The notes under the pieces were generated by a model. It was not told the DNA's origin, ran no database searches, and saw nothing but the letters and a program-made list of their open reading frames with translations. Of a stretch of 64,000 nucleotides of DNA, positions 1 to 64,000 are shown piece by piece (positions within the stretch are counted from its first letter, which is position 1; each line of letters starts with the position of its first letter). This DNA comes from Sulfuricellaceae bacterium (GTDB taxonomy: Bacteria; Pseudomonadota; Gammaproteobacteria; Burkholderiales; Sulfuricellaceae). Where the stretch lies: contig JAUYFQ010000054.1 in assembly GCA_030690895.1 (NCBI GenBank), positions 1-64,000 of the forward strand, read 5' to 3'. The position numbers were made by a program, and so were the translations under genes.

Positions 1-2
1 TG

Positions 3-116
3 GCAACGTGCTATCTGGCCAACTACCTGGGCTGGTTCCGGGCGCTTGATCGTGACAGCGGAAACGGCCCGAACCCCGCTCAGTGGCTCACGATGGCGCT
101 GGGTGGGGCGGCTTAA
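3..116 (+). CDS. C-terminal end of a transposase (partial, runs off left edge)
   Basis: An open frame from the left edge ends at the TAA at 114-116. Its last residues contain the motif YLANYLGWFRALDR followed by a short tail, which resembles the C-terminus of IS1595/IS1016-type DDE transposases. Only 37 residues are visible, so catalytic residues cannot be seen and I cannot tell whether the element is intact to the left. It stops 4 bases before the first good ATG of the arginase gene. An inverted-repeat end would be expected within about 20-60 bases of the stop, but none could be assigned without the left end. The family assignment comes from recall of the C-terminal motif. Confidence 0.5.
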   Translation, partial: ATCYLANYLGWFRALDRDSGNGPNPAQWLTMALGGAA

Positions 117-120
117 CAAC

Positions 121-1095
121 ATGATTTGCGAAAAGAGCCTAAATATTCCTCAACCGACTAACTGTCATGGCAGAATCCAGTTTTTTGGATTTATCACCAG
201 ATTGGATGCCAGCCACAAAACACCAAGACCCATCCAGATTCTGGGTGTAGCCTCAGGCATGGGCGCCCCCGACACCTGCTGCGCGGATGGCCCTGCCGCT
301 ATCCGGGCGACCGATCTGCTGGACACGCTCCTGAAAAATGGCGCCAACATTCGCTGGCGCGACACGCTGCTACCCACACCCTCGGATACGCCACTGGCCG
401 ACATAACCGATGTCTGCTCACGCCTTGCCGCGCAGGTTCGGGCGCTTGTTTCAGAACATGGTCTGGCTGTCGTATTGGGTGGCGATCATTCCTGTGCAAT
501 CGGGACATGGTCCGGGGTGAGCAGCGCTGTCAGAACCTGGGGTGGCGGGACGCCAGGCCTGGTGTGGATCGATGCCCACATGGATAGCCACACGCCAGAA
601 ACATCCCTGAGCGGCCGGATTCACGGCATGCCGCTGGCGGTATTACTTGGCCACGGGGCGCCGGAACTGGTCGATCTGGAAGGATTCAGCCCCAAACTGC
701 TTCCTGAAAACGTTGCGCTGGTTGGCGTACGCAGCTATGAACGCGCCGAGGCTGACTTGCTTGAACGAATCGGGGTAAAAGTATTTTTTATGGATGAGGT
801 ACATCGGCGCGGGATGCGTGCCGTCATGCACGAAGCTTTACTCATCGCAAACAGGAACACCCAAGGGTATGGAATCAGTATCGACCTGGATGCGTTTAGC
901 CCCAGGGAAAGCCCAGGGGTCGGCTCTCCCATACCAGACGGCCTGCACCATCTGGAACTGGACCTACTGCTCAAGGGCATCGCCAGGGACCCCCGCCTGC
1001 TGGCTATCGAGCTGGCTGAATTCAACCCGCATCGCGATGTTCATGGCAAAACGCTGGCGCTGATTCGGCAAATGCTTTTATCCATGCTTTCCTGA
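121..1095 (+). CDS. rocF: Arginase/agmatinase family hydrolase, probably arginase
   Basis: Hydrolyses L-arginine to ornithine and urea with a binuclear Mn centre, in the cytoplasm. The visible metal-site motifs are GGDHS, DAHMDSH and SIDLDAFSP, in the usual arginase order. The third motif has FSP where DP is usual. The frame is open from the left edge. I chose ATG 121 (324 aa, near the usual ~300) because the upstream codons overlap the transposase end. A TTG at 202 just before the conserved RPIQILGVASG block is an alternative. The end overlaps the convergent msrA by 18 bases. No urease or ornithine genes are adjacent. Arginase versus another ureohydrolase cannot be fully settled by eye. Confidence 0.8.
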   Translation: MICEKSLNIPQPTNCHGRIQFFGFITRLDASHKTPRPIQILGVASGMGAPDTCCADGPAAIRATDLLDTLLKNGANIRWRDTLLPTPSDTPLADITDVCSRLAAQVRALVSEHGLAVVLGGDHSCAIGTWSGVSSAVRTWGGGTPGLVWIDAHMDSHTPETSLSGRIHGMPLAVLLGHGAPELVDLEGFSPKLLPENVALVGVRSYERAEADLLERIGVKVFFMDEVHRRGMRAVMHEALLIANRNTQGYGISIDLDAFSPRESPGVGSPIPDGLHHLELDLLLKGIARDPRLLAIELAEFNPHRDVHGKTLALIRQMLLSMLS

Positions 1096-1617
1096 AAGCC
1101 TGTTGCAAAACTTCTCTCTCAGCTTGTTCACCTTCGGCGCGACAACGATCCGGCAATAGGGCTGTTCGGCGTGCAGGCGGTAGTAGTCGCGATGACAAGA
1201 CTCTGCCGGGTAAAAAATCCCCGCCGGGCGCAACGCCGTGACGAGTGGATTCGGCCAGTCACCAGAAGTGTTCAGGGATTTCATGAATGCCTCTGCCTTC
1301 ATTTTCTGTTGCTCGGAGCAATAAAAGATCACGGAACGATACTGGCTGCCGACATCGTTTCCCTGCCGGTTCAAAGTCGTGGGATCGTGGATGGTAAAGA
1401 AAGCGGCAAGAAGATCGGAGTAGTCGATCTCCAGCGGGTCGAACTGAACCTGAACCACCTCCGCATGACCGGTCTCTCCGCTACACACCGCTTCATAAGT
1501 TGGATATTCGTCGTGCCCGCCCGCATAACCGGAAATAACGTCCACAACGCCCCGTAATTCCCCCAAAGCCACTTCAAGACACCAGAAGCACCCACCACCC
1601 AGTATTGCTGTTTCCAT
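1078..1617 (-). CDS. msrA: Peptide methionine-S-sulfoxide reductase MsrA
   Basis: Reduces methionine-S-sulfoxide in proteins and free methionine, repairing oxidative damage. The N-terminal GCFWC motif (residues 9-13) supplies the catalytic cysteine; SGYAGG, the FDP segment and NRQGNDVGSQYRS are all typical of MsrA. The length of 179 aa matches the family. The gene is convergent with arginase and overlaps its 3' end by 18 bases. No MsrB is fused or adjacent. The assignment is secure from the motifs. Confidence 0.95.
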   Translation of the reverse strand: METAILGGGCFWCLEVALGELRGVVDVISGYAGGHDEYPTYEAVCSGETGHAEVVQVQFDPLEIDYSDLLAAFFTIHDPTTLNRQGNDVGSQYRSVIFYCSEQQKMKAEAFMKSLNTSGDWPNPLVTALRPAGIFYPAESCHRDYYRLHAEQPYCRIVVAPKVNKLREKFCNRLSGKHG

Positions 1618-1847
1618 CTGAGCCCCTAAATCCCGATTAAATTACTATGGATTTTTTGATTATAGCCATTTCTAATGACCCGCCATTAGACCCGTCGACA
1701 TAAATTTTTCTTGCTTGCTGCATTAGAATATAAGGATAGACTTATTCACTAAGATTGTAGGGGCAAGGGCTTTATAAAACTAAACCGACCCTGTAATCTT
1801 CGCCCTTAAAAAAAGCTGTCATAACCAACCGCAACGGGAGACTCAAA

Positions 1848-2399
1848 ATGCTAAAACTATTTGGTGGTTTTTTTCTTGGCCTGCTGTTCACAGCATTCAT
1901 GGCCTACAACATGGCGCCCAGTATGATGTTTAAGGAACGGGTCAGCCCCTTTGGACTGGAAGAAACAGTCGCGCGTATCCAGCAGAACATCCAGAACGCC
2001 GGAAACGGATGGAGCATGACCGGTCTGCGCGACCCGGCCAAGGCAGTGCAAAAGGACGGCGGCAATGTCCTGCCGGTGCTGATGATCGAGGCCTGTAGCA
2101 CAAAGTACTCCGCCCCGGTTCTGAAGGATGACTCAGTGCGCTTTCTGTCCATCCTGATGCCTTGCAAAATTTCCGTGTACAAAAAGAATGACGGCAAAAC
2201 CTATATCGGCAACATGAATGCCGGCCTGATGGGCAAGATGTTCGGCCCTATGGTGGGTGAAGTCATGAGTCACGTCGCAGCCGATCAGGCAAAATTCCTT
2301 GAGTTCGATGCCAGCAAACCCGCTCCCGAGATGATTCGGAACAGTAGTGGCGGTGGTGGCGCAGGCGGCGGTGCAGCAGGCGGTGGCGGCGGTTGCTGA
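1848..2399 (+). CDS. DUF302 domain membrane-anchored protein with Gly-rich C-terminal tail
   Basis: 183 aa with an N-terminal hydrophobic segment (residues 4-24) that should act as an uncleaved signal anchor. A DUF302-like domain follows (about residues 30-155; note the stretch with ACSTKYS and LMPCKISVY). The protein ends in a run of glycines with a terminal Cys (residues 168-183). DUF302 proteins are often found beside sulfur-oxidation and cytochrome genes, but their biochemical role is not established. The gene is preceded by GGGAG at 1838-1842 and lies 49 bases before the octaheme cytochrome gene, so the two are probably co-transcribed. The function is unknown; a partner or assembly role for the cytochrome is inference. 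Confidence 0.7.
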   Translation: MLKLFGGFFLGLLFTAFMAYNMAPSMMFKERVSPFGLEETVARIQQNIQNAGNGWSMTGLRDPAKAVQKDGGNVLPVLMIEACSTKYSAPVLKDDSVRFLSILMPCKISVYKKNDGKTYIGNMNAGLMGKMFGPMVGEVMSHVAADQAKFLEFDASKPAPEMIRNSSGGGGAGGGAAGGGGGC

Positions 2400-2448
2400 T
2401 CCCCCTACCCTGACCTACCCCATATATCGATTCATTCAAGGAGGCATC

Positions 2449-4137
2449 ATGTTATCCAGATCACTCATACCGGCACTTGTGCTGGCTGCCAGCGGCGTGC
2501 TCGCCGCACTGGGCGCCAGCGCCAATCCGGCGCCGGCGGCAACCCCTGCTGCGGCAACGCCTGCCGCACCCGCAATGGCTCCGGTCGCCCCAGCCGCCGG
2601 GGTCAAGAAGACCACGACTTCGACAGCTGACCACAGCAAGTTCAAGGAACTGCAAAAAGACTTCAAGGATGGCCCGGAAGTCACCAAGGCCTGTCTCTCC
2701 TGCCACACCGAGGCCGCGAAGCAGGTGCAGAAAACCAAGCACTGGACCTGGGAGTTCCTTAACCCGGACACCAAGCAGAGCCTGGGCAAAAAGAACGTCA
2801 TCAACAACTTCTGTACCGCCGTTCCATCAAACTACCAGTTCTGCACGGCATGCCATGTTGGCTATGGCTGGAAGGACAATAAGTTTGACTTCACGTCACA
2901 GAACAACGTGGACTGCCTGGTGTGCCACGACAACACCAGCAAATACCGCAAATTGCCTGGTCTGTCGGGACATCCTCCGTATGAGGACACCGAATTTCCA
3001 CCGCATTCCGGCAAGATCGTCAAAGCGGTTGACCTCAAGGATGTAGCGCAGAACGTCGGCAAGACCACGCGCGAAACCTGCGGCGCCTGCCACTTCTACG
3101 GCGGCGGCGGCGATGCAGTGAAGCACGGCGATCTGGACAGTTCCCTCAAAAACCCTGCCAAGTATCTTGATGTCCACATGGCAAAAGACGGGCTGAATTT
3201 TACCTGCGGCACCTGCCACGCCACCACCGGCCATGACGTCCCCGGCAGCCGTTATGCGCCGACTGCTTCGGTCACCAATCCAGTCGCTCACCTGCGCGGC
3301 AAGGTAGACAATTCGAACCCGGCGACCTGCCAGTCCTGCCACGGCAACAAGCCGCATGAAACGGTCAAGGAAAGCGCCAAACGCGCTCGCCTAGATCAAC
3401 ATGCGGACAAAATCGCCTGTCAGACCTGCCATATTCCCGAGTTCGCACGCGGACAGGCCACCAAAATGAGTTGGGATTGGTCAACCGCCGGCAAGATGAA
3501 GGATGGCAAGCCTTATACCTCCAAGGATTCAGCCGGTAAAAACGCCTATGACAGCAAAAAAGGTGATTTCACCTGGGAACACGATGTCATTCCGACTTAC
3601 ACCTGGTTTAACGGCAAGGTGAACTACACCCTGCGCGAGACCAAGCTGGACCCAAGCAAGGTCGTCAAGATCAACAGCTTCGAGGGCAGCGCGGAAGATG
3701 GCAAGTCGAAAATCTGGCCAATGAAGGTGTTCACAGGCAAGCAGCCCTACGATACCGGCAATAACCAACTGCTCGTCTTCCATACCTATGGCAAGGATGA
3801 CAGCTCGCTATGGAGCAACTTCAACTGGGATAAGGCGATGGACTATGGCATGAAGGAAATTGGCGCGGAATACAGCGGCAAGTACGCCTTCATCAGCACT
3901 GAAATGGCCTGGCCGATCACCCACATGGTTGCCCCGAAAAATGATGCGCTGACCTGCGCACAGTGCCACGATGCCAAAACCGGCGGTCGCCTGAAAGACG
4001 TCAAGGGCATCTACATGCCAGGGCGTGGCGACAACAATCCATGGCTGGATAAAGCTGGCTGGATACTCGCGCTACTGACACTGATCGGCGTCATACTCCA
4101 CGGCGCAGGCCGCATCTACGCGAACCGCAAAGGATAA
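2449..4137 (+). CDS. Octaheme c-type cytochrome, tetrathionate reductase (OTR) family, membrane-anchored
   Basis: A periplasmic multihaem oxidoreductase. Eight CxxCH motifs are visible, with first cysteines at residues 82, 132, 156, 211, 253, 294, 324 and 503. The KTKHW segment after the first motif matches the OTR family, in which a lysine replaces one axial histidine. OTR reduces tetrathionate, nitrite and hydroxylamine in vitro; the physiological substrate here is unknown. A signal peptide (residues 1-25) is followed by an Ala/Pro linker. A C-terminal hydrophobic helix (about 536-556) anchors the protein, unlike soluble OTR. The start at 2449 is set by the strong site AAGGAGG at 2438-2444, though the frame is open further upstream. 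A cytochrome b gene follows 6 bases after the stop. Confidence 0.88.
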   Translation: MLSRSLIPALVLAASGVLAALGASANPAPAATPAAATPAAPAMAPVAPAAGVKKTTTSTADHSKFKELQKDFKDGPEVTKACLSCHTEAAKQVQKTKHWTWEFLNPDTKQSLGKKNVINNFCTAVPSNYQFCTACHVGYGWKDNKFDFTSQNNVDCLVCHDNTSKYRKLPGLSGHPPYEDTEFPPHSGKIVKAVDLKDVAQNVGKTTRETCGACHFYGGGGDAVKHGDLDSSLKNPAKYLDVHMAKDGLNFTCGTCHATTGHDVPGSRYAPTASVTNPVAHLRGKVDNSNPATCQSCHGNKPHETVKESAKRARLDQHADKIACQTCHIPEFARGQATKMSWDWSTAGKMKDGKPYTSKDSAGKNAYDSKKGDFTWEHDVIPTYTWFNGKVNYTLRETKLDPSKVVKINSFEGSAEDGKSKIWPMKVFTGKQPYDTGNNQLLVFHTYGKDDSSLWSNFNWDKAMDYGMKEIGAEYSGKYAFISTEMAWPITHMVAPKNDALTCAQCHDAKTGGRLKDVKGIYMPGRGDNNPWLDKAGWILALLTLIGVILHGAGRIYANRKG

Positions 4138-4143
4138 AACATC

Positions 4144-4746
4144 ATGTCTACCAATAATATCTATGTTTTCAAAGTGTTCGAGCGCATCTGGCACTGGTCG
4201 CAGGCCACGCTCATCATCCTGATGCTGATCACCGGCTTCGAGGTGCATGGCTCATATAGCCTGGTGGGCTTCGCCACGGCGGTCAATACACATACCATTG
4301 CCGCCTGGACGCTGATCGGACTGTGGGTATTCGCGATTTTCTGGCACTTCACTACCGGGGAATGGAAGCAATACATCCCGACCCTGAACAAGGTAGACGC
4401 CATGATCAAGTACTACGCGCTCGGCATGTTCACCCATGCCCCGCACCCCTTCCGCGCCACACAGCTCAAGAAGCATAACCCGCTGCAACGCCTGGCCTAC
4501 CTCGGCGTGATGCTGTTCATTGGGCCGTTGCTGTGGTTCACTGGCTGGTTCTACCTGTTCTACGGCAGCTGGACAGCCTGGGGATGGGACAAGTACCTGA
4601 CCCTGGAATGGGTGGCATTCTTCCACACGGTCGCCGCGTTCATGATGTTGCTATTCCTGATCGCCCACGTCTATCTAACCACCGCCGGTCACACCCCGAC
4701 CGCGCACATCAAAGCCATGATTACCGGCTGGGAAGAAGTGGAATAG
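4144..4746 (+). CDS. Cytochrome b561/b6-type membrane subunit (thiosulfate/Ni-hydrogenase cytochrome b family)
   Basis: A 200-aa integral membrane cytochrome b with four predicted helices (about residues 20-38, 52-70, 117-140 and 156-178). Histidines near helix ends, at 17, 35, 50, 68, 161 and 175, are candidate haem b ligands. Such subunits exchange electrons between quinones and a periplasmic redox partner. Its start is 6 bases after the octaheme cytochrome stop, so the partner is most likely that cytochrome, giving a two-subunit quinol/octaheme complex (inference). A strong intrinsic terminator follows at 4805-4837, closing the DUF302–octaheme–cytochrome b operon. Confidence 0.85.
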   Translation: MSTNNIYVFKVFERIWHWSQATLIILMLITGFEVHGSYSLVGFATAVNTHTIAAWTLIGLWVFAIFWHFTTGEWKQYIPTLNKVDAMIKYYALGMFTHAPHPFRATQLKKHNPLQRLAYLGVMLFIGPLLWFTGWFYLFYGSWTAWGWDKYLTLEWVAFFHTVAAFMMLLFLIAHVYLTTAGHTPTAHIKAMITGWEEVE

Positions 4747-4804
4747 AGTCTCCCACCCAGCCGCCCCGATGGCTTGCTTGATTGCTTGCTTGATCGGGCT
4801 TCAA

Positions 4805-4837
4805 CCGGACGGTTCGCCGTCCGGCTTTTTGTTTTTA
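4805..4837 (+). terminator. Rho-independent terminator of the octaheme cytochrome operon
   Basis: A perfect 8-bp stem CCGGACGG / CCGTCCGG closed by a TTCG tetraloop is followed by CTTTTTGTTTTT. It lies about 60 bases after the cytochrome b stop codon. Confidence 0.92.
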
Positions 4838-4858
4838 TCCGAAGATTCCACAACCTAA

Positions 4859-4988
4859 CCACGAAACACACGAAATACACGAAAGAAACCTGTTGGTTGA
4901 TTGCATTTTCCCATTCACCCGTTCAGGATGAAAAGGTTCTGCATCGTGATTCGTCCAAATCCTTTCGTGTATTTCGTGTATTTCGTGG
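4859..4988. repeat. Long hairpin repeat element, family A, copy 1
   Basis: Terminal inverted repeats of 27 bases (4859-4885 and 4962-4988) differ at one position and consist of CACGAAA/CACGAAATA-type tandem units. The ~76-base middle contains CCATTCACCC. A related element with the same middle lies at 34591-34747, and a more distant relative at 58897-59026. No coding sequence is present. It sits between the cytochrome operon terminator and a TlpA-like gene. The structure suggests a non-autonomous mobile or REP-like element. Confidence 0.8.
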
Positions 4989-5016
4989 TCAAATAAGTTT
5001 TTTGTTGATCGATGCC

Positions 5017-5865
5017 ATGAGTGTTCTTTCAAACCTTGCACTAGTAGCTGTCACCCTCATATTCTCGACCGCCCACGCTGCCGGCTTGAATGACGTGCAG
5101 GTGGTTCCTCATCTGGATCAAAAAGGTAAAGCCGCCTACCAGGATTTTCTGCACGCAAAAAACCCCCGCGCTTTCGCCATTGCCCCTGGCGGATCATGGG
5201 GTTGGCGTGGCGGAGAAGTCACGATTGACGCCGCAGTCGATGGCGCCACGCAAACCTGCCAGCTCGGAACAGAGCAACCCTGCGTGCTATACGCACTGGA
5301 TGACAAAATCGTTTTTGACGCCAGGGCCTGGAACCGTCTCTGGGGGCCATATCAGAATCAGGATGAAACCAGCGAATCGCCAGTTGGCAAGGCGCGGGGA
5401 GACCGTTTCTTTGATCTGAGCCTGAAAAACCCGGTCGGCAAGCTGACAAAACTTTCCGACCTGCGCGGCAAAGTCGTGTTGCTGCATTTTTGGGGAAGCT
5501 GGTGTCGGCCCTGCCTGAAAGAGTTGCCCGAATTGCAACGCCTGTACCAGGCGCTGGCAAAGGAAAAAGACATTCAGCTTGTGCTTGTCCCGGTCCGGGA
5601 GGAAATGGCTATCGCTCGCGCCTGGATGGAAAAATCCCGCTTCACGATGCCGCTTTACGACCCCGTCCTGCAAGGCGCCAACATGGATCAACTGACGCTG
5701 GCCACCGGCAAGCCCATCCACGACAGATACCTGGCCAAGGCCTTCCCGACTACCTACGTCCTCGACAAGCATGGCATCGTGCTTTTCTCCAGCACCGGAC
5801 CGGTGGAAGGCTGGCTGCAGTACATCTCTTTCCTCAAGGACGCAGCGGCACGATCAGGGAAGTAA
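5017..5865 (+). CDS. Periplasmic TlpA-like thioredoxin-fold protein with an N-terminal extra domain
   Basis: 282 aa from the ATG at 5017. The frame is open upstream, but that part is the hairpin repeat. A signal peptide ends near the AHA-A segment at residue 21. Residues 24-115 form a small Cys-pair module (AFAIAPGGSWGW ... C81 ... C90 ... LYALDD) seen in various exported proteobacterial proteins. Residues 130-275 are a thioredoxin fold with WGSWCRPC (C163, C166). Probable role: thiol-disulfide exchange in the periplasm, for example keeping haem-binding cysteines reduced during cytochrome c maturation, which fits the neighbouring octaheme gene (inference). It lies outside that operon because of the terminator. 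Confidence 0.8.
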   Translation: MSVLSNLALVAVTLIFSTAHAAGLNDVQVVPHLDQKGKAAYQDFLHAKNPRAFAIAPGGSWGWRGGEVTIDAAVDGATQTCQLGTEQPCVLYALDDKIVFDARAWNRLWGPYQNQDETSESPVGKARGDRFFDLSLKNPVGKLTKLSDLRGKVVLLHFWGSWCRPCLKELPELQRLYQALAKEKDIQLVLVPVREEMAIARAWMEKSRFTMPLYDPVLQGANMDQLTLATGKPIHDRYLAKAFPTTYVLDKHGIVLFSSTGPVEGWLQYISFLKDAAARSGK

Positions 5866-5960
5866 AAGCTGGCTCATATCTGTACCTGTATACGCGTTGA
5901 TTTAGATCATTTCAATGGCCGCACCGGCTGCCATATGATGAGGTTTTCAGGTGGCACACC

Positions 5961-6683
5961 ATGCTTGGACGCGCACTTTGTATCACCCTGCTTTCCATTT
6001 CCAGCCTGGCGCACACGGCAACAGTCCTGCCCTCACCCGAGGATAGTGATGGCGAACACTGGTACCAAACCATTGCAGTGCTGCCAGCCACAGAACTGGC
6101 GAAACTGGAAGGCCGCAGCATCACGGTTTCAGTAGACCTGGAAAATAGCCCGAGCTTTACCCTGCTAAACGACGAGGCTTCCACCGAGCACACCGCACTC
6201 TACCGCATGGCCTTCAACAATATTGCCGAAGGCTGGAGCTGGACGCCACTGGCAGATCCGAACATGGCCGATTACTACCGCTACAAGTTTCTCCCGCTGA
6301 AATCCACTTTTGAAGAAAAAGTCGCCCCCAGGACAGAAGAAATTTATCCCGGCAAATGGCTGGAAATAAAGAATCTGTGGCGCTACGATTATTTTCTGGC
6401 CTTCGAGAACCTGTACGATTTTTACCCCCGCCAGGTCAATGATGACGCCGGTTTCAGGGCGCAGCTCAAACGCCTCCCGAGCAACACCTCCCTTTCCATG
6501 CAGGCGCGATTTCGCCTCATTCCACCCATGCATCAGGAAAGCAACACGTTCTGGAAAGCCGACTTTGCCGACCCGGTGGATTACACCCTGCGCAAGCGTT
6601 ACCTGATGGGGGAACTGCTGGAGATTCGCTTTCTGGACAAGGATAGCGGGGAAGTACTGGCGATGATTTTGCCAAGCCGCTAA
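5961..6683 (+). CDS. Secreted/periplasmic protein of unknown function
   Basis: 240 aa with a short signal peptide (residues 1-19, ending at AHTA). The rest is soluble, rich in aromatic and acidic residues, and has no Cys-based or metal motif I recognise. The segments EGWSWTPLADPNMADYYRYKF and LPLKSTFEEKVAPRTEEIYP look like a compact conserved domain, but I cannot name it. AGGTGG at 5950-5955 serves as ribosome binding site. No clear operon partner: it is 95 bases after the TlpA-like gene and is followed by a convergent broken toxin gene. It could be an outer-membrane or periplasmic factor; no function is assigned. Confidence 0.7.
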   Translation: MLGRALCITLLSISSLAHTATVLPSPEDSDGEHWYQTIAVLPATELAKLEGRSITVSVDLENSPSFTLLNDEASTEHTALYRMAFNNIAEGWSWTPLADPNMADYYRYKFLPLKSTFEEKVAPRTEEIYPGKWLEIKNLWRYDYFLAFENLYDFYPRQVNDDAGFRAQLKRLPSNTSLSMQARFRLIPPMHQESNTFWKADFADPVDYTLRKRYLMGELLEIRFLDKDSGEVLAMILPSR

Positions 6684-6710
6684 AAAGGATAGGCACGTCA
6701 ATCCGCCTAG

Positions 6711-6993
6711 TCAATAGTGGTATCGCCCTTTGGTATCACCCTTGTAGAAACTCGATGCGATCCACTTTCACGAGATAGACGCAGCGATGCTCTTGCGTGA
6801 TTCTGCGTGACGAAACGTCTGAGCCAATGTATTTCAGCGGCTCGGACTTGCCGATTCCGTCGAAAGGAGCACGCAATATGGCACGCATCAGTTCAAGAAG
6901 GCGCTTTGCTGTATGGCGGTCAGTCCCAACCCAATACTGCAAGTCATCAAGAAATTCAGGGTGGCACGCCGCCACCCGTTCTCTTTCATGCAT
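6711..6993 (-). pseudogene. yoeB: YoeB/Txe-type toxin gene, C-terminus broken by a 13-bp tandem duplication
   Basis: The current frame (85 aa, stop at 6736-6738) matches YoeB mRNA interferases: YWVGTD, PFDGIGKSEPLKY and SRRITQEHRCVYLV. It ends in FLQG and lacks the RYHY tail that carries catalytic residues in YoeB. The missing codons are present just downstream: GGG CGA TAC CAC TAT TGA (6728 back to 6711) would give GRYHY-stop. They are displaced by a 13-base imperfect tandem repeat (6719-6731 and 6732-6744 on the + strand). Removing one unit restores an 89-aa YoeB. No antitoxin (YefM) frame is found upstream (6994-7229). The toxin is therefore probably inactive, which would explain loss of its antitoxin. 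Confidence 0.85.
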
Positions 6994-7229
6994 CGAACCC
7001 CAACATAATTTTTTCCATCTGATGTAGATTCCTCACGTAGCTCATCTGGTGAGCCCGGGCGATGAAACAATGATCCACAGGACAACGGATATTTTCCGCT
7101 TTTCACACGAAAGCAGGCATGCCCAAGTCCTTTTCATGGCGCCACTGATAAAATCCAGCCAGACATTCTGGATGACCATGTAATAACAGGTAAACTACGA
7201 CTCGTCGCTGTATTGCATTCAGGGAAACA

Positions 7230-7823
7230 ATGGGAATTTATAACGCCGAAATATCCGCCGGTTCGCTTATGCCTTTGGAGAGCAAACGAATCGCGGCACT
7301 TCTGCTGACCAATCCAACTGAAAATGAATGGTCACAGGCGCTAAAGGGGGAAAACCTATTACAGAAGAAATCTCCTGCGACAGCGCGGCGCCAGGCGCGG
7401 TTGATACGGAATCGCCTCGAAACCCTTGATCAGGCGGGATGGCAACACATCGCCGGGGGTGACAAGGAAGTAACTACCCAACTACTACTCGCCGCCTCAA
7501 TCCGGCATAGCCGCCTGCTGGGAGATTTTCTTGTTGACGTCTATGCGCAACACCTTCGGCGGTTGGAGCTGTCACTAAGCCCACGATCCTGGGAAGCTTT
7601 TCTGACGGAATGCATACATCGTGACGCCGCAGTCGGTGAATGGGCGGACTCGACCAAACGCAAACTTTTTCAGGTGATTGTGCGGATCCTGGCGGAAGCT
7701 GGATTTATCGACTCCACGCGCAAGATGAACCTGACACCACCCATGCTCCATCCCACTGTGGTTACCTACCTCAAGCGCCTTGGCGACGGGCAGACCCTCG
7801 CCTGCATGGAGCAAGCACGATGA
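7230..7823 (+). CDS. brxA: BREX protein BrxA (DUF1819)
   Basis: First gene of the type 1 BREX (Bacteriophage Exclusion) operon. BrxA is a small DNA-binding protein of the DUF1819 family; its exact step in exclusion is not settled. The 197-aa length and the segments SLMPLESKRIAALLL, KKSPATARRQARLIRNRL and EWADSTKRKL fit the family. AGGGAA lies 5 bases before the ATG. The stop overlaps the start of brxB (ATGA at 7820-7823), indicating translational coupling. The 236-base region upstream, after the broken yoeB, must contain the BREX promoter, but no strong hexamers could be picked. Confidence 0.9.
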   Translation: MGIYNAEISAGSLMPLESKRIAALLLTNPTENEWSQALKGENLLQKKSPATARRQARLIRNRLETLDQAGWQHIAGGDKEVTTQLLLAASIRHSRLLGDFLVDVYAQHLRRLELSLSPRSWEAFLTECIHRDAAVGEWADSTKRKLFQVIVRILAEAGFIDSTRKMNLTPPMLHPTVVTYLKRLGDGQTLACMEQAR

Positions 7824-8407
7824 GCCAGACATTCGAGGAACGCCTGAACCAGATGTTGCCCCGGATTGCCTCGGCAGATTTCCTCACTAACCAGGGGTTG
7901 GGCAACGAGATCGGATTCTGGATCTTCGACTATCCGCCCGAACGGGAAATGGACATGCGCGCATTTCTGCGGGACGTCATCGAACCGGTACTGGCGAAAC
8001 ATCAGCCGCCGATCCGGTCGGCGTCGGTCAATCTGTTCGAACTCGTAATCGGACTCTTGCAGGAACGCGGATTGCTCGACAAGGCCATCGAGATGCAGCA
8101 GAACAAAGGTGATGAGGCGGCACTGAGCGCGCTTCGCTCAGTGCTCAAGGAAGACAAGATCGCCCAGAAGCTGATGACGCAAATCGATCTGTCTAATATT
8201 GATTTATTGATCTTGAGCGGTGTAGGCGCGGTTTATCCAATGCTGCGCACCCACACCCTTCTTTCCGCCTTGCATCCGCACATGAAGAACAAACCGCTGT
8301 TGATGCTGTTCCCGGGGCGTTACGACGGTTACTCCCTGCGGCTTTTCAACAAACTGGATGAAGACCATTACTACCGCGCATTTCGTTTAGTGCCGGAGAC
8401 ACACTGA
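7820..8407 (+). CDS. brxB: BREX protein BrxB (DUF1788)
   Basis: 195 aa from the ATG at 7820; the frame is open upstream but that overlaps brxA. BrxB (DUF1788) is a core component of type 1 BREX needed for phage exclusion. The sequence starts MSQTFEERLNQMLPRI and contains NEIGFWIFDYPPERE and a C-terminal MLFPGRYDGYSLRLF block, both characteristic. The gene is coupled to brxA by ATGA overlap and is followed after 27 bases by brxC. Confidence 0.9.
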   Translation: MSQTFEERLNQMLPRIASADFLTNQGLGNEIGFWIFDYPPEREMDMRAFLRDVIEPVLAKHQPPIRSASVNLFELVIGLLQERGLLDKAIEMQQNKGDEAALSALRSVLKEDKIAQKLMTQIDLSNIDLLILSGVGAVYPMLRTHTLLSALHPHMKNKPLLMLFPGRYDGYSLRLFNKLDEDHYYRAFRLVPETH

Positions 8408-8434
8408 CCCAAGCAGCATGCCGAGATAACAATT

Positions 8435-11400
8435 ATGAAAATCAGGGATCTTTTCGTCAAACCCATCGATCGCCCAATCAATGGCGTGATCAAGGCCGAC
8501 CAGCGCGACGCCGAGAGTGTCTGGCAGGAGCTTGACGAATACGTCGTCACCAAGCAGCTCACCGAATATTTCCGGCGTTTCTTCGATGCTTTCCTGGCTG
8601 CTGCAGACAACCCCAACGATCCGGTGCTTTCCACCCGAATGGGCGTTTGGGTATCTGGCTTCTTCGGCTGCGGTAAATCTCACTTCATCAAGATCCTGTC
8701 CTACCTGCTGGAAAACATCGAGGCGACCAATCCGGAAAATGGTCAGCCCAAGCGTGCAGCCGAATTCTTCGACGCGAACAAAATCAAGGACGCCATGCTA
8801 TTGGCTGACGTCCACCGCGCCATCAAGGGCAGCTCCGACGTCATTCTGTTCAATATCGACGCAAAAGCCGACAGCAAGTCCGACCGCGACGTCATTCTTC
8901 AGGTCTTCCTGCGCGTCTTCAACGAAAAGCTGGGTTACTCCGGCGATTCCCCGCATATCGCCGAGATGGAGCGTCACCTCGTATCCAAGGGTGCCTACGA
9001 CACCTTCAAAATCGCCTTCCAGGAAAAGAACGGTTCCTCATGGGAACAAGAGCGAGACGCCGTCGATTTCCTGCGCGACGATGTGGTGCATGCCTTGTCC
9101 AAGGCGCTCAACATGACCGAGGAGTCCGCCAGCCGCTGGTTCGACAAGGCTCGCGACGACTACCGCATCAATATCGAGAGTTTCGCCAAGCTGATCCGCG
9201 AATATCTGGATACCAAGCCTGCCGGGCATCGAATCATTTTCCTGGTGGACGAGGTGGGCCAGTTCATCGGCGACAACACCCAGCTCATGCTCACCCTGCA
9301 AACCATCACCGAGCAGTTGGGCACCCTCTGCCAAGGGCGGGCCTGGGTCATCGTCACCAGCCAGGAAGACATCGATGCCGCCATCGGCGAGGCCAACAAG
9401 GCCAAGTCACAGGACTTCTCCAAGATTCAGGGGCGCTTTCATACCCGCCTGTCGCTGGCCAGTTCCAACACTGACGATGTCATCGGGGAGCGTCTCCTCG
9501 CCAAGACCGAGGCTGCCCACGTCGAACTGCGGGATTGTTTCGTCCAGAAAGGCGACATTATCAACAACCAGCTCGCCTTCGTCGGCAATTCGGTTTCGAT
9601 GCGCAGCTATAAGGATGCGGCGGAATTTGTTGCCTACTACCCGTTCGCGCCATATCAGTTCCAGCTCCTGCAGAAGGTGTTCGAATCCATCCGCAAGGTG
9701 GGCGCCACCGGTAAGCACCTGTCCAAGGGCGAACGTTCCCTGCTGGATGCCTTCCAGTCGGCGGCCAAATGCAATGCCGATCGTGGCACCGAAGCCATGG
9801 TGCCGCTCTACGATTTTTATCCGTCCATCGAGAGTTTCATCGACACCAGCGCCAAGCGCTCCATCGACGATGCGCCAGAAAATCCGGCATTGGAACCCTA
9901 TGACATCCTGCTGCTGAAAGGCCTGTTCCTGATCCGCTATATCCCGGATATTGTCCGGCCCAGCGTCGATAACCTGGCCACGCTCTTTCTGGATGAGATC
10001 GATGCCGACAAACTGGCACTGAAGCGCAAGATCCAGGAAAGCCTCACCCGCCTGGAACACCAGCGCCTGGTAAACCGCAATGGCGATCTCTGGTTCTTCC
10101 TCACCAACGAGGAACGCGACGTCGCCCGCGAGATCGGCCACGTGGAAATCTCTTCCGCTGAAAAATCCCGCCTGCTGTGCGAGCTGATCTATGACGACAT
10201 CCTCGGCGGCCAGACCAAGGTGCGCCACAAGGACACCAAGGCAGATTACGAATTTAACCGCCTGCTCGATGGAGCACCCTGGAAACAGGCCAATCATCAG
10301 CTTACCCTGGAAATCGCCACGCCTCTGGGCGACGACTATGAAGGCTTGAGCGAAGCCAAGTGCATCCTGCGCAGTGCTGATCGTGGGCTGATTCGCCTGG
10401 CCGAGGGTGAGCGGCTGGATATAGAGCTCACCCTCTACCAGCAGATAGAGAAATACATCGACAGCCCCAAGGCCAGCAGTTCTGCCACGCCGTCCATCAA
10501 ACGCATCCTCCTGGATCGCAAGGACGAAAACCGTCAACGCCGCAGCCGCCTGGTGGAACAGTTGAGCACGCTCATGCTGACGGGCGATTGCTATGTGCTT
10601 GGACAGAAACCCCAGATCAAGGCGGCCAGCCCCACCACGTTGCTGGATGAACTGGTCAACTACCTCATTTCCAACACCTACACCAAGCTGCCCTATCTCA
10701 AGATGCGGCAGGCCGACCCCATTGCCGAGATCAAGGCGATCCTCTCCGCCGACAACATCGGCCAGCACAGCTTCACGCTGGGAGGGGAGGAAGGCAACCC
10801 GCTCGCCCTCAAGGAAGTCCGCGAATATCTCCATCTAGCCGCCAGTCAGAACCGCGTGCTGCTCTCGGACGTGGTGGATCGCTTCACTGGCGTGCCCTGG
10901 GGCTGGAAGCCGGAATGGGAAGTCGTGCTGCTCATCGCTCGCCTGTTCACGACCGGCGAGATCAAGCTCATGTTGGAAGGCTCGGACCTGGACCCCAAGA
11001 GCGCTGTTGACCCTCTCACCAAGTCTGTGCGCTTCAAGCAGGTTTCCATCCTCAAGCGCAAGACGGCGGACGCTGCATCGCTCAAGCGCGCCCGCGACCT
11101 GCACAAGGATTTATTCTCCAAACTGGCGCGGGAAGACGAAGATGGCCTGGTCGCCGATTCCCGTGCCAACCTTGGCGAGTGGCAGGTGGAGCTCAAAGGC
11201 TTTATCCACGCAGCCACCACCAAACACCACCCCGGCAAGGAAACGATTGATCAGGCGCTGAACCGCATCAACAAACAGCTCGCCATCCGCGATCCGTTCG
11301 AGTTCATCGAAGCGCTGCTTGCCGCCAGGGATGACTGGCTGGATACCTCGGAAGACATTCACGATGTCGTCAGCTTCTACAAAACGCAAATCGCCACTTG

Positions 11401-12043
11401 GCGCCGGATGTTGGATTCGCTAAGTGAGTTCACTGATAATCAGGAAATCTTGCTCAAGGACGCTCAAGCCGCCGCTGCACTCCACGATCTGCAAGCCATT
11501 CGCGACAACCCGACGCCTTACGGCCAGGTCCGCCGTATCGATACCCTGATCGGAACAGTGTCCGGCGTGAATGACCGCATAGCGGGCGATGAACGTGAAT
11601 CGGCGCTGCTGTCTATCGACCAACGTATTAGCGAAGTGCAAAAAACGCTGGATGGCGCCCAGGCCGACGCAGGCCTTCGCAATAAAGCCCTTCAACCATT
11701 GCAGCAGATCAAGACAACAGTCGCAGCACTTTCCAGCATTCCCAAAATCCGTTACCTCAAGGAACAAGCGGGCAATTTACTGGATAGCGCCATGGATACC
11801 ATTGCGCTGGCGTCCAAACCAGCCGCTACGGTGGCAAACCAGCCGGGCAGCACGGCGACTGCGCTGACGACTGGCACAACCAAGCCTGTGGCGCCTGCCA
11901 AGCCGACCAAAGTGGTTCGTGCCGCAGATGTGGCCATACAATCGTATCTGGAAACAGAGTCAGATGTAGATGAATACCTTGCCCGATTGAAAAGGAAGAT
12001 CGTGGCGGAGATCAACGCAGGCGGAAAAGTAAGAATTCAATAA
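8435..12043 (+). CDS. brxC: BREX ATPase BrxC (DUF499-like / PglY homologue)
   Basis: 1202 aa, the usual size for BrxC, the large P-loop ATPase of BREX thought to energise or assemble the complex. Walker A is GFFGCGKSH at residues 75-83. A Walker B-like IIFLVDEVGQF occurs near residues 265-275. The C-terminal third is helical and rich in charged residues, with a Thr/Ala/Pro-rich linker (about 1115-1160) before a short terminal helix. It is conserved across the start MKIRDLFVKPIDRPINGVIKA. A 62-base AT-rich gap with a promoter follows it, where the AbiE-like cargo has been placed. Confidence 0.93.
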   Translation: MKIRDLFVKPIDRPINGVIKADQRDAESVWQELDEYVVTKQLTEYFRRFFDAFLAAADNPNDPVLSTRMGVWVSGFFGCGKSHFIKILSYLLENIEATNPENGQPKRAAEFFDANKIKDAMLLADVHRAIKGSSDVILFNIDAKADSKSDRDVILQVFLRVFNEKLGYSGDSPHIAEMERHLVSKGAYDTFKIAFQEKNGSSWEQERDAVDFLRDDVVHALSKALNMTEESASRWFDKARDDYRINIESFAKLIREYLDTKPAGHRIIFLVDEVGQFIGDNTQLMLTLQTITEQLGTLCQGRAWVIVTSQEDIDAAIGEANKAKSQDFSKIQGRFHTRLSLASSNTDDVIGERLLAKTEAAHVELRDCFVQKGDIINNQLAFVGNSVSMRSYKDAAEFVAYYPFAPYQFQLLQKVFESIRKVGATGKHLSKGERSLLDAFQSAAKCNADRGTEAMVPLYDFYPSIESFIDTSAKRSIDDAPENPALEPYDILLLKGLFLIRYIPDIVRPSVDNLATLFLDEIDADKLALKRKIQESLTRLEHQRLVNRNGDLWFFLTNEERDVAREIGHVEISSAEKSRLLCELIYDDILGGQTKVRHKDTKADYEFNRLLDGAPWKQANHQLTLEIATPLGDDYEGLSEAKCILRSADRGLIRLAEGERLDIELTLYQQIEKYIDSPKASSSATPSIKRILLDRKDENRQRRSRLVEQLSTLMLTGDCYVLGQKPQIKAASPTTLLDELVNYLISNTYTKLPYLKMRQADPIAEIKAILSADNIGQHSFTLGGEEGNPLALKEVREYLHLAASQNRVLLSDVVDRFTGVPWGWKPEWEVVLLIARLFTTGEIKLMLEGSDLDPKSAVDPLTKSVRFKQVSILKRKTADAASLKRARDLHKDLFSKLAREDEDGLVADSRANLGEWQVELKGFIHAATTKHHPGKETIDQALNRINKQLAIRDPFEFIEALLAARDDWLDTSEDIHDVVSFYKTQIATWRRMLDSLSEFTDNQEILLKDAQAAAALHDLQAIRDNPTPYGQVRRIDTLIGTVSGVNDRIAGDERESALLSIDQRISEVQKTLDGAQADAGLRNKALQPLQQIKTTVAALSSIPKIRYLKEQAGNLLDSAMDTIALASKPAATVANQPGSTATALTTGTTKPVAPAKPTKVVRAADVAIQSYLETESDVDEYLARLKRKIVAEINAGGKVRIQ

Positions 12044-12047
12044 CACT

Positions 12048-12075
12048 TTGAATAAGAATAATTAAAGCTTACAAT
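12048..12075 (+). promoter_or_regulatory. Predicted sigma70-type promoter for the embedded AbiE pair
   Basis: TTGAAT (12048-12053) and TACAAT (12070-12075) are separated by 16 bases in an AT-rich segment between brxC and the antitoxin gene. A partial inverted repeat, GCATGAA (from 12079) and TTCATG (12103-12108), brackets the leader and reaches the start codon, a plausible site for antitoxin autoregulation. This is a visual match, not tested. Confidence 0.55.
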
Positions 12076-12105
12076 TATGCATGAAACGTAAATGAGATAA
12101 CATTC

Positions 12106-12738
12106 ATGAGCACTCAACTTTCATCGCAGGCAAAAGCATCCCCCCTTGCACGACACCTCCGTGCCGGAAAAGTTTATCGCCGCGAAGACCTCGTGCCTTA
12201 TTCCACGAGTGTTGATCGTGAGTTGCAGCAACTGGTTGCAGCAGGTCGGTTGGCCAAGGCTGCGCAAGGGCTTTATTACGCGCCCAGAAAAAGTGTTTTT
12301 GGGGACGCGCCTCCTGCTGAAAATGAAATGTTGGCGGCTTTTCTTAAAGATAAAAATTTTCTCAGTTTTAATCCCAGTGTTTATAACTCGCTACGCTTGG
12401 GCATGACCCAGCTTTACAATAAAACCATCGTTTATAACCACAAGCGGCATGGCAAATTTCGCCTTGGTAATCGCGAGTTTGATTTCCGCGTCAAGCATCG
12501 ATTTCCTCTGCCCAATCAAGTGAGCAGTGAATACCTGTTGGTCGATATGCTCAACAACTTTGATGAACTGGCAGAAGATGAAGATCATGTGTTTGCCATC
12601 GCTCGTCGCAAGCTGCCGCAGTTTGATGCGAAAAAGCTGCAAAATGCTTTGCAGGAATACGGCTCTGCCGCGACCCGTCGCCTGTTGAAAAAGTGGTTGA
12701 AAGAATTGGATGTCGCTCAAGCCGGGACGGTTAAATGA
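12106..12738 (+). CDS. AbiEi-type antitoxin / DUF6088 winged-helix protein
   Basis: 210 aa. The N-terminal winged-helix part (about residues 10-65: RAGKVYRREDL, LQQLVAAGRLAKAAQGLYYAP) is typical of AbiEi-like and DUF6088 proteins, which repress their own operon and counter the AbiEii nucleotidyltransferase. The stop overlaps the toxin start (ATGA at 12735-12738). The pair interrupts the BREX operon between brxC and pglX. Both genes are more AT-rich than brxC, and they have their own promoter-like sequence, so they look like an acquired cassette. Confidence 0.82.
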   Translation: MSTQLSSQAKASPLARHLRAGKVYRREDLVPYSTSVDRELQQLVAAGRLAKAAQGLYYAPRKSVFGDAPPAENEMLAAFLKDKNFLSFNPSVYNSLRLGMTQLYNKTIVYNHKRHGKFRLGNREFDFRVKHRFPLPNQVSSEYLLVDMLNNFDELAEDEDHVFAIARRKLPQFDAKKLQNALQEYGSAATRRLLKKWLKELDVAQAGTVK

Positions 12739-13685
12739 AGACGCCCGGTTTCCTGCATGAACATGATGGCTTTCTGGTTCTCATCGAGCAGATTGCAGAC
12801 GCACAGAACATTGCGCCACCACTGATTGAAAAAGATTATTGGCTAATGCATTGCCTGTGGGGGCTGCAACAACAAGGCTGGAAATTTGAATTAAAGGGCG
12901 GCACTTCGTTATCCAAAGGCTATCAGTTAATCCACCGCTTTTCGGAAGACATTGATATTCGCTTCGATCCGCCCGCCGAGCTGGGCGTTAAGTCTGGAAA
13001 AAACCACGACAAACCCGCTCACCAGGCATCACGCCGTGACTTTTTCGATTGGTTGGCCAATCAGATAAAGATTCCTGGACTGAAATCCGTCACGCGCGAC
13101 ACCGACTACGATGATGCCAAATATCGCAACTGCGGCATCTTGCTCGGTTACCCTATACTGACTCGCTCTTTGCATGGCGTTAAAGATGGCATCCTGCTTG
13201 AAGTGGGCTTTGACGACACTGCCCCAAATACACCCTGCACCATCTCATCATGGGCAGTGGATGCCGCCTTAAAAGCGAAAGTGGCGATTATTGACAATCG
13301 TGCAGTGGATGTCGCTTGCTACAGCCCGGCTTATACCTTTGTAGAAAAGCTGCAAACCGTCTCGACCAAGTTTCGTATGCAGCAGGAAGCCAATGCGTTT
13401 CCCAAAAACTTCATGCGCCATTATTACGATCTGTATTGCCTGCTCGATAGCCCTGATGTACTGAATTTTATCGGCACACCAACTTATCACGCCCGCAAAA
13501 TAGAGCGCTTCCGTGGCGGGGACAACCTCGACATCGCCAATAACGAAGCCTTTCTGCTTTCCGATCCCAAGGTGCGCAGTCTGTACGAAACCAAATATCG
13601 CGAAACCGCCTCGCTGTATTACACCGGCCAAATCCCGTTCACCGAAATTCTCGCCCGTATCCAGCAGCATATCGAGCAGCTATAA
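12735..13685 (+). CDS. AbiEii/AbiGii-type nucleotidyltransferase toxin
   Basis: 316 aa. The nucleotidyltransferase signature is GGTSLSKGY (residues 55-63) with the metal-binding pair in SEDIDI (D72, D74). A third acidic strand is expected near residues 160-165 (LLEVGFDD). AbiEii toxins transfer nucleotides to tRNA or other targets and cause growth arrest or abortive infection. The gene is coupled to the upstream antitoxin by a 4-base overlap and stops 5 bases before pglX, so BREX transcription could run through it. All key residues appear intact. Confidence 0.88.
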   Translation: MKTPGFLHEHDGFLVLIEQIADAQNIAPPLIEKDYWLMHCLWGLQQQGWKFELKGGTSLSKGYQLIHRFSEDIDIRFDPPAELGVKSGKNHDKPAHQASRRDFFDWLANQIKIPGLKSVTRDTDYDDAKYRNCGILLGYPILTRSLHGVKDGILLEVGFDDTAPNTPCTISSWAVDAALKAKVAIIDNRAVDVACYSPAYTFVEKLQTVSTKFRMQQEANAFPKNFMRHYYDLYCLLDSPDVLNFIGTPTYHARKIERFRGGDNLDIANNEAFLLSDPKVRSLYETKYRETASLYYTGQIPFTEILARIQQHIEQL

Positions 13686-13690
13686 CCACC

Positions 13691-16600
13691 ATGAACAAAG
13701 CCAAACTCAAGACCTACGCCCCCCAGGCCCGCAAGGACTTCATCGCCGCCGTCACCGCCCGCGCCAACCAGCTTGGCCTGTCTGAGCAAGGCGGCAAGCT
13801 GGAAATCGCCCCAGCGGAAAAGGGCGGCGATGTCGTCATCATCGCCGGCCAGCCCTGGCCCGCCAAGGTGCAAGGCCAGCGCGAACAGCTCATCAAGCGT
13901 ATCCACAAGGACGGCTTCGCGCAGACCATGGAAGCGGTGGCCTACACCTGGTTCAACCGCTTCGCCGCGCTGCGCTTCATGGAGATTCACGATTATCTCG
14001 GCCACGGTCACCGAGCGCTATCCAGCCGGGAAGGGGGCTTGCCGGAAATCCTCGCCCACGCCGCCGACCTTGCCCACAGCGGCAACCTGCCGGGGCTGAA
14101 CGCCGCCAAAGTCACCGAACTCAAGCTCGCCGGCAACAAGGATGGCGAGCTCTACAAAATGTTGCTGGTCGCCCAGTGCAATGCGCTTTCCAAATCCATG
14201 CCCTTCCTCTTCGAGCACATCGACGACGAAACCGAACTGCTGCTGCCGGATAACCTGCTGCGCACCGATTCCATCATCGCCAAACTGGTGGCCGCCATCC
14301 CCGAGGAAGACTGGCAGCAGGTGGAGATCATCGGCTGGCTATACCAGTTCTACATCAGCGAAAAAAAGGACGAAGTGATCGGCAAGGTGGTCAAGAGCGA
14401 GGACATTCCCGCCGCCACCCAGCTCTTCACCCCCAACTGGATCGTGCAATACCTGGTGCAGAACAGTGTCGGTCGCCTGTGGTTGATGGCCAACCCGGAC
14501 TCCACGCTGAAAAGCCAGTGGCCGTATTACATCGAACCTGCCGAGCAAACGACCGAAGTTCAGGCCCAACTCGACGCCCTCATCCAGACCCGCATGGACG
14601 AGGATGGCGGCAGCCTTAACCCCGAAACCATCACCGTGCTCGACCCCGCCTGCGGCTCCGGCCACATCCTGGTGGAAGCTTACGAAGTCCTCAAAGCCAT
14701 CTACCTGGAACGTGGCTACCAGCCACGTGCCATTCCTCGCCTGATTCTGGAAAAGAACCTCTACGGTCTCGACATCGACGACCGTGCCGCACAATTGGCG
14801 GGCTTCGCCCTACTAATGAAAGCCCGCGCCGAGGACAGGCGGTTGTTCGAAACCCCGCCCAAACTAAACGTATTGGCCTTGCAGGAGAGCAAGGGGTTAA
14901 ACGCCGATGAAAGCGTTCAGGCACTCAACACAGTTCGTGCTGCGCTTGTCGAAGCACGCCTCATCCGCTTGCTGATTGACACCTTCGCCCATGCTAAGAC
15001 TTTTGGTTCGCTGATACAGATTCCGCAAGAACTGAATGCAGAACTGGCGACAATAACCGAGGTTTTGCAGCAGGCCACCCAGAGCGGCGACCTCTACGCC
15101 CAAGCTGCGGCGCAGGATCTGTTGCCGCTGGTGGGGCAGGCTATGGTGCTGGGAATGCAATTCGATGCGGTCGTGGCGAATCCGCCGTATATGGGCGGTA
15201 AATATCTTACTCCGCTGCTTAAGAACCACCTGAAAGATAACTACAAGGGCTTCGAGAAAGACCTGTTCTCAGCCTTCATGATTCGGGATTTAACACTGAC
15301 CAAAGAGTGCGGCCAGCTTGGTTTTATGTCGCCGTTCGTCTGGATGTTCATTTCGTCATACGAAGAGTTGCGGCAGCACTTTATTGACAACGCCACTCTA
15401 ACGTCGTTAGTGCAGCTTGAATACTCCGGGTTTGATGGAGCGACGGTTCCAATATGCACCTTTACGTTAGGCAAGGCTCATGTTTCTGGCTTCACCGGCT
15501 CTTACATTCGCCTGTCCGATTTTCGTGGTGCGGATCAGCAAGGGCCGAAAACGCTGGAGGCGATTCAAGATCCGAAATGTGGTTGGTTTTTCAAAACCAG
15601 GCCTGATGATTTCAAGAAAGTTCCGGGGAGTCCAGTCGCTTACTGGCTCACATCAAGAATATTCGACGTATTCGCCAAGTCCAAAAAGTTAGGAGATATC
15701 GGCGACGCAAGAATGGGATTGGCAACTGGAAATAATGATAAGTATGTTCGTCTTTGGTTTGAATGTGATTATCAAAAAATTGGCTTTGGTAAATCAACCC
15801 GTGGTGAGGCTAAGGCAAGTGGCTGTCGCTGGTTTCCGTATTGTAAAGGAGGCGCTTACAGGAAATGGTATGGGAACAACGAACACGTAGTTGATTGGCT
15901 AAACGATGGTTACGAACTACAAACCACAAAGCATCCAAGTGGGAGAATCTGGGCTCACAATTTCAATCTTGAACACATTTTTAGAGATTCTATAACTTGG
16001 TCAGATATCACGTCGGGCTCCCTCTCTGTAAGATTTAATTCCAACGGATTTCTTTTCGATGGATCCGGAACATCAGCCTTTTTTCACTCTAATGAAGAGA
16101 AGTTAGCGACGGTTGGGTTGTTAAATTCAACTTTTGCTAACGAAATGGCAAAAGTTTTGAATCCAACGTTCCATTTCCAATCTGGTGATTTCCGGAATCT
16201 CCCCTATACCTCTGCACTGGTAAATAAAAATTACATCGAAATGGTTGTCGCTGCTATAGATATAGCAAAGCAGGATTGGGATTCATTTGAAACCTCATGG
16301 GACTTTCCAATATTTCCTTGGTTGACGACTGATGATTCCATTTCCACTGCTTGGAAGGATTGGAATGACAAATGTTATGAACGACACACTCGATTAAAAA
16401 AACTAGAAACAGAAAACAATCTCCTCTTGATCGAAGCCTATGGCTTACAAGACGAGCTCTCCTATGAAGTCCCCGAAGACCAGATCACTCTCGTCTGTGC
16501 CGACCGCGAGAAGGACTGCCAGCGCCTGATCTCCTACGCCATCGGTTGCATTATGGGCCGATACAGCCTGGATGAACCCGGCCTGATCTACGCCCACGCC

Positions 16601-17260
16601 GGTAACATCGGCTTCGACCCCACCCGCTACCAGACCTTCCCCGCCGACGCCGACGGTATCGTGCCCCTTACCGACGAACTCTGGTTCGAGGACGATGCTG
16701 CCAACCGCGTTCACGAATTCCTGCTGGCGGTGTGGGGTGCCGAGACATTGGACGAAAACATGGCCTGGCTAGCGGAAAGCCTGGGCAAGAAGGGCAACGA
16801 AACTCCGGAAGAAACCATTCGCCGCTACCTCGCCAGCAGCTTCTTCAAAAATCACTTGCAAACCTATAAGAAGCGCCCGATCTACTGGCTTTTCTCCAGT
16901 GGCAAACAAGGTGCCTTCCAAGCGCTGGTCTATCTGCACCGCTACCACGAAGGCACCTTGGCCAGGATGCGCTCCGAATACGTCGTGCCACTCACCGGCA
17001 AGATCCAGTCACGCATCGAGATGCTGACCAAAGACGCCGAAGCCGCCACCTCCACCGCCGCCCGTAACAAGCTCAACAAGGAAATCGAAGGGCTGCGCAA
17101 GAAACACGTCGAGCTGCTGTCCTACGACGAAAAACTCCGCCACTACGCCGACATGCGTATCCAGCTCGATCTGGATGACGGGGTGAAGGTGAATTATGGT
17201 AAGTTTGGCGATCTGTTGGCCGAGGTGAAGGCCGTGACTGGCGGGAAGGATGACGAATGA
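13691..17260 (+). CDS. pglX: BREX adenine-specific DNA methyltransferase PglX
   Basis: 1189 aa. Class I N6-adenine methylase that marks host DNA for BREX self-recognition and is also needed for exclusion. The SAM-binding motif DPACGSGH starts at residue 318 and the catalytic NPPY is at 497-500, the order of gamma-type methylases. Residues ~530-915 (about 15300-16440) form the presumed target-recognition part and are clearly richer in A+T than either flank, suggesting replacement by recombination. The stop overlaps the start of an ATPase gene (ATGA at 17257-17260). A diverged second copy of its last codons lies at 19155-19281. The methylated motif cannot be read from the sequence. Confidence 0.93.
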   Translation: MNKAKLKTYAPQARKDFIAAVTARANQLGLSEQGGKLEIAPAEKGGDVVIIAGQPWPAKVQGQREQLIKRIHKDGFAQTMEAVAYTWFNRFAALRFMEIHDYLGHGHRALSSREGGLPEILAHAADLAHSGNLPGLNAAKVTELKLAGNKDGELYKMLLVAQCNALSKSMPFLFEHIDDETELLLPDNLLRTDSIIAKLVAAIPEEDWQQVEIIGWLYQFYISEKKDEVIGKVVKSEDIPAATQLFTPNWIVQYLVQNSVGRLWLMANPDSTLKSQWPYYIEPAEQTTEVQAQLDALIQTRMDEDGGSLNPETITVLDPACGSGHILVEAYEVLKAIYLERGYQPRAIPRLILEKNLYGLDIDDRAAQLAGFALLMKARAEDRRLFETPPKLNVLALQESKGLNADESVQALNTVRAALVEARLIRLLIDTFAHAKTFGSLIQIPQELNAELATITEVLQQATQSGDLYAQAAAQDLLPLVGQAMVLGMQFDAVVANPPYMGGKYLTPLLKNHLKDNYKGFEKDLFSAFMIRDLTLTKECGQLGFMSPFVWMFISSYEELRQHFIDNATLTSLVQLEYSGFDGATVPICTFTLGKAHVSGFTGSYIRLSDFRGADQQGPKTLEAIQDPKCGWFFKTRPDDFKKVPGSPVAYWLTSRIFDVFAKSKKLGDIGDARMGLATGNNDKYVRLWFECDYQKIGFGKSTRGEAKASGCRWFPYCKGGAYRKWYGNNEHVVDWLNDGYELQTTKHPSGRIWAHNFNLEHIFRDSITWSDITSGSLSVRFNSNGFLFDGSGTSAFFHSNEEKLATVGLLNSTFANEMAKVLNPTFHFQSGDFRNLPYTSALVNKNYIEMVVAAIDIAKQDWDSFETSWDFPIFPWLTTDDSISTAWKDWNDKCYERHTRLKKLETENNLLLIEAYGLQDELSYEVPEDQITLVCADREKDCQRLISYAIGCIMGRYSLDEPGLIYAHAGNIGFDPTRYQTFPADADGIVPLTDELWFEDDAANRVHEFLLAVWGAETLDENMAWLAESLGKKGNETPEETIRRYLASSFFKNHLQTYKKRPIYWLFSSGKQGAFQALVYLHRYHEGTLARMRSEYVVPLTGKIQSRIEMLTKDAEAATSTAARNKLNKEIEGLRKKHVELLSYDEKLRHYADMRIQLDLDDGVKVNYGKFGDLLAEVKAVTGGKDDE

Positions 17261-18330
17261 AGATTCAGACACTGCAATTTGGCGAGGTGGGACCTCTACT
17301 AAACCGGCGAATTGATTTCACCGACGATTGGAGTGGCGAGGTCGGTGCCCGCATCTTGTTTTCTGGCCCCAACGGTTGCGGCAAGTCGACCGTGCTGCGC
17401 GCCGTTGCGATGCTGTGGGAGGCAACAGGGCATTGGCTTGATCACCGGAAAACACTTCCCAGATCCAACCCCGTGCGTGAATGGCTGCAGCGGTGGGGAG
17501 GCGTGGCGGTGGTTTTGGTGGATACCGGTTTAACAGGTTCAGAAAACCGGGCTGTGGGTCTGATCTTTGGCGATACCGATTGGTGTGAAGCCCAGATGGC
17601 CGAGAGAACCGATGTTTTGTGGCTGGGTGAAAGCGTGGCTCGCACGGGCAAGCCCGGCAACCCAAAGAGAGAGCTTTATGTTCCGCAGGGTGAGTGGCTG
17701 CAGCATTGGTCCGACGCGCGAAAGAAAATGATTTTGAGCTTCGAGCCCACAACACTTTCCAATGTGATTTTCATGGATGCCGAGGAGCGGCGCTGGGTGG
17801 CGCCCAAACGCAACGTGGGTGAGCACATTGCCGAGCAGCCGGCGCTGCGCTGGTCTCCTCGCTATATTGCTACCGAGGATTGGAGAGGGCAGCTGGAAGC
17901 GTCCCTGATCAATTTGAAGGTGACCCAGCCCAAGCGATTTTTCCGTGTCTTGGAAGAGTTAAATCTGTTCCTGACAGGCAAGGAAATTGAGTCTGACATC
18001 AAGCCCGGCGAGAACCGACTCAGGGTCAAACTCAAGGGCCTGCGAGGGCAGTACCACAATCTGGACGAATTGAGTGCCGGCGAGCACCAAGTGCTGATCA
18101 TCTTGTATCTGATTGCACGATGGGCAGAGAAAGGCTGCCTTGTGCTGATTGATGAGCCGGACCTGTATCTCCATCCTTCGCTCATCAGCGGCTTGTTGTC
18201 GCGAATTGAAAAACTGGTTGATGAACAGGGCGGACAACTGCTGATTACTTCGCACATTCCTGATGTTTGGAACCGGTTTGAAAGTACCGGACGCCGCATT
18301 GATTTGGGAGGTGAGTGTGAGCAAGGCTGA
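17257..18330 (+). CDS. AriA-like ABC/AAA-type ATPase (PARIS-like module, first pair)
   Basis: 357 aa SMC/OLD-like ATPase. Walker A is GPNGCGKS (37-44), the signature LSAGEHQ (272-278), Walker B LVLIDEPD (295-302) with the following LYLHP, and the switch histidine in TSH (331-333). Its start overlaps the pglX stop, and its own end overlaps the downstream TOPRIM/DUF4435 gene. ATPase + DUF4435 is the composition of PARIS, in which AriA senses phage anti-restriction proteins and releases the AriB nuclease. AriA proteins I know of are longer, so this could be a PARIS relative rather than PARIS proper. Translational coupling to pglX suggests function linked to BREX status (inference). Confidence 0.72.
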   Translation: MKIQTLQFGEVGPLLNRRIDFTDDWSGEVGARILFSGPNGCGKSTVLRAVAMLWEATGHWLDHRKTLPRSNPVREWLQRWGGVAVVLVDTGLTGSENRAVGLIFGDTDWCEAQMAERTDVLWLGESVARTGKPGNPKRELYVPQGEWLQHWSDARKKMILSFEPTTLSNVIFMDAEERRWVAPKRNVGEHIAEQPALRWSPRYIATEDWRGQLEASLINLKVTQPKRFFRVLEELNLFLTGKEIESDIKPGENRLRVKLKGLRGQYHNLDELSAGEHQVLIILYLIARWAEKGCLVLIDEPDLYLHPSLISGLLSRIEKLVDEQGGQLLITSHIPDVWNRFESTGRRIDLGGECEQG

Positions 18331-19132
18331 ACAACGCATCAGTAAAATCCGGGATACCCAGATCGGTGCTACTGCGAAGAAGGTTTTGTTGGTCGAGGGC
18401 AGCGATGATGTGAGTGCCTTTCGGCAACTGCTGAATCGTCGAGTCCCCGACTGGGAAAGCCGGTGGGCACTGGCTGAGGCGGGCAACAAGAGGCAGGCAC
18501 TTGATATGGCACCGCTTGTACTCGATTGGCTGGTATTGGTGGATCGCGATGAATGGTCGGCCAATGAGGTTAAGGAGTTCCAACAGCAACACGCCAACCT
18601 CTTTGTGTTGCCGCGATTCTGTCTGGAGAGCTACCTGGTTGATCCGGCAGAACTGTGGGAGGCGCTACCACCCAAACAACAGGAAAAAATTCCCACCGGT
18701 GCTTCAGGAATTGAGACGGAGGTGCTGGCCAGCCTGGCCGACTGGAGGCGCCACGCCGCGCTCTGGCATGTAATCAACCCGCTTTGGTCAGGCCTGCGGG
18801 CATTGGGGTTCAAAGAAGGGTTGCTGCAAACCCAGAAGATTCCGAATGACGCTGAGTTGGAGCGCACGTTAAAAAGCTGGTCTGAGTTTGTGGATCACAA
18901 GCGAATATTGGATGAAGTCCATGTTGCAATCGGAAACATGAATGCCCAGACAGCCACTGATTTCCTGCACCTTAGCTTGTATGCCAAGGATTTCTATCCG
19001 CAGGTTGTCCACCCGGCACTTGATCGATTGCTGGGGCGAAAATCAGAGGCTGAACGCCGTATCGCGCTTTTCAGAACACTACCTATTCCTGCTGATATCG
19101 ACCCATTGTGGAAGCGGATGGGCTTGGTTTGA
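18317..19132 (+). CDS. DUF4435 TOPRIM-like protein, AriB-like effector of the first pair
   Basis: 271 aa from the GTG at 18317, chosen because GGGAGG lies at 18307-18312; the frame is open further upstream. TOPRIM-type acidic residues are visible: E27 in LLVEGSDD, D76 and D78 in LVDRDEW, and E104 in PRFCLESYL, as in DUF4435. In PARIS the DUF4435 protein is a toxic nuclease (tRNA cleavage is reported for one) held by the ATPase. The start lies inside the 3' end of the ATPase gene (14-base overlap), so the two are co-translated. It is followed 22 bases later by the pglX 3' remnant. Confidence 0.75.
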   Translation: MSKAEQRISKIRDTQIGATAKKVLLVEGSDDVSAFRQLLNRRVPDWESRWALAEAGNKRQALDMAPLVLDWLVLVDRDEWSANEVKEFQQQHANLFVLPRFCLESYLVDPAELWEALPPKQQEKIPTGASGIETEVLASLADWRRHAALWHVINPLWSGLRALGFKEGLLQTQKIPNDAELERTLKSWSEFVDHKRILDEVHVAIGNMNAQTATDFLHLSLYAKDFYPQVVHPALDRLLGRKSEAERRIALFRTLPIPADIDPLWKRMGLV

Positions 19133-19154
19133 TCAAGGCGTTTCAATCAAACAT

Positions 19155-19281
19155 GAAAAACTCCATTACGCTGAATATACGCATCCAGCTCGATCTGGAT
19201 GACGGGGTAAAGGTGAATTACGGCAAGTTTGGGGATTTGCTTGCAGAGGTGAAGGCGGTGACAGGTGGGGCGGAGGAATAA
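19155..19281 (+). pseudogene. Remnant of the 3' end of a second, diverged pglX allele
   Basis: From CGC at 19180 to the TAA at 19279-19281 the frame reads 30 codons identical in amino acids to the PglX C-terminus (RIQLDLDDGVKVNYG ... AVTGG), then AEE instead of KDDE. It differs from pglX at 12 of 90 nucleotides, all synonymous. Weaker similarity with small indels extends left to GAAAAACTCC at 19155. There is no start codon or ribosome site, so it is not expressed as a protein. The synonymous-only divergence shows it evolved as the end of a working pglX before being cut off. It marks a recombination junction between the two ATPase/TOPRIM pairs. Confidence 0.92.
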
Positions 19282-19307
19282 CATGGTCAAGGATTGGAGG
19301 GCATACG

Positions 19308-20468
19308 ATGCTTAAGTCGCTAGAAATAAGAAATTTCAGGTCATTAGAGAATTTTCAGGTCGCCAAACTTGGCAGGGTTAACCTGATCGTCGGCAAGAAT
19401 AATTCAGGCAAGAGCTCTGTGTTGGAGGCATTGCGGATTTATGCAGGCAATGCCCAGCGTGGGTTGCTGGAAATGATTGCGGCAGAACATGATGAGAAAT
19501 ATCGGCAGAAGGACACCGAGCGTGCCGAGGCAGATCAGCCGCTCCCGTTTCAGGATTTTTTCACGGGCCGCATGTTTCCAGAGAATGGCGAGAACGTAAT
19601 ACATATTGGAAGCGCAACGGCAATCCAGGATGTGTTGCGCATTCAGCACGTGTTTCTGGTTGAAACGGAAGAGGCAGTGACGGATTTGACAGGGGAAACA
19701 AGCATCCGTGTTCGTCGTCGGCCCGTTCCAAAATCCGAAATGCCAGATTTACTCGGTGAAGTTAATCACGCGTTTCTGATCAACAAGGGGGAGAAGGCAT
19801 TTCCCCCTCTGATTCTGGATGCCATTTCTCCGCGTTTCCGGCCATCTCCAGTTGATCAGGCGAGTGCTGTTCCGTGCAGCTTCATTCCGACTCAATTTGT
19901 TTCACTGGATGAGTTGGCGGACGAATGGGACAAGATCGTCTTCACCGAGCATGAAGAGATTGTCAGGCAAGCCATGCGCATCATTGCCCCCGAGTTTGAA
20001 AACCTGACTTTTGTGCGTAATGAGGATGGTCGTCCGGCTTATCGTGCAAACTTTCAGCGTAGCGCCAAGGTCAAGATGTCTGACATACCCAGGCCTGTCC
20101 CCCTGAATAGCTTGGGGGATGGCATGTTGCGAGTGCTGCAACTAGCTCTAAAGATATTTCCAGCCAAGGGCGGTTTTCTCCTGATTGATGAGTTTGAAAA
20201 TGGGCTGCATTACAGCGTAATGGAAAAAGTCTGGGCGCTGTTGTTTGACATGGCCGAGAAGCTGGATATTCAGGTCTTTGCGACGACGCATAGCTGGGAT
20301 TGCATTGAGAGCTTCGCAAAAACAGCAATTGCCCGGCAGGATGTTGAAGGCGTGCTGTTCCGTGTAGGTAAGAGCGTTAAGGTTAGCAATCGGGGTCGAG
20401 TGATGGCAACCGTCTTTGACGAGCAGGCGCTCTATAACATTACGCAGACTGATGTGGAGGTTCGGTAA
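19308..20468 (+). CDS. AAA_15/OLD-type ATPase (second ATPase/TOPRIM pair)
   Basis: 386 aa. Begins MLKSLEIRNFRSLENF, the usual start of OLD/RecF-like ATPases. Walker A is GKNNSGKS (29-36). A signature-like LGDGMLRVLQL, Walker B GGFLLIDEFENGLHY, and a switch histidine in ATTHSWD follow. GGAGGG at 19296-19301 is the ribosome site. The next gene starts at its stop (TAATG). It differs in length and sequence from the first-pair ATPase, so it is not a tandem duplicate. ATPase + TOPRIM pairs of this kind occur in defence islands; the mechanism here is unknown. Confidence 0.82.
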   Translation: MLKSLEIRNFRSLENFQVAKLGRVNLIVGKNNSGKSSVLEALRIYAGNAQRGLLEMIAAEHDEKYRQKDTERAEADQPLPFQDFFTGRMFPENGENVIHIGSATAIQDVLRIQHVFLVETEEAVTDLTGETSIRVRRRPVPKSEMPDLLGEVNHAFLINKGEKAFPPLILDAISPRFRPSPVDQASAVPCSFIPTQFVSLDELADEWDKIVFTEHEEIVRQAMRIIAPEFENLTFVRNEDGRPAYRANFQRSAKVKMSDIPRPVPLNSLGDGMLRVLQLALKIFPAKGGFLLIDEFENGLHYSVMEKVWALLFDMAEKLDIQVFATTHSWDCIESFAKTAIARQDVEGVLFRVGKSVKVSNRGRVMATVFDEQALYNITQTDVEVR

Positions 20469-21145
20469 TGGCGACGACAAGCATTGACCGTATTCTGCTG
20501 GTTGAGGGCGAGGCTGATCGTGCCTTCTTCGAACAGATTTGCAGAGTTGTTGGCTTGAATACGAGCGTCAAGGTTGCGCTACCAAAGGATTTGGCGGGGT
20601 CGCATAATTCCAAGGAGGGCGTATTCAACCATCTACCTGTCTTGCTTGCTCAATTGGCGGATGGTCAGATCACCCGCCTGGCTGTGGTTGTGGACGCAGA
20701 TAGCGAGGCAAACGGCGGGGGATATGAGCTGACCATCGGCAGGGTGGAGAAAATCGTCGCACCTTATGGATTTGCTTTGGCTGCGCACACAGTGAGCGGA
20801 ATAGTTTTTCAACATAATGACGGCTTGGCGGATTTCGGCCTTTGGGTAATGCCGAATAATGCTGATGAAGGCATGTTGGAAGATTGGATAAAACAGAGCA
20901 TCCATCCCGATGAACAAGGACTGTTTGCCCACGCAGAAGCCGTCGTGGCAGCGCTGCCACAGCCCCAAAAATTCAAACCGATTCGCCGCAGCAAAGCCGA
21001 GGTGGCTACTTGGCTAGCCTGGCAAAAACAGCCCGGGCACGGCCTTTATCGGGCTGTCGAAGATGGGCTAATTGACACCATCGGCATTCACTATAAGAAC
21101 TTGGTCGCATGGCTGGGACATATTTATAGACCATCGCAAGGTTAA
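20468..21145 (+). CDS. TOPRIM/DUF3226-like protein (second pair partner)
   Basis: 225 aa. TOPRIM features: ILLVEGEADRAFF near the N-terminus (conserved Glu) and LAVVVDADSE (DxD) about 65 residues later, as in DUF3226/OLD TOPRIM nucleases. The C-terminal segment with HGLYRAVEDGLIDT is not one I recognise. The start overlaps the ATPase stop by one base (TAATG), so the two form a coupled unit. By analogy with Gabija, OLD and PARIS, this is the likely nuclease and the ATPase its sensor (inference). It ends 126 bases before the VbhA-like gene, with nothing recognised in between. Confidence 0.75.
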   Translation: MATTSIDRILLVEGEADRAFFEQICRVVGLNTSVKVALPKDLAGSHNSKEGVFNHLPVLLAQLADGQITRLAVVVDADSEANGGGYELTIGRVEKIVAPYGFALAAHTVSGIVFQHNDGLADFGLWVMPNNADEGMLEDWIKQSIHPDEQGLFAHAEAVVAALPQPQKFKPIRRSKAEVATWLAWQKQPGHGLYRAVEDGLIDTIGIHYKNLVAWLGHIYRPSQG

Positions 21146-21271
21146 AACATCCGTCTTTCCAGACATGAAAAGGGTTTCTGATCTTTATCAGCAAGTGAGC
21201 GAGAAAAAGCCGAAAGTTTGAATGGTTTGTTGCTTGTTTGTTCTGTAAGTTTTGTAAATGAGAGGCGTGTC

Positions 21272-21463
21272 ATGAAAAAAATCAGCAAACAAGTTGCACG
21301 CAGCAAAACCGTCGAAAATGTGTTGGCCTCATTGCGTATCGAGAAGCTGGTTCCCGGCGATTATGTCATCAAGGGCATGAATGCATGCGTGTCCGGCAAG
21401 AATACGACTGCCAATGTGCTGCAAGAGGTAATACGTCACCATGTCACGATACGATGGGGCTGA
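21272..21463 (+). CDS. VbhA-type antitoxin of a Fic toxin (orphaned)
   Basis: 63 aa from the ATG at 21272; a longer upstream start lacks a ribosome site. The segment KTVENVLASLRIEKLVPGD resembles the inhibitory helix of VbhA-like antitoxins, whose motif is S/T-x-x-x-E-G/N. Here it reads S-L-R-I-E-K, so the last conserved position is changed. The 3' end overlaps by 23 bases the start of a collapsed Fic gene (21441-21581), the usual antitoxin-then-toxin overlap. With the toxin gone, the antitoxin is probably relaxed and may be non-functional. Confidence 0.68.
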   Translation: MKKISKQVARSKTVENVLASLRIEKLVPGDYVIKGMNACVSGKNTTANVLQEVIRHHVTIRWG

Positions 21464-21581
21464 CTCCTGCGTTTATCCTGGTACGGAAGCTGAGATGTAT
21501 GCGGTGATGATTGCCAGTTTTAATGGCGACGAAAAACCATTGGCGGCACTGTTGGACCGGATTACAGCGATCATTGAGTGA
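21441..21581 (+). pseudogene. Internally deleted Fic toxin gene (N- and C-terminal ends joined)
   Basis: A 46-codon frame, MSRYDGADSCVYPGTEAEM ... ALLDRITAIIE. The first ~17 residues match the N-terminus of Fic-family toxins (YDGAD..YPGT). The rest (MIASFNGDEKPLAALLDRI) matches their extreme C-terminus (SF.GD..PLA.L). Everything between, including the HPFx(D/E)GNGRxxR catalytic loop, is missing. The joint lies near 21485-21495 and keeps the frame. It starts inside the VbhA-like gene. I infer a single in-frame deletion of about 0.5 kb that disarmed the toxin. Confidence 0.72.
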
Positions 21582-21669
21582 GAGTTCTATGCCCACGGCT
21601 CCCCGTAAATGGAAATCAGAAAATTATCGTGCACATATATGGAACTGAAAAACGTGAGAGAAATCCGGA

Positions 21670-24279
21670 TTGAGTAACCAACGCATTGTCGAATCACTGA
21701 GTGCATTGTTTGCCACACAGCGGATTGTGTTCTGGCACGACGCGGAAGGTGAATTCAGCTCAGTGGTCGGCACCTTGCCGCTGGGCGATTCCCAGCTTAT
21801 TCGTCTGGATGAGATGCCCGCGCTAAAGGTCAAGCTGGAACTTGAACAGGGCGACAGTTCCGGCAAGTGGCTTCTCTATAGCCCCACGCCGGAACCCGAT
21901 CCTGCTCAGGACTGGCTGTTGGACATCCGCTTGCGGGCCAAATCGTTCCGTGCGGATTCCACTTCGATCCTGCTGGATGATCTTGGGCTGGCATCTCAAA
22001 CACTGCGCCAACATTTGAAGGAACGGACCAAGTTTCTACGCGCCAAGGAGCGTGTGGAACGTTTGAAACGACTGGTCGTGCCACTGGACACCGCCGAAGA
22101 TCTGGACCGCAAGATGCTGGCTGTATTGGCCCGCGCCGATCAGCCTGAATTCTTCGCCATTCTGTTGCGTCTATTCGGGGCGCTAGTGGCGGATGGTGAG
22201 GTTGATCTGAATGCGCAGTCTAAAGGCTGGCAAGACATTGTAACCAATGACCTTGCCCCCGCCTTCTGGATGCTGACAAAACAGGAAATGGGTTACGAGG
22301 AGGCTGAGCCTTCGTTGCGTGACCTGTTGTTACGCATTCTGGTGACGGATTTCTGCCGCTCGCTGCTCGGGGATGCGCCTGAGCCCTTGAAACATTTCAT
22401 GCTGCCGGATCGGACTCTGGCCGCGAACGCGGCAGTGTTCGCCGCCCGCTGGCGCTCCGACCTGAGCCATTACACCAGCTACAACACCATTTCAGCGGCG
22501 GTGGACGAAGACCTCAATCTGTCTTCTGTACTGGCGGGTTTGTCAGCGGAGGATCTGGCGGAATCCATGACCTTCGAGGATTCCGAACGGCGCATCGTCA
22601 AGGATCTGAAGGATCGCATCATCGCCGCTGCCGGGGCGAACATGGATAGCGTGTTTACCCTAATTGCCAGACGGCGCGACGGACATTGGGCAAGCCGCGT
22701 CCTGGCGCAAGGCAATGAGGGCACTAGGGCATTGGCAGCCAGTTATGATGCGCTGGAGGCTGCGGCACATTTTTTCGAACTGAAATCCAGATACAGTGCC
22801 GGGTTCAGCTTTGCCAGCGCCGAGGCTGGATTAGAGAATTACCAGGCTGAGTTGTTCCGTCTGGATCAACTCTACCGACGCTTTAACCATGCCACCGAAG
22901 CGGTGGAGCCGATGGGCTGGTCGGTGCTGCATGATTTGCGCGAGCGCATCGAAGCCGCTTATTCCGGTTGGTTTGTTCCGCAACTGGGTTCGGCCTGGGC
23001 CAAGGTCTTGGAGGGCGAAGATGGCCTGCTTTCTTCCTGGCGAGTTTCGGGCATGGCGAACCAGCAGGACTTTTTTGTCCGCCAAGCGCTGCCCTTGTTC
23101 GAGAGCGGAACCAAACGCTTGTTCGTGGTGATCTCAGATGCCTTCCGCTATGAAGTGGCGGAAGAACTGGTGCAGGAGTTCAACAGCAAGAACCGCTTCA
23201 AGGCTTCCCTCGGCAGCCAGCTTGGCGTGTTGCCGAGTTATACCGCTTTAGGCATGGCGGCGCTTCTTCCCCACGAGACGTTGGCCTACAAGCTCAACAG
23301 TAACCTGGATGTGATGGCGGACGGGCAAACCGTTGCCACTATCGAGCAGCGGAGTACCCACCTCAGTCGGTTTGGCGGGGTGGCGATCAAAGCCGAAGAT
23401 TTACTGGCGTTAGGAAAAGACAAGGGGCGCGACTTCGTCCGGGATCGCAAGCTGGTTTATGTCTATCACGACCGGATTGATCTGATTGGCGATAAGCAGG
23501 GTTCGGAAACCAAGACATTCGAGGCGGCTGCCGATACGCTGACTGAGCTGTCACAGTTGGTTGGGTTCATCATCAACAGCCTGAATGGCTCGACGGTGCT
23601 GGTGACGGCGGATCATGGTTTTCTCTACCAGGAGTCCCCACTGGAAGAGGCCGACAAGTCTGCTCTTGATGAAAAACCCGTTGGCACGCTCAGGGCGAAA
23701 AAGCGTTATCTGTTGGGGCAAGGCATTGGGGGGAGCAGCAAGGCGTGGTCCGGCAATACCGCACTCACCGCCGGCACGGATCCTGACGGCAGCCTGGATT
23801 TTTGGGTGCCAAAGGCTGCTTCCCGTTTCCACTTTGCCGGAGGAGCGCGCTTTGTTCATGGCAGCGCCATGCCGCAGGAGATTGTTGTGCCAGTGATCAC
23901 GGTGCGCGTGAGCGAGTCCGAGAATGCTAAAACCAGAATAGTTGAATTCAGCGTGCTGGGCGCTTCCAACAAGGTAGTGACCAATACCCAACGGTTCGAA
24001 TTCATCCAGATCGAACCCGTATCGGAGCGGGTGTTGCCACGCACGGTGCTGGTCGGACTGCGGGATGGCGAGAAGCTTATCAGTGACGAGCAGAAGCTGA
24101 CCTTTGACAGCGCCTCACAACTGCTTGATGAAAGAAAGCGGTCTATTTTCCTGACGGTACTTTCCGGCTCCTACGATCGCAATAAAGATTACTTCCTGAC
24201 TGCCAGAGATGCGGCCACCAAGGTTGAAGTGCTGCGCATCGCATTGAAGGTGGATCTCGCCTTCACTAATGATTTCTGA
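21670..24279 (+). CDS. pglZ: BREX phosphatase-like protein PglZ (type A)
   Basis: 869 aa, starting at TTG 21670. PglZ belongs to the alkaline phosphatase superfamily and is essential for BREX; purified homologues show metal-dependent phosphodiesterase activity. Metal-site segments are visible: VISDAFRYE (D490) and TADHGFLY (D648, H649). The N-terminus (IVFWHDAEGEF) and C-terminal beta-rich region fit the family. The start codon is unusual but the only one that fits the conserved N-terminus. It lies 88 bases after the Fic remnant, and brxL follows after 8 bases. Confidence 0.93.
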   Translation: MSNQRIVESLSALFATQRIVFWHDAEGEFSSVVGTLPLGDSQLIRLDEMPALKVKLELEQGDSSGKWLLYSPTPEPDPAQDWLLDIRLRAKSFRADSTSILLDDLGLASQTLRQHLKERTKFLRAKERVERLKRLVVPLDTAEDLDRKMLAVLARADQPEFFAILLRLFGALVADGEVDLNAQSKGWQDIVTNDLAPAFWMLTKQEMGYEEAEPSLRDLLLRILVTDFCRSLLGDAPEPLKHFMLPDRTLAANAAVFAARWRSDLSHYTSYNTISAAVDEDLNLSSVLAGLSAEDLAESMTFEDSERRIVKDLKDRIIAAAGANMDSVFTLIARRRDGHWASRVLAQGNEGTRALAASYDALEAAAHFFELKSRYSAGFSFASAEAGLENYQAELFRLDQLYRRFNHATEAVEPMGWSVLHDLRERIEAAYSGWFVPQLGSAWAKVLEGEDGLLSSWRVSGMANQQDFFVRQALPLFESGTKRLFVVISDAFRYEVAEELVQEFNSKNRFKASLGSQLGVLPSYTALGMAALLPHETLAYKLNSNLDVMADGQTVATIEQRSTHLSRFGGVAIKAEDLLALGKDKGRDFVRDRKLVYVYHDRIDLIGDKQGSETKTFEAAADTLTELSQLVGFIINSLNGSTVLVTADHGFLYQESPLEEADKSALDEKPVGTLRAKKRYLLGQGIGGSSKAWSGNTALTAGTDPDGSLDFWVPKAASRFHFAGGARFVHGSAMPQEIVVPVITVRVSESENAKTRIVEFSVLGASNKVVTNTQRFEFIQIEPVSERVLPRTVLVGLRDGEKLISDEQKLTFDSASQLLDERKRSIFLTVLSGSYDRNKDYFLTARDAATKVEVLRIALKVDLAFTNDF

Positions 24280-24287
24280 GGCTGCCC

Positions 24288-26330
24288 ATGAGCGAAACCC
24301 TAGCCCCTGACAACACCGAAAAAAGCCTGGACATGCTCCTGAATGAGCATTTTTCCGGCAAGGTCGTGCGCAAGGACCTGACCAAGTTGATCAAGGAAGG
24401 AGCGAACGTACCAGTCTACGTACTGGAATACCTTCTCGGGATGTATTGCGCCTCGAATGATGAGGCCACGATCCAGTCAGGGCTGATCAATGTAAAGCGT
24501 ATTCTGGCAGAGAATTACGTCCGCCCGGATGAGGCCGAGAAGGTTAAATCGAAGATCCGGGAAAGTGGGAGCTACAAGGTCATCGACAAGGTGACGGTTA
24601 AGCTCAACGAAAAGCGGGATGTGTATGAAGCGCTACTATCCAATCTCGGGGTGAAAAACGCCGAGATTTCCGACACTTTTGTACGCCAATTCGAAAAACT
24701 GCTGGTGGGCGGAATCTGGTGCATTGTGACGGTACAGTACCGCTTTGAGGAAAACCAGAAGGGCTCCCCCTTTACCGTGACCGATCTCAAGCCGATCCAG
24801 ATGCCCAATATGGACATGGCCGGGCTGTTTGAAGCCAGACGGGCATTTACCAACGAAGAATGGATCGATGCACTGATCCGTTCCACGGGTATGGAGCCTT
24901 CCTGCCTCAAGGAGCGGGTGAAATGGCATCTGCTGGCGCGCATGATTCCACTGGTGGAGAATAATTACAACTTCTGCGAGCTGGGCCCACGGGGCACCGG
25001 CAAGAGCCACATTTACAAGGAGATCAGCCCCAACAGCATTCTGATCTCGGGCGGTCAAACCACGGTGGCCAACCTGTTTTACAACATGAGCGCCCGCAAG
25101 GTGGGCCTGGTCGGGTTGTGGGATACCGTGGCGTTTGATGAAGTGGCGGGCATCAATTTCAAGGATCACGACGGCGTCCAGATCATGAAGGACTATATGG
25201 CCTCCGGCTCATTCAGCCGAGGACGCGAATCGATCAACGCCAATGCTTCGATGGTGTTCATCGGCAATATCAACCAGAGCGTGGAATCGCTGGTCAAGAC
25301 CTCTCACCTGTTGGCGCCATTCCCTGAGGTGATGATTGATTCCGCCTTCTTTGATCGTTTTCACGCCTACGTGCCTGGCTGGGAAATTCCGAAGATGCGA
25401 CCGGAATTTTTCACCAACCAGTATGGATTGATCGTCGATTATTTGGCCGAATACCTGCGCGAGATGCGCAAGTGGAACTTCGCCGACGCCATAGATAAAT
25501 GGTTCAAGCTGGGAAATAACCTCAATCAGCGTGACACCATTGCTGTGCGGCGTACCGTATCTGGCTTGCTGAAACTCATCAGCCCTCAGGGGGAATACGA
25601 CAAGGAGATCGTGCGTAAATGCTTGGAGTACTCCTTGGAAGTCCGTCGCCGTATTAAGGAACAATTGAAGAAGATCGGCGGCATGGAGTTTTACGATGTC
25701 CATTTCAGCTACATCGATCTGGAAGACAAGCAAGAGCGCTTCATCACCGCGCCTGAGCAGTCTGGCGGGGCGTTGATACCTGAAGGGCAGTTGAATCCTG
25801 GCACGCTTCACACCATTAGTGTCGGAACGGCTGAAATACCTGGCACTTACCGCCTGGAAATTCAATCCATCGCGGGTTCAGGAAAGGTGTCTGTATCAGG
25901 CGGCGCACCACGCGATGCCGTGAAAGTAGCGTTCGATTATTTCAAGGCCAATGCGTCGAGGGTCAGCGCGTCCATCAAACCCGACGAGCATGACTTCCAC
26001 CTGCAGTTGATGGAGCTACAGCACACCGGTTCGCCTGATGCTCTTACGCTCACCAGCTTCATCGCCCTATGCTCGGCTGCGCTCACAAAACCGATTCAAT
26101 CCCAGATGGTAGTGATGGGGGACATGAGTTTGGGCGGCACGATCGTCCAAGTGCGCAATCTGGCCGAAAGCCTGCAAGTGGCCTTCGATGCCGGCGCCAA
26201 GCGAATTCTGTTACCCACGTCGAGCGTGACAGACATCCCGACAGTGCCAGGGGAATTATTTGCAAAATTCCAGACCAGCTTTTATTCGGATCCGGTGGAT
26301 GCTGTGTTTAAGGCGCTGGGGGTGGAGTAA
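24288..26330 (+). CDS. brxL: BREX Lon-like AAA+ protein BrxL
   Basis: 680 aa. The hallmark of type 1 BREX: an AAA+ ring that binds DNA, with a C-terminal Lon-like fold. Walker A is GPRGTGKS (233-240), with a Walker B-like LWDTVAFDEVAG near 280-290. The C-terminus SLGGTIVQVRNLAE ... AKRILLPTSS is the Lon-like domain. The N-terminus MLNEHFSGKVVRKDLTKLIKEG is typical. It ends the BREX operon. About 100 bases downstream lies a frameshifted fragment, and the next intact gene (clpB) is on the other strand. Confidence 0.93.
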   Translation: MSETLAPDNTEKSLDMLLNEHFSGKVVRKDLTKLIKEGANVPVYVLEYLLGMYCASNDEATIQSGLINVKRILAENYVRPDEAEKVKSKIRESGSYKVIDKVTVKLNEKRDVYEALLSNLGVKNAEISDTFVRQFEKLLVGGIWCIVTVQYRFEENQKGSPFTVTDLKPIQMPNMDMAGLFEARRAFTNEEWIDALIRSTGMEPSCLKERVKWHLLARMIPLVENNYNFCELGPRGTGKSHIYKEISPNSILISGGQTTVANLFYNMSARKVGLVGLWDTVAFDEVAGINFKDHDGVQIMKDYMASGSFSRGRESINANASMVFIGNINQSVESLVKTSHLLAPFPEVMIDSAFFDRFHAYVPGWEIPKMRPEFFTNQYGLIVDYLAEYLREMRKWNFADAIDKWFKLGNNLNQRDTIAVRRTVSGLLKLISPQGEYDKEIVRKCLEYSLEVRRRIKEQLKKIGGMEFYDVHFSYIDLEDKQERFITAPEQSGGALIPEGQLNPGTLHTISVGTAEIPGTYRLEIQSIAGSGKVSVSGGAPRDAVKVAFDYFKANASRVSASIKPDEHDFHLQLMELQHTGSPDALTLTSFIALCSAALTKPIQSQMVVMGDMSLGGTIVQVRNLAESLQVAFDAGAKRILLPTSSVTDIPTVPGELFAKFQTSFYSDPVDAVFKALGVE

Positions 26331-26716
26331 GCGTGGTGGGACGTACTTGCTTTATCCCCGGGTTTCCATGAGCATCTCCACCTTAATCAATCGAATCTGA
26401 CCACATTGATTCAAATTCCAAGGAAACTCCCAATGCCCCCTAAACAACTGCAACAACTCGACGAACGCCTGAACAATTGGCGGGCTTGCCGACCCGGAAA
26501 GTGTGCGGGCAGCGTACCGCCAGCAGGTTCTGAAATTCACCCTGAGCTCAGTGGCACTGGAAAATGAGCCGGTGAATCCGCAATGACTAGCGACGCTGTT
26601 GAGTCAACCCGTCCGCTAGACGCCACCCGCGAACTGGCGACCTGCGCCGACCCGCTGCCTTATAGAGAAGTTGCAAAGCGCTTGGGGGCAAAGCGCAACC
26701 CAATGCCCCCACCACA
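26331..26716. other. 386-base intergenic stretch between brxL and clpB
   Basis: Holds the frameshifted fragment at 26433-26586 and otherwise no convincing gene. A short + frame from 26583 runs into the clpB 3' end and has no ribosome site or family resemblance. No clear transposon ends, attachment-site repeat or strong terminator was seen, so the right border of the BREX island cannot be fixed precisely. Confidence 0.5.
26433..26586 (+). pseudogene. Frameshifted short gene fragment after brxL
   Basis: ATG 26433 follows an AAGGAA site and reads MPPKQLQQLDERLNNWRA. The reading then seems to jump frame near 26485 and continues as ADPESVRAAYRQQVLKF and TLSSVALENEPVNPQ to the TGA at 26584-26586. 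The two halves join naturally if 2 bases are restored. I do not recognise the family. The SVALEN segment matches the S-x-x-x-E-N pattern of Fic-inhibiting helices, so a degraded Fic-related gene is possible, but this is weak. It could also be a small unknown BREX-linked gene. Confidence 0.4.
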
Positions 26717-29296
<2,580 letters not shown>

Positions 29297-29333
29297 GGTC
29301 TAGCTCCCATATAAGTTGACACTGACATCCAAG

Positions 29334-29359
29334 ATCAGGGGCGTACGTGCGAATTCAAG
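29334..29359 (-). promoter_or_regulatory. Predicted heat-shock (sigma32) promoter of clpB
   Basis: On the minus strand CTTGAA (29359-29354) and CCCCTGAT (29341-29334) are separated by 12 bases, close to the RpoH consensus CTTGAA-N(12-14)-CCCCATNT. They lie about 40 bases before the clpB start. The family is classically RpoH-controlled, which supports the call. Confidence 0.68.
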
Positions 29360-29488
29360 ACCCTACTGTCATTCTGGTCAAAACGCCTCGCACAATGATG
29401 AATCCTTCCGTAAATATATCGCGTAAAATCACCATCAATATGCTGTCGCGCCACCAAGCCAGCCTACACTTAAAAAAAGGAAGAACGC

Positions 29489-31141
29489 ATGTTTAATCAT
29501 TTCAGCATCCGCACACGACTCGTTCTGCTCGCTGGCTTTATGTGCGCACTTCTGATTGGCAGCGGATCGACCGGGATCGTAGTCATGAGCCAATTCCAGG
29601 CGGATCTGGTCAAAACCTATGAGCAGGATTTCGTCCCCACGGTTCAGCTTTTCAAAATCAGCGAACTGATGACCAATAGTCGCGAGCAGTTGCTGCTATC
29701 GCTTCAGCATGATCCGGCCAACCCGGGCAACAAGCTGCATGAACATGCGGTCAGCAAGCACACTGATGCCGTGCCACAAAATCTGGAGACAATTGCCAAT
29801 CTCTGGACTGAATTCGAGCGTTATCCGCTGTCCCCTGAGATAAAGTCACTTGGGCAAAAATTTTTGGACCAGCGCGCACGCTACATCGACGAAGGCTTGC
29901 ACCCCGTGCGCAACGCCATCCTTGCCGGCAAATATGAAGACGCAACGCGCCTCACGCTTCAGCGTATCAACCCCAATCATGAAGCAACCATCGCCACGCT
30001 TAACGAGATGGCCAAGCTCATGCAGGAAGATGCCAAACACAATCAGACCAGCGCAGAACAGCGTTTTTCCATGATGCGCAATCTGACCCTGATTGGTGTT
30101 CTGGCCGGGATATTGGTCGGCGTGCTGGCGGCTGCCCTTATTATCGGGGGCATCACGCGTTCGCTCACCGGCTTGCGCTCCTGCATCACGAGCATGCAGG
30201 AAAATAATGATCTGAGCCTGACAGCGCCCGTATTTGGCGAAGATGAAATGGCCCAGACAGCGACGGCATTCAACGCACTCTCCGGCACGTTCCAGGCCAT
30301 TATTCGGGATGTGAGGAACAGTGCGGAAAAACTGGCGGAAGCTTCCTCAGAGCTATCCGCCACTGCGGCCAGCGTCGCAGAAGGCGCCAACAGGCAGAGC
30401 GAGGCCACTGCCAGCACGGCAGCCGCAGTGGAGGAAATGACTGTCAGCATTTCATCGGTGGCCGAAAATGCCGCCGAAGTCAGCCAGATTTCTCATGAAA
30501 GCATGGAAGGGTCACAACACGGCAATACCGTATTGTCCGGCCTGATAGGGGAAATCTGTGATGTCGAGTCAGCCGTCGACGAAATTTCCGGCTCCGTAAC
30601 CGAATTCATGAACAGCACCATCACCATTACCAACATGACCAAGCAAGTCCGGGATATCGCCGACCAGACCAATCTTCTCGCTCTCAACGCTGCTATTGAG
30701 GCGGCGCGTGCAGGCGAGCAGGGGCGTGGGTTCGCCGTGGTTGCGGACGAAGTGCGCAAACTGGCCGAAAAATCGTCACACGCCGCGCGCGAAATCGATG
30801 CCGTGACCCAGGCGCTAAGCAGCCAGTCGGAGTCGGTCAACCAGAGCATAGAGCGTGGGCAGCGGTCACTGGCTTCGAGCCAGGAACATCTTGAAAGCGT
30901 GGTCGAGGCACTTTCCACCGCAACAGCTTCCGTATCGGGATCCTGTCTCGGTGCGGACAATATTGCCGCCTCGGTTCAAGAACAATCCAGCGTGGCGCAG
31001 GAAATCGCAAAAAACGTTGAACGTATCGCCCAGATGGTCGAAACAAATACCGCAGCCAGCTCGGAAACATCCGAGGCGGCTCAGCGTCTGGAGGAGCTGG
31101 CCAATACACTCAATGGCATTGTCGGCAAATTCAGGGTCTGA
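29489..31141 (+). CDS. Methyl-accepting chemotaxis protein with a four-helix-bundle-type sensor
   Basis: 550 aa. TM1 (about 10-31), a periplasmic helical domain (32-191) that looks like a 4HB_MCP ligand domain, TM2 (about 192-217), a HAMP region (217-270) and a cytoplasmic signalling coiled coil. The hairpin tip starts at D392 ([20 protein letters not shown], then [18 protein letters not shown]). No C-terminal NWETF-like pentapeptide for CheR docking: it ends KFRV. GGAAG at 29480-29484 is the ribosome site. It stands alone, without che genes. The ligand is unknown. Confidence 0.93.
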
Positions 31142-31296
31142 ATTCGTGCGTCATTGAGAACATTTGTGCATCGGCCCAGGGCCGGGTTGGATCCCGGCAG
31201 CCTTCAAATTTCAGACCCAATAGTCCATATATATCATTACAGCATCAATCACATCCGTTACACTTCCTTCATCATTTCAGGCGAGGTCACACGGCA

Positions 31297-32052
31297 TTGC
31301 GTCACTTTCTGCACATCATCGTGGTACTTGGTTTCATCCTGTCCGGTGGCCCGGCGTGGTCAGCTCAGGCAAAACTCGTGCTGGAGAGCGGCAACGAGAT
31401 TCCGCTCGACACCTATCCTGCACAAGGTGAAACGATCCTGCTGTGGTTCATGTGCGACGAGGGACACGGCTCGGGGGAATCTCGCATTGCAGGTGAGTTG
31501 GCGCAGCGGGGGGTGGAAACCTGGATTCCAGATCTGCTCGACGCGCACTTTCTCCCACGCCTGCCCAGCAGCCTGAAAGAAATTCCACCGCAGGAAATCA
31601 GTGAGGTCATCGCTCATACGGTTGCCGCCAGCAAAAAAAACATTGTTCTGGTCACGGCGGGTCATGGTGCTGCGACGATTCTGGCAGGCGCAAAACTCTG
31701 GCAGGCACGTACCGCCGAATCTGCTCGCACCAGACTGAAAGCGGTCATCCTGTTTTATCCCGATCTTTACGAGCTTCCCCCCGCTCCTGGCGTAGATGGC
31801 CAATACCACCCTGCAGTAGGCCAGAACCGCCTGCCGATTTTCATCTACCAACCCCAGCAGTCGCCTGGTTTGTGGTGGCTGGGTGCGCACAAAACCGCGT
31901 TGAGTCATGACGGCGTAAAAGTACAAAGCAAAGTTCTGCCTGGCGTGCGCAACCACTTTTTTGTACGCCCCGATCCAACGCCAGAAGAATCCGCCACCAC
32001 TGCGCGGCTACCCGAACTGATTCAGGATGCCATCAAGGAACTTGTTCAATGA
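31297..32052 (+). CDS. Exported alpha/beta-hydrolase-like protein lacking a clear nucleophile
   Basis: 251 aa starting at TTG 31297; GCGAGG at 31281-31286 is the only good ribosome site and no ATG fits. A signal peptide (1-22, ending PAWSA) is present. The body looks like an alpha/beta hydrolase: LLWFMCDEGHG near the oxyanion strand and VLVTAGHGAATIL at the expected nucleophile elbow. The elbow has Gly where the catalytic Ser normally sits (G-H-G-A-A), so classical esterase activity is doubtful. The stop overlaps the following TlpA-like gene start (ATGA), so the two probably act together in the periplasm. Substrate unknown. Confidence 0.65.
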   Translation: MRHFLHIIVVLGFILSGGPAWSAQAKLVLESGNEIPLDTYPAQGETILLWFMCDEGHGSGESRIAGELAQRGVETWIPDLLDAHFLPRLPSSLKEIPPQEISEVIAHTVAASKKNIVLVTAGHGAATILAGAKLWQARTAESARTRLKAVILFYPDLYELPPAPGVDGQYHPAVGQNRLPIFIYQPQQSPGLWWLGAHKTALSHDGVKVQSKVLPGVRNHFFVRPDPTPEESATTARLPELIQDAIKELVQ

Positions 32053-32549
32053 AAAAACTACTGTTCGTTTTTTGCTGCCTTTTCGCCATTTCTCTCGCCC
32101 AAGCCTCCGAACTCAAGCCCTGGAAAGGCGGCGCAACGCCCCCACTGGCGTTGAAGGATCTCGCCGGGAAGACCCATAAACTGGAAGATTACCGGGGCAA
32201 AGTCGTGATGGTGCAGTTCTGGGCGACCTGGTGCGCCCCCTGCCTCAAGGAAATGCCTTCCATGATGCGCCTGGAAAAGAAACTGGCAGGCAAACCCTTC
32301 GCCATTCTGGCTATCAACATGGGAGAGTCGGAGAAGGATGTCAAAACCTTTCTCGATACCAAGATCAAGGCTGACTTCCCTATTCTGATGGATCCGGACG
32401 CCCAAGCTATCGGTGCCTGGAAGGTCTTTGTCGCGCCCTCCACCTTCATTGTCGATCCCAAGGGAAGCATCCGCCACACCCTGCAAGGGGGAGCCGAGTG
32501 GGATGAGGCGGAGTATCTCAGGGCGATCGGTGAATTGCTGCCGAAATAG
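32049..32549 (+). CDS. Periplasmic TlpA/ResA-like thiol-disulfide protein
   Basis: 166 aa with a signal peptide (1-18, ending LAQA) and a thioredoxin fold containing WATWCAPC. The central insert and MDPDAQAIGAWKVFVAPSTFIVD (with the cis-Pro segment APSTF) fit the TlpA/ResA family, which reduces cysteines in exported proteins such as apocytochromes c. The start overlaps the stop of the upstream hydrolase-like gene by 4 bases. It is a second TlpA-type protein in the window, shorter than the one at 5017 and without its extra N-terminal module. Confidence 0.88.
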   Translation: MKKLLFVFCCLFAISLAQASELKPWKGGATPPLALKDLAGKTHKLEDYRGKVVMVQFWATWCAPCLKEMPSMMRLEKKLAGKPFAILAINMGESEKDVKTFLDTKIKADFPILMDPDAQAIGAWKVFVAPSTFIVDPKGSIRHTLQGGAEWDEAEYLRAIGELLPK

Positions 32550-32569
32550 GCCGCAAACTTAAAGCCTCT

Positions 32570-32842
32570 TTACCTGCGCATATCGCGCGCCCAGACTCTT
32601 TTCATCACCGCCACGGCCACGACATCCATCGCCGACGCAACGATGAACGCAATCCCCAAAATCGGGGCGACTTCAGATGGGAAAAAATTCTGCTCGCCGA
32701 GCAGCAGCCAAATCCCCCCCGCGCCAAACATCAACGCCGAGCCATACAGGGTATTTAACACGATCTGGCGGGACTTCTCCAGCGGAGCGCCAGCCTTCAC
32801 GTTATTCTCTTGCGGTGCGCCAACCTTGGTAAAATCTCGCAT
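32570..32842 (-). CDS. Small two-helix membrane protein of unknown function
   Basis: 90 aa from the ATG at 32842, chosen because GGAGG lies 6 bases before it; the frame is open 12 codons further. A polar N-terminus (1-28) is followed by two hydrophobic helices (about 29-49 and 57-78) and a basic tail. No motif recognised. It is divergent from nadC with only 47 bases between the start codons, so the two share a promoter region. Confidence 0.65.
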   Translation of the reverse strand: MRDFTKVGAPQENNVKAGAPLEKSRQIVLNTLYGSALMFGAGGIWLLLGEQNFFPSEVAPILGIAFIVASAMDVVAVAVMKRVWARDMRR

Positions 32843-32889
32843 TCTTATTCCTCCAGCTAGAATCTCAGCTACTATCATAGGCGAAAACC

Positions 32890-33723
32890 GTGAATCTGGA
32901 ATACTCCATCCAAACCAGCGTCAACACTGCCCTATCCGAGGATATCGGTAGCGGCGACCTCACCGCCGGACTCACCCCGGACGATGCGATTGCCCGGGCC
33001 ATAGTCATTTGCCGCGAGGCTGCCGTGCTGTGCGGTGCGCCCTGGTTCGATGCCTGCTTTCACCAGCTTGACCCGCAAGTCAGGATCAAATGGCTGGTCC
33101 GGGAAGGTGACCGACTTGCGCCCGACCAGACCCTGTGCGAAATCGAGGGCAACGCCCGCATCCTGCTCTCCGCCGAACGGCCAGCGCTGAATTTTCTGCA
33201 GACCCTGTCTGCCACCGCCACTGCCACGCGCCATTACGTGGATGCAATCAAAGGCGCCAACGCGGTGATCATGGACACACGCAAGACTCTGCCTGGCCTG
33301 AGATTGGCACAAAAATACGCGGTCAAAGTGGGAGGCGGCGAGAACCAGCGTATCGGCCTGTTCGACGGCATCCTGATCAAGGAAAATCATATCCTCGCGG
33401 CGGGCGGCATCGCTGCTGTTCTGGCACAGGCCCACCGCACCGCGCCGCATGGCATATCGGTGCAGATCGAGGTGGAAAGTCTGGACGAACTCGAACAGGC
33501 ACTGGAAGCTGGGGCAAAACTCATCCTGCTCGACAACTTCAGCCTCCCCGACATGCGACAGGCGGTGATCACCACTGCCAAACGCGCGGCACTGGAAGCC
33601 TCGGGCGGCATCACCCTGGAAAACGTGCGCGCCGTTGCCGCTACCGGCGTGGATCGCATCTCCATCGGCAGCCTGACCAAGGACATCAAAGCCGTCGACC
33701 TCTCCATGCGTATCGTCTTGTGA
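32890..33723 (+). CDS. nadC: Nicotinate-nucleotide pyrophosphorylase (quinolinate phosphoribosyltransferase)
   Basis: 277 aa, GTG start. Converts quinolinate and PRPP to nicotinate mononucleotide in de novo NAD synthesis. Recognisable: EDIGSGDLTAGL, ERPALNFLQTLSATAT, MDTRKTLPGLR, KENHILAAGG, QIEVESLDELEQAL, LLDNF and SGGITLENV...VDRISIGSLTK. Normal length. The stop overlaps the start of the downstream transporter (GTGA at 33720-33723). nadA and nadB are not in the window. Confidence 0.96.
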   Translation: MNLEYSIQTSVNTALSEDIGSGDLTAGLTPDDAIARAIVICREAAVLCGAPWFDACFHQLDPQVRIKWLVREGDRLAPDQTLCEIEGNARILLSAERPALNFLQTLSATATATRHYVDAIKGANAVIMDTRKTLPGLRLAQKYAVKVGGGENQRIGLFDGILIKENHILAAGGIAAVLAQAHRTAPHGISVQIEVESLDELEQALEAGAKLILLDNFSLPDMRQAVITTAKRAALEASGGITLENVRAVAATGVDRISIGSLTKDIKAVDLSMRIVL

Positions 33724-34568
33724 CCTCTTCCTGGATGATCGTCGCGGGCATCCTGTTCAGTTGCATGGGCGTGTTCGTCAAACTGGGCGCACAGCATTTT
33801 TCCAGCGCAGAACTGGTGTTTTACCGCTCTCTTTTCGGGCTGGTGGTGATTTATTTGATCATCAAGGCACACGGATACGCCATCACCACCACCCACTGGA
33901 AGATGCACCTGTGGCGCGGCCTATCCGGCTTTTTCGCCCTCATGCTGTTCTTTTATGCGATCAGCGTCCTGCCGCTGGCGACCGCTATCACGCTCAACTA
34001 CACCTCACCGCTGTTTCTCGCCCTGTTCACCGTCCTCATCCTCAAGGAAAAGCCTGGCTGGCTGCTGATTCTGGCGACCGCGATCGGATTCACCGGCGTC
34101 GTTCTGCTACTGCGCCCTACCCTGCATGCGGATCAGGTCACGGCAGGCCTGCTGGGTCTGGCGTCGGGTTTTCTCGCCGGCATCGCCTATCTCAACGTCA
34201 AACAGTTGGGCATGCTGGGCGAACCGGAGTGGCGGGTAGTATTTTATTTCACCCTGGTTTCGACGCTTGGCGGCGGCATCTGGATGGCCTTCCACACTTT
34301 TCATGCTGTCACCCTGCACCATCTTTTTATTCTGGTCGGACTAGGCACGACCGCCACCCTGGCACAGCTCGCCATGACCCGCGCCTACCGCACTGGCAAA
34401 ACCCTGGTAGTCGGCAGCCTGGCCTACAGTACAGTGATTTTCGCCAGCCTGTGGGGCATTCTGCTGTGGCAGGAAATCCTGTCATTCGATAGCTGGCTGG
34501 CGATTGCGCTGATCGTTCTGAGCGGCGTGATCAGCATGAGGGCAAGTCCGCGTTTACCGACTGTTTAA
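33720..34568 (+). CDS. EamA-family (DMT) membrane transporter
   Basis: 282 aa from GTG 33720, which overlaps the nadC stop; ATG 33735 is an alternative. The frame is open far upstream only as a shadow of nadC. Ten hydrophobic helices in two EamA repeats can be traced, from WMIVAGILFSCMGVFVKL to LAIALIVLSGVISM. The N-terminal repeat contains ATAITLNYTSPLFLALFTVL and KEKP, typical of the drug/metabolite transporter superfamily. The substrate cannot be predicted. Translational coupling to nadC may be only positional. Confidence 0.9.
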   Translation: MTSSWMIVAGILFSCMGVFVKLGAQHFSSAELVFYRSLFGLVVIYLIIKAHGYAITTTHWKMHLWRGLSGFFALMLFFYAISVLPLATAITLNYTSPLFLALFTVLILKEKPGWLLILATAIGFTGVVLLLRPTLHADQVTAGLLGLASGFLAGIAYLNVKQLGMLGEPEWRVVFYFTLVSTLGGGIWMAFHTFHAVTLHHLFILVGLGTTATLAQLAMTRAYRTGKTLVVGSLAYSTVIFASLWGILLWQEILSFDSWLAIALIVLSGVISMRASPRLPTV

Positions 34569-34590
34569 CGTAAAAAAACCCAGTTGACAT

Positions 34591-34747
34591 AGAAATATAC
34601 GAAACGAATCAACTGGTTGTCTGTGTTTTTCCATTCACCCATTTGGTGACGAGGTGATACCTTGTATCTATTTGAATATTTTTCGAGCTTTCGCCTTATG
34701 GCGAAATGCCTGCTTACCCCATTTCGTGTATTTCGTGTGTTTCGTGG
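34591..34747. repeat. Long hairpin repeat element, family A, copy 2
   Basis: The right arm (34719-34747) repeats TTTCGTGTATTTCGTGTG-type units and is nearly the same as the right arm of the copy at 4962-4988. The left arm (from 34591) is worn, but GAAATATACGAAACGAA is still recognisable. The middle shares GGTTG, a T-rich run and CCATTCACCC with copy 1, then continues with ATTTGGTGA as in the copy near 58.9 kb. It fills the 237-base gap between the EamA gene and the HAD phosphatase. No gene is seen in it. Confidence 0.72.
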
Positions 34748-34805
34748 TTGAATTGTGGTTTTAGCAACGTAAAATAAGCGCAACAATTTTGAAAGGAAAT
34801 CAACC

Positions 34806-35468
34806 TTGCGTCTGGCGCTTTTTGACTTGGACAACACCCTGCTTGCAGGAGATAGCGATTTTGAATGGGCTCAGTTCCTGATTGGGCAAGGCGTGCTCGA
34901 CCGGGAGGTTTACGAGGCGCGCAACCAGGCGTTTTACGACCAGTACAAGGCCGGCACACTGGATATTCACGAATTTCTGGATTTCCAGCTCAAACCGCTG
35001 GCTCGCCACCCCCGCAGCCAGCTCGATGCATGGCACAGTGATTTCATGCAGCACAAGATTCTGCCCATCGTCACGGCCAAAGGCCGGGAATTGGTCAGCC
35101 GTCACCAGAAGGAGTCTGATCTGGTGGCCATCGTGACCGCCACCAATAGTTTCGTTACCGCCCCCATTGCCCGCGAGTTCGGGGTGACGCACTTGATCGC
35201 CACCGAGCCGGAGCAAGTTGGCGGTGAATTTACCGGCATGGTTGCTGGCTTGCCGTCTTTCCGGGAAGGGAAAATCACCCGCCTCGAAGACTGGCTGGCC
35301 GGCCAAGGGCTCTCCTGGGCAAATATTTCAGAAAGCTGGTTTTACAGCGACTCCCTGAACGATTTGCCCTTGCTGCAAAAAGTCAGCCACCCGGTAGCCG
35401 TCGATCCGGACGACACGCTAAGAGCTTATGCCGAGGCCCATGGCTGGCCAGTCATCAGCCTGCGGTAA
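34806..35468 (+). CDS. HAD-IB family phosphatase (SerB-like)
   Basis: 220 aa starting at TTG 34806 with AAAGGAAA before it. HAD motif I is FDLDNTLL (D7, D9), motif II IVTATN and motif IV SDSLNDLP. The helical cap (about 17-85) with YKAGTLDIHEFLDF resembles the HAD-IB/SerB-like subfamily often annotated as phosphoserine phosphatase-like. The substrate is not predictable; it is not a clear SerB. It ends one base before the ABC permease gene, so the three genes at 34806-37174 are probably one operon. Confidence 0.88.
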   Translation: MRLALFDLDNTLLAGDSDFEWAQFLIGQGVLDREVYEARNQAFYDQYKAGTLDIHEFLDFQLKPLARHPRSQLDAWHSDFMQHKILPIVTAKGRELVSRHQKESDLVAIVTATNSFVTAPIAREFGVTHLIATEPEQVGGEFTGMVAGLPSFREGKITRLEDWLAGQGLSWANISESWFYSDSLNDLPLLQKVSHPVAVDPDDTLRAYAEAHGWPVISLR

Positions 35469-35469
35469 C

Positions 35470-36426
35470 ATGAACGCGCGCCTGTTGCTCGCACTTGCCC
35501 TGCTGGCACCGGTCAGCCTGATTGCAGCGCTAATGGTCGGCTCTGCTGATCTGTCCATCGGACAGCTACTGAGCAACGATGCTGGTACTCAGCGCGATAT
35601 CGTCTGGCAGTTGCGCGCGCCGCGCGCGGCCAGCGCATTTGCCTGCGGCGGCTTGCTGGCCTTGTCCGGCCTGCTGTTACAAGTGCTGCTCCGCAACCCG
35701 CTGGCCGATCCTTACCTGCTGGGCATCTCGGGCGGCGCGGCAGTGGGGGCGCTGGGCGCGATGCTGCTGGGGCTGGCGATCTCGGTGAAATTTTCAGCAT
35801 TGGCGGGCGCGCTGGCGGCCATGGGGCTGGTTTGGGGTTTGAGTTTCCGTCGCTCGCAGTGGAGCCTGCATCATTTGCTGCTGACCGGCGTTTCGCTCTC
35901 GGCCGGTTTCGGCGCGCTGGTCAGTCTGATTCTGAGCCTGGCGCCCGCCACCAGCGTACAAGGCATGTTGTACTGGCTGATGGGCGATTTATCCTATACC
36001 AGCGCACCTGGCTTGACTTGGGCTGCACTGCTCATGATCACTGCGCTGGTTCTGCTGTTTACCCGTCATCTCGATATTCTGATACTCGGCGACCTCAAGG
36101 CCCGCTCGCTGGGTGTCGCCGTGCGTCCTTTCCAGGTGGGAATCTATTTTTTGGCTGCGGTCGCTACCGCCATGGCAGTGTTGGAAGCAGGAAGCATAGG
36201 GTTTGTCGGCATGATCGTGCCGCATCTCTTGCGCCTGCTCGGGATGCACGAACACCGCTGGCTGGTTCCCTCCAGCGTCCTGCTGGGCGGCAGTTTTCTG
36301 GTACTGGCCGACACCCTGGCGCGCACGCTGTTTGCGCCCCAGCAACTTCCCGTCGGGATCGTGACTGCGCTGCTGGGCGTCCCGCTGCTTCTGACCCTGT
36401 TGACTCGCCAACATGCTGTGCGCTGA
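35470..36426 (+). CDS. FecCD/BtuC-type ABC transporter permease
   Basis: 318 aa from the ATG at 35470. Multiple hydrophobic helices with family landmarks LRAPRAASAFACGGLLALSG, QVLLRNPLADPYLLGISGGA, and SIGFVGMIVPHLLRL...HRWLVPSS. The family imports vitamin B12, haem or ferric siderophores. It overlaps the ATPase gene by 14 bases. No substrate-binding protein or TonB receptor gene is in the window and no cobalamin riboswitch was seen upstream, so B12 versus iron chelate is open. Confidence 0.9.
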   Translation: MNARLLLALALLAPVSLIAALMVGSADLSIGQLLSNDAGTQRDIVWQLRAPRAASAFACGGLLALSGLLLQVLLRNPLADPYLLGISGGAAVGALGAMLLGLAISVKFSALAGALAAMGLVWGLSFRRSQWSLHHLLLTGVSLSAGFGALVSLILSLAPATSVQGMLYWLMGDLSYTSAPGLTWAALLMITALVLLFTRHLDILILGDLKARSLGVAVRPFQVGIYFLAAVATAMAVLEAGSIGFVGMIVPHLLRLLGMHEHRWLVPSSVLLGGSFLVLADTLARTLFAPQQLPVGIVTALLGVPLLLTLLTRQHAVR

Positions 36427-37174
36427 ACATCTACGCGTAACCGTGCCGGGCAGGGTGCTCTGTCACGATCTCAATCTGGAAATGAACTTGGGTGAATGCT
36501 GGGTCATCCTGGGGCGGAACGGGTGTGGCAAAACCTCCTTGCTGCACACATTGATCGGTTTCCAGAAGCCGGCTGGGGGTCGGGTCGTACTGGATGGGGT
36601 CGCAACGGATGCCCTGCCCCTCCGCCTCGCGGCTCAGAAAATGGGCGCATTGCTGCAGGAAGACACGCCAGTTTTCTCCGGCAGTGTGCTGGAATACGTG
36701 CTGCTGGGTCGTTTTCCACACATAGGCAGCCTCGCCCCCGGCGCGGGCGACATTGATTTCGCCCGGCAGAACCTGGCCAGAATGTCCCTGAACCCGCTCG
36801 AATCGCACTCGCTCGCCACCCTGTCTGGCGGCGAACGCCAGCGGGCGCGTATCGCCATGCTGCTGACACAGAACCCGCAGATTTTTTTTCTTGATGAACC
36901 CCTGCAGCATCTTGATCTGCCTCATCAAATCGAAACCATGAAATGCTTCAGCCAGCTTGCCCGCGAGCAGAACCGCCTGGTGGTGATGGTGCTGCACGAT
37001 ATTTCCTGGGCCAACCGCTACTGCGATCATGCCATCCTGATGTTTGACGAAGGAAAAATATCCCAAGGGGAGTGCACCAGCCAGATTAATGTGCGCAACT
37101 TGGAAGAACTATACCAATGTCGTATAAAAATGCTGCCGGGCGATAGCAATTATTATCTTCCAGACATAGAATAG
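36413..37174 (+). CDS. ABC transporter ATP-binding protein (BtuD/FecE-type)
   Basis: 253 aa. Walker A GRNGCGKT, Q-loop LLQEDTPVFSGSV, signature LSGGERQRARIAM, Walker B IFFLDEPLQHLDL and switch His in VLHDISWANRYCDH. It is the nucleotide-binding partner of the permease encoded just upstream (14-base overlap). Walker A begins with GRN rather than the more common GPN, which should not affect function. The gene ends the probable operon; the GGDEF/EAL gene starts 35 bases later with a separate role. Confidence 0.92.
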   Translation: MLCAEHLRVTVPGRVLCHDLNLEMNLGECWVILGRNGCGKTSLLHTLIGFQKPAGGRVVLDGVATDALPLRLAAQKMGALLQEDTPVFSGSVLEYVLLGRFPHIGSLAPGAGDIDFARQNLARMSLNPLESHSLATLSGGERQRARIAMLLTQNPQIFFLDEPLQHLDLPHQIETMKCFSQLAREQNRLVVMVLHDISWANRYCDHAILMFDEGKISQGECTSQINVRNLEELYQCRIKMLPGDSNYYLPDIE

Positions 37175-37209
37175 GCGTGAGTAACATCACTCCCACCTGA
37201 AACGGATCA

Positions 37210-39591
37210 ATGATGTTTGCCCCTCCTCGTACCCTGCATATGCGCATCATGCTCGCCATTGCCCTGCTGCAACTGGTGGTAGTCGGTCTGTTCAGCTTTT
37301 ATCTGTTTGTCCAGCAGATCGGCAACGAAATCACCAACCGGCAAGTGCTCGGTCACAAGATGATCAACATTTCCGCGCCTGCCGTCAGCCAGATGATGTC
37401 CGGCGGCCCGGGCGCAGTCCGGACTTATCTGGAAAACATGCTGGGTGACCGCAGCCTGGCTGGAATTACGGCCAAGGACAGCAGCGGGAACGCCTTGTTT
37501 CATCAGCTCAAAGAATCTCCCCCCCTGCATCCGGTTGCCAGATGGCTGAGCCCGGACAAGCTTCAACCCCGTATCAGCGCCGAACTCCGGCTCGACAATC
37601 AGACACTTGGGCTGATCACGCTGGAACTCTCGAACGAGCCGCTGAACGACAAAATCAAAGCGCTGCTCGGCCAGCTTTCCTATCTGTTCATGCTGTTGCT
37701 TGGCGTGGATCTGATTGCAATCCAGTTGTTGGTCCGGTCCGTCATGGCACCACTGACGCCACTTGCCGCCATGGCGCGCGAAGTATCGCAAGGCAACTGG
37801 GATCAGTCCATCCTGGCGATGGAAGCCAATGCCAGCGAGGAGGTCAGGAACCTTTCCGAAGCATTTATCGAAAGCGCCAAAACCATGAAACGCCAGATTC
37901 GGGAGCTGGAAGCCACGCGCACCCAGCTCGCCGAACAGGAACTCAAGTTGCGCACGCTGATAAACAACATGCGCGAAGTTCTGCTGGAAGTGGACAAGGA
38001 CGGCATCGTCACCTTCCTGAACCCGGCCTGGGAAACACTCACTGGCCATGCAATCGAAAACAGCCTCGGCCTGCCGTTTTCCGAATTCCTGATCCAGCCC
38101 AAGCACAAGGCTTTTTGCGAACCCCGCAACCTGCCGAATCTTCCGCCTTTCGACCTTGAACTCGAAGTACGCAACCAGTTTGGCAATTCCATCTGGGTGC
38201 GCATGCACACCGCACTGCAATTCAACGACGAGGTCGAGTTCACCGGCATCGTGGCGACGCTGGAAGACATTACCGACAGCCTCCGCCTGCAGGAACAGCA
38301 GCACCAGCACGAGCAGGAACTATATCGCCTCACCATCACCGACCCGCTGACTGGCGTATACAACCGCCGCCATTTCGACGAATTGCTGGAAAACATGCTG
38401 CACATGAGCATACACAAAAACCAGCCTCTGACCTTGATGATTGTGGACGTGGATGGATTCAAATTCATCAATGACACCTACGGCCATCCTGTCGGCGATG
38501 AAGTTTTGAAGGCCATCGCCCGAACGCTGCGCTCCAACGAACACCATGGCGGCGTGGTTGCACGTCTGGCCGGGGACGAGTTTGCACTGCTGCTGCAAAA
38601 TTCAGACAAGGAGGGATCTTGCGAGACCGGTCACAATATCCACGAAGACCTCAGCCACATCGTGATCGATCTGCCTGTCGGCAAGCTGACCATCCGCACC
38701 ACAATTGGTTTTGCTGTCGCACCGTTTCATGGAAAAACGCCCCAGGACATGGTACGGGCAGCGGACGTTGCGCTCTACCATGCCAAAAACAGCGGGCGCA
38801 ACCGGGTCGATACGCTCTCCAAAGAACGCGGAGAGGCGATCATGGAAATTTTTTCCCAGGGCTTCGAAGTTCAAAACGCGATTTCCGCAGGCATGATCCA
38901 GCCCTTCATGCAGCCTATTGTGGATCTGAAATCCCGCAAGACTGTCGCCTATGAAGTGCTGACCCGGATGAAGCGCGGCGACACCTTTGTGGTCGCCGAC
39001 GATTTTATCCCGATAGCCGAAGATCTCGGATTGATCCGGGAAATGGATCTGTTTGTCATTGGTTATGCGCTGGAAAAGGTGCCTAAAAATGTTCACCTGT
39101 TCGTGAATATCAGCCTGAGTTCCTTCTTTGCGCCCGAATTCGCCCAGCAACTTCGTGACCTATTGAACTCGCCGCCGGCGAAAAACCGCTCCATCACACT
39201 CGAACTGACTGAACGAGAAACCGTGGAAATGTCGGATGAATTCATCCGACTGTTCGAAGAAATCCGCGCCGACAGTTGCAATGTGGCGCTGGATGACTTC
39301 GGCGTGGGCTATTCAACCTACAGCTACCTGCGTAATCTCAGGCCGGAATTTGTCAAGATCGATGGCAGTTTCGTATTGAAAATCAAGGAAAATCAGGAAG
39401 ATGTCAAAATCGTCCAGCAAATTTGCGAACTGGCAAAAATCATTGGCGCGAGGACGATTGCTGAGCACATCGAGGATGAAGAAACCATACGCCTGCTGAT
39501 AGCCATGGGCGTTGATTACGGCCAGGGATATTATTTCAGCAAGCCGGTCAACGTCAGTGCACAAGCATGGTTGACGGCTGATCTAGTATAA
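37210..39591 (+). CDS. Membrane PAS-GGDEF-EAL cyclic-di-GMP protein
   Basis: 793 aa. TM1 (about 12-32), a periplasmic sensor (33-153), TM2 (about 155-178), HAMP-like coil, then PAS (about 255-370), GGDEF (about 375-540) and EAL (about 550-785) domains. The GGDEF motif reads AGDEF (454-458) and the EAL motif EVL (582-584). The other phosphodiesterase residues look present: VNISLSS (Asn), ELTERE, DDFGVGYSTY, KIDGSF and the final QGYYFSKP. I therefore expect an active phosphodiesterase, with the cyclase either regulatory or weak (inference). The input signal is unknown. Confidence 0.92.
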   Translation: MMFAPPRTLHMRIMLAIALLQLVVVGLFSFYLFVQQIGNEITNRQVLGHKMINISAPAVSQMMSGGPGAVRTYLENMLGDRSLAGITAKDSSGNALFHQLKESPPLHPVARWLSPDKLQPRISAELRLDNQTLGLITLELSNEPLNDKIKALLGQLSYLFMLLLGVDLIAIQLLVRSVMAPLTPLAAMAREVSQGNWDQSILAMEANASEEVRNLSEAFIESAKTMKRQIRELEATRTQLAEQELKLRTLINNMREVLLEVDKDGIVTFLNPAWETLTGHAIENSLGLPFSEFLIQPKHKAFCEPRNLPNLPPFDLELEVRNQFGNSIWVRMHTALQFNDEVEFTGIVATLEDITDSLRLQEQQHQHEQELYRLTITDPLTGVYNRRHFDELLENMLHMSIHKNQPLTLMIVDVDGFKFINDTYGHPVGDEVLKAIARTLRSNEHHGGVVARLAGDEFALLLQNSDKEGSCETGHNIHEDLSHIVIDLPVGKLTIRTTIGFAVAPFHGKTPQDMVRAADVALYHAKNSGRNRVDTLSKERGEAIMEIFSQGFEVQNAISAGMIQPFMQPIVDLKSRKTVAYEVLTRMKRGDTFVVADDFIPIAEDLGLIREMDLFVIGYALEKVPKNVHLFVNISLSSFFAPEFAQQLRDLLNSPPAKNRSITLELTERETVEMSDEFIRLFEEIRADSCNVALDDFGVGYSTYSYLRNLRPEFVKIDGSFVLKIKENQEDVKIVQQICELAKIIGARTIAEHIEDEETIRLLIAMGVDYGQGYYFSKPVNVSAQAWLTADLV

Positions 39592-39631
39592 TAAGCAGCC
39601 CGAGTTCGGAGCAGGACGACAACTTCACTAC

Positions 39632-41008
39632 ATGATACGTAAATTCATTCGCAAGGTTTTCAGCAAAGCCGCGCCCGGTTCGGCCATGGAAACCAGGAAA
39701 ACCAGCCGCCAGATCATTTCCGAAAACCAGCACACCATTACTCGCAAGCAACTCAACCCTTGTGCGCTCAAGGTAACGGACGAGTTGCAACGCTCGGGTT
39801 TTGCGGCTTTCATTGTTGGCGGCGCAGTCCGTGATCTATTGCTGGGCAAGACACCCAAAGACTACGATGTGGCCACCGATGCGACACCGGAAGAAGTCCG
39901 CAACCTGTTCAGACGCTCGCGCATCATTGGCCGCCGTTTCCGCCTGGTACACGTGATGTGCGGCGCAGAGACCATCGAGGTTTCAACGTTTCGCGGCGCA
40001 GGAGTGGAGGAGGGCGAAGACAGTGATGACGGTCGCCGGGTCAGCAACGATGCCGGGCGTATCCTGCGCGACAACGTGTTTGGCAGCCAGGCAGAAGACG
40101 CCCTGCGCCGTGACTTCACGATCAACGCCATGTTCTATCACCCCGGCAACGGCGAAATCTGGGACTACCACAACGGCTACAAGGATCTCAAGGCAGGCGT
40201 ATTGCGCATCATCGGCGACCCGCGCACCCGCTACCAGGAAGATCCTGTTCGCATGCTGCGCGCCGCGCGCTTCGCCGCCAAACTGGAATTCACCCTCGAC
40301 CCGGCTGCGCGTGCGCCCATCGCGGGCATGGGGGGGTTGCTGAAAGATGTTCCGCCCTCGCGCCTGTTCGACGAAATGCTCAAACTGCTGTTTTCCGGCC
40401 ATGCCCAGCGCAGCCTGAAGCAGTTGCGGGCGGAAGGACTGCATCACGGCACGCTTCCCCTGCTTGACGTGATTCTGGAGCAACCGCAAGGCGAACGCTT
40501 CATCACCCTTTCCCTGCACCAGACCGATTTGCGCATCAAGGAAGACAAACCGGTTTCCCCTGCCTTCCTATTTGCAGCCCTGCTCTGGCATGAAGTGCTG
40601 ACCCTGTCCAAAAAAATCGAGGACGCGGGCGAGCGCTCCATTCCCGCGCTGTATCAAGCCATGGAACAGGTCATCCAGACACAGGTCGAAATGTTGGCCA
40701 TCCCTCGGCGCTATACCGCCACCATGAAGGAAATCTGGGGTTTGCAACCGCGTTTTGAGCAACGCGCTGGCAAGCGTCCCTTTGCCCTGCTCAGTCATCC
40801 ACGCTTCCGGGCGGCATTCGATTTTCTCCTGCTGCGCGGCGAGAGCGGTGAAATCGACATGGAAATCGGCCAGTGGTGGGAAAAATTTCAGCACGCGAGC
40901 GAGAACCAGCGTGCCGAGATGTTGCTGCCGGACACGGAAAAGAAAAAACGGCGGCGGCGCAAACCCAAAATACAGCAAACCGGCGAAGCCACGCCCGCTA
41001 TCGACTGA
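39632..41008 (+). CDS. pcnB: Poly(A) polymerase I
   Basis: 458 aa. Adds 3' poly(A) tails to RNA, promoting decay. The class II nucleotidyltransferase head is clear: FIVGGAVRDLLLGKTPKDYDVATDA with the DxD carboxylates, RFRLVHV, RRDFTINAMFYHP and RYQEDPVRMLRAARFAAKL. The C-terminal extension is long and ends in a basic KKKRRRRKPK tract, as in PcnB rather than CCA-adding enzymes. The stop overlaps the folK start (TGATG), the usual betaproteobacterial pcnB–folK arrangement. Confidence 0.95.
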   Translation: MIRKFIRKVFSKAAPGSAMETRKTSRQIISENQHTITRKQLNPCALKVTDELQRSGFAAFIVGGAVRDLLLGKTPKDYDVATDATPEEVRNLFRRSRIIGRRFRLVHVMCGAETIEVSTFRGAGVEEGEDSDDGRRVSNDAGRILRDNVFGSQAEDALRRDFTINAMFYHPGNGEIWDYHNGYKDLKAGVLRIIGDPRTRYQEDPVRMLRAARFAAKLEFTLDPAARAPIAGMGGLLKDVPPSRLFDEMLKLLFSGHAQRSLKQLRAEGLHHGTLPLLDVILEQPQGERFITLSLHQTDLRIKEDKPVSPAFLFAALLWHEVLTLSKKIEDAGERSIPALYQAMEQVIQTQVEMLAIPRRYTATMKEIWGLQPRFEQRAGKRPFALLSHPRFRAAFDFLLLRGESGEIDMEIGQWWEKFQHASENQRAEMLLPDTEKKKRRRRKPKIQQTGEATPAID

Positions 41009-41544
41009 TGTCCGCGTCCCATTTCATTCGCGCCTTTGTCGCGCTTGGCAGCAATCTTGATGACCCCGTCAGGCAGGTAAAGGAGGCCTTTGGCGAACTG
41101 GACGACTTGCATGAAACCCGCCTGCTAAGCCGCTCTTCGCTCTATAGCAGCGCGCCGTGGGGATATCAGGATCAACCCGATTTCGTCAATGCAGCGGCAT
41201 TGATCGAAACCCGGCTGACCCCGCGACAACTGCTGGAAAGCCTGCTGGAAATCGAACATCGACGCGGCAGAGTGCGTGAATTTCCCAATTCGCCGAGAGT
41301 GCTGGATCTGGACTTGCTGATCTATGACGGTCTGATTTACCACGAACACGGCCTGACCTTGCCGCACCCACGCATGCATGAACGCGCCTTTGTGCTGTTG
41401 CCGCTCCTCGAAATCTCCCCTGAATGCCGGATTCCAGGCCTGGGAAAAGCAGCGGATTATCTCGCCTCCTGCGCGGGGCAATCACTACATCGCCTGCACT
41501 CTGAAACAGCTTCCATGCAGCTTTATAACCAGGCAAATGCATGA
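41008..41544 (+). CDS. folK: 2-amino-4-hydroxy-6-hydroxymethyldihydropteridine pyrophosphokinase (HPPK)
   Basis: 178 aa from the ATG at 41008, which overlaps the pcnB stop. HPPK activates the pterin in folate synthesis. The landmarks are FVALGSNLDDP, SSLYSSAPWGYQDQPDFVNAA, EIEHRRGRVREFPNSPRVLDLDLLIY and LPHPRMHERAFVLLPL. It overlaps the downstream deoxynucleoside kinase by 4 bases, so pcnB, folK, the kinase and panB appear to be one transcription unit. Confidence 0.96.
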   Translation: MSASHFIRAFVALGSNLDDPVRQVKEAFGELDDLHETRLLSRSSLYSSAPWGYQDQPDFVNAAALIETRLTPRQLLESLLEIEHRRGRVREFPNSPRVLDLDLLIYDGLIYHEHGLTLPHPRMHERAFVLLPLLEISPECRIPGLGKAADYLASCAGQSLHRLHSETASMQLYNQANA

Positions 41545-42182
41545 GTAGCATCCGCTACCGTTTCATCGTGATCGAAGGCCCGATCGGCGCGGGCAAAACC
41601 ACCTTGGCCAGAATGTTCGCGGAGCACTTTCATACACGCCTGATCCTGGAGGATGCTGCGAGCAACCCGTTTCTGGCCAAGTTCTACCATGATCCCGAGC
41701 GCTACGCCCTGCCGACGCAGTTGTTCTTTCTTTTTCAACGCGCCGCACAAATGCGCGAACTGGCGCAGGACGATCTGTTTCAACTTGCCACGGTCACCGA
41801 CTTTCTGCTGGACAAGGACCCCCTGTTCGCTCGCCTGAATCTCTCCGACGAAGAATTCAAGCTCTACCGTGAAATGTTCCGCCACCTCAAACCCCAGATG
41901 CCCAAACCCGATCTGGTCATCTACCTGCAAGCGCCTGTCGAGGCGCTGATGGAACGCGTCCTGCAGCGCAATATTCATTACGAGCAGACCATCACCCAGG
42001 AATATCTGAGCCAACTGGCCGACAGTTACAGCCACTATTTTCATCACTATGAAGCCTCACCGCTGCTGATCGTGAATAGCGAAAACCTCAATTTCACCGA
42101 CCAACCCGGAGATTTTGTGCTGCTACTGGAAAAAATCGCCAACATGCGGGGCAGCCGCGAATTCTTTAATCGTGGAGAGTAA
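41541..42182 (+). CDS. Deoxynucleoside kinase (deoxyadenosine/deoxyguanosine kinase family)
   Basis: 213 aa. The P-loop GPIGAGKTTLA begins near residue 13. LQAPVEALMERVLQRN is the LID/ERS-like segment, and the length is typical of dNK-family enzymes that phosphorylate deoxyribonucleosides for salvage. This kinase between folK and panB is a common betaproteobacterial arrangement. It overlaps folK by 4 bases, and panB begins 3 bases after its stop. Confidence 0.88.
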   Translation: MSSIRYRFIVIEGPIGAGKTTLARMFAEHFHTRLILEDAASNPFLAKFYHDPERYALPTQLFFLFQRAAQMRELAQDDLFQLATVTDFLLDKDPLFARLNLSDEEFKLYREMFRHLKPQMPKPDLVIYLQAPVEALMERVLQRNIHYEQTITQEYLSQLADSYSHYFHHYEASPLLIVNSENLNFTDQPGDFVLLLEKIANMRGSREFFNRGE

Positions 42183-42185
42183 ATA

Positions 42186-42974
42186 ATGATTACCCTGCAC
42201 ACACTACAAAAAATGCGCGACACCGGAGAAAAAATCGCGGTGTTAACCTGCTATGACGCCAGTTTCGCCAGCTTGCTGGAAAATGCAGGGGTGGAAATCC
42301 TGCTGGTCGGCGACTCGCTGGGCATGACTCTGCAAGGCGAAAGCACCACGCTGGCCGTCACGCTGGAGCAGATGATCTATCACACCCGCTGCGTCAGCAG
42401 GGGCGCGAAAAAAGCTTTCGTCATCGCCGACCTGCCCTTCGGCAGTTACCAGGAAAGTCCGCAGCAAGCTTACCGCAGCGCCGCCATGCTGATGGCTGCT
42501 GGCGCCCATATGGTCAAGCTCGAAGGCGGCCGGAACATGCTCGAAACGGTTGTTTTCCTGACTGGCCGGGGGATTCCGGTCTGCGGCCATATCGGGCTGC
42601 AACCCCAGTCGGTGCATCAGCTCGGCGGATACCGGGTGCAAGGTCGCGACGAGAACAGTGCTGCCGAACTACACCACGACGCTCTGGCGCTGCAACAGGC
42701 AGGCGCCGGCTTGCTGGTACTGGAAGCCATCCCCGCCAGCCTGGCGCAGCGCATCAGCCAGGAACTGGCCATTCCGACCATCGGCATCGGCGCCGGCCCG
42801 GATTGTTCCGGTCAGGTACTGGTTCTGCATGACGCAATCGGCATCTACGGCGGCAAGACACCGCGTTTTGCCAAAAACTTCATGGCTGGCAGCCACAGCG
42901 TTCAGGACGCAGTCAGCGCCTATGTTCAAGCCGTCAAGGCAATGAGCTTCCCTACCCCGGAGCACAGCTTCTAA
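42186..42974 (+). CDS. panB: 3-methyl-2-oxobutanoate hydroxymethyltransferase
   Basis: 262 aa. First committed step of pantothenate synthesis, transferring a hydroxymethyl group from methylene-tetrahydrofolate to ketoisovalerate. The landmarks are [54 protein letters not shown] and [11 protein letters not shown]. Complete. Its TAA stop forms the first bases of a structured repeat (42973-43079) separating it from panC. Being in a folate-linked operon fits its cofactor. Confidence 0.97.
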
Positions 42975-43079
42975 CGGGCATGATGAACATCAAAACAAAT
43001 CTTCTGCATGCCCGTTCCCCTCTCTCCTTGCTCTCTCCCGAGGGGAGAGAGGGACGCTGGCTCGCTACGCGAGTTTCAT
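42973..43079. repeat. Dispersed structured repeat, family B, copy 1 (panB–panC)
   Basis: Starts at the panB stop codon with a perfect 10-bp stem AACGGGCATG (42973-42982) / CATGCCCGTT (43007-43016). A purine/pyrimidine block follows, in which CTCTCTCC occurs twice and can pair alternatively with GGGGAGAGAGGG (43042-43053). The element ends with a CTCGC-TAC-GCGAG hairpin and TTTCA. The second copy is at 49345-49436. Both copies lie on the coding strand between genes of one operon. Confidence 0.88.
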
Positions 43080-43083
43080 ACTA

Positions 43084-43914
43084 ATGGAAATCATTGCTCG
43101 CATCGATGTCCTGCGCGAAGCATTGAAAAACAGGCAAGGCATCGCCTTTGTCCCAACCATGGGCAACCTGCACGAAGGTCATCTGGATCTGGTGAGCGCA
43201 GCCAAAAAACAGGGGCAATACGTTGTTGTCAGCATTTTCATCAACCCCCTGCAATTCGGGGCGGGTGAAGATCTTGAAAAATACCCACGCACGCTGGAGC
43301 AGGATTGCCGCCTGCTGGCAAATGCAGGTGCAGACATCGTCTTCACCCCAAGCGTGGAAACGCTGTTTCCGACAGCGCAGCAGTTTCATGTCGATCCACC
43401 ACCAGTCGCAAATGAACTTTGCGGCGCAGCTCGCCCCGGCCACTTCCGGGGTGTCGCCACCATCGTGCTCAAACTGTTCAATATCGTCCAGCCTGAGACC
43501 GCACTGTTCGGCAAAAAGGATTTTCAGCAACTCCACATCATTCGTCTCATGACAGCGCAACTGAATCTTCCGGTCATCATCATCCCGGTCGAAACACGCA
43601 GAGCAGAGGATGGCCTGGCTCTTTCCTCGCGCAATGGCTACCTCAGCCCCACTGAGCGTGCAGAAGCCCCTCGCCTTTACCAGAATCTTGAAAAAATCTG
43701 TCGGCAGTTGAGTAGTGGGGGGAAAGACTTGCACTTGCTGGAAAGCAGCGCTGTCATGGATCTGTCTTCACACGGCTGGAAAGTCGATTACATCTCGATC
43801 CGGCACGCGGATACACTTCAACCCGCCACCCCTGAAGACAGGCAAATGGTGGTTCTCGGCGCAGCCCGTCTGGGCGCAACCCGTTTGATCGACAATCTGG
43901 AAATTTGTATTTAA
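43084..43914 (+). CDS. panC: Pantothenate synthetase
   Basis: 276 aa. Condenses pantoate and beta-alanine with ATP. The landmarks are FVPTMGNLHEGHLDLV, SIFINPLQFGAGEDLEKYPRT, RPGHFRGVATIVLKLFNIV, FGKKDFQQL and SSRNGYLS. Complete. It begins 5 bases after the family B repeat, which supplies no obvious ribosome site, so translation may depend on local structure (inference). panD follows 56 bases later. Confidence 0.97.
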   Translation: MEIIARIDVLREALKNRQGIAFVPTMGNLHEGHLDLVSAAKKQGQYVVVSIFINPLQFGAGEDLEKYPRTLEQDCRLLANAGADIVFTPSVETLFPTAQQFHVDPPPVANELCGAARPGHFRGVATIVLKLFNIVQPETALFGKKDFQQLHIIRLMTAQLNLPVIIIPVETRRAEDGLALSSRNGYLSPTERAEAPRLYQNLEKICRQLSSGGKDLHLLESSAVMDLSSHGWKVDYISIRHADTLQPATPEDRQMVVLGAARLGATRLIDNLEICI

Positions 43915-43969
43915 GCGTTCAGGCAGCTTATAATGTCCGCCCTTTATCCCGGTTTTGAGGGAGGCCATC

Positions 43970-44350
43970 ATGCAAAGAACCATGCTCAAATCAAAATTGC
44001 ATCGCGTGACCGTCACGCATGCCGAGCTTCACTATGAAGGTTCCTGCGCGATCGATGAGACCCTGCTGGAAGCGGCCGATATCCGCGAATATCAGCAAAT
44101 CGAAATCTACAACATCACCAATGGCGAGCGTTTCAGCACTTACGCCATTCGGGCCCAACGCGACTCCGGCGTCATCTCCATCAATGGCGCCGCCGCGCAC
44201 AAAGCCAATCCCGGCGATCTGATCATCATCGCCAGCTACGCCAGCTACAATGACCTTGAACTTCAGAAATACCACCCTGACCTGGTATACGTCGATGCAA
44301 AAAATCGGATTCTCGACCGGCGACAGGCCATCCCGGTACAAGCCGCATAG
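43970..44350 (+). CDS. panD: Aspartate 1-decarboxylase (pyruvoyl enzyme precursor)
   Basis: 126 aa from the ATG at 43970, with GAGGGAGG before it. Makes beta-alanine for pantothenate. The self-cleavage site Gly24-Ser25 is present in HYEGSCAID, so the pyruvoyl group can form; RYIT-like and [19 protein letters not shown] segments are usual. With panB and panC it completes the pantothenate branch. It is followed by an unrelated secreted protein gene 10 bases later. Confidence 0.97.
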
Positions 44351-44360
44351 AAAGGCGCGC

Positions 44361-44957
44361 ATGAAAATCAGTCAAAGGCTCTTCCATGCACTCGCGCTGA
44401 CCTGCGCTTTGGCCTTTGCCACGCCAGCTTGTGCCGACGAGCCTATCCCCAACGAAAAAATCAAAAGGCGCATGGCTCGTATCGCGGCGATTCCAGCAAC
44501 CCTGCAAAACCCTGATTTCGAGGAAAAATCCGACACGGGATTGCCTTCTGGCTGGTCTGGCGTCGTTCATGCTGGCAACAGTTATCTTGTCGAGAGGGAT
44601 GACGCTCAGGCATTCAGCGGAAAATCCTGCCTGTCCATCAAAAACATGGCCATTCCTGAATGGGGTGGCGCAAACCAGGTTTTCCAGGCTGGATCACTTG
44701 CGGGGCGCGACATCACGATATCGGCACAGATCAAAGCGCAAGGCGTCACAGCCAACGGGTTTTTCATCGGGCTTAAAATTCTGCGGACAGGCCACGAACT
44801 AGGCTATTTTCAAACGCCGGACGGCTCGATCACGGGTGATACTGAATGGAAAAAACTCGACCTGTCCACAAAGCTGCCGGAAGATGCAACACATCTTGAG
44901 CTCAGCTTGATTCTGCACGGCGACGGGAAAGTCTGGGTCGATAACTTGCAGATTGAA

Positions 44958-44966
<9 letters not shown>
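44361..44966 (+). CDS. Secreted protein with a carbohydrate-binding-module-like fold, function unknown
   Basis: 201 aa from the ATG at 44361 with AAAGG before it. A signal peptide (1-26, ending PACA) is followed by a short helical stretch and a beta-rich domain: LQNPDFEE, LPSGWSG, SGKSCLSIKN, ITISAQIKAQGV, and WKKLDLSTKLPEDATHLELSLILHG. This pattern resembles CBM4/9-like or 'NPDFE' jelly-roll domains. It has no catalytic domain and its last codons overlap the convergent PilZ gene by 9 bases. No partner recognised; it may be co-transcribed with panD. Confidence 0.65.
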
Positions 44967-47102
<2,136 letters not shown>

Positions 47103-47150
47103 TAGAATCACGCAGTTTTTCTGCCCATTCAACTGTTGGAGTACCAAGAC

Positions 47151-47474
47151 GTGTTCATTAGCAATGCCTATGCTGCCGACCCGGCGCAAGACCCTACCGG
47201 TGGCCTGATGCAGTTTCTTCCCCTGGTCGTCATTTTCATTCTCTTCTACTTCATGCTGATCCGCCCGCAGATGAAACGCGGCAAAGAGCAGAAAAACATG
47301 CTCGAAGCCCTGCAAAAAGGCGATGAAGTCGTTACGACCGGCGGCCTGCTCGGCAAAGTGGTCAAGGTCAACGACAATTACATCAGTGTCGAAATTGCCG
47401 AAAATACCATCATCAATGTTCAGAAACAGGCGATTATCAACCTGCTTCCCAAAGGCACCATCAAAGCGCTATAG
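47151..47474 (+). CDS. yajC: Sec translocon accessory protein YajC
   Basis: 107 aa from GTG 47151 (MFISNAYAAD, the typical betaproteobacterial start) with GGAG at 47138-47141; TTG 47136 is a weaker alternative. One helix (about 20-40, LPLVVIFILFYFMLIRPQ) is followed by a small cytoplasmic domain with GDEVVTTGGLLGKV. Works with SecDF-YidC. secD follows 54 bases later. Confidence 0.95.
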   Translation: MFISNAYAADPAQDPTGGLMQFLPLVVIFILFYFMLIRPQMKRGKEQKNMLEALQKGDEVVTTGGLLGKVVKVNDNYISVEIAENTIINVQKQAIINLLPKGTIKAL

Positions 47475-47528
47475 CAGCGAACAGGCGCGGGGCTTTGGCT
47501 CCCGCCGCGCGCACATCTCGGAGTCCCC

Positions 47529-49346
47529 ATGAACCGCTATCCCCTGTGGAAGTACATCCTTGTCGCAACAGCCTTGCTGCTCGGCTTTCTATATACCCTG
47601 CCAAATTTTTTCGGCGAAGTGCCCGCCGTGCAGATTTCCTCTGTCCGCGCTACCGTCAAGGTCGACCAGAACACCTTGCAATCAGTGGAAGAGGTGCTCA
47701 AGCAAAACCAGATTACCAGCCAGGGAATTGCCTTGGAAGCAGGCAGCATCAAGGTACGCCTGAGCGACACAGACACCCAGATCAAGGTCAAGGATCTGCT
47801 GCAAGCCAAGCTGGGTAACAGTTACATCGTTGCGCTGAATCTGATCTCCAGTTCCCCGCAATGGCTGACCAGTATTCACGCCCTGCCCATGTATCTCGGC
47901 CTGGATCTGCGCGGCGGCGTGCATTTTCTGCTGGAAGTGGACATGAAAGCGGCGCTGGTCAAGAAAATGGAAAGCGCGGCTAACGATATTCGTGGCGCGC
48001 TGCGCGAGAAAAAGATTGCCTATAGCGGCGTGACACGCCAGCCAGACCAGACCATTTCGGTCAAATTCCGCGATGCGGAAGCACGCAGCAAGGGTGTGAG
48101 CGAACTATCGAAAGCCATGCCCGATCTGACGCTCAAAGAAACCCAGGAAGGGGACGAGTTCAAGATCATCGCCAGCCTGAGTCCCGCCGCGCAAAAGCGT
48201 AGCCAGGAATTCGCCATCCAGCAAAACATCACCACCCTGCGCAACCGGGTCAACGAACTGGGTGTTGCCGAGCCCATCATTCAGCAGCAAGGCGCAGAGC
48301 GCGTCATCGTTCAGCTTCCTGGCGTGCAGGACACGGCCAAGGCAAAAGAGATCCTGGGTCGTACCGCCACGCTGGAAATCCGCATGGTGGACGACGAGCA
48401 TGATCTGGCCGCCGCCATGCGCGGCGAAATTCCATTTGGAACCGAGTTACATTCAGAACGCGGCGGCGCTCAGATACTGGTCAAGAAACAGGTTGTTCTA
48501 ACCGGTGAATACATCAGCGATGCGGCGCCCGGCTTCGACCAGCAAACCAGCGAACCGGTCGTGCATATCTCGTTTGATGGACGCGGCGCCCGAATTTTCC
48601 GTCAAGTGACTCGCGAGAACGTCGGCAAACGCATGGCGATTCTGCTGATCGAAAAAGGTCAGGCCGAAGTGGTGACCGCTCCGGTAATCCGCGAGGAAAT
48701 CGGCGGCGGTCGCGTGCAAATCAGCGGCGCCATGACCACGCAGGAAGCCAACGACGTCTCCCTGCTGCTGCGCGCTGGTTCGCTCGCCGCGCCGATGGAA
48801 ATCATCGAAGAACGCACCGTCGGCCCCAGTCTGGGCGCAGAAAACATCAGCAAGGGCTTCAATTCGACCCTGATCGGCTTTGCCCTGATCGCCGTTTTCA
48901 TGTCCGTTTATTACCAGTTTTTCGGCCTCATCTCCGTTTTCGCGCTGGCCACCAACGTGTTTTTGCTACTTGCCCTGCTCTCCATCATGCAGGCCACGCT
49001 GACGCTGCCCGGCATCGCCGGTATCGCCCTGACGCTGGGCATGTCAATTGACGCCAACGTCATCATCGCGGAGCGCATCCGGGAAGAACTGCGCAACGGA
49101 AACTCCCCGCAGGCGGCCATTTACGCGGGATATGAACACGCTTGGGCCACCATTCTGGACTCCAACGTCACCACGCTGATTGCGGGCGTCGCTCTGTTCT
49201 GGCTAGGCTCCGGGCCGGTGCGCGGATTCGCTGTCACCCTGTGCCTGGGCATTCTGACCTCCATGTTCAGCGCCGTCGTGATCTCGCGTGCCACCGTCAA
49301 TCTGACTTATGGCCAGGCCAAACGCCTGACCAAAGTATCCATTTAA
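47529..49346 (+). CDS. secD: Protein translocase subunit SecD
   Basis: 605 aa. Membrane protein using the proton gradient to complete Sec export. An N-terminal helix, a periplasmic domain with LGLDLRGGVHFLLEVD and NRVNELGVAEPIIQQQGAERVIVQLPG, then six C-terminal helices with GMSIDANVIIAERIREEL. Complete. Its TAA stop is the start of a family B repeat (49345-49436), which separates it from secF. Confidence 0.97.
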   Translation: MNRYPLWKYILVATALLLGFLYTLPNFFGEVPAVQISSVRATVKVDQNTLQSVEEVLKQNQITSQGIALEAGSIKVRLSDTDTQIKVKDLLQAKLGNSYIVALNLISSSPQWLTSIHALPMYLGLDLRGGVHFLLEVDMKAALVKKMESAANDIRGALREKKIAYSGVTRQPDQTISVKFRDAEARSKGVSELSKAMPDLTLKETQEGDEFKIIASLSPAAQKRSQEFAIQQNITTLRNRVNELGVAEPIIQQQGAERVIVQLPGVQDTAKAKEILGRTATLEIRMVDDEHDLAAAMRGEIPFGTELHSERGGAQILVKKQVVLTGEYISDAAPGFDQQTSEPVVHISFDGRGARIFRQVTRENVGKRMAILLIEKGQAEVVTAPVIREEIGGGRVQISGAMTTQEANDVSLLLRAGSLAAPMEIIEERTVGPSLGAENISKGFNSTLIGFALIAVFMSVYYQFFGLISVFALATNVFLLLALLSIMQATLTLPGIAGIALTLGMSIDANVIIAERIREELRNGNSPQAAIYAGYEHAWATILDSNVTTLIAGVALFWLGSGPVRGFAVTLCLGILTSMFSAVVISRATVNLTYGQAKRLTKVSI

Positions 49347-49436
49347 CTGTCATGATAAATCGCCATGACAGTTTCCCTCTCTCCTTGCTCTCTCCCGAGG
49401 GGAGAGAGGGACTTAGACTCGCTACGCGAGTTTCAC
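49345..49436. repeat. Dispersed structured repeat, family B, copy 2 (secD–secF)
   Basis: Begins at the secD stop codon with a perfect 10-bp stem AACTGTCATG (49345-49354) / CATGACAGTT (49364-49373). The same CTCTCTCC-rich block, GAGGGGAGAGAGGGAC, and CTCGC-TAC-GCGAG plus TTTCA as in the copy at 42973-43079 follow. Compared with copy 1 the stem keeps AAC...CATG/CATG...GTT but changes GGG/CCC to TGT/ACA, a fully compensated change. The loop is shorter (9 versus 24 bases). Confidence 0.88.
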
Positions 49437-49452
49437 TTTAATAGGCTCAACC

Positions 49453-50388
49453 ATGGAAATTTTCAAACCCACCCGCGACATCCCCTTCATGCGCTTTGCG
49501 CGCAGCACCATCTTTTTATCGATCTTTTTCATCCTGGCTTCCATTGTCCTGCTGGCTACCAAAGGCCTCAATCTCGGCGTGGATTTCACCGGTGGGACTG
49601 TGATGGAAGTGGGCTACCCGGTCGCCGCCGACCTGCCTGCCATCCGCGACCATCTGGGAAAAAACGGATTTGGCGATGCGCAAGTGCAAAGCTTCGGCAC
49701 CTCGACCGACGTCCTGATTCGTCTGCCCGTCAAGGAGGGCTCTACCTCGGCACAATTATCGGAAAAGGTCTTTGGCCTGCTGAAACAGGCCGATGCAAAA
49801 GTTGAGCTGCGCCGCGTCGAATTTGTCGGCCCCCAAGTCGGCAAGGAACTGTTTGACGATGGTGCTCTGGCGCTGATCGTGGTTTCGATCGGCATCTCGC
49901 TCTACTTGGCTGTGCGCTTTGAATGGCGCTTTGCGGCTGGCGCCATCTTCGCTACGGCGCATGATATTTTCATCGTCCTGGGTGTGTTTTCACTCTTCCA
50001 ATGGGAATTTTCGCTGACCGTGCTGGCCGCCGTACTGGCGATTCTGGGTTATTCCGTCAACGACACGGTAGTGGTGTTCGACCGGATTCGAGAGAATTTC
50101 AGAACCACGCGCATGACCAACATCGCCGCCATCATGGACAATGCCAAGACCGCCACCTTGTCGCGAACCATCCTCACCAGCGGCATGACCCAACTGATGG
50201 TGCTGGCCATGCTGCTGTTTGGCGGTGAGACTTTGCACGGCTTCGCGCTGGCGCTGACCATCGGGATCGTGGTCGGCACTTATTCCTCCGTCCTGGTGGC
50301 GAGCCCGGTCGTATTGTGGCTCGGCATCACGCGCGAGCAATTCATCAAACCAATCAAGAAGGATGACGAAGCGGAAATGATGCCCTGA
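49453..50388 (+). CDS. secF: Protein translocase subunit SecF
   Basis: 311 aa. SecF partners SecD. The landmarks are GLNLGVDFTGGTVMEV, the periplasmic P4-like region, FVGPQVGKEL and GYSVNDTVVVFDRIREN, with six helices. Complete. It starts 17 bases after the family B repeat; dedA follows 18 bases after its stop and may be co-transcribed. Confidence 0.97.
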   Translation: MEIFKPTRDIPFMRFARSTIFLSIFFILASIVLLATKGLNLGVDFTGGTVMEVGYPVAADLPAIRDHLGKNGFGDAQVQSFGTSTDVLIRLPVKEGSTSAQLSEKVFGLLKQADAKVELRRVEFVGPQVGKELFDDGALALIVVSIGISLYLAVRFEWRFAAGAIFATAHDIFIVLGVFSLFQWEFSLTVLAAVLAILGYSVNDTVVVFDRIRENFRTTRMTNIAAIMDNAKTATLSRTILTSGMTQLMVLAMLLFGGETLHGFALALTIGIVVGTYSSVLVASPVVLWLGITREQFIKPIKKDDEAEMMP

Positions 50389-50406
50389 TCGAGCCAGACC
50401 CCGCTC

Positions 50407-51054
50407 ATGGAATTCATTCTTTCCTTCATCGACCTTGTCCTGCATCTGGACAAGCATCTGCCCGTCCTGATCGCAGAATATGGCACCTGGATTTATCTGG
50501 CGCTGTTTCTGGTCATTTTTTGCGAGACCGGACTGATCGTCACCCCTTTTCTGCCGGGCGATTCACTGCTCTTCGTCACCGGCGCCATCGCCGCTACCGG
50601 CGCCATGGATGTGCAATGGCTGCTGGTCTTGCTGGCGTCGGCCTCGTTTCTGGGCGATAACACCAATTACTGGGTCGGTCGCCTGGCTGGGCCAAAAATA
50701 TTCAAAAGCCGAACCTCTCGCCTGCTGAATCCGGCTTATCTGGAAAAAACCCACCAGTTCTATGAAAAACATGGTGGCAAAGCCATCTTCCTGGCTCGCT
50801 TCTTTCCCATCATCCGAACCTTTGCACCTTTTGTGGCCGGCATGGGAAACATGCACTATCGAAAATTCGTTCTGTTCAGCTTGAGCGGGAGCCTGGCCTG
50901 GGTCGGCGCATTCGTGCTGGGAGGATATTTCTTCGGCAACATTCCCGTTATCCAGGAAAATCTGACGTTGGTCATGCTGGCCATCATCCTGCTTTCCATC
51001 GCACCGGGAATAATCGGTTTCTTCAAGTCACGCGAAAGAGAAAGCAGGGACTGA
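50407..51054 (+). CDS. DedA-family membrane protein (SNARE-associated Golgi/VTT domain)
   Basis: 215 aa. DedA proteins are multi-pass inner-membrane proteins, some acting as lipid flippases for undecaprenyl phosphate or phosphatidylethanolamine. Family landmarks: CETGLIVTPFLPGDSLLFVTGA, GDNTNYWVGR and FLARFFPIIRTFAPFVAGMGNM. Normal length. The gene begins 18 bases after secF. Followed by a GC-rich hairpin at 51080-51098. Confidence 0.93.
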   Translation: MEFILSFIDLVLHLDKHLPVLIAEYGTWIYLALFLVIFCETGLIVTPFLPGDSLLFVTGAIAATGAMDVQWLLVLLASASFLGDNTNYWVGRLAGPKIFKSRTSRLLNPAYLEKTHQFYEKHGGKAIFLARFFPIIRTFAPFVAGMGNMHYRKFVLFSLSGSLAWVGAFVLGGYFFGNIPVIQENLTLVMLAIILLSIAPGIIGFFKSRERESRD

Positions 51055-51079
51055 GCAGGAAGCAGGCAGGGGAGCAAGA

Positions 51080-51098
51080 CTGGCGGTAAAGCCGCCAG
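51080..51098. terminator. GC-rich hairpin between dedA and the convergent YjfB-like gene
   Basis: A perfect 7-bp stem CTGGCGG / CCGCCAG with a TAAAG loop lies between two convergent genes. Neither side has a long T run, so it is a weak terminator candidate by position and stem only. Confidence 0.4.
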
Positions 51099-51104
51099 CC
51101 GGGG

Positions 51105-51311
51105 TCAGGCAGTGGTATTGATATTGTTTCCGAGATTGGGCGGCAAACTGCCCTGTTGAGACTGAGAAATCGCATTGATCAACTGGAGTGCATTCTGAGC
51201 TTCAATATCCAGGGCTTTCTTCAGAACCGAAATACCGGCCGCGACAGAAGCACCGGTCGCACTGCCGGCCGATGAAGCCAGAGCGGCGCTGGAATTCATG
51301 CTTACGTTCAT
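51105..51311 (-). CDS. YjfB-like putative motility protein
   Basis: 68 aa, starting MNVSMNSSAALASS with AAAGGAGAT directly before the ATG. Composition is Ala/Ser/Asn-rich and the pattern VLKKALDIEAQNALQLINAIS followed by LPPNLGNNINTTA matches small YjfB-like proteins found beside flagellar genes. The biochemical role is unknown. No flagellar genes are nearby; the chemotaxis receptor and PilZ protein elsewhere suggest the host is motile. Divergent from oxyR with 69 bases between starts. Confidence 0.75.
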   Translation of the reverse strand: MNVSMNSSAALASSAGSATGASVAAGISVLKKALDIEAQNALQLINAISQSQQGSLPPNLGNNINTTA

Positions 51312-51380
51312 GGCGATCTCCTTTCAATCACAAACGCTTTGAGTATACGCCCCTTATTTTGGCACATACAATACCCCCAC

Positions 51381-52373
51381 ATGACCCTCACCGAACTCCG
51401 CTACATCGTCGCCCTTGCTCGCACTCGCCATTTTGGGCGCGCCGCCGAAGCCTGCTTTGTCAGTCAGCCGACCTTGAGCGTCGCGATCCGCAAACTGGAG
51501 GAGGAACTTGATGTTGCGCTGTTCGAGCGCGCCAGCAACGAAATCACTGTCACGCCGATCGGCGAACAGATTGTCGCCCAGGCACAGCGGGTGCTGGAAG
51601 AAGCCTCGAATATCAAGACCCTCGCCCAGCAGGGCCACGATCAATTGATCGGCACTTTGCGCGTCGGCGCGATCTACACCATCGGCCCCTACCTTCTGCC
51701 CAAACTCATTCCAGCCATGCACCGGGCCGCGCCACAGATGCCTTTGCTGCTAGAGGAAAACTTTACATCCAGGTTGAGAGAACGCCTCAAGCAGGGCGAT
51801 CTGGACGTCATCATTATCGCCCTCCCCTTCGCGGAACCCGGCATCATGACCCAGGCGCTCTATGATGAGCCATTTGTCGTCACGATTCCCCAGACCCATC
51901 CCTGGCATACAAAAACCTCAGTCAGCAGCACAGAACTGGCCGAGGAAAACCTGCTCCTGCTCGGCAATGGACATTGCTTTCGCGACCAGATCCTGCAAGC
52001 CTGCCCCGCCTTGAATCGATCCGCTTCCACGCAGGGCAGCATGCAAAAGACCCTTGAAGGCAGCTCGCTTGAAACCATCCGCTACATGGTCGCCAGCGGC
52101 GCCGGGATCACGGTCTTGCCATGCAGCGCCATCAGTCCCATTCAGCAGGAAAATGAACTGCTGGCCTTCCTCCCCTTCACCGCCCCGGTTCCGGGACGCC
52201 GCGTCGCCCTCGCCTGGCGCAAACGCTTCCCCCGCCCTGCTGCGCTTGAGGCCTTGCGGCAAGCCATCCTGTCCGCAGACATGCCCTGTATCGCCAAGCT
52301 TGATACGCCGCCGGTCACTGAAGACAGCAAAAGCAATCAATCAAGCTGGCCTGAATCAGGAACTGATTCTTGA
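51381..52373 (+). CDS. oxyR: LysR-family redox regulator OxyR
   Basis: 330 aa from the ATG at 51381. An N-terminal winged helix-turn-helix (1-60, ELRYIVALARTRHFGRAAEACFVSQPTLS) precedes a sensor domain. The peroxide-sensing cysteines fall at C199 and C208 in GNGHCFRDQILQAC, the same numbering as E. coli OxyR, so disulfide-based H2O2 sensing is expected. The C-terminus is a little longer than usual. A rubredoxin gene follows 61 bases after its stop. Confidence 0.95.
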   Translation: MTLTELRYIVALARTRHFGRAAEACFVSQPTLSVAIRKLEEELDVALFERASNEITVTPIGEQIVAQAQRVLEEASNIKTLAQQGHDQLIGTLRVGAIYTIGPYLLPKLIPAMHRAAPQMPLLLEENFTSRLRERLKQGDLDVIIIALPFAEPGIMTQALYDEPFVVTIPQTHPWHTKTSVSSTELAEENLLLLGNGHCFRDQILQACPALNRSASTQGSMQKTLEGSSLETIRYMVASGAGITVLPCSAISPIQQENELLAFLPFTAPVPGRRVALAWRKRFPRPAALEALRQAILSADMPCIAKLDTPPVTEDSKSNQSSWPESGTDS

Positions 52374-52434
52374 AAAATGGCATTTGAACCTGATTTGACC
52401 TGTTCTAATTTCTAAACTTAATCAGGAAAATCAA

Positions 52435-52599
52435 ATGAAAAAATATCAGTGCGTGGTATGCAGCTGGGTTTACGACGAAGTCGCTGGGGCGCCGGATGAA
52501 GGTATTGCGGCTGGAACCCGTTGGGGTGATGTACCCGACACCTGGGTATGCCCGGATTGTGGCGTCAGCAAATCCGATTTCGAAATGGTTGAAATCTAG
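52435..52599 (+). CDS. Rubredoxin
   Basis: 54 aa. A mononuclear Fe(Cys)4 electron carrier. The two ligand pairs are CVVC (C6, C9) and CPDC (C39, C42), with WVYDEVAGAPDEGI, GTRWGDVPDTW and VSKSDFEMVEI exactly as expected. AGGAAAA precedes the ATG at 52435. It lies between oxyR and a rubredoxin-reductase-like flavoprotein gene, with which it should form a redox pair delivering electrons to an unknown acceptor: peroxide detoxification, or the nitrate reductase downstream. Confidence 0.96.
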   Translation: MKKYQCVVCSWVYDEVAGAPDEGIAAGTRWGDVPDTWVCPDCGVSKSDFEMVEI

Positions 52600-52675
52600 G
52601 GCCTGTTAGCACCCGTTCCGGGATCGGCGCATGAATGCCGATCAAGCCCTGTTCCGTCACTGCCAAGGAAATAGC

Positions 52676-53818
52676 ATGCATCCCACCATTATTGTCGGCA
52701 GTGGCCTGGCCGGTTTCACACTGGCGCGCGAGTGGCGCAAACTGGATGCAGACTCGCCCCTGCTCATGGTGACTGCCGAGGAGGGCTACTTCTATTCCAA
52801 GCCCATGCTCTCGAATGCGCTGGCAGGCGGAAAAACCGCACAGCAACTGATCAACAAGCCCGCTGCCCAGATGGAACAGGAACTCAAGATCACCATCATG
52901 GCACGCGCCAGAGTCAGCGCAATCGACCCGGCGCGGCACACCATGACCGTCGACGGTCAAGACATCGAATATGCCCGACTGGTGCTCGCGCTGGGCGCCG
53001 ATCCTTTTCGCCCACCCATGGCAGGCAATGCCACCGACGAGGTGTTATCGGTCAACGACCTGGATGACTACGCCCGCTTTCGGGAAAAGCTGGCAGGAAT
53101 AAAGCGCATTGCCATTCTCGGCGCCGGCCTGATCGGCTGCGAGTTTGCCAATGACCTGTTGTCTGCCGACATCCGCATCGACGTCATTGATCCTGGCAGC
53201 CGCCCGCTCGGTGCGCTACTTCCCCCGGAAGCCAATCGGCGCCTCCAGCAATCACTGGCCGATCTCGGTATCAACTGGCGCTTCGGCATCAAGGCCGAAG
53301 GGGTTAACCGAACCGAACAGGGGCTGCAACTCGGCTTTTCCGATGGTTCAAGCATGGAAACCGATCTGGTTCTCTCTGCTGTCGGACTGCGCGCCAGAAC
53401 CGCATTGGCGAGCGCCGCAGGCATCCAGGTCAATCGCGGCATTCTGGTAAACGACCAACTGCAAACCAGCATGCCTGACATCTACGCCATCGGCGATTGC
53501 GCCGAAGCCCAGGGCAAGGTGTTGCCATTCGTCATGCCGCTCATGCAGCAGGCACGCACCCTGGCAAAAATTCTGGCAGGCACTTCAGCCAGCCTGAGTT
53601 ATCCGCTCATGCCGGTCGTCATCAAAACCCCAGCCTGTCCGATAGTCGTCTGTCCGCCGAATCAGGGTGTCGAAGGGGAATGGCAGGAAGAAACAAGCGA
53701 GCAAGGCGTACGCGCCCGCTTCCTCGGCCCGGATAAAAAACTGCTCGGGTTTGCACTCACCGGCAAGCTGATGGCGGAAAAAAACTCGCTGGTTCAGCAA
53801 ATGGCTGAAGCAGGGTAA
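52676..53818 (+). CDS. FAD-dependent NAD(P)H oxidoreductase, rubredoxin-reductase-like
   Basis: 380 aa from the ATG at 52676 (AAGGA at 52665-52669); 15 codons upstream are open without a good site. FAD-binding GSGLAGFTLA, the second nucleotide site ILGAGLIGCEFAND, and the C-terminal DIYAIGDCAE for FAD. This is the NADH:rubredoxin reductase / NorW-like class. The adjacent rubredoxin gene makes it its likely electron acceptor. The nitrate reductase gene starts 45 bases later. Confidence 0.9.
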   Translation: MHPTIIVGSGLAGFTLAREWRKLDADSPLLMVTAEEGYFYSKPMLSNALAGGKTAQQLINKPAAQMEQELKITIMARARVSAIDPARHTMTVDGQDIEYARLVLALGADPFRPPMAGNATDEVLSVNDLDDYARFREKLAGIKRIAILGAGLIGCEFANDLLSADIRIDVIDPGSRPLGALLPPEANRRLQQSLADLGINWRFGIKAEGVNRTEQGLQLGFSDGSSMETDLVLSAVGLRARTALASAAGIQVNRGILVNDQLQTSMPDIYAIGDCAEAQGKVLPFVMPLMQQARTLAKILAGTSASLSYPLMPVVIKTPACPIVVCPPNQGVEGEWQEETSEQGVRARFLGPDKKLLGFALTGKLMAEKNSLVQQMAEAG

Positions 53819-53863
53819 AATAAGTAATCACTAATACTCTAAACTCGGTTTAAGGGGCTGAAC

Positions 53864-56557
53864 GTGGCCGAAGTCAAATCCACCTGTTGCTACTGCGGCG
53901 TCGGCTGCGGCGTCATCATCAGCACCGATCAGGGGCAGATCGTTGGTGTGCGCGGCGATCCCGACCACCCTGCCAATTTCGGCCGCCTTTGCACCAAGGG
54001 CGCCAACCTGCACCGCTCTGCGGTCACTGACACCCGTCTGCTTTATCCGGAACTGCGGCTGAACCGTCTGGAAGCCAGAGAGAAACTGGATTGGGACGAG
54101 GCGCTGGATTATGCCGTCGACCGCCTTGCGACAACGATCCGGCAACATGGCCCGGACAGCGTCGCGTTCTACGTTTCCGGACAATTGCTGACCGAGGGCT
54201 ATTACGTCTTCAACAAGCTGGCGAAAGGCTTGATCGGCACCAATAACATCGACACCAATTCCCGCCTGTGCATGTCATCCGCCGTCTCGGGCTATAAAAA
54301 AACCCTGGGCATGGACGCGCCGCCGGCCTGTTACGACGACATTGAACAGGCAAAATGCATCTTCATCGCCGGCTCCAACACGGCCTACGCTCACCCCATC
54401 CTGTTCCGCCGCATCGAAGCGGCCAGGCAGGCCAACCCCGATCTCAAACTGATCGTCGTTGATCCGCGCCGCACCGATACCGCCGCCGTGGCCGACCTGC
54501 ACCTTTCCATCCTGCCCGGCACCGATGTGGCGCTGTTCAACGCCATGCTGCACGTGCTGCTTTGGGAAGGCCTGACCGATACGAACTACATCCGCAGGCA
54601 TACGGAAGGCTTTGAAGCGCTCAAGGAAACCGTACGCGAATACACACCCGCAGTGGCAGCGGAAATTTGCGGCATCGCCGCCCACGACATCATTCTGGCG
54701 GCAAAATGGTTCGGCGAATCGGGCGACACCCTGTCGCTGTATTGCCAGGGGCTGAACCAGTCCAGCCACGGCACCGACAAGAATGCGGCGCTGATCAACC
54801 TGCATCTGGCCACCGGCCAGATTGGCAGAGCGGGAAGCGGGCCGCTTTCGCTGACCGGCCAGATGAACGCCATGGGTGGCCGCGAAGTCGGCGGCATGGC
54901 CAATCTGCTGCCGGCCCACCGGGACATGACCAACCCGGAACACCGGGCCGAAGTGGCCCAACTATGGGGCGTAGAGCGGATTCCAGAACAACAGGGAAAA
55001 ACCGCAGTAGAAATGTTTGAAGCCCTGCGCCAGGGCGAGATCAAGCTGATCTGGATTGTGTGCACCAACCCAGCGCTTTCCATGCCCGACCAGACCAAGG
55101 TACGCGAAGCGCTGGAAAAAGCCGAATTTGTCATTTTGCAGGAAGCCTACCGCACCACCGAAACCGTCCCCTATGCCGACCTGCTCCTGCCAGCTGCGAG
55201 TTGGGGCGAAAAGGAAGGGACGATCACCAATTCCGAGCGCCGCATCACCCACCTCAACCCCGCCCGCACCCCGCCCGGCGCAGCGCGCCCGGACTGGGAA
55301 ATCGCCACCGATGTCGCGCGGCGTCTTGCCGTCAAGCTCAAGTCTCCGGGGGGAGAGACGCTGTTTCCCTATTCCTGCGCCGAGGATATTTTCAACGAAC
55401 ATCGCGCCACCACGCATGGCCGCGATCTCGATATCACCGGCCTCTCCTACCGCCTGCTGGAAGAGCGGGGGCCGCAACAATGGCCGTTCCCGGCCCAGGC
55501 TGTGCGTGGCAAAGCAAGACTGTACGAAGATGGCCACTTCCCGACCGCTACTGGCCGCGCCCGCTTTGCCAACACGCGCTATCAGTCCACAGCGGAACAG
55601 ACCGATGCCCGCCACCCCTTCCACTTCAATTCCGGCCGCCTGCGTGACCAGTGGCACGGCATGAGCCGCACCGGCACGGTGGCGCGCCTGTTCAGCCACG
55701 TTGAGGAACCGCTGCTCTCCATGAACAGCGAAGACATGCAGCGGCGCGGCCTCAAGGACGGCGACATCACACGTGTTTCAAGCAAACGCGGATTTTGCAC
55801 AGTGCGCATCCAGGCGTCGCAGGAAATGCGACCCGGTCAGGTTTTCCTCCCCATGCACTGGGGCAGCCAAAGCATGAATTCGCCCGGTGCCAATGCCCTG
55901 ACCCTCTCCACCTTCGACCCGACCTCTTTCCAGCCCGAGCTCAAGCACGCCGCAGTCAGCGTTGAGAAACTGCCCTGGCAATGGCAAATGGTCGCCCTCC
56001 GGCGCTATGGCGCACTGTCTCTGCTACCACGCGTGCAAGCCCTGCTGGCACAGTTCCAGCATGCCACATTGGGACTGTACGGCCACGACGAAGCTGTGCT
56101 GGTGTTGCGCGTGGCAGGCGACCAGGCCATCGCGCCCGAACTGATAGAAAAAATCGACCAACTGCTGGGTCTGGACGATGAAGATGCAAGCATCAGCTAC
56201 CAGGACACCAAGCGCGGTATCTCCAAACGCATTCTGGTCGACCAGGGCGAAGTCGTTGCCGCTCGCCTCACTGGAGAAACCGCCGCCCGCGACTGGCTCA
56301 AGGAAATGATCGCCGCCGGCCTGCCCTTCGAACAAATCCGCCTGTGGGCGCTGGCGCCGCTGAACACGCCCCCGGTGGGCGGATCCACGCGCGGGAAAAT
56401 CATTTGCAACTGCAAGAACGTCTCCGAACAGGAAATCCTCGCCGCCCTAGATCAGGGCACAGACTTGGCCGGACTGCAAGACAAGCTGAAATGCGGCACG
56501 GAATGCGGATCATGCGTACCGGAAATAAAAAGGATGCTGGATAGCAGAGGAAAATGA
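53864..56557 (+). CDS. nasA: Assimilatory nitrate reductase catalytic subunit (molybdopterin, fused [2Fe-2S] domain)
   Basis: 897 aa, GTG start. The N-terminal [4Fe-4S] site is CCYCGVGCGV...GRLCTKG (Cys at 8, 11, 15, 43). The molybdopterin domains (MopB) include SAVSGYKKTLGMDAPP, IFIAGSNTAYAHP and GLNQSSHGTDKNAALINLHLATGQIG. A second molybdopterin-binding domain (about 580-690) and a C-terminal BFD-like [2Fe-2S] domain IICNCKNVSEQEI...CGTECGSCVPEIK follow. This is the NasA/NarB type with the NirB-like tail. No nitrite reductase or transporter gene is in the window. Upstream rubredoxin and flavoprotein may supply electrons. Confidence 0.9.
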   Translation: MAEVKSTCCYCGVGCGVIISTDQGQIVGVRGDPDHPANFGRLCTKGANLHRSAVTDTRLLYPELRLNRLEAREKLDWDEALDYAVDRLATTIRQHGPDSVAFYVSGQLLTEGYYVFNKLAKGLIGTNNIDTNSRLCMSSAVSGYKKTLGMDAPPACYDDIEQAKCIFIAGSNTAYAHPILFRRIEAARQANPDLKLIVVDPRRTDTAAVADLHLSILPGTDVALFNAMLHVLLWEGLTDTNYIRRHTEGFEALKETVREYTPAVAAEICGIAAHDIILAAKWFGESGDTLSLYCQGLNQSSHGTDKNAALINLHLATGQIGRAGSGPLSLTGQMNAMGGREVGGMANLLPAHRDMTNPEHRAEVAQLWGVERIPEQQGKTAVEMFEALRQGEIKLIWIVCTNPALSMPDQTKVREALEKAEFVILQEAYRTTETVPYADLLLPAASWGEKEGTITNSERRITHLNPARTPPGAARPDWEIATDVARRLAVKLKSPGGETLFPYSCAEDIFNEHRATTHGRDLDITGLSYRLLEERGPQQWPFPAQAVRGKARLYEDGHFPTATGRARFANTRYQSTAEQTDARHPFHFNSGRLRDQWHGMSRTGTVARLFSHVEEPLLSMNSEDMQRRGLKDGDITRVSSKRGFCTVRIQASQEMRPGQVFLPMHWGSQSMNSPGANALTLSTFDPTSFQPELKHAAVSVEKLPWQWQMVALRRYGALSLLPRVQALLAQFQHATLGLYGHDEAVLVLRVAGDQAIAPELIEKIDQLLGLDDEDASISYQDTKRGISKRILVDQGEVVAARLTGETAARDWLKEMIAAGLPFEQIRLWALAPLNTPPVGGSTRGKIICNCKNVSEQEILAALDQGTDLAGLQDKLKCGTECGSCVPEIKRMLDSRGK

Positions 56558-56659
56558 CACCTGGCCACTCTTTGCTATAGCGACCCACCGATGGTGAAGC
56601 ATCGGGCGCCGGTGAAATGAAAACGCCCTCCAAGCCAAAGTGGCAAGGAGGTCAGCAAG

Positions 56660-58222
56660 TCAGTCGTTCTGGTGCTTATTCGCGGCAGCGGACGCCGCTT
56701 GTTGGAGCTCAACGCAGGTAGCGATAAACCTGGCAAATGGTTCGATATTTCCATCGGAGCTGGCCTGGTCTAAGGCTCGCATGTACTGATTTCGGTCGGA
56801 CACCTTCACCACCGTCCAAGGGTAGCCGCCAGATGCGAGCATGGCGTTCATCAAGAAGCGTCCCATACGGCCATTTCCGTCCATATACGGATGGAGATAC
56901 ACAAAAACGAAATGGCCCAGAACCGCCCTCACGGCAGGCTCCGTCTCCTCTGTCAACAAATCGAACAAGGTGGGCATCGCGGCCCGAACTGCCTCGTAGC
57001 GCGGAGGGGCGTGTCGGGCATTACGAATGTACACCATGTTCGCCCGGTACCCCGCCAGATGCTTTGCCTCAAGTATGCCCGCCAGTACCGACGGTTCAAA
57101 CAACTGCATGTACCAATCATGGTGTTGCTGCCTCACCACCCGTCCCGGATTATCCCGCTTCAAGATCTGGATCACGCTTTCGCGTACTTGCTTGAACGCT
57201 TGAAAGTAGCCTTTTGCGGCTAGCGCATTTCGATCTTGTCGATCCTCGTTACTGGCTTCGGGTTTCCAGGCACCGGCGGCAATCTTTGCGATCAGTCCTT
57301 CGCTGACCTGGTAGCCCTCAATCGATAACGAGTGATAGGCGTCTTCGACGTATCGGTCAGTCAGGTCCGCAAGATACGCCTCGGTGTCCGCAGGTATTCC
57401 CGGTGCAACCGGGAATACAGCAAGCACGACGTCTCGCATGGATGCCCACAGACAGCGTATCCGCCGGGAACAAGCTGAATCGGTTGCCGTGCTGCCCAAG
57501 GCAGCCATTGGCCGTTCGAATGGGTTGTGCTCCAGGACCCTATAACCGGCCGCCGTCATGGACCGGGTAATTCTATCTGCGTGCTCTGGCCGGCCTATTG
57601 CCCTGAACGCACCGGCAAGTCTGCCAGCAACACTCGACTGCCCACCGGCGAGCAGCTTGGCCAAAACATCCGAGACATCTCGAACTTGCACCAAAGCGAC
57701 ATGCAGATTGATATCTCGCTTGGTGAAAAGTGTCGGAGAGGCTCGAATCAGCGCTGCGGGCAATGAAAGTAGTCGAAGATTGTCAACGACAATAATGTCC
57801 TCTGGCTCAACCATCTCCGAGGTTTTATAGTCAAAAAGCGCGGTGTCGAACTTGAGCTTGAGATTATTATTCGAACCCAACGACGTGTGCACAAGAACTT
57901 GCCGAGGAACCACAGTGTCTTCTGCGTGGTACGCCAGTGACGCTTCCGGAGACAAGTACCAGTTCTCACCAAATCGAGTATCGCAATAGGCGGCAACAAA
58001 CTCAAAAAAGGATGCATACCAAGAGGTCGAAGACCCCTCAGGCTCCCCGGGTCGCGACAGCATGTACCATCCCTTGACCACTTCGAGCAAGAATCCCGCC
58101 TTAACCAGTCGCTCCCTGTGTGTCCGGGTGAATTGCCTGCTCCGAAACACACGATGGCCGGCATCTTGCTGCTGCTTCAGCAGCCTCAGTGATTCCGCTA
58201 GTTTCTCATTTGGTGCAACCAC
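56660..58222 (-). CDS. Fic domain protein with an AbiEi-like N-terminal domain
   Basis: 520 aa from GTG 58222, chosen because AAGGAG lies 7 bases before it; ATG 58270 would add 16 residues but has no site. The N-terminal ~180 residues (LKQQQDAGHRVFRSRQFTR, LVKAGFLLEVVKGWYMLSRPGE) resemble the winged-helix and follow-on domain of AbiEi/DUF6088 antitoxins. The C-terminal part is Fic, with the inhibitory motif SLSIEG (298-303) and the active-site loop HPYMDGNGRMGR (from H444). Fic enzymes transfer AMP or related groups to proteins. Both motifs intact suggests an autoinhibited enzyme that may also bind DNA. It stands alone; direct repeats lie just upstream. Confidence 0.88.
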   Translation of the reverse strand: MVAPNEKLAESLRLLKQQQDAGHRVFRSRQFTRTHRERLVKAGFLLEVVKGWYMLSRPGEPEGSSTSWYASFFEFVAAYCDTRFGENWYLSPEASLAYHAEDTVVPRQVLVHTSLGSNNNLKLKFDTALFDYKTSEMVEPEDIIVVDNLRLLSLPAALIRASPTLFTKRDINLHVALVQVRDVSDVLAKLLAGGQSSVAGRLAGAFRAIGRPEHADRITRSMTAAGYRVLEHNPFERPMAALGSTATDSACSRRIRCLWASMRDVVLAVFPVAPGIPADTEAYLADLTDRYVEDAYHSLSIEGYQVSEGLIAKIAAGAWKPEASNEDRQDRNALAAKGYFQAFKQVRESVIQILKRDNPGRVVRQQHHDWYMQLFEPSVLAGILEAKHLAGYRANMVYIRNARHAPPRYEAVRAAMPTLFDLLTEETEPAVRAVLGHFVFVYLHPYMDGNGRMGRFLMNAMLASGGYPWTVVKVSDRNQYMRALDQASSDGNIEPFARFIATCVELQQAASAAANKHQND

Positions 58223-58237
58223 CGAAATCTCCTTATA

Positions 58238-58319
58238 GTTTATTATGTTGTACCATTTCAAGTTTATCATGTTGCACAGTTACACGTGTATTGCGCTACG
58301 CACTTACACGTACATTGCG
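58238..58319 (-). promoter_or_regulatory. Two pairs of 24-bp-spaced direct repeats upstream of the Fic gene (operator candidate)
   Basis: Pair A: GTTTATTATGTTGTACC (58238-58254) and GTTTATCATGTTGCACA (58262-58278), starts 24 bases apart. Pair B: TTACACGTGTATTGCG (58280-58295) and TTACACGTACATTGCG (58304-58319), also 24 apart. The B sites contain near-palindromic ACACGTGT. They cover the region directly before the start codon, so the AbiEi-like domain of the Fic protein may bind here to repress itself (inference). Confidence 0.7.
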
Positions 58320-58419
58320 TCGCATCGGTAATGGCGCGAGGCTCTGTGCATGCCTTGCTTGTATAGGGAGTTGTGGTGAGGCAACCTGGTACCGCTCAGC
58401 AAATAAGCAAAGGATCCTG

Positions 58420-58444
58420 AAAAAGCCCGCGCGTGGCGGGCTTT
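58420..58444 (-). terminator. Rho-independent terminator-like hairpin
   Basis: Perfect stem AAAGCCCGC / GCGGGCTTT with a 5-base loop; on the minus strand it ends in TTTTT. On that strand it would stop transcripts arriving from the glucan-synthase-type gene ending at 59044, before they reach the Fic gene. No gene of its own was recognised beside it. Confidence 0.7.
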
Positions 58445-58763
58445 AAAGGTAGGCTCGGGAACAGCGGCATCAACACGTTCATAGCGCCTTGTGCCGAAGC
58501 AGGGTTTTATTAGTCTGGATGGTGCATCATCCGCTTCAAGGCAAAGCTTCAGAATTTTCGTGCGTGGAAATCTGCCCATGGTCGATCATCTTCATAAAAT
58601 CTCTGTACGCCAGCGCACGTAACGTGCAAAGTTCCCCATCGAAATGGATTAACACTGAATCAGCCTAAAAACCGCACTTCAAGCCACGGAGTTCACAGAG
58701 AACACGGAGAGAACAACGGGCTACATAACAGTTATGGAAACGCTGATTTATTCACCAAAGTCA

Positions 58764-58870
58764 AACCCCTCCCCCTTGAAGGGGGAGGTTTTGAGTTGAA
58801 TTTGTTAGTTAAATCAATTTGTTACACTTAACACACCATCCCCACCCTAGCACTCCCCTTGAAGGGGAGG
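58764..58870. repeat. Pair of GC-rich CTTGAAG palindromes
   Basis: AACCCCTCCCCCTTGAAG followed by GGGGGAGGTT (58764-58790), and ACTCCCCTTGAAGGGGAGG (58852-58870). Each is a near-perfect palindrome around TTGAA. The ~60 bases between are AT-rich. They resemble the two ends of a small inverted-repeat element, but no target-site duplication could be fixed. Confidence 0.6.
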
Positions 58871-58896
58871 GAATAAACCTAAATTCCTCAGTTCAA

Positions 58897-59026
58897 GCCA
58901 CAGAGTTCACAGAGAGCACAGAGAAAACAATGGGTTGCATAATACTGGTCACGCACCCAATTGGTGAGTGGCAACATCGATTGTAAGTTTCTGTTTTTCC
59001 TCTGTGTTCTCTGTGAACTCTGTGGC
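58897..59026. repeat. Long hairpin repeat element, family A-like, copy 3
   Basis: Left arm GCCACAGAGTTCACAGAGAG (from 58897) pairs with the right arm ending at 59026 (...CTCTGTGAACTCTGTGGC). The middle holds GCACCCAATTGGTGAG, which matches the CACCCATTTGGTGA of copy 2. The arms differ in sequence from copies 1 and 2 but have the same length and tandem-unit style. A lone left-type arm lies at 58682. Confidence 0.78.
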
Positions 59027-59043
59027 TAACTGAGTTTTTAAGG

Positions 59044-62000
59044 TTAATTGGGCAAACCGCCGCCATGCCCGATTCTCACCTCGACCGTGTGATCCTGGCG
59101 GTCATCGATCAGCGGGATGCGTGTGTCGGGTTGCTCGATGCCATCCACCGTTACGCCGATATCCTGTCCCGACTGTTCGCCGACGCGCTTGATGGTGATG
59201 TGGTAGAAAGTTTCGCGATAGCGATAATGAATTTTATATGTCTCCCAATGGGCCGGAATACATGGCGCAATGCGCAGATGGTCCACTTCCAGTTGCAGGC
59301 CTAGCAGGGTTTCCACCGTCAGCCGGTACATCCAGCCTGCCGCCCCGGTATACCAGGTCCAGCCGCCCCGTCCGGTGTGGGGTTGCGCACCATAGATATC
59401 CGCACTCATGACGTAGGGTTCGACCTTGTAGCGTTCGATTCCAGCCGGTGAACTGCCGTGATTGACGGGGTTGAGCATGGCAAACAATTCCCACGCGCGC
59501 GCCGTGTCACCCAGCATGGCAAACGCCGTCGTGGCCCAAATTGCGGCGTGAGTATATTGGCCGCCGTTCTCGCGCACGCCCGGCACGTAGCCCTTGATAT
59601 AGCCTGGCTCCAGGTCTGACTTGTCGAAAGGCGGGTCGAGCAACTGGATTAATTGCGACTTGCGGCGCACCAGATGCTGGTCCACTGCCGCCATTGCCTG
59701 GCGGGTGCGTAGCGGGTCGCCGCCGCCGGAAATCACTGCCCAGCTCTGGCTGATCGAATCGATCTGGCACTCGTCGTTGCTGGACGAACCTAACGGAGCG
59801 CCATCATCGAACCAGGCGCGCCGATACCACGCACCGTCCCAGGCATGGGCCTCGATGTTGTTGCGTAGTTGCGTCGCCTGCCCGCTGCAAACATCGGCAA
59901 AATCCGCGTCGTCACGGCTCTGCGCCAGACCAGCGAACAGTTGAAGATTCTCGTACAGGAACCACGCCAGCCAGACGCTCTCGCCCTTGCCGTCGCGGCC
60001 GACCAGATTCATGCCGTCGTTCCAGTCGCCGCAACCCATCAGCGGCAAATGATGCGCCCCAAAACGCAAACCATGCTTGAGCGCACGCACGCAATGTTCA
60101 TAGAGGCTGGCCGCTTCCGCCGAACGTTGCGGCTGGTCGTAGTAGGCCTCCTCGTTCGGGTTCAGTTCACGGCCCTCAAGAAAATGCACGGACGCGTCGA
60201 GTACGCCGGTATCGCCGGTCGCCAGCACATAGCGGCAGGTGGCATAGGGCAGCCACAAATAATCGTCGGAGAAATGGGTGCGCACGCCTTGTCCGTTGGG
60301 CGGATGCCACCAGTGTTGCACATCGCCCTGGAGGAACTGTCGCTCGGCGCAACGAATCAACTGCTCGCGGGCGAGCCAGGGCGTCGCATGGATCAGCGCC
60401 ATGGTGTCCTGCAACTGATCGCGGAAACCGTAGGCGCCGCCGGATTGGTAATAACCACTGCGGCCCCACAGTCTGCATGACAGTGTCTGGTACACCAGCC
60501 AGCCGTTGGCCAGCACGTTCAGCGCAGGGTCAGGTGTCTCCACATACACTGCCCCCAGGGTGCGGTTCCAGTGTTCCCAAACCGCTTCCAATGCCTGCCG
60601 CGCACGAGCCGGCCCACAGAATCGCTGGATGAAGTGCTGCGCTTCTTCGGCATCGCGGGCCGCGCCAAAGACGAACACGATCTCGCTCTCTTGCCCTTCG
60701 GCGAGTTCGATCTGGGTCTGAATCGCGGCACACGGATCAAGGCCGGCGCCGGTCCTGTTCGACAAGCGCTTGCGGGTCATCGCCGCCGGGCTGGCCAGTG
60801 AGCCGTTGCGGCCAAGGAACTCGGTACGGTTTCCAGTCACCGTGCGCCCGCCTTCCCCGGCATGGGCATGGCTGACTTGTGCAAAGACCACCCGGTTGGC
60901 GCATTCCCTGCCGTAAGCATTGCGGGCGAATAGCGCCCCGCTGAGCGCATCCGTTTCAGTCACAATGTGCATCAGATTGGCGTGCCGCCATTCACCGAGC
61001 ACCAGCTCCCAATACCCGGTCAGCGACAAGCGGCGCGGACGCTTCGAATGATTGCGCAGCTTGATCACGACAAACTTCACCGCTGCATCCATGGCAACGT
61101 AGGTATAAAGCGCCGATTCGATGCCAGCTTCACGATGCTCGAATACGCTGTAGCCGAACCCGTGCCGGCACACATATCCTGTCTGTCCGCAGGCGGGCAA
61201 AGGGGTTGGCGACCAGAACGCACCGGTTTCCTCGTCGCGGATGTAGATTGCCTCGCCGCTGGTATCGCTAACCGGGTCATTGTGCCAGGTGGTCAGACGA
61301 AATTCGTGTGCGTTTTCCACCCATGTATGGGCGCTCCCGCTCTCGCTGACGACGGTGCCGATATGCGGGCTGGCAATCACGTTGACCCACGGCGCCGGCG
61401 TGCTCTGGCCTGGTTCGAGCGTGATGATGTATTCGCGGCCATCGGGTGTGAAACCGCCCAGTCCGTTGCAGAAAATACGCTCGTAAGCCGGCAGCGGACG
61501 GGGTCGGTCGATCGCCATTTTCCTTACCGCTTCAAAGCGGTCAGACACCCGCTCCGGCGACACGCGGCGCTCCACCGGTTCGATCAAGCTCTCGGCGCTA
61601 TCGCTGAAGACGATGCGGGCGACAGTCTGGAACAAGACTCGCTCATCCTCGGAAATATCTTCGGCGCGCAACACAAAAACACCGCCTGGTTTGCCGATGA
61701 CTTGCACTTCGGCACCCGCATTGATCAGCCCCATGATCCGGTCCTGAAGCACTGCGCGGTAGCCCGAAAAACCCTCGTTCACAATCACCAGATCCGCAGC
61801 CAGACCCTTGATGCGCCAATAGGAATGGGCTTGCAGGACTTTTTTTACCAGATCGATGCGGTCCAGGTCGCCGATGCGGATCAGGGCAATCGGCAAATCG
61901 CCCGAGACGGCGAAGCGCCACAGTCCTGACTGGCCAAGATGGTTACGGGTAATGACGCTGGGCGCCGCGCGGCGCAAGGCATTGCTGTAAACGACGGAGC

Positions 62001-64000
62001 TGGCCAGACGGCCATAGATCTGCGCCTCAACTTCGGTGATGTTGAGATGGCGCAGCACCTCCTGACTTTGGTGCCACGCCATTTCAAAGGCGCGCTCGAC
62101 GAAGTGCCGGTCGCAATATTTTCCAAGCATGGCCAGGGCAGCCTCGCGCGTGTCTGCGATACCCGAAATGATCTGGACGCTCACCGATTCGTCAGGTGTC
62201 AGGGTAAGGGTGCGGCGGATCGCAACGATGGGATCAAGCACCGAGCCATCGGTGTTCGACAAGGCCGGTGGGCTGTCATGGTCATCCAGCACGACCGGGT
62301 TGGCCGTTGTTCGACCGCGCCCGATGAATTTGGCGCGGTCCGTTTCATATGATGCAAGGCCGGCAACCGCGCCCGGTGCTGCCAGCAAATGAAAACCCCA
62401 TGGCACCGATTCTCCCGGCGTACGGCGACGCCGGGTGCAGATGATCGCCTGCTGCGCTGGCAGGATTTCGGTTTGCACGAACAGGTTGCTGAAAGCGCGA
62501 TGCGCCAGATCGGCATTCAACGGCGCCAACACGACCTCGGCATAACTCGTCACCTCGATATGACGCGTTCGTGAAGAAAGGTTGGTGAGTGTGACACGGC
62601 GAATCACAACATCATCTTCAGGTGAAACGCTGATCTCGGTGTGGGTTTCAATGCCCTGATCACGCAGACGGTATTCGGCACGGCCCTGCACGAAGATCGC
62701 CTCATAGTGATCAGCCTTGCGCTGTGTCGGTTGATACGCGCTTGACCAATAGCGACCCGTATCACGGTCGCGCAAATAAATGAAAGCACCCCAGTTATCG
62801 GCAGTGGCGTCCTCGCGCCAGCGAGATGCAGCCAGGCCGCGCCAGTGGCTGTAACTGCCTCCGGCATGGGTCACCATGAGGTGGCTTCTGCCGTTGGACA
62901 ACAGGTGAACTTCAGGTATGGGCGTATTCGGGTCGGTAAACACGCGCATGATTTCGCCTGTTTCAGCGATGGGCGGCCGCGCGGCGGCGCTCACTTCGGC
63001 GGCGTGAGGGTGCAAGGTAGCGCCCTTCTTCGGCACGCGCTCCTGCAACAACAATTCTGCCGCCCGCACCGAGGGGGAGGACAGGAAGCGGCGCTGCATC
63101 GGCTGCTTGAGCAATACATGCTCGAAGGCCAACAGGCTCATGCCTTGATGATGCGCCATGAAGGCATGCACGACGGCATGATGCTTGCCGCGCGGCACGC
63201 GTGATGGCGTGTAATCGACCGCCTCGTAGAAACCATAGGCGCCGAGGAAACCATTGGCTGCCAGCGCCTGCAGGTTGCGGCAGGCTTCCAGCGGCATCAC
63301 CATCAGTGCCAGTGCGCTGGCATAGGGCGCGATGACCAGGTCGTCTCCCAACCCGCGCTTGAATCCCAGCCCTGGCACACCGAACGCCCGATATTGATAG
63401 ACCTGGGCTGCATCGGTCACGTTGTAGCAGGATTCTGAAATACCCCATGGCACCCCACGCTGCCGGCCATATTCGATCTGGCGCAACACGATGGCCTTGC
63501 AGGTCTGATCCAGCAGAGTATTGTCGAAACTCGGCATGATCAACTGCGGCATGAGGTATTCGAACATCGACCCGCTCCACGAAATCAGGCTCACTTGGCC
63601 GCCATGACTGGTCAGCAGGCGGCCAAGCAGGAACCAATGCTTCTGCGGGACTTGTCCTTGCGCGATGAGCAGAAAACTGGCCAGGCGCGCCTCCGATGCC
63701 AGCAGGTCGTAGCAGGATGGATCACGGCGGCGTTCGCCCACGTCGTAACCGATGCTCAACAAACCGCACGACGTATCGTAGAGAAATTCGAAATCCATCG
63801 CCGCCAGTTTGTGGCAGCGCGCCGCCAGATCGTCGAGGATGCCCAGCCGAGCCAGCGCGCCCTGATAGCGCGGCAGTGTTTCGCTGCCGGAGATTTTCTC
63901 TGCGGCCAGTTCCGCCAGCGTCAGAATATTGCCGTCATGCTGCACCCCGGATAGCAGAAACTCGAGGTCTTCCCGCAGTGCGCAGGCTTGCCGCTCGAAG
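59044..64000 (-). CDS. Cyclic beta-1,2-glucan synthase-type protein, C-terminal part (partial, runs off right edge)
   Basis: At least 1651 residues, with the frame still open at the window edge. The GTG at 63945 is internal: the upstream residues FERQACALREDLEFLLSG continue the protein. Family NdvB/ChvB: the visible part has a helical region (SWSGSMFEYLMPQL, HHAVVHAFMAHHQGMSL), glycosyltransferase-36-type domains, and a C-terminal GH94 phosphorylase-like domain with GCGDWNDGMNLVG holding the expected catalytic Asp. Full-length members reach ~2800 residues and make periplasmic cyclic glucans for osmoadaptation. The N-terminal membrane glycosyltransferase would lie beyond the window, so synthesis versus a phosphorylase-only relative is not settled. 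Confidence 0.85.
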   Translation of the reverse strand, partial: FERQACALREDLEFLLSGVQHDGNILTLAELAAEKISGSETLPRYQGALARLGILDDLAARCHKLAAMDFEFLYDTSCGLLSIGYDVGERRRDPSCYDLLASEARLASFLLIAQGQVPQKHWFLLGRLLTSHGGQVSLISWSGSMFEYLMPQLIMPSFDNTLLDQTCKAIVLRQIEYGRQRGVPWGISESCYNVTDAAQVYQYRAFGVPGLGFKRGLGDDLVIAPYASALALMVMPLEACRNLQALAANGFLGAYGFYEAVDYTPSRVPRGKHHAVVHAFMAHHQGMSLLAFEHVLLKQPMQRRFLSSPSVRAAELLLQERVPKKGATLHPHAAEVSAAARPPIAETGEIMRVFTDPNTPIPEVHLLSNGRSHLMVTHAGGSYSHWRGLAASRWREDATADNWGAFIYLRDRDTGRYWSSAYQPTQRKADHYEAIFVQGRAEYRLRDQGIETHTEISVSPEDDVVIRRVTLTNLSSRTRHIEVTSYAEVVLAPLNADLAHRAFSNLFVQTEILPAQQAIICTRRRRTPGESVPWGFHLLAAPGAVAGLASYETDRAKFIGRGRTTANPVVLDDHDSPPALSNTDGSVLDPIVAIRRTLTLTPDESVSVQIISGIADTREAALAMLGKYCDRHFVERAFEMAWHQSQEVLRHLNITEVEAQIYGRLASSVVYSNALRRAAPSVITRNHLGQSGLWRFAVSGDLPIALIRIGDLDRIDLVKKVLQAHSYWRIKGLAADLVIVNEGFSGYRAVLQDRIMGLINAGAEVQVIGKPGGVFVLRAEDISEDERVLFQTVARIVFSDSAESLIEPVERRVSPERVSDRFEAVRKMAIDRPRPLPAYERIFCNGLGGFTPDGREYIITLEPGQSTPAPWVNVIASPHIGTVVSESGSAHTWVENAHEFRLTTWHNDPVSDTSGEAIYIRDEETGAFWSPTPLPACGQTGYVCRHGFGYSVFEHREAGIESALYTYVAMDAAVKFVVIKLRNHSKRPRRLSLTGYWELVLGEWRHANLMHIVTETDALSGALFARNAYGRECANRVVFAQVSHAHAGEGGRTVTGNRTEFLGRNGSLASPAAMTRKRLSNRTGAGLDPCAAIQTQIELAEGQESEIVFVFGAARDAEEAQHFIQRFCGPARARQALEAVWEHWNRTLGAVYVETPDPALNVLANGWLVYQTLSCRLWGRSGYYQSGGAYGFRDQLQDTMALIHATPWLAREQLIRCAERQFLQGDVQHWWHPPNGQGVRTHFSDDYLWLPYATCRYVLATGDTGVLDASVHFLEGRELNPNEEAYYDQPQRSAEAASLYEHCVRALKHGLRFGAHHLPLMGCGDWNDGMNLVGRDGKGESVWLAWFLYENLQLFAGLAQSRDDADFADVCSGQATQLRNNIEAHAWDGAWYRRAWFDDGAPLGSSSNDECQIDSISQSWAVISGGGDPLRTRQAMAAVDQHLVRRKSQLIQLLDPPFDKSDLEPGYIKGYVPGVRENGGQYTHAAIWATTAFAMLGDTARAWELFAMLNPVNHGSSPAGIERYKVEPYVMSADIYGAQPHTGRGGWTWYTGAAGWMYRLTVETLLGLQLEVDHLRIAPCIPAHWETYKIHYRYRETFYHITIKRVGEQSGQDIGVTVDGIEQPDTRIPLIDDRQDHTVEVRIGHGGGLPN

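Follow-up and report, generated by a model that had tools for sequence, protein, structure and literature searches.

An orphan pglX 3′ end between two cassettes of a type I BREX locus, probably the flank of an earlier cargo slot

A type I BREX locus in a Sulfuricellaceae bacterium carries, between two two-gene cassettes, the 3′ end of a second pglX gene, which lies in the reading frame of the intact pglX upstream. Throughout, the window is the whole stretch of DNA that was analysed, 64,000 nucleotides in length. The same architecture recurs with other cassettes at other loci, several of the cassette families found behind orphan PglX ends also stand directly behind pglX in BREX loci, and in at least one case the joint between stacked cassettes leads from the beginning of a pglZ into the end of a pglX. 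We consider it probable that the remnant is the decaying flank of a pglX-pglZ cargo slot, left behind when slots join or when their contents move. Orphan pglX ends of this kind probably mark defence cassettes that were once inside a BREX locus, because similar pglX leftovers occur in unrelated microbes.

The genes brxA, brxB, brxC, pglX, pglZ and brxL are all present and in order in the window, with an AbiE pair between brxC and pglX and with AriA/AriB, the pglX-end repeat and the PDC-M38 pair following one another between pglX and pglZ (Table 1). The first of the two cassettes places an AriA ATPase beside AriB, and is called PARIS-like since both PADLOC matches are partial-length; PARIS is a defence system set off by anti-restriction proteins such as Ocr. 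Its AriA ATG overlaps the pglX stop codon, and AriA relatives are found downstream of pglX in L058 (directly) and in L039 (at 1.1 kb); the true start of AriB is probably later than the coordinate in Table 1. The second cassette consists of the M38A ATPase followed by M38B, both near full-length matches. A 524-nt gap separates M38B from pglZ (21146-21669) and holds two small frames, 21271-21462 (63 codons) and 21441-21581 (46 codons), for which Pfam returned nothing above cut-off; they may be the remains of yet another cargo pair, and the first resembles VbhA-type antitoxins. The AbiEi/AbiEii pair occupies 12106-13685, and as genomes G724, G497 and G502 share such a pair at the matching position, the interval between brxC and pglX is a second cargo slot. 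The window's own genome also contains a second, divergent BREX locus (L047, contig C62; pglX 35% identical), whose pglX-pglZ slot holds an ATPase gene plus others.

Table 1. Features around the two cassettes, with positions in the window and the evidence for each.
Feature	Position	Strand	Evidence
pglX, complete methyltransferase/specificity gene of type I BREX	13691..17260	+	PADLOC PglX E=0; Pfam Eco57I
Conserved 3′ end of pglX, the copy repeated by the remnant	17156..17260	+	Repeat pairing, codon alignment
PARIS-like AriA ATPase	17257..18330	+	PADLOC AriAB/AriA; AriAB 4e-23
PARIS-like AriB	18263..19132	+	PADLOC AriB 2.5e-16; no Pfam match
Junction bases	19133..19152	+	pglZ-start origin tested, unsupported (P=0.35)
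Remnant of a second pglX 3′ end	19153..19281	+	Repeat, alignment, profile scan, codon comparison
Spacer with GGAGG motif	19282..19307	+	Aligns with the spacer preceding two archaeal M38A genes
PDC-M38A, AAA_15/AAA_21 ATPase	19308..20468	+	PADLOC 3.5e-149; Pfam
PDC-M38B, DUF3226 protein	20468..21145	+	PADLOC 6.9e-83; Pfam DUF3226 5.9e-42
pglZ, right border of the cargo slot	21670..24279	+	Pfam PglZ 6.6e-65
brxL	24288..26330	+	Pfam BrxL_ATPase and BrxL_N

A repeat search pairs 17153-17253 with 19177-19277 (101 nt, 84%), and in codon register 17156 corresponds to 19180, with the remnant stretch 19180-19281 in frame with pglX. Codons 1-30 (RIQLDLDDGVKVNYGKFGDLLAEVKAVTGG) specify the same protein in both copies (17156-17260 and 19180-19281), although 11 of the 30 codons differ through 12 nucleotide differences, every one of them synonymous; the tails then part, to KDDE-stop in pglX and AEE-stop in the remnant. 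The first-pass annotation had described this repeat at 19180-19281 with the same 30 residues, 12 synonymous differences and unlike tails, all of which is real; its pglX-side start, put at 17158, moves to 17156 in the codon alignment. With 24% of random single changes in the 30-codon stretch expected to be synonymous, an outcome of 12/12 under neutral accumulation has a chance of about 5e-8, and nearly all of the divergence is therefore older than the truncation. Homology extends upstream to about 19153 (GAAAAACTCC... common to both copies), so that the last ~43 codons of a pglX are represented and the catalytic body is absent. Upstream of 19180 a net 2-nt deletion in the remnant breaks the frame in the alignment; the remnant is thus not wholly undecayed, and decay has begun. 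That the remnant is the end of another pglX, diverged under selection, as had been proposed, is upheld by the synonymous-only differences. The companion argument from the lack of amino-acid changes loses some of its force because 24 of 70 columns in the PglX end are invariant in 14/14 aligned proteins. Queried against the window's own genome, the remnant finds three matches, namely itself, its neighbouring pglX and the pglX of the second BREX locus. Among the pglX genes of the loci compared, its DNA over 87 nt is closest to that of G724 (89.7%, 78 nt), followed by G497 (88.5%, 77 nt) and the neighbouring pglX (86.2%, 75 nt); by this nearest-DNA ranking, with its margin of two to three bases, there is a weak indication that the remnant came from another pglX lineage.

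Orphan pglX ends occur in other genomes as well. The remnant peptide, searched in overlapping draws of 398, 399, 18, 48 and 369 genomes, located 27 distinct places, 22 of which fall in longer pglX genes, some of these interrupted by a split, a frameshift or a contig end, and five of which are short orphan ends, in the window, G006, G077, G945 and G815. When a profile of 16 PglX ends was scanned over 22,102 six-frame fragments of longer loci, every match below E=0.1 was either the terminus of a longer pglX gene or an orphan end, the latter at eight loci, and the next match had E=8.2. The eight comprise the five already named (G006 with one scrap in two frames), G502 and two archaea (L016 and L017). 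Orphan matches span 21 to about 62 codons, and this shortness is in part ascertainment because the search used the last 42 codons of pglX and is blind to scraps without them. Within the 19-20 kb surrounding the orphans of G006, G077, G945 and G815 there is no match to brxA/B/C/L, pglZ or the pglX body, and no other BREX genes were matched around the two archaeal orphans, the L017 stretch measuring 4.3 kb. A scan of viral contigs yielded 28 loci. One of them, L100, is a short orphan; another, L076, has about 190 codons of the pglX end running to the end of its contig, with no pglX body in the 3.6 kb upstream, so that longer orphan scraps exist. Four of the viral-contig BREX loci (L096, L097, L098 and L103) have two adjacent pglX genes, the first lying partly inside the stretch examined. 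In E. coli, a DNA search found 398 places in 397 records from 395 genomes, at most two per genome (60 of 397 rows inspected); by this count, in a search that eroded scraps may escape, double pglX ends are rare to the point of near absence. Searches with the pglX end gave 260 places in 258 plasmid records, 60 of them inspected, and five phage records; E. coli plasmid CP088465 (H197), considered as a candidate orphan end, holds most of pglX with frame errors and was rejected.

Other forms of broken or divided pglX were seen along the way. The L017 genome has a shrunken, 117-codon pglX relic with a downstream gene called AlbA-like by its resemblance to the AlbA of L045. In L045 (7944-14968) and L043 (9522-16224), PglX is present in two separate pieces, split near residue 576-632, with an AlbA/HATPase gene plus an AriAB pair between the pieces in L045 and about 3 kb of other sequence in L043. 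This split near the methyltransferase/recognition hinge possibly reflects either a two-subunit PglX or a broken gene.

The families downstream of the orphan ends are M38 (two archaea), HEC-02 (two genomes), a PDC-M25-like pair, a DUF1016 nuclease and RhuM, the last behind the viral-contig orphan L100. HEC-02A/B pairs follow the orphan ends of G006 and G077, and in two BREX loci, those of G117 and G161, the same family comes directly after a pglX that is cut by a contig end; no HEC-02A match was found in the viral contigs. The pair in G945 is 44% identical to the PDC-M25A/B pair directly after pglX in the G502 BREX, and is tied to PDC-M25 only through that identity. In G502, a second, internally deleted PglX end precedes a DUF1016/YhcG nuclease, and a DUF1016 gene follows a complete pglX directly in G724. 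Tandem pglX 3′ ends at further loci, which the first-pass annotation had suggested looking for, are therefore present in G502, and the kind of locus that it proposed to look for, with the cassette directly behind pglX, exists for DUF1016 (complete pglX), PDC-M25 and HEC-02 (contig-cut pglX), while for the M38 pair itself none with an intact pglX was found. Cargo behind orphan ends matches the PADLOC candidate models PDC-M38, PDC-M25, PDC-S02, PDC-S05 and HEC-02, and the PADLOC listings consulted do not mention that a leader derives from pglX or that a cassette has passed through a BREX slot.

For the M38 pair, the evidence comes from archaea. L016 and L017, which were found through M38A and hence independently of the pglX end, encode an M38A 67-69% identical to that of the window; ahead of it, at the same spacing as in the window, come a PglX end that is eroded and a spacer that can be aligned. 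Overall, two of the three close M38A loci carry a pglX end. No intact pglX was found before M38AB at the six loci on genome contigs (three of them close), in 330 genomes of the order (six with an M38A match, the window included) or on plasmids (148 records; 30 rows and two regions examined). Four of the five other order-level genomes with M38A were examined; these M38A proteins are 34-64% identical, and the loci showed neither a BREX match nor a pglX end, one of the four beginning at a contig start that leaves its upstream side unreadable. The viral contigs gave no M38A match; a small Acinetobacter plasmid (L031) bears the M38 pair near tet(39). A ten-protein M38A tree groups the window, the two archaea and Thiomargarita (99/97), with a pglX end in the window and both archaea and none in Thiomargarita; L018, the sister of the window in this tree (87/87, not a starred branch), is without one. 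This distribution needs two changes on the tree, and 129 of 500 shuffles are as low. One gain followed by a loss is indistinguishable here from separate events because the M38A tree is so small.

How such leftovers form is best seen at the right-hand border of the slot. Comparison of G117 (inside BREX) with G077 (outside) shows DNA that is alike from within the pglX end, through both cassette borders, to about 30 nt into pglZ, and a pglZ start is retained right of the G077 cassette at 28/30 nt. In G502, the spacer between the cassettes consists of a pglZ start LSIQRNVDSLSAL fused in frame to a pglX end DADMPITLDLDDGVK...AVTGGEGDD; the pglZ start covers 13 codons, with a DNA match at P=0.003-0.006. 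Given this fusion, the G502 join was made between two slots, from within the first pglZ to within the second pglX. To the right of the G945 cassette the match to a pglZ start is weaker, covering 16 nt, and its P of 0.006-0.016 is borderline because seven places were tested. No pglZ start was detected right of M38B in the window (P ~0.3) or the archaea, the values there being 0.29-0.99. In sum, a pglZ start across the joint is evident in two genomes (G077, G502) and borderline in a third (G945), with none detected in the window or the archaea. All of these P values are conservative because the null pool contains the tested loci themselves (L033, L035, L037, L041, L042, L044, L054 and part of the window). 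As a control, 398 genomes were searched with a pglZ start of 60 residues; of the six matches 0/6 were orphan, which settles little because heads as short as those of G077 and G502 are invisible to this query. The first-pass annotation had suggested that sequence near the pglX 3′ end is an anchor for homologous recombination. The G502 join, however, connects two different genes, and since a pglZ start and a pglX end are different sequences the joint probably arose by illegitimate joining; homologous recombination anchored at the pglX 3′ end is possible.

Under the slot-flank reading, the M38 pair would once have lain in a pglX-pglZ slot of type I BREX with a second pglX immediately ahead of it. 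Stacking would then have put the contents of two slots in a row, with the upstream part supplying pglX and the PARIS-like pair at its end, and the downstream part beginning inside the last ~43 codons of the other pglX and carrying the M38 pair towards pglZ. We infer that the join in the window resembled that of G502 and that its pglZ part has since been lost. The join itself would have been non-homologous, with later homologous recombination perhaps helping or spreading the joint, and the leftover would now be functionless and decaying. Weighing against this reading are the failure to find an intact pglX before M38AB in the collections searched, the lack of a detected pglZ start at 19133-19152 or right of M38B, the M38A loci that showed no pglX end (L018 and those of the four order-level genomes), and the rarity of double ends in the E. 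coli search.

A strong form of the anchor idea is that a pglX end, a two-gene cassette and a pglZ start form a single short mobile segment, perhaps circularised by joining pglZ start to pglX end, that re-enters BREX loci by homologous recombination in either, so that stacking leaves exactly one joint. We regard this as unlikely. The left scraps are short (21 to about 62 codons) and the right scraps very short in separate cases, the G502 joint is as circle integration predicts, and the G077 cassette, outside BREX, has kept both flanks on a 19 kb contig that yields no further BREX match. Yet neither a circle nor an empty/filled pair was seen, the search for an empty site in the genus of G945 and G815 covering those two genomes; tight scrap lengths owe something to the last-42-codon search; and L076 is a longer orphan, of ~190 codons. 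G815, congeneric with G945, has flanks 93-94% alike and keeps the scrap, but about 190 bases replace the 2-kb cassette of G945, and since the cassette was lost and the scrap kept, it is no evidence of an insertion step. The replacement (L055, ~10285-10474) has inverted ends GGCTCTTAACGGATTCCTAGG / CCTAGGAATCCGTTAAGAGCC and looks like a small non-coding transposon; G815 also carries a BREX locus elsewhere. It is similarly unlikely that the pglX end and pglZ start serve small defence cassettes as natural homology arms, with which a recombinase-less unit moves between and out of BREX loci, and into archaea, and stacks by a joint of pglZ start to pglX end.

Less probable still is a functional role, in which the PglX-end frame would be kept as a leader for translational coupling to, or regulation of, the ATPase gene behind it. 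In the window, G502, G006 and G945 a small open frame does close immediately ahead of the cassette, with a length of 42 codons from an ATG in the window and of 37 in G502, and the starts of AriA and HEC-02A overlap the pglX stop. Against this, G077 and both archaea have broken or eroded frames, the G815 scrap persists without a cassette, and by eye no clear ribosome-binding site precedes the window ATG at 19153. A misjoining of two related BREX contigs at the pglX end is very improbable, for although the assembly is split into 186 contigs, with contamination estimated at 6.4%, and includes a second BREX locus, the copies are only 84% alike, that second locus is far more distant, and the order of pglX end, spacer and M38A recurs in two archaeal assemblies.

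Compared with known arrangements, the slot-flank reading has partial parallels. Integrase-borne elements generate an att-type duplication of a gene's 3′ end, and the window is similar in that a conserved gene 3′ end is present twice with an insert between. Unlike such elements, the window has just the AriA- and AriB-like genes between its two copies, with no integrase within the duplicated segment, and the copies are inexact at 84%, on which grounds an integrase-made att repeat was rejected; the repeated piece in G502, moreover, differs from one in starting with a pglZ remnant. The type I BREX of Salmonella Typhimurium LT2, as far as it is described in the accessible text, contains an ATPase paired with a DUF4435 gene in the interval from pglX to pglZ, and thus shares with the window an ATPase-plus-partner insert in this slot, but there the insert is single and no second pglX end is described (PMC9009780). 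In Salmonella strain D23580, a PARIS system is reportedly embedded in BREX (PMC11341690). Two structure papers, in the portions available, assign no specific role to the extreme PglX end (PMC11341690, PMC11842806), and one of them places the DNA-contacting residues R1145 and K1152 (E. coli numbering) in the C-terminal domain. The word "remnant" is absent from the main text, as available, of a recent BREX survey (PMC12839542), and no description of pglX-end scars between cassettes was found in the accessible literature, subscription papers being mostly outside its scope.

The assembly of defence islands is mostly inferred from gene order, and the past locations of a cassette could be read from a short, recognisable core-gene fragment that stays with it. 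Such pieces would allow the listing of defence genes that passed through BREX, even where BREX itself is gone, and would permit a direct test of cassette stacking. Annotators should be aware that a small open frame in front of an ATPase gene may be debris of pglX.
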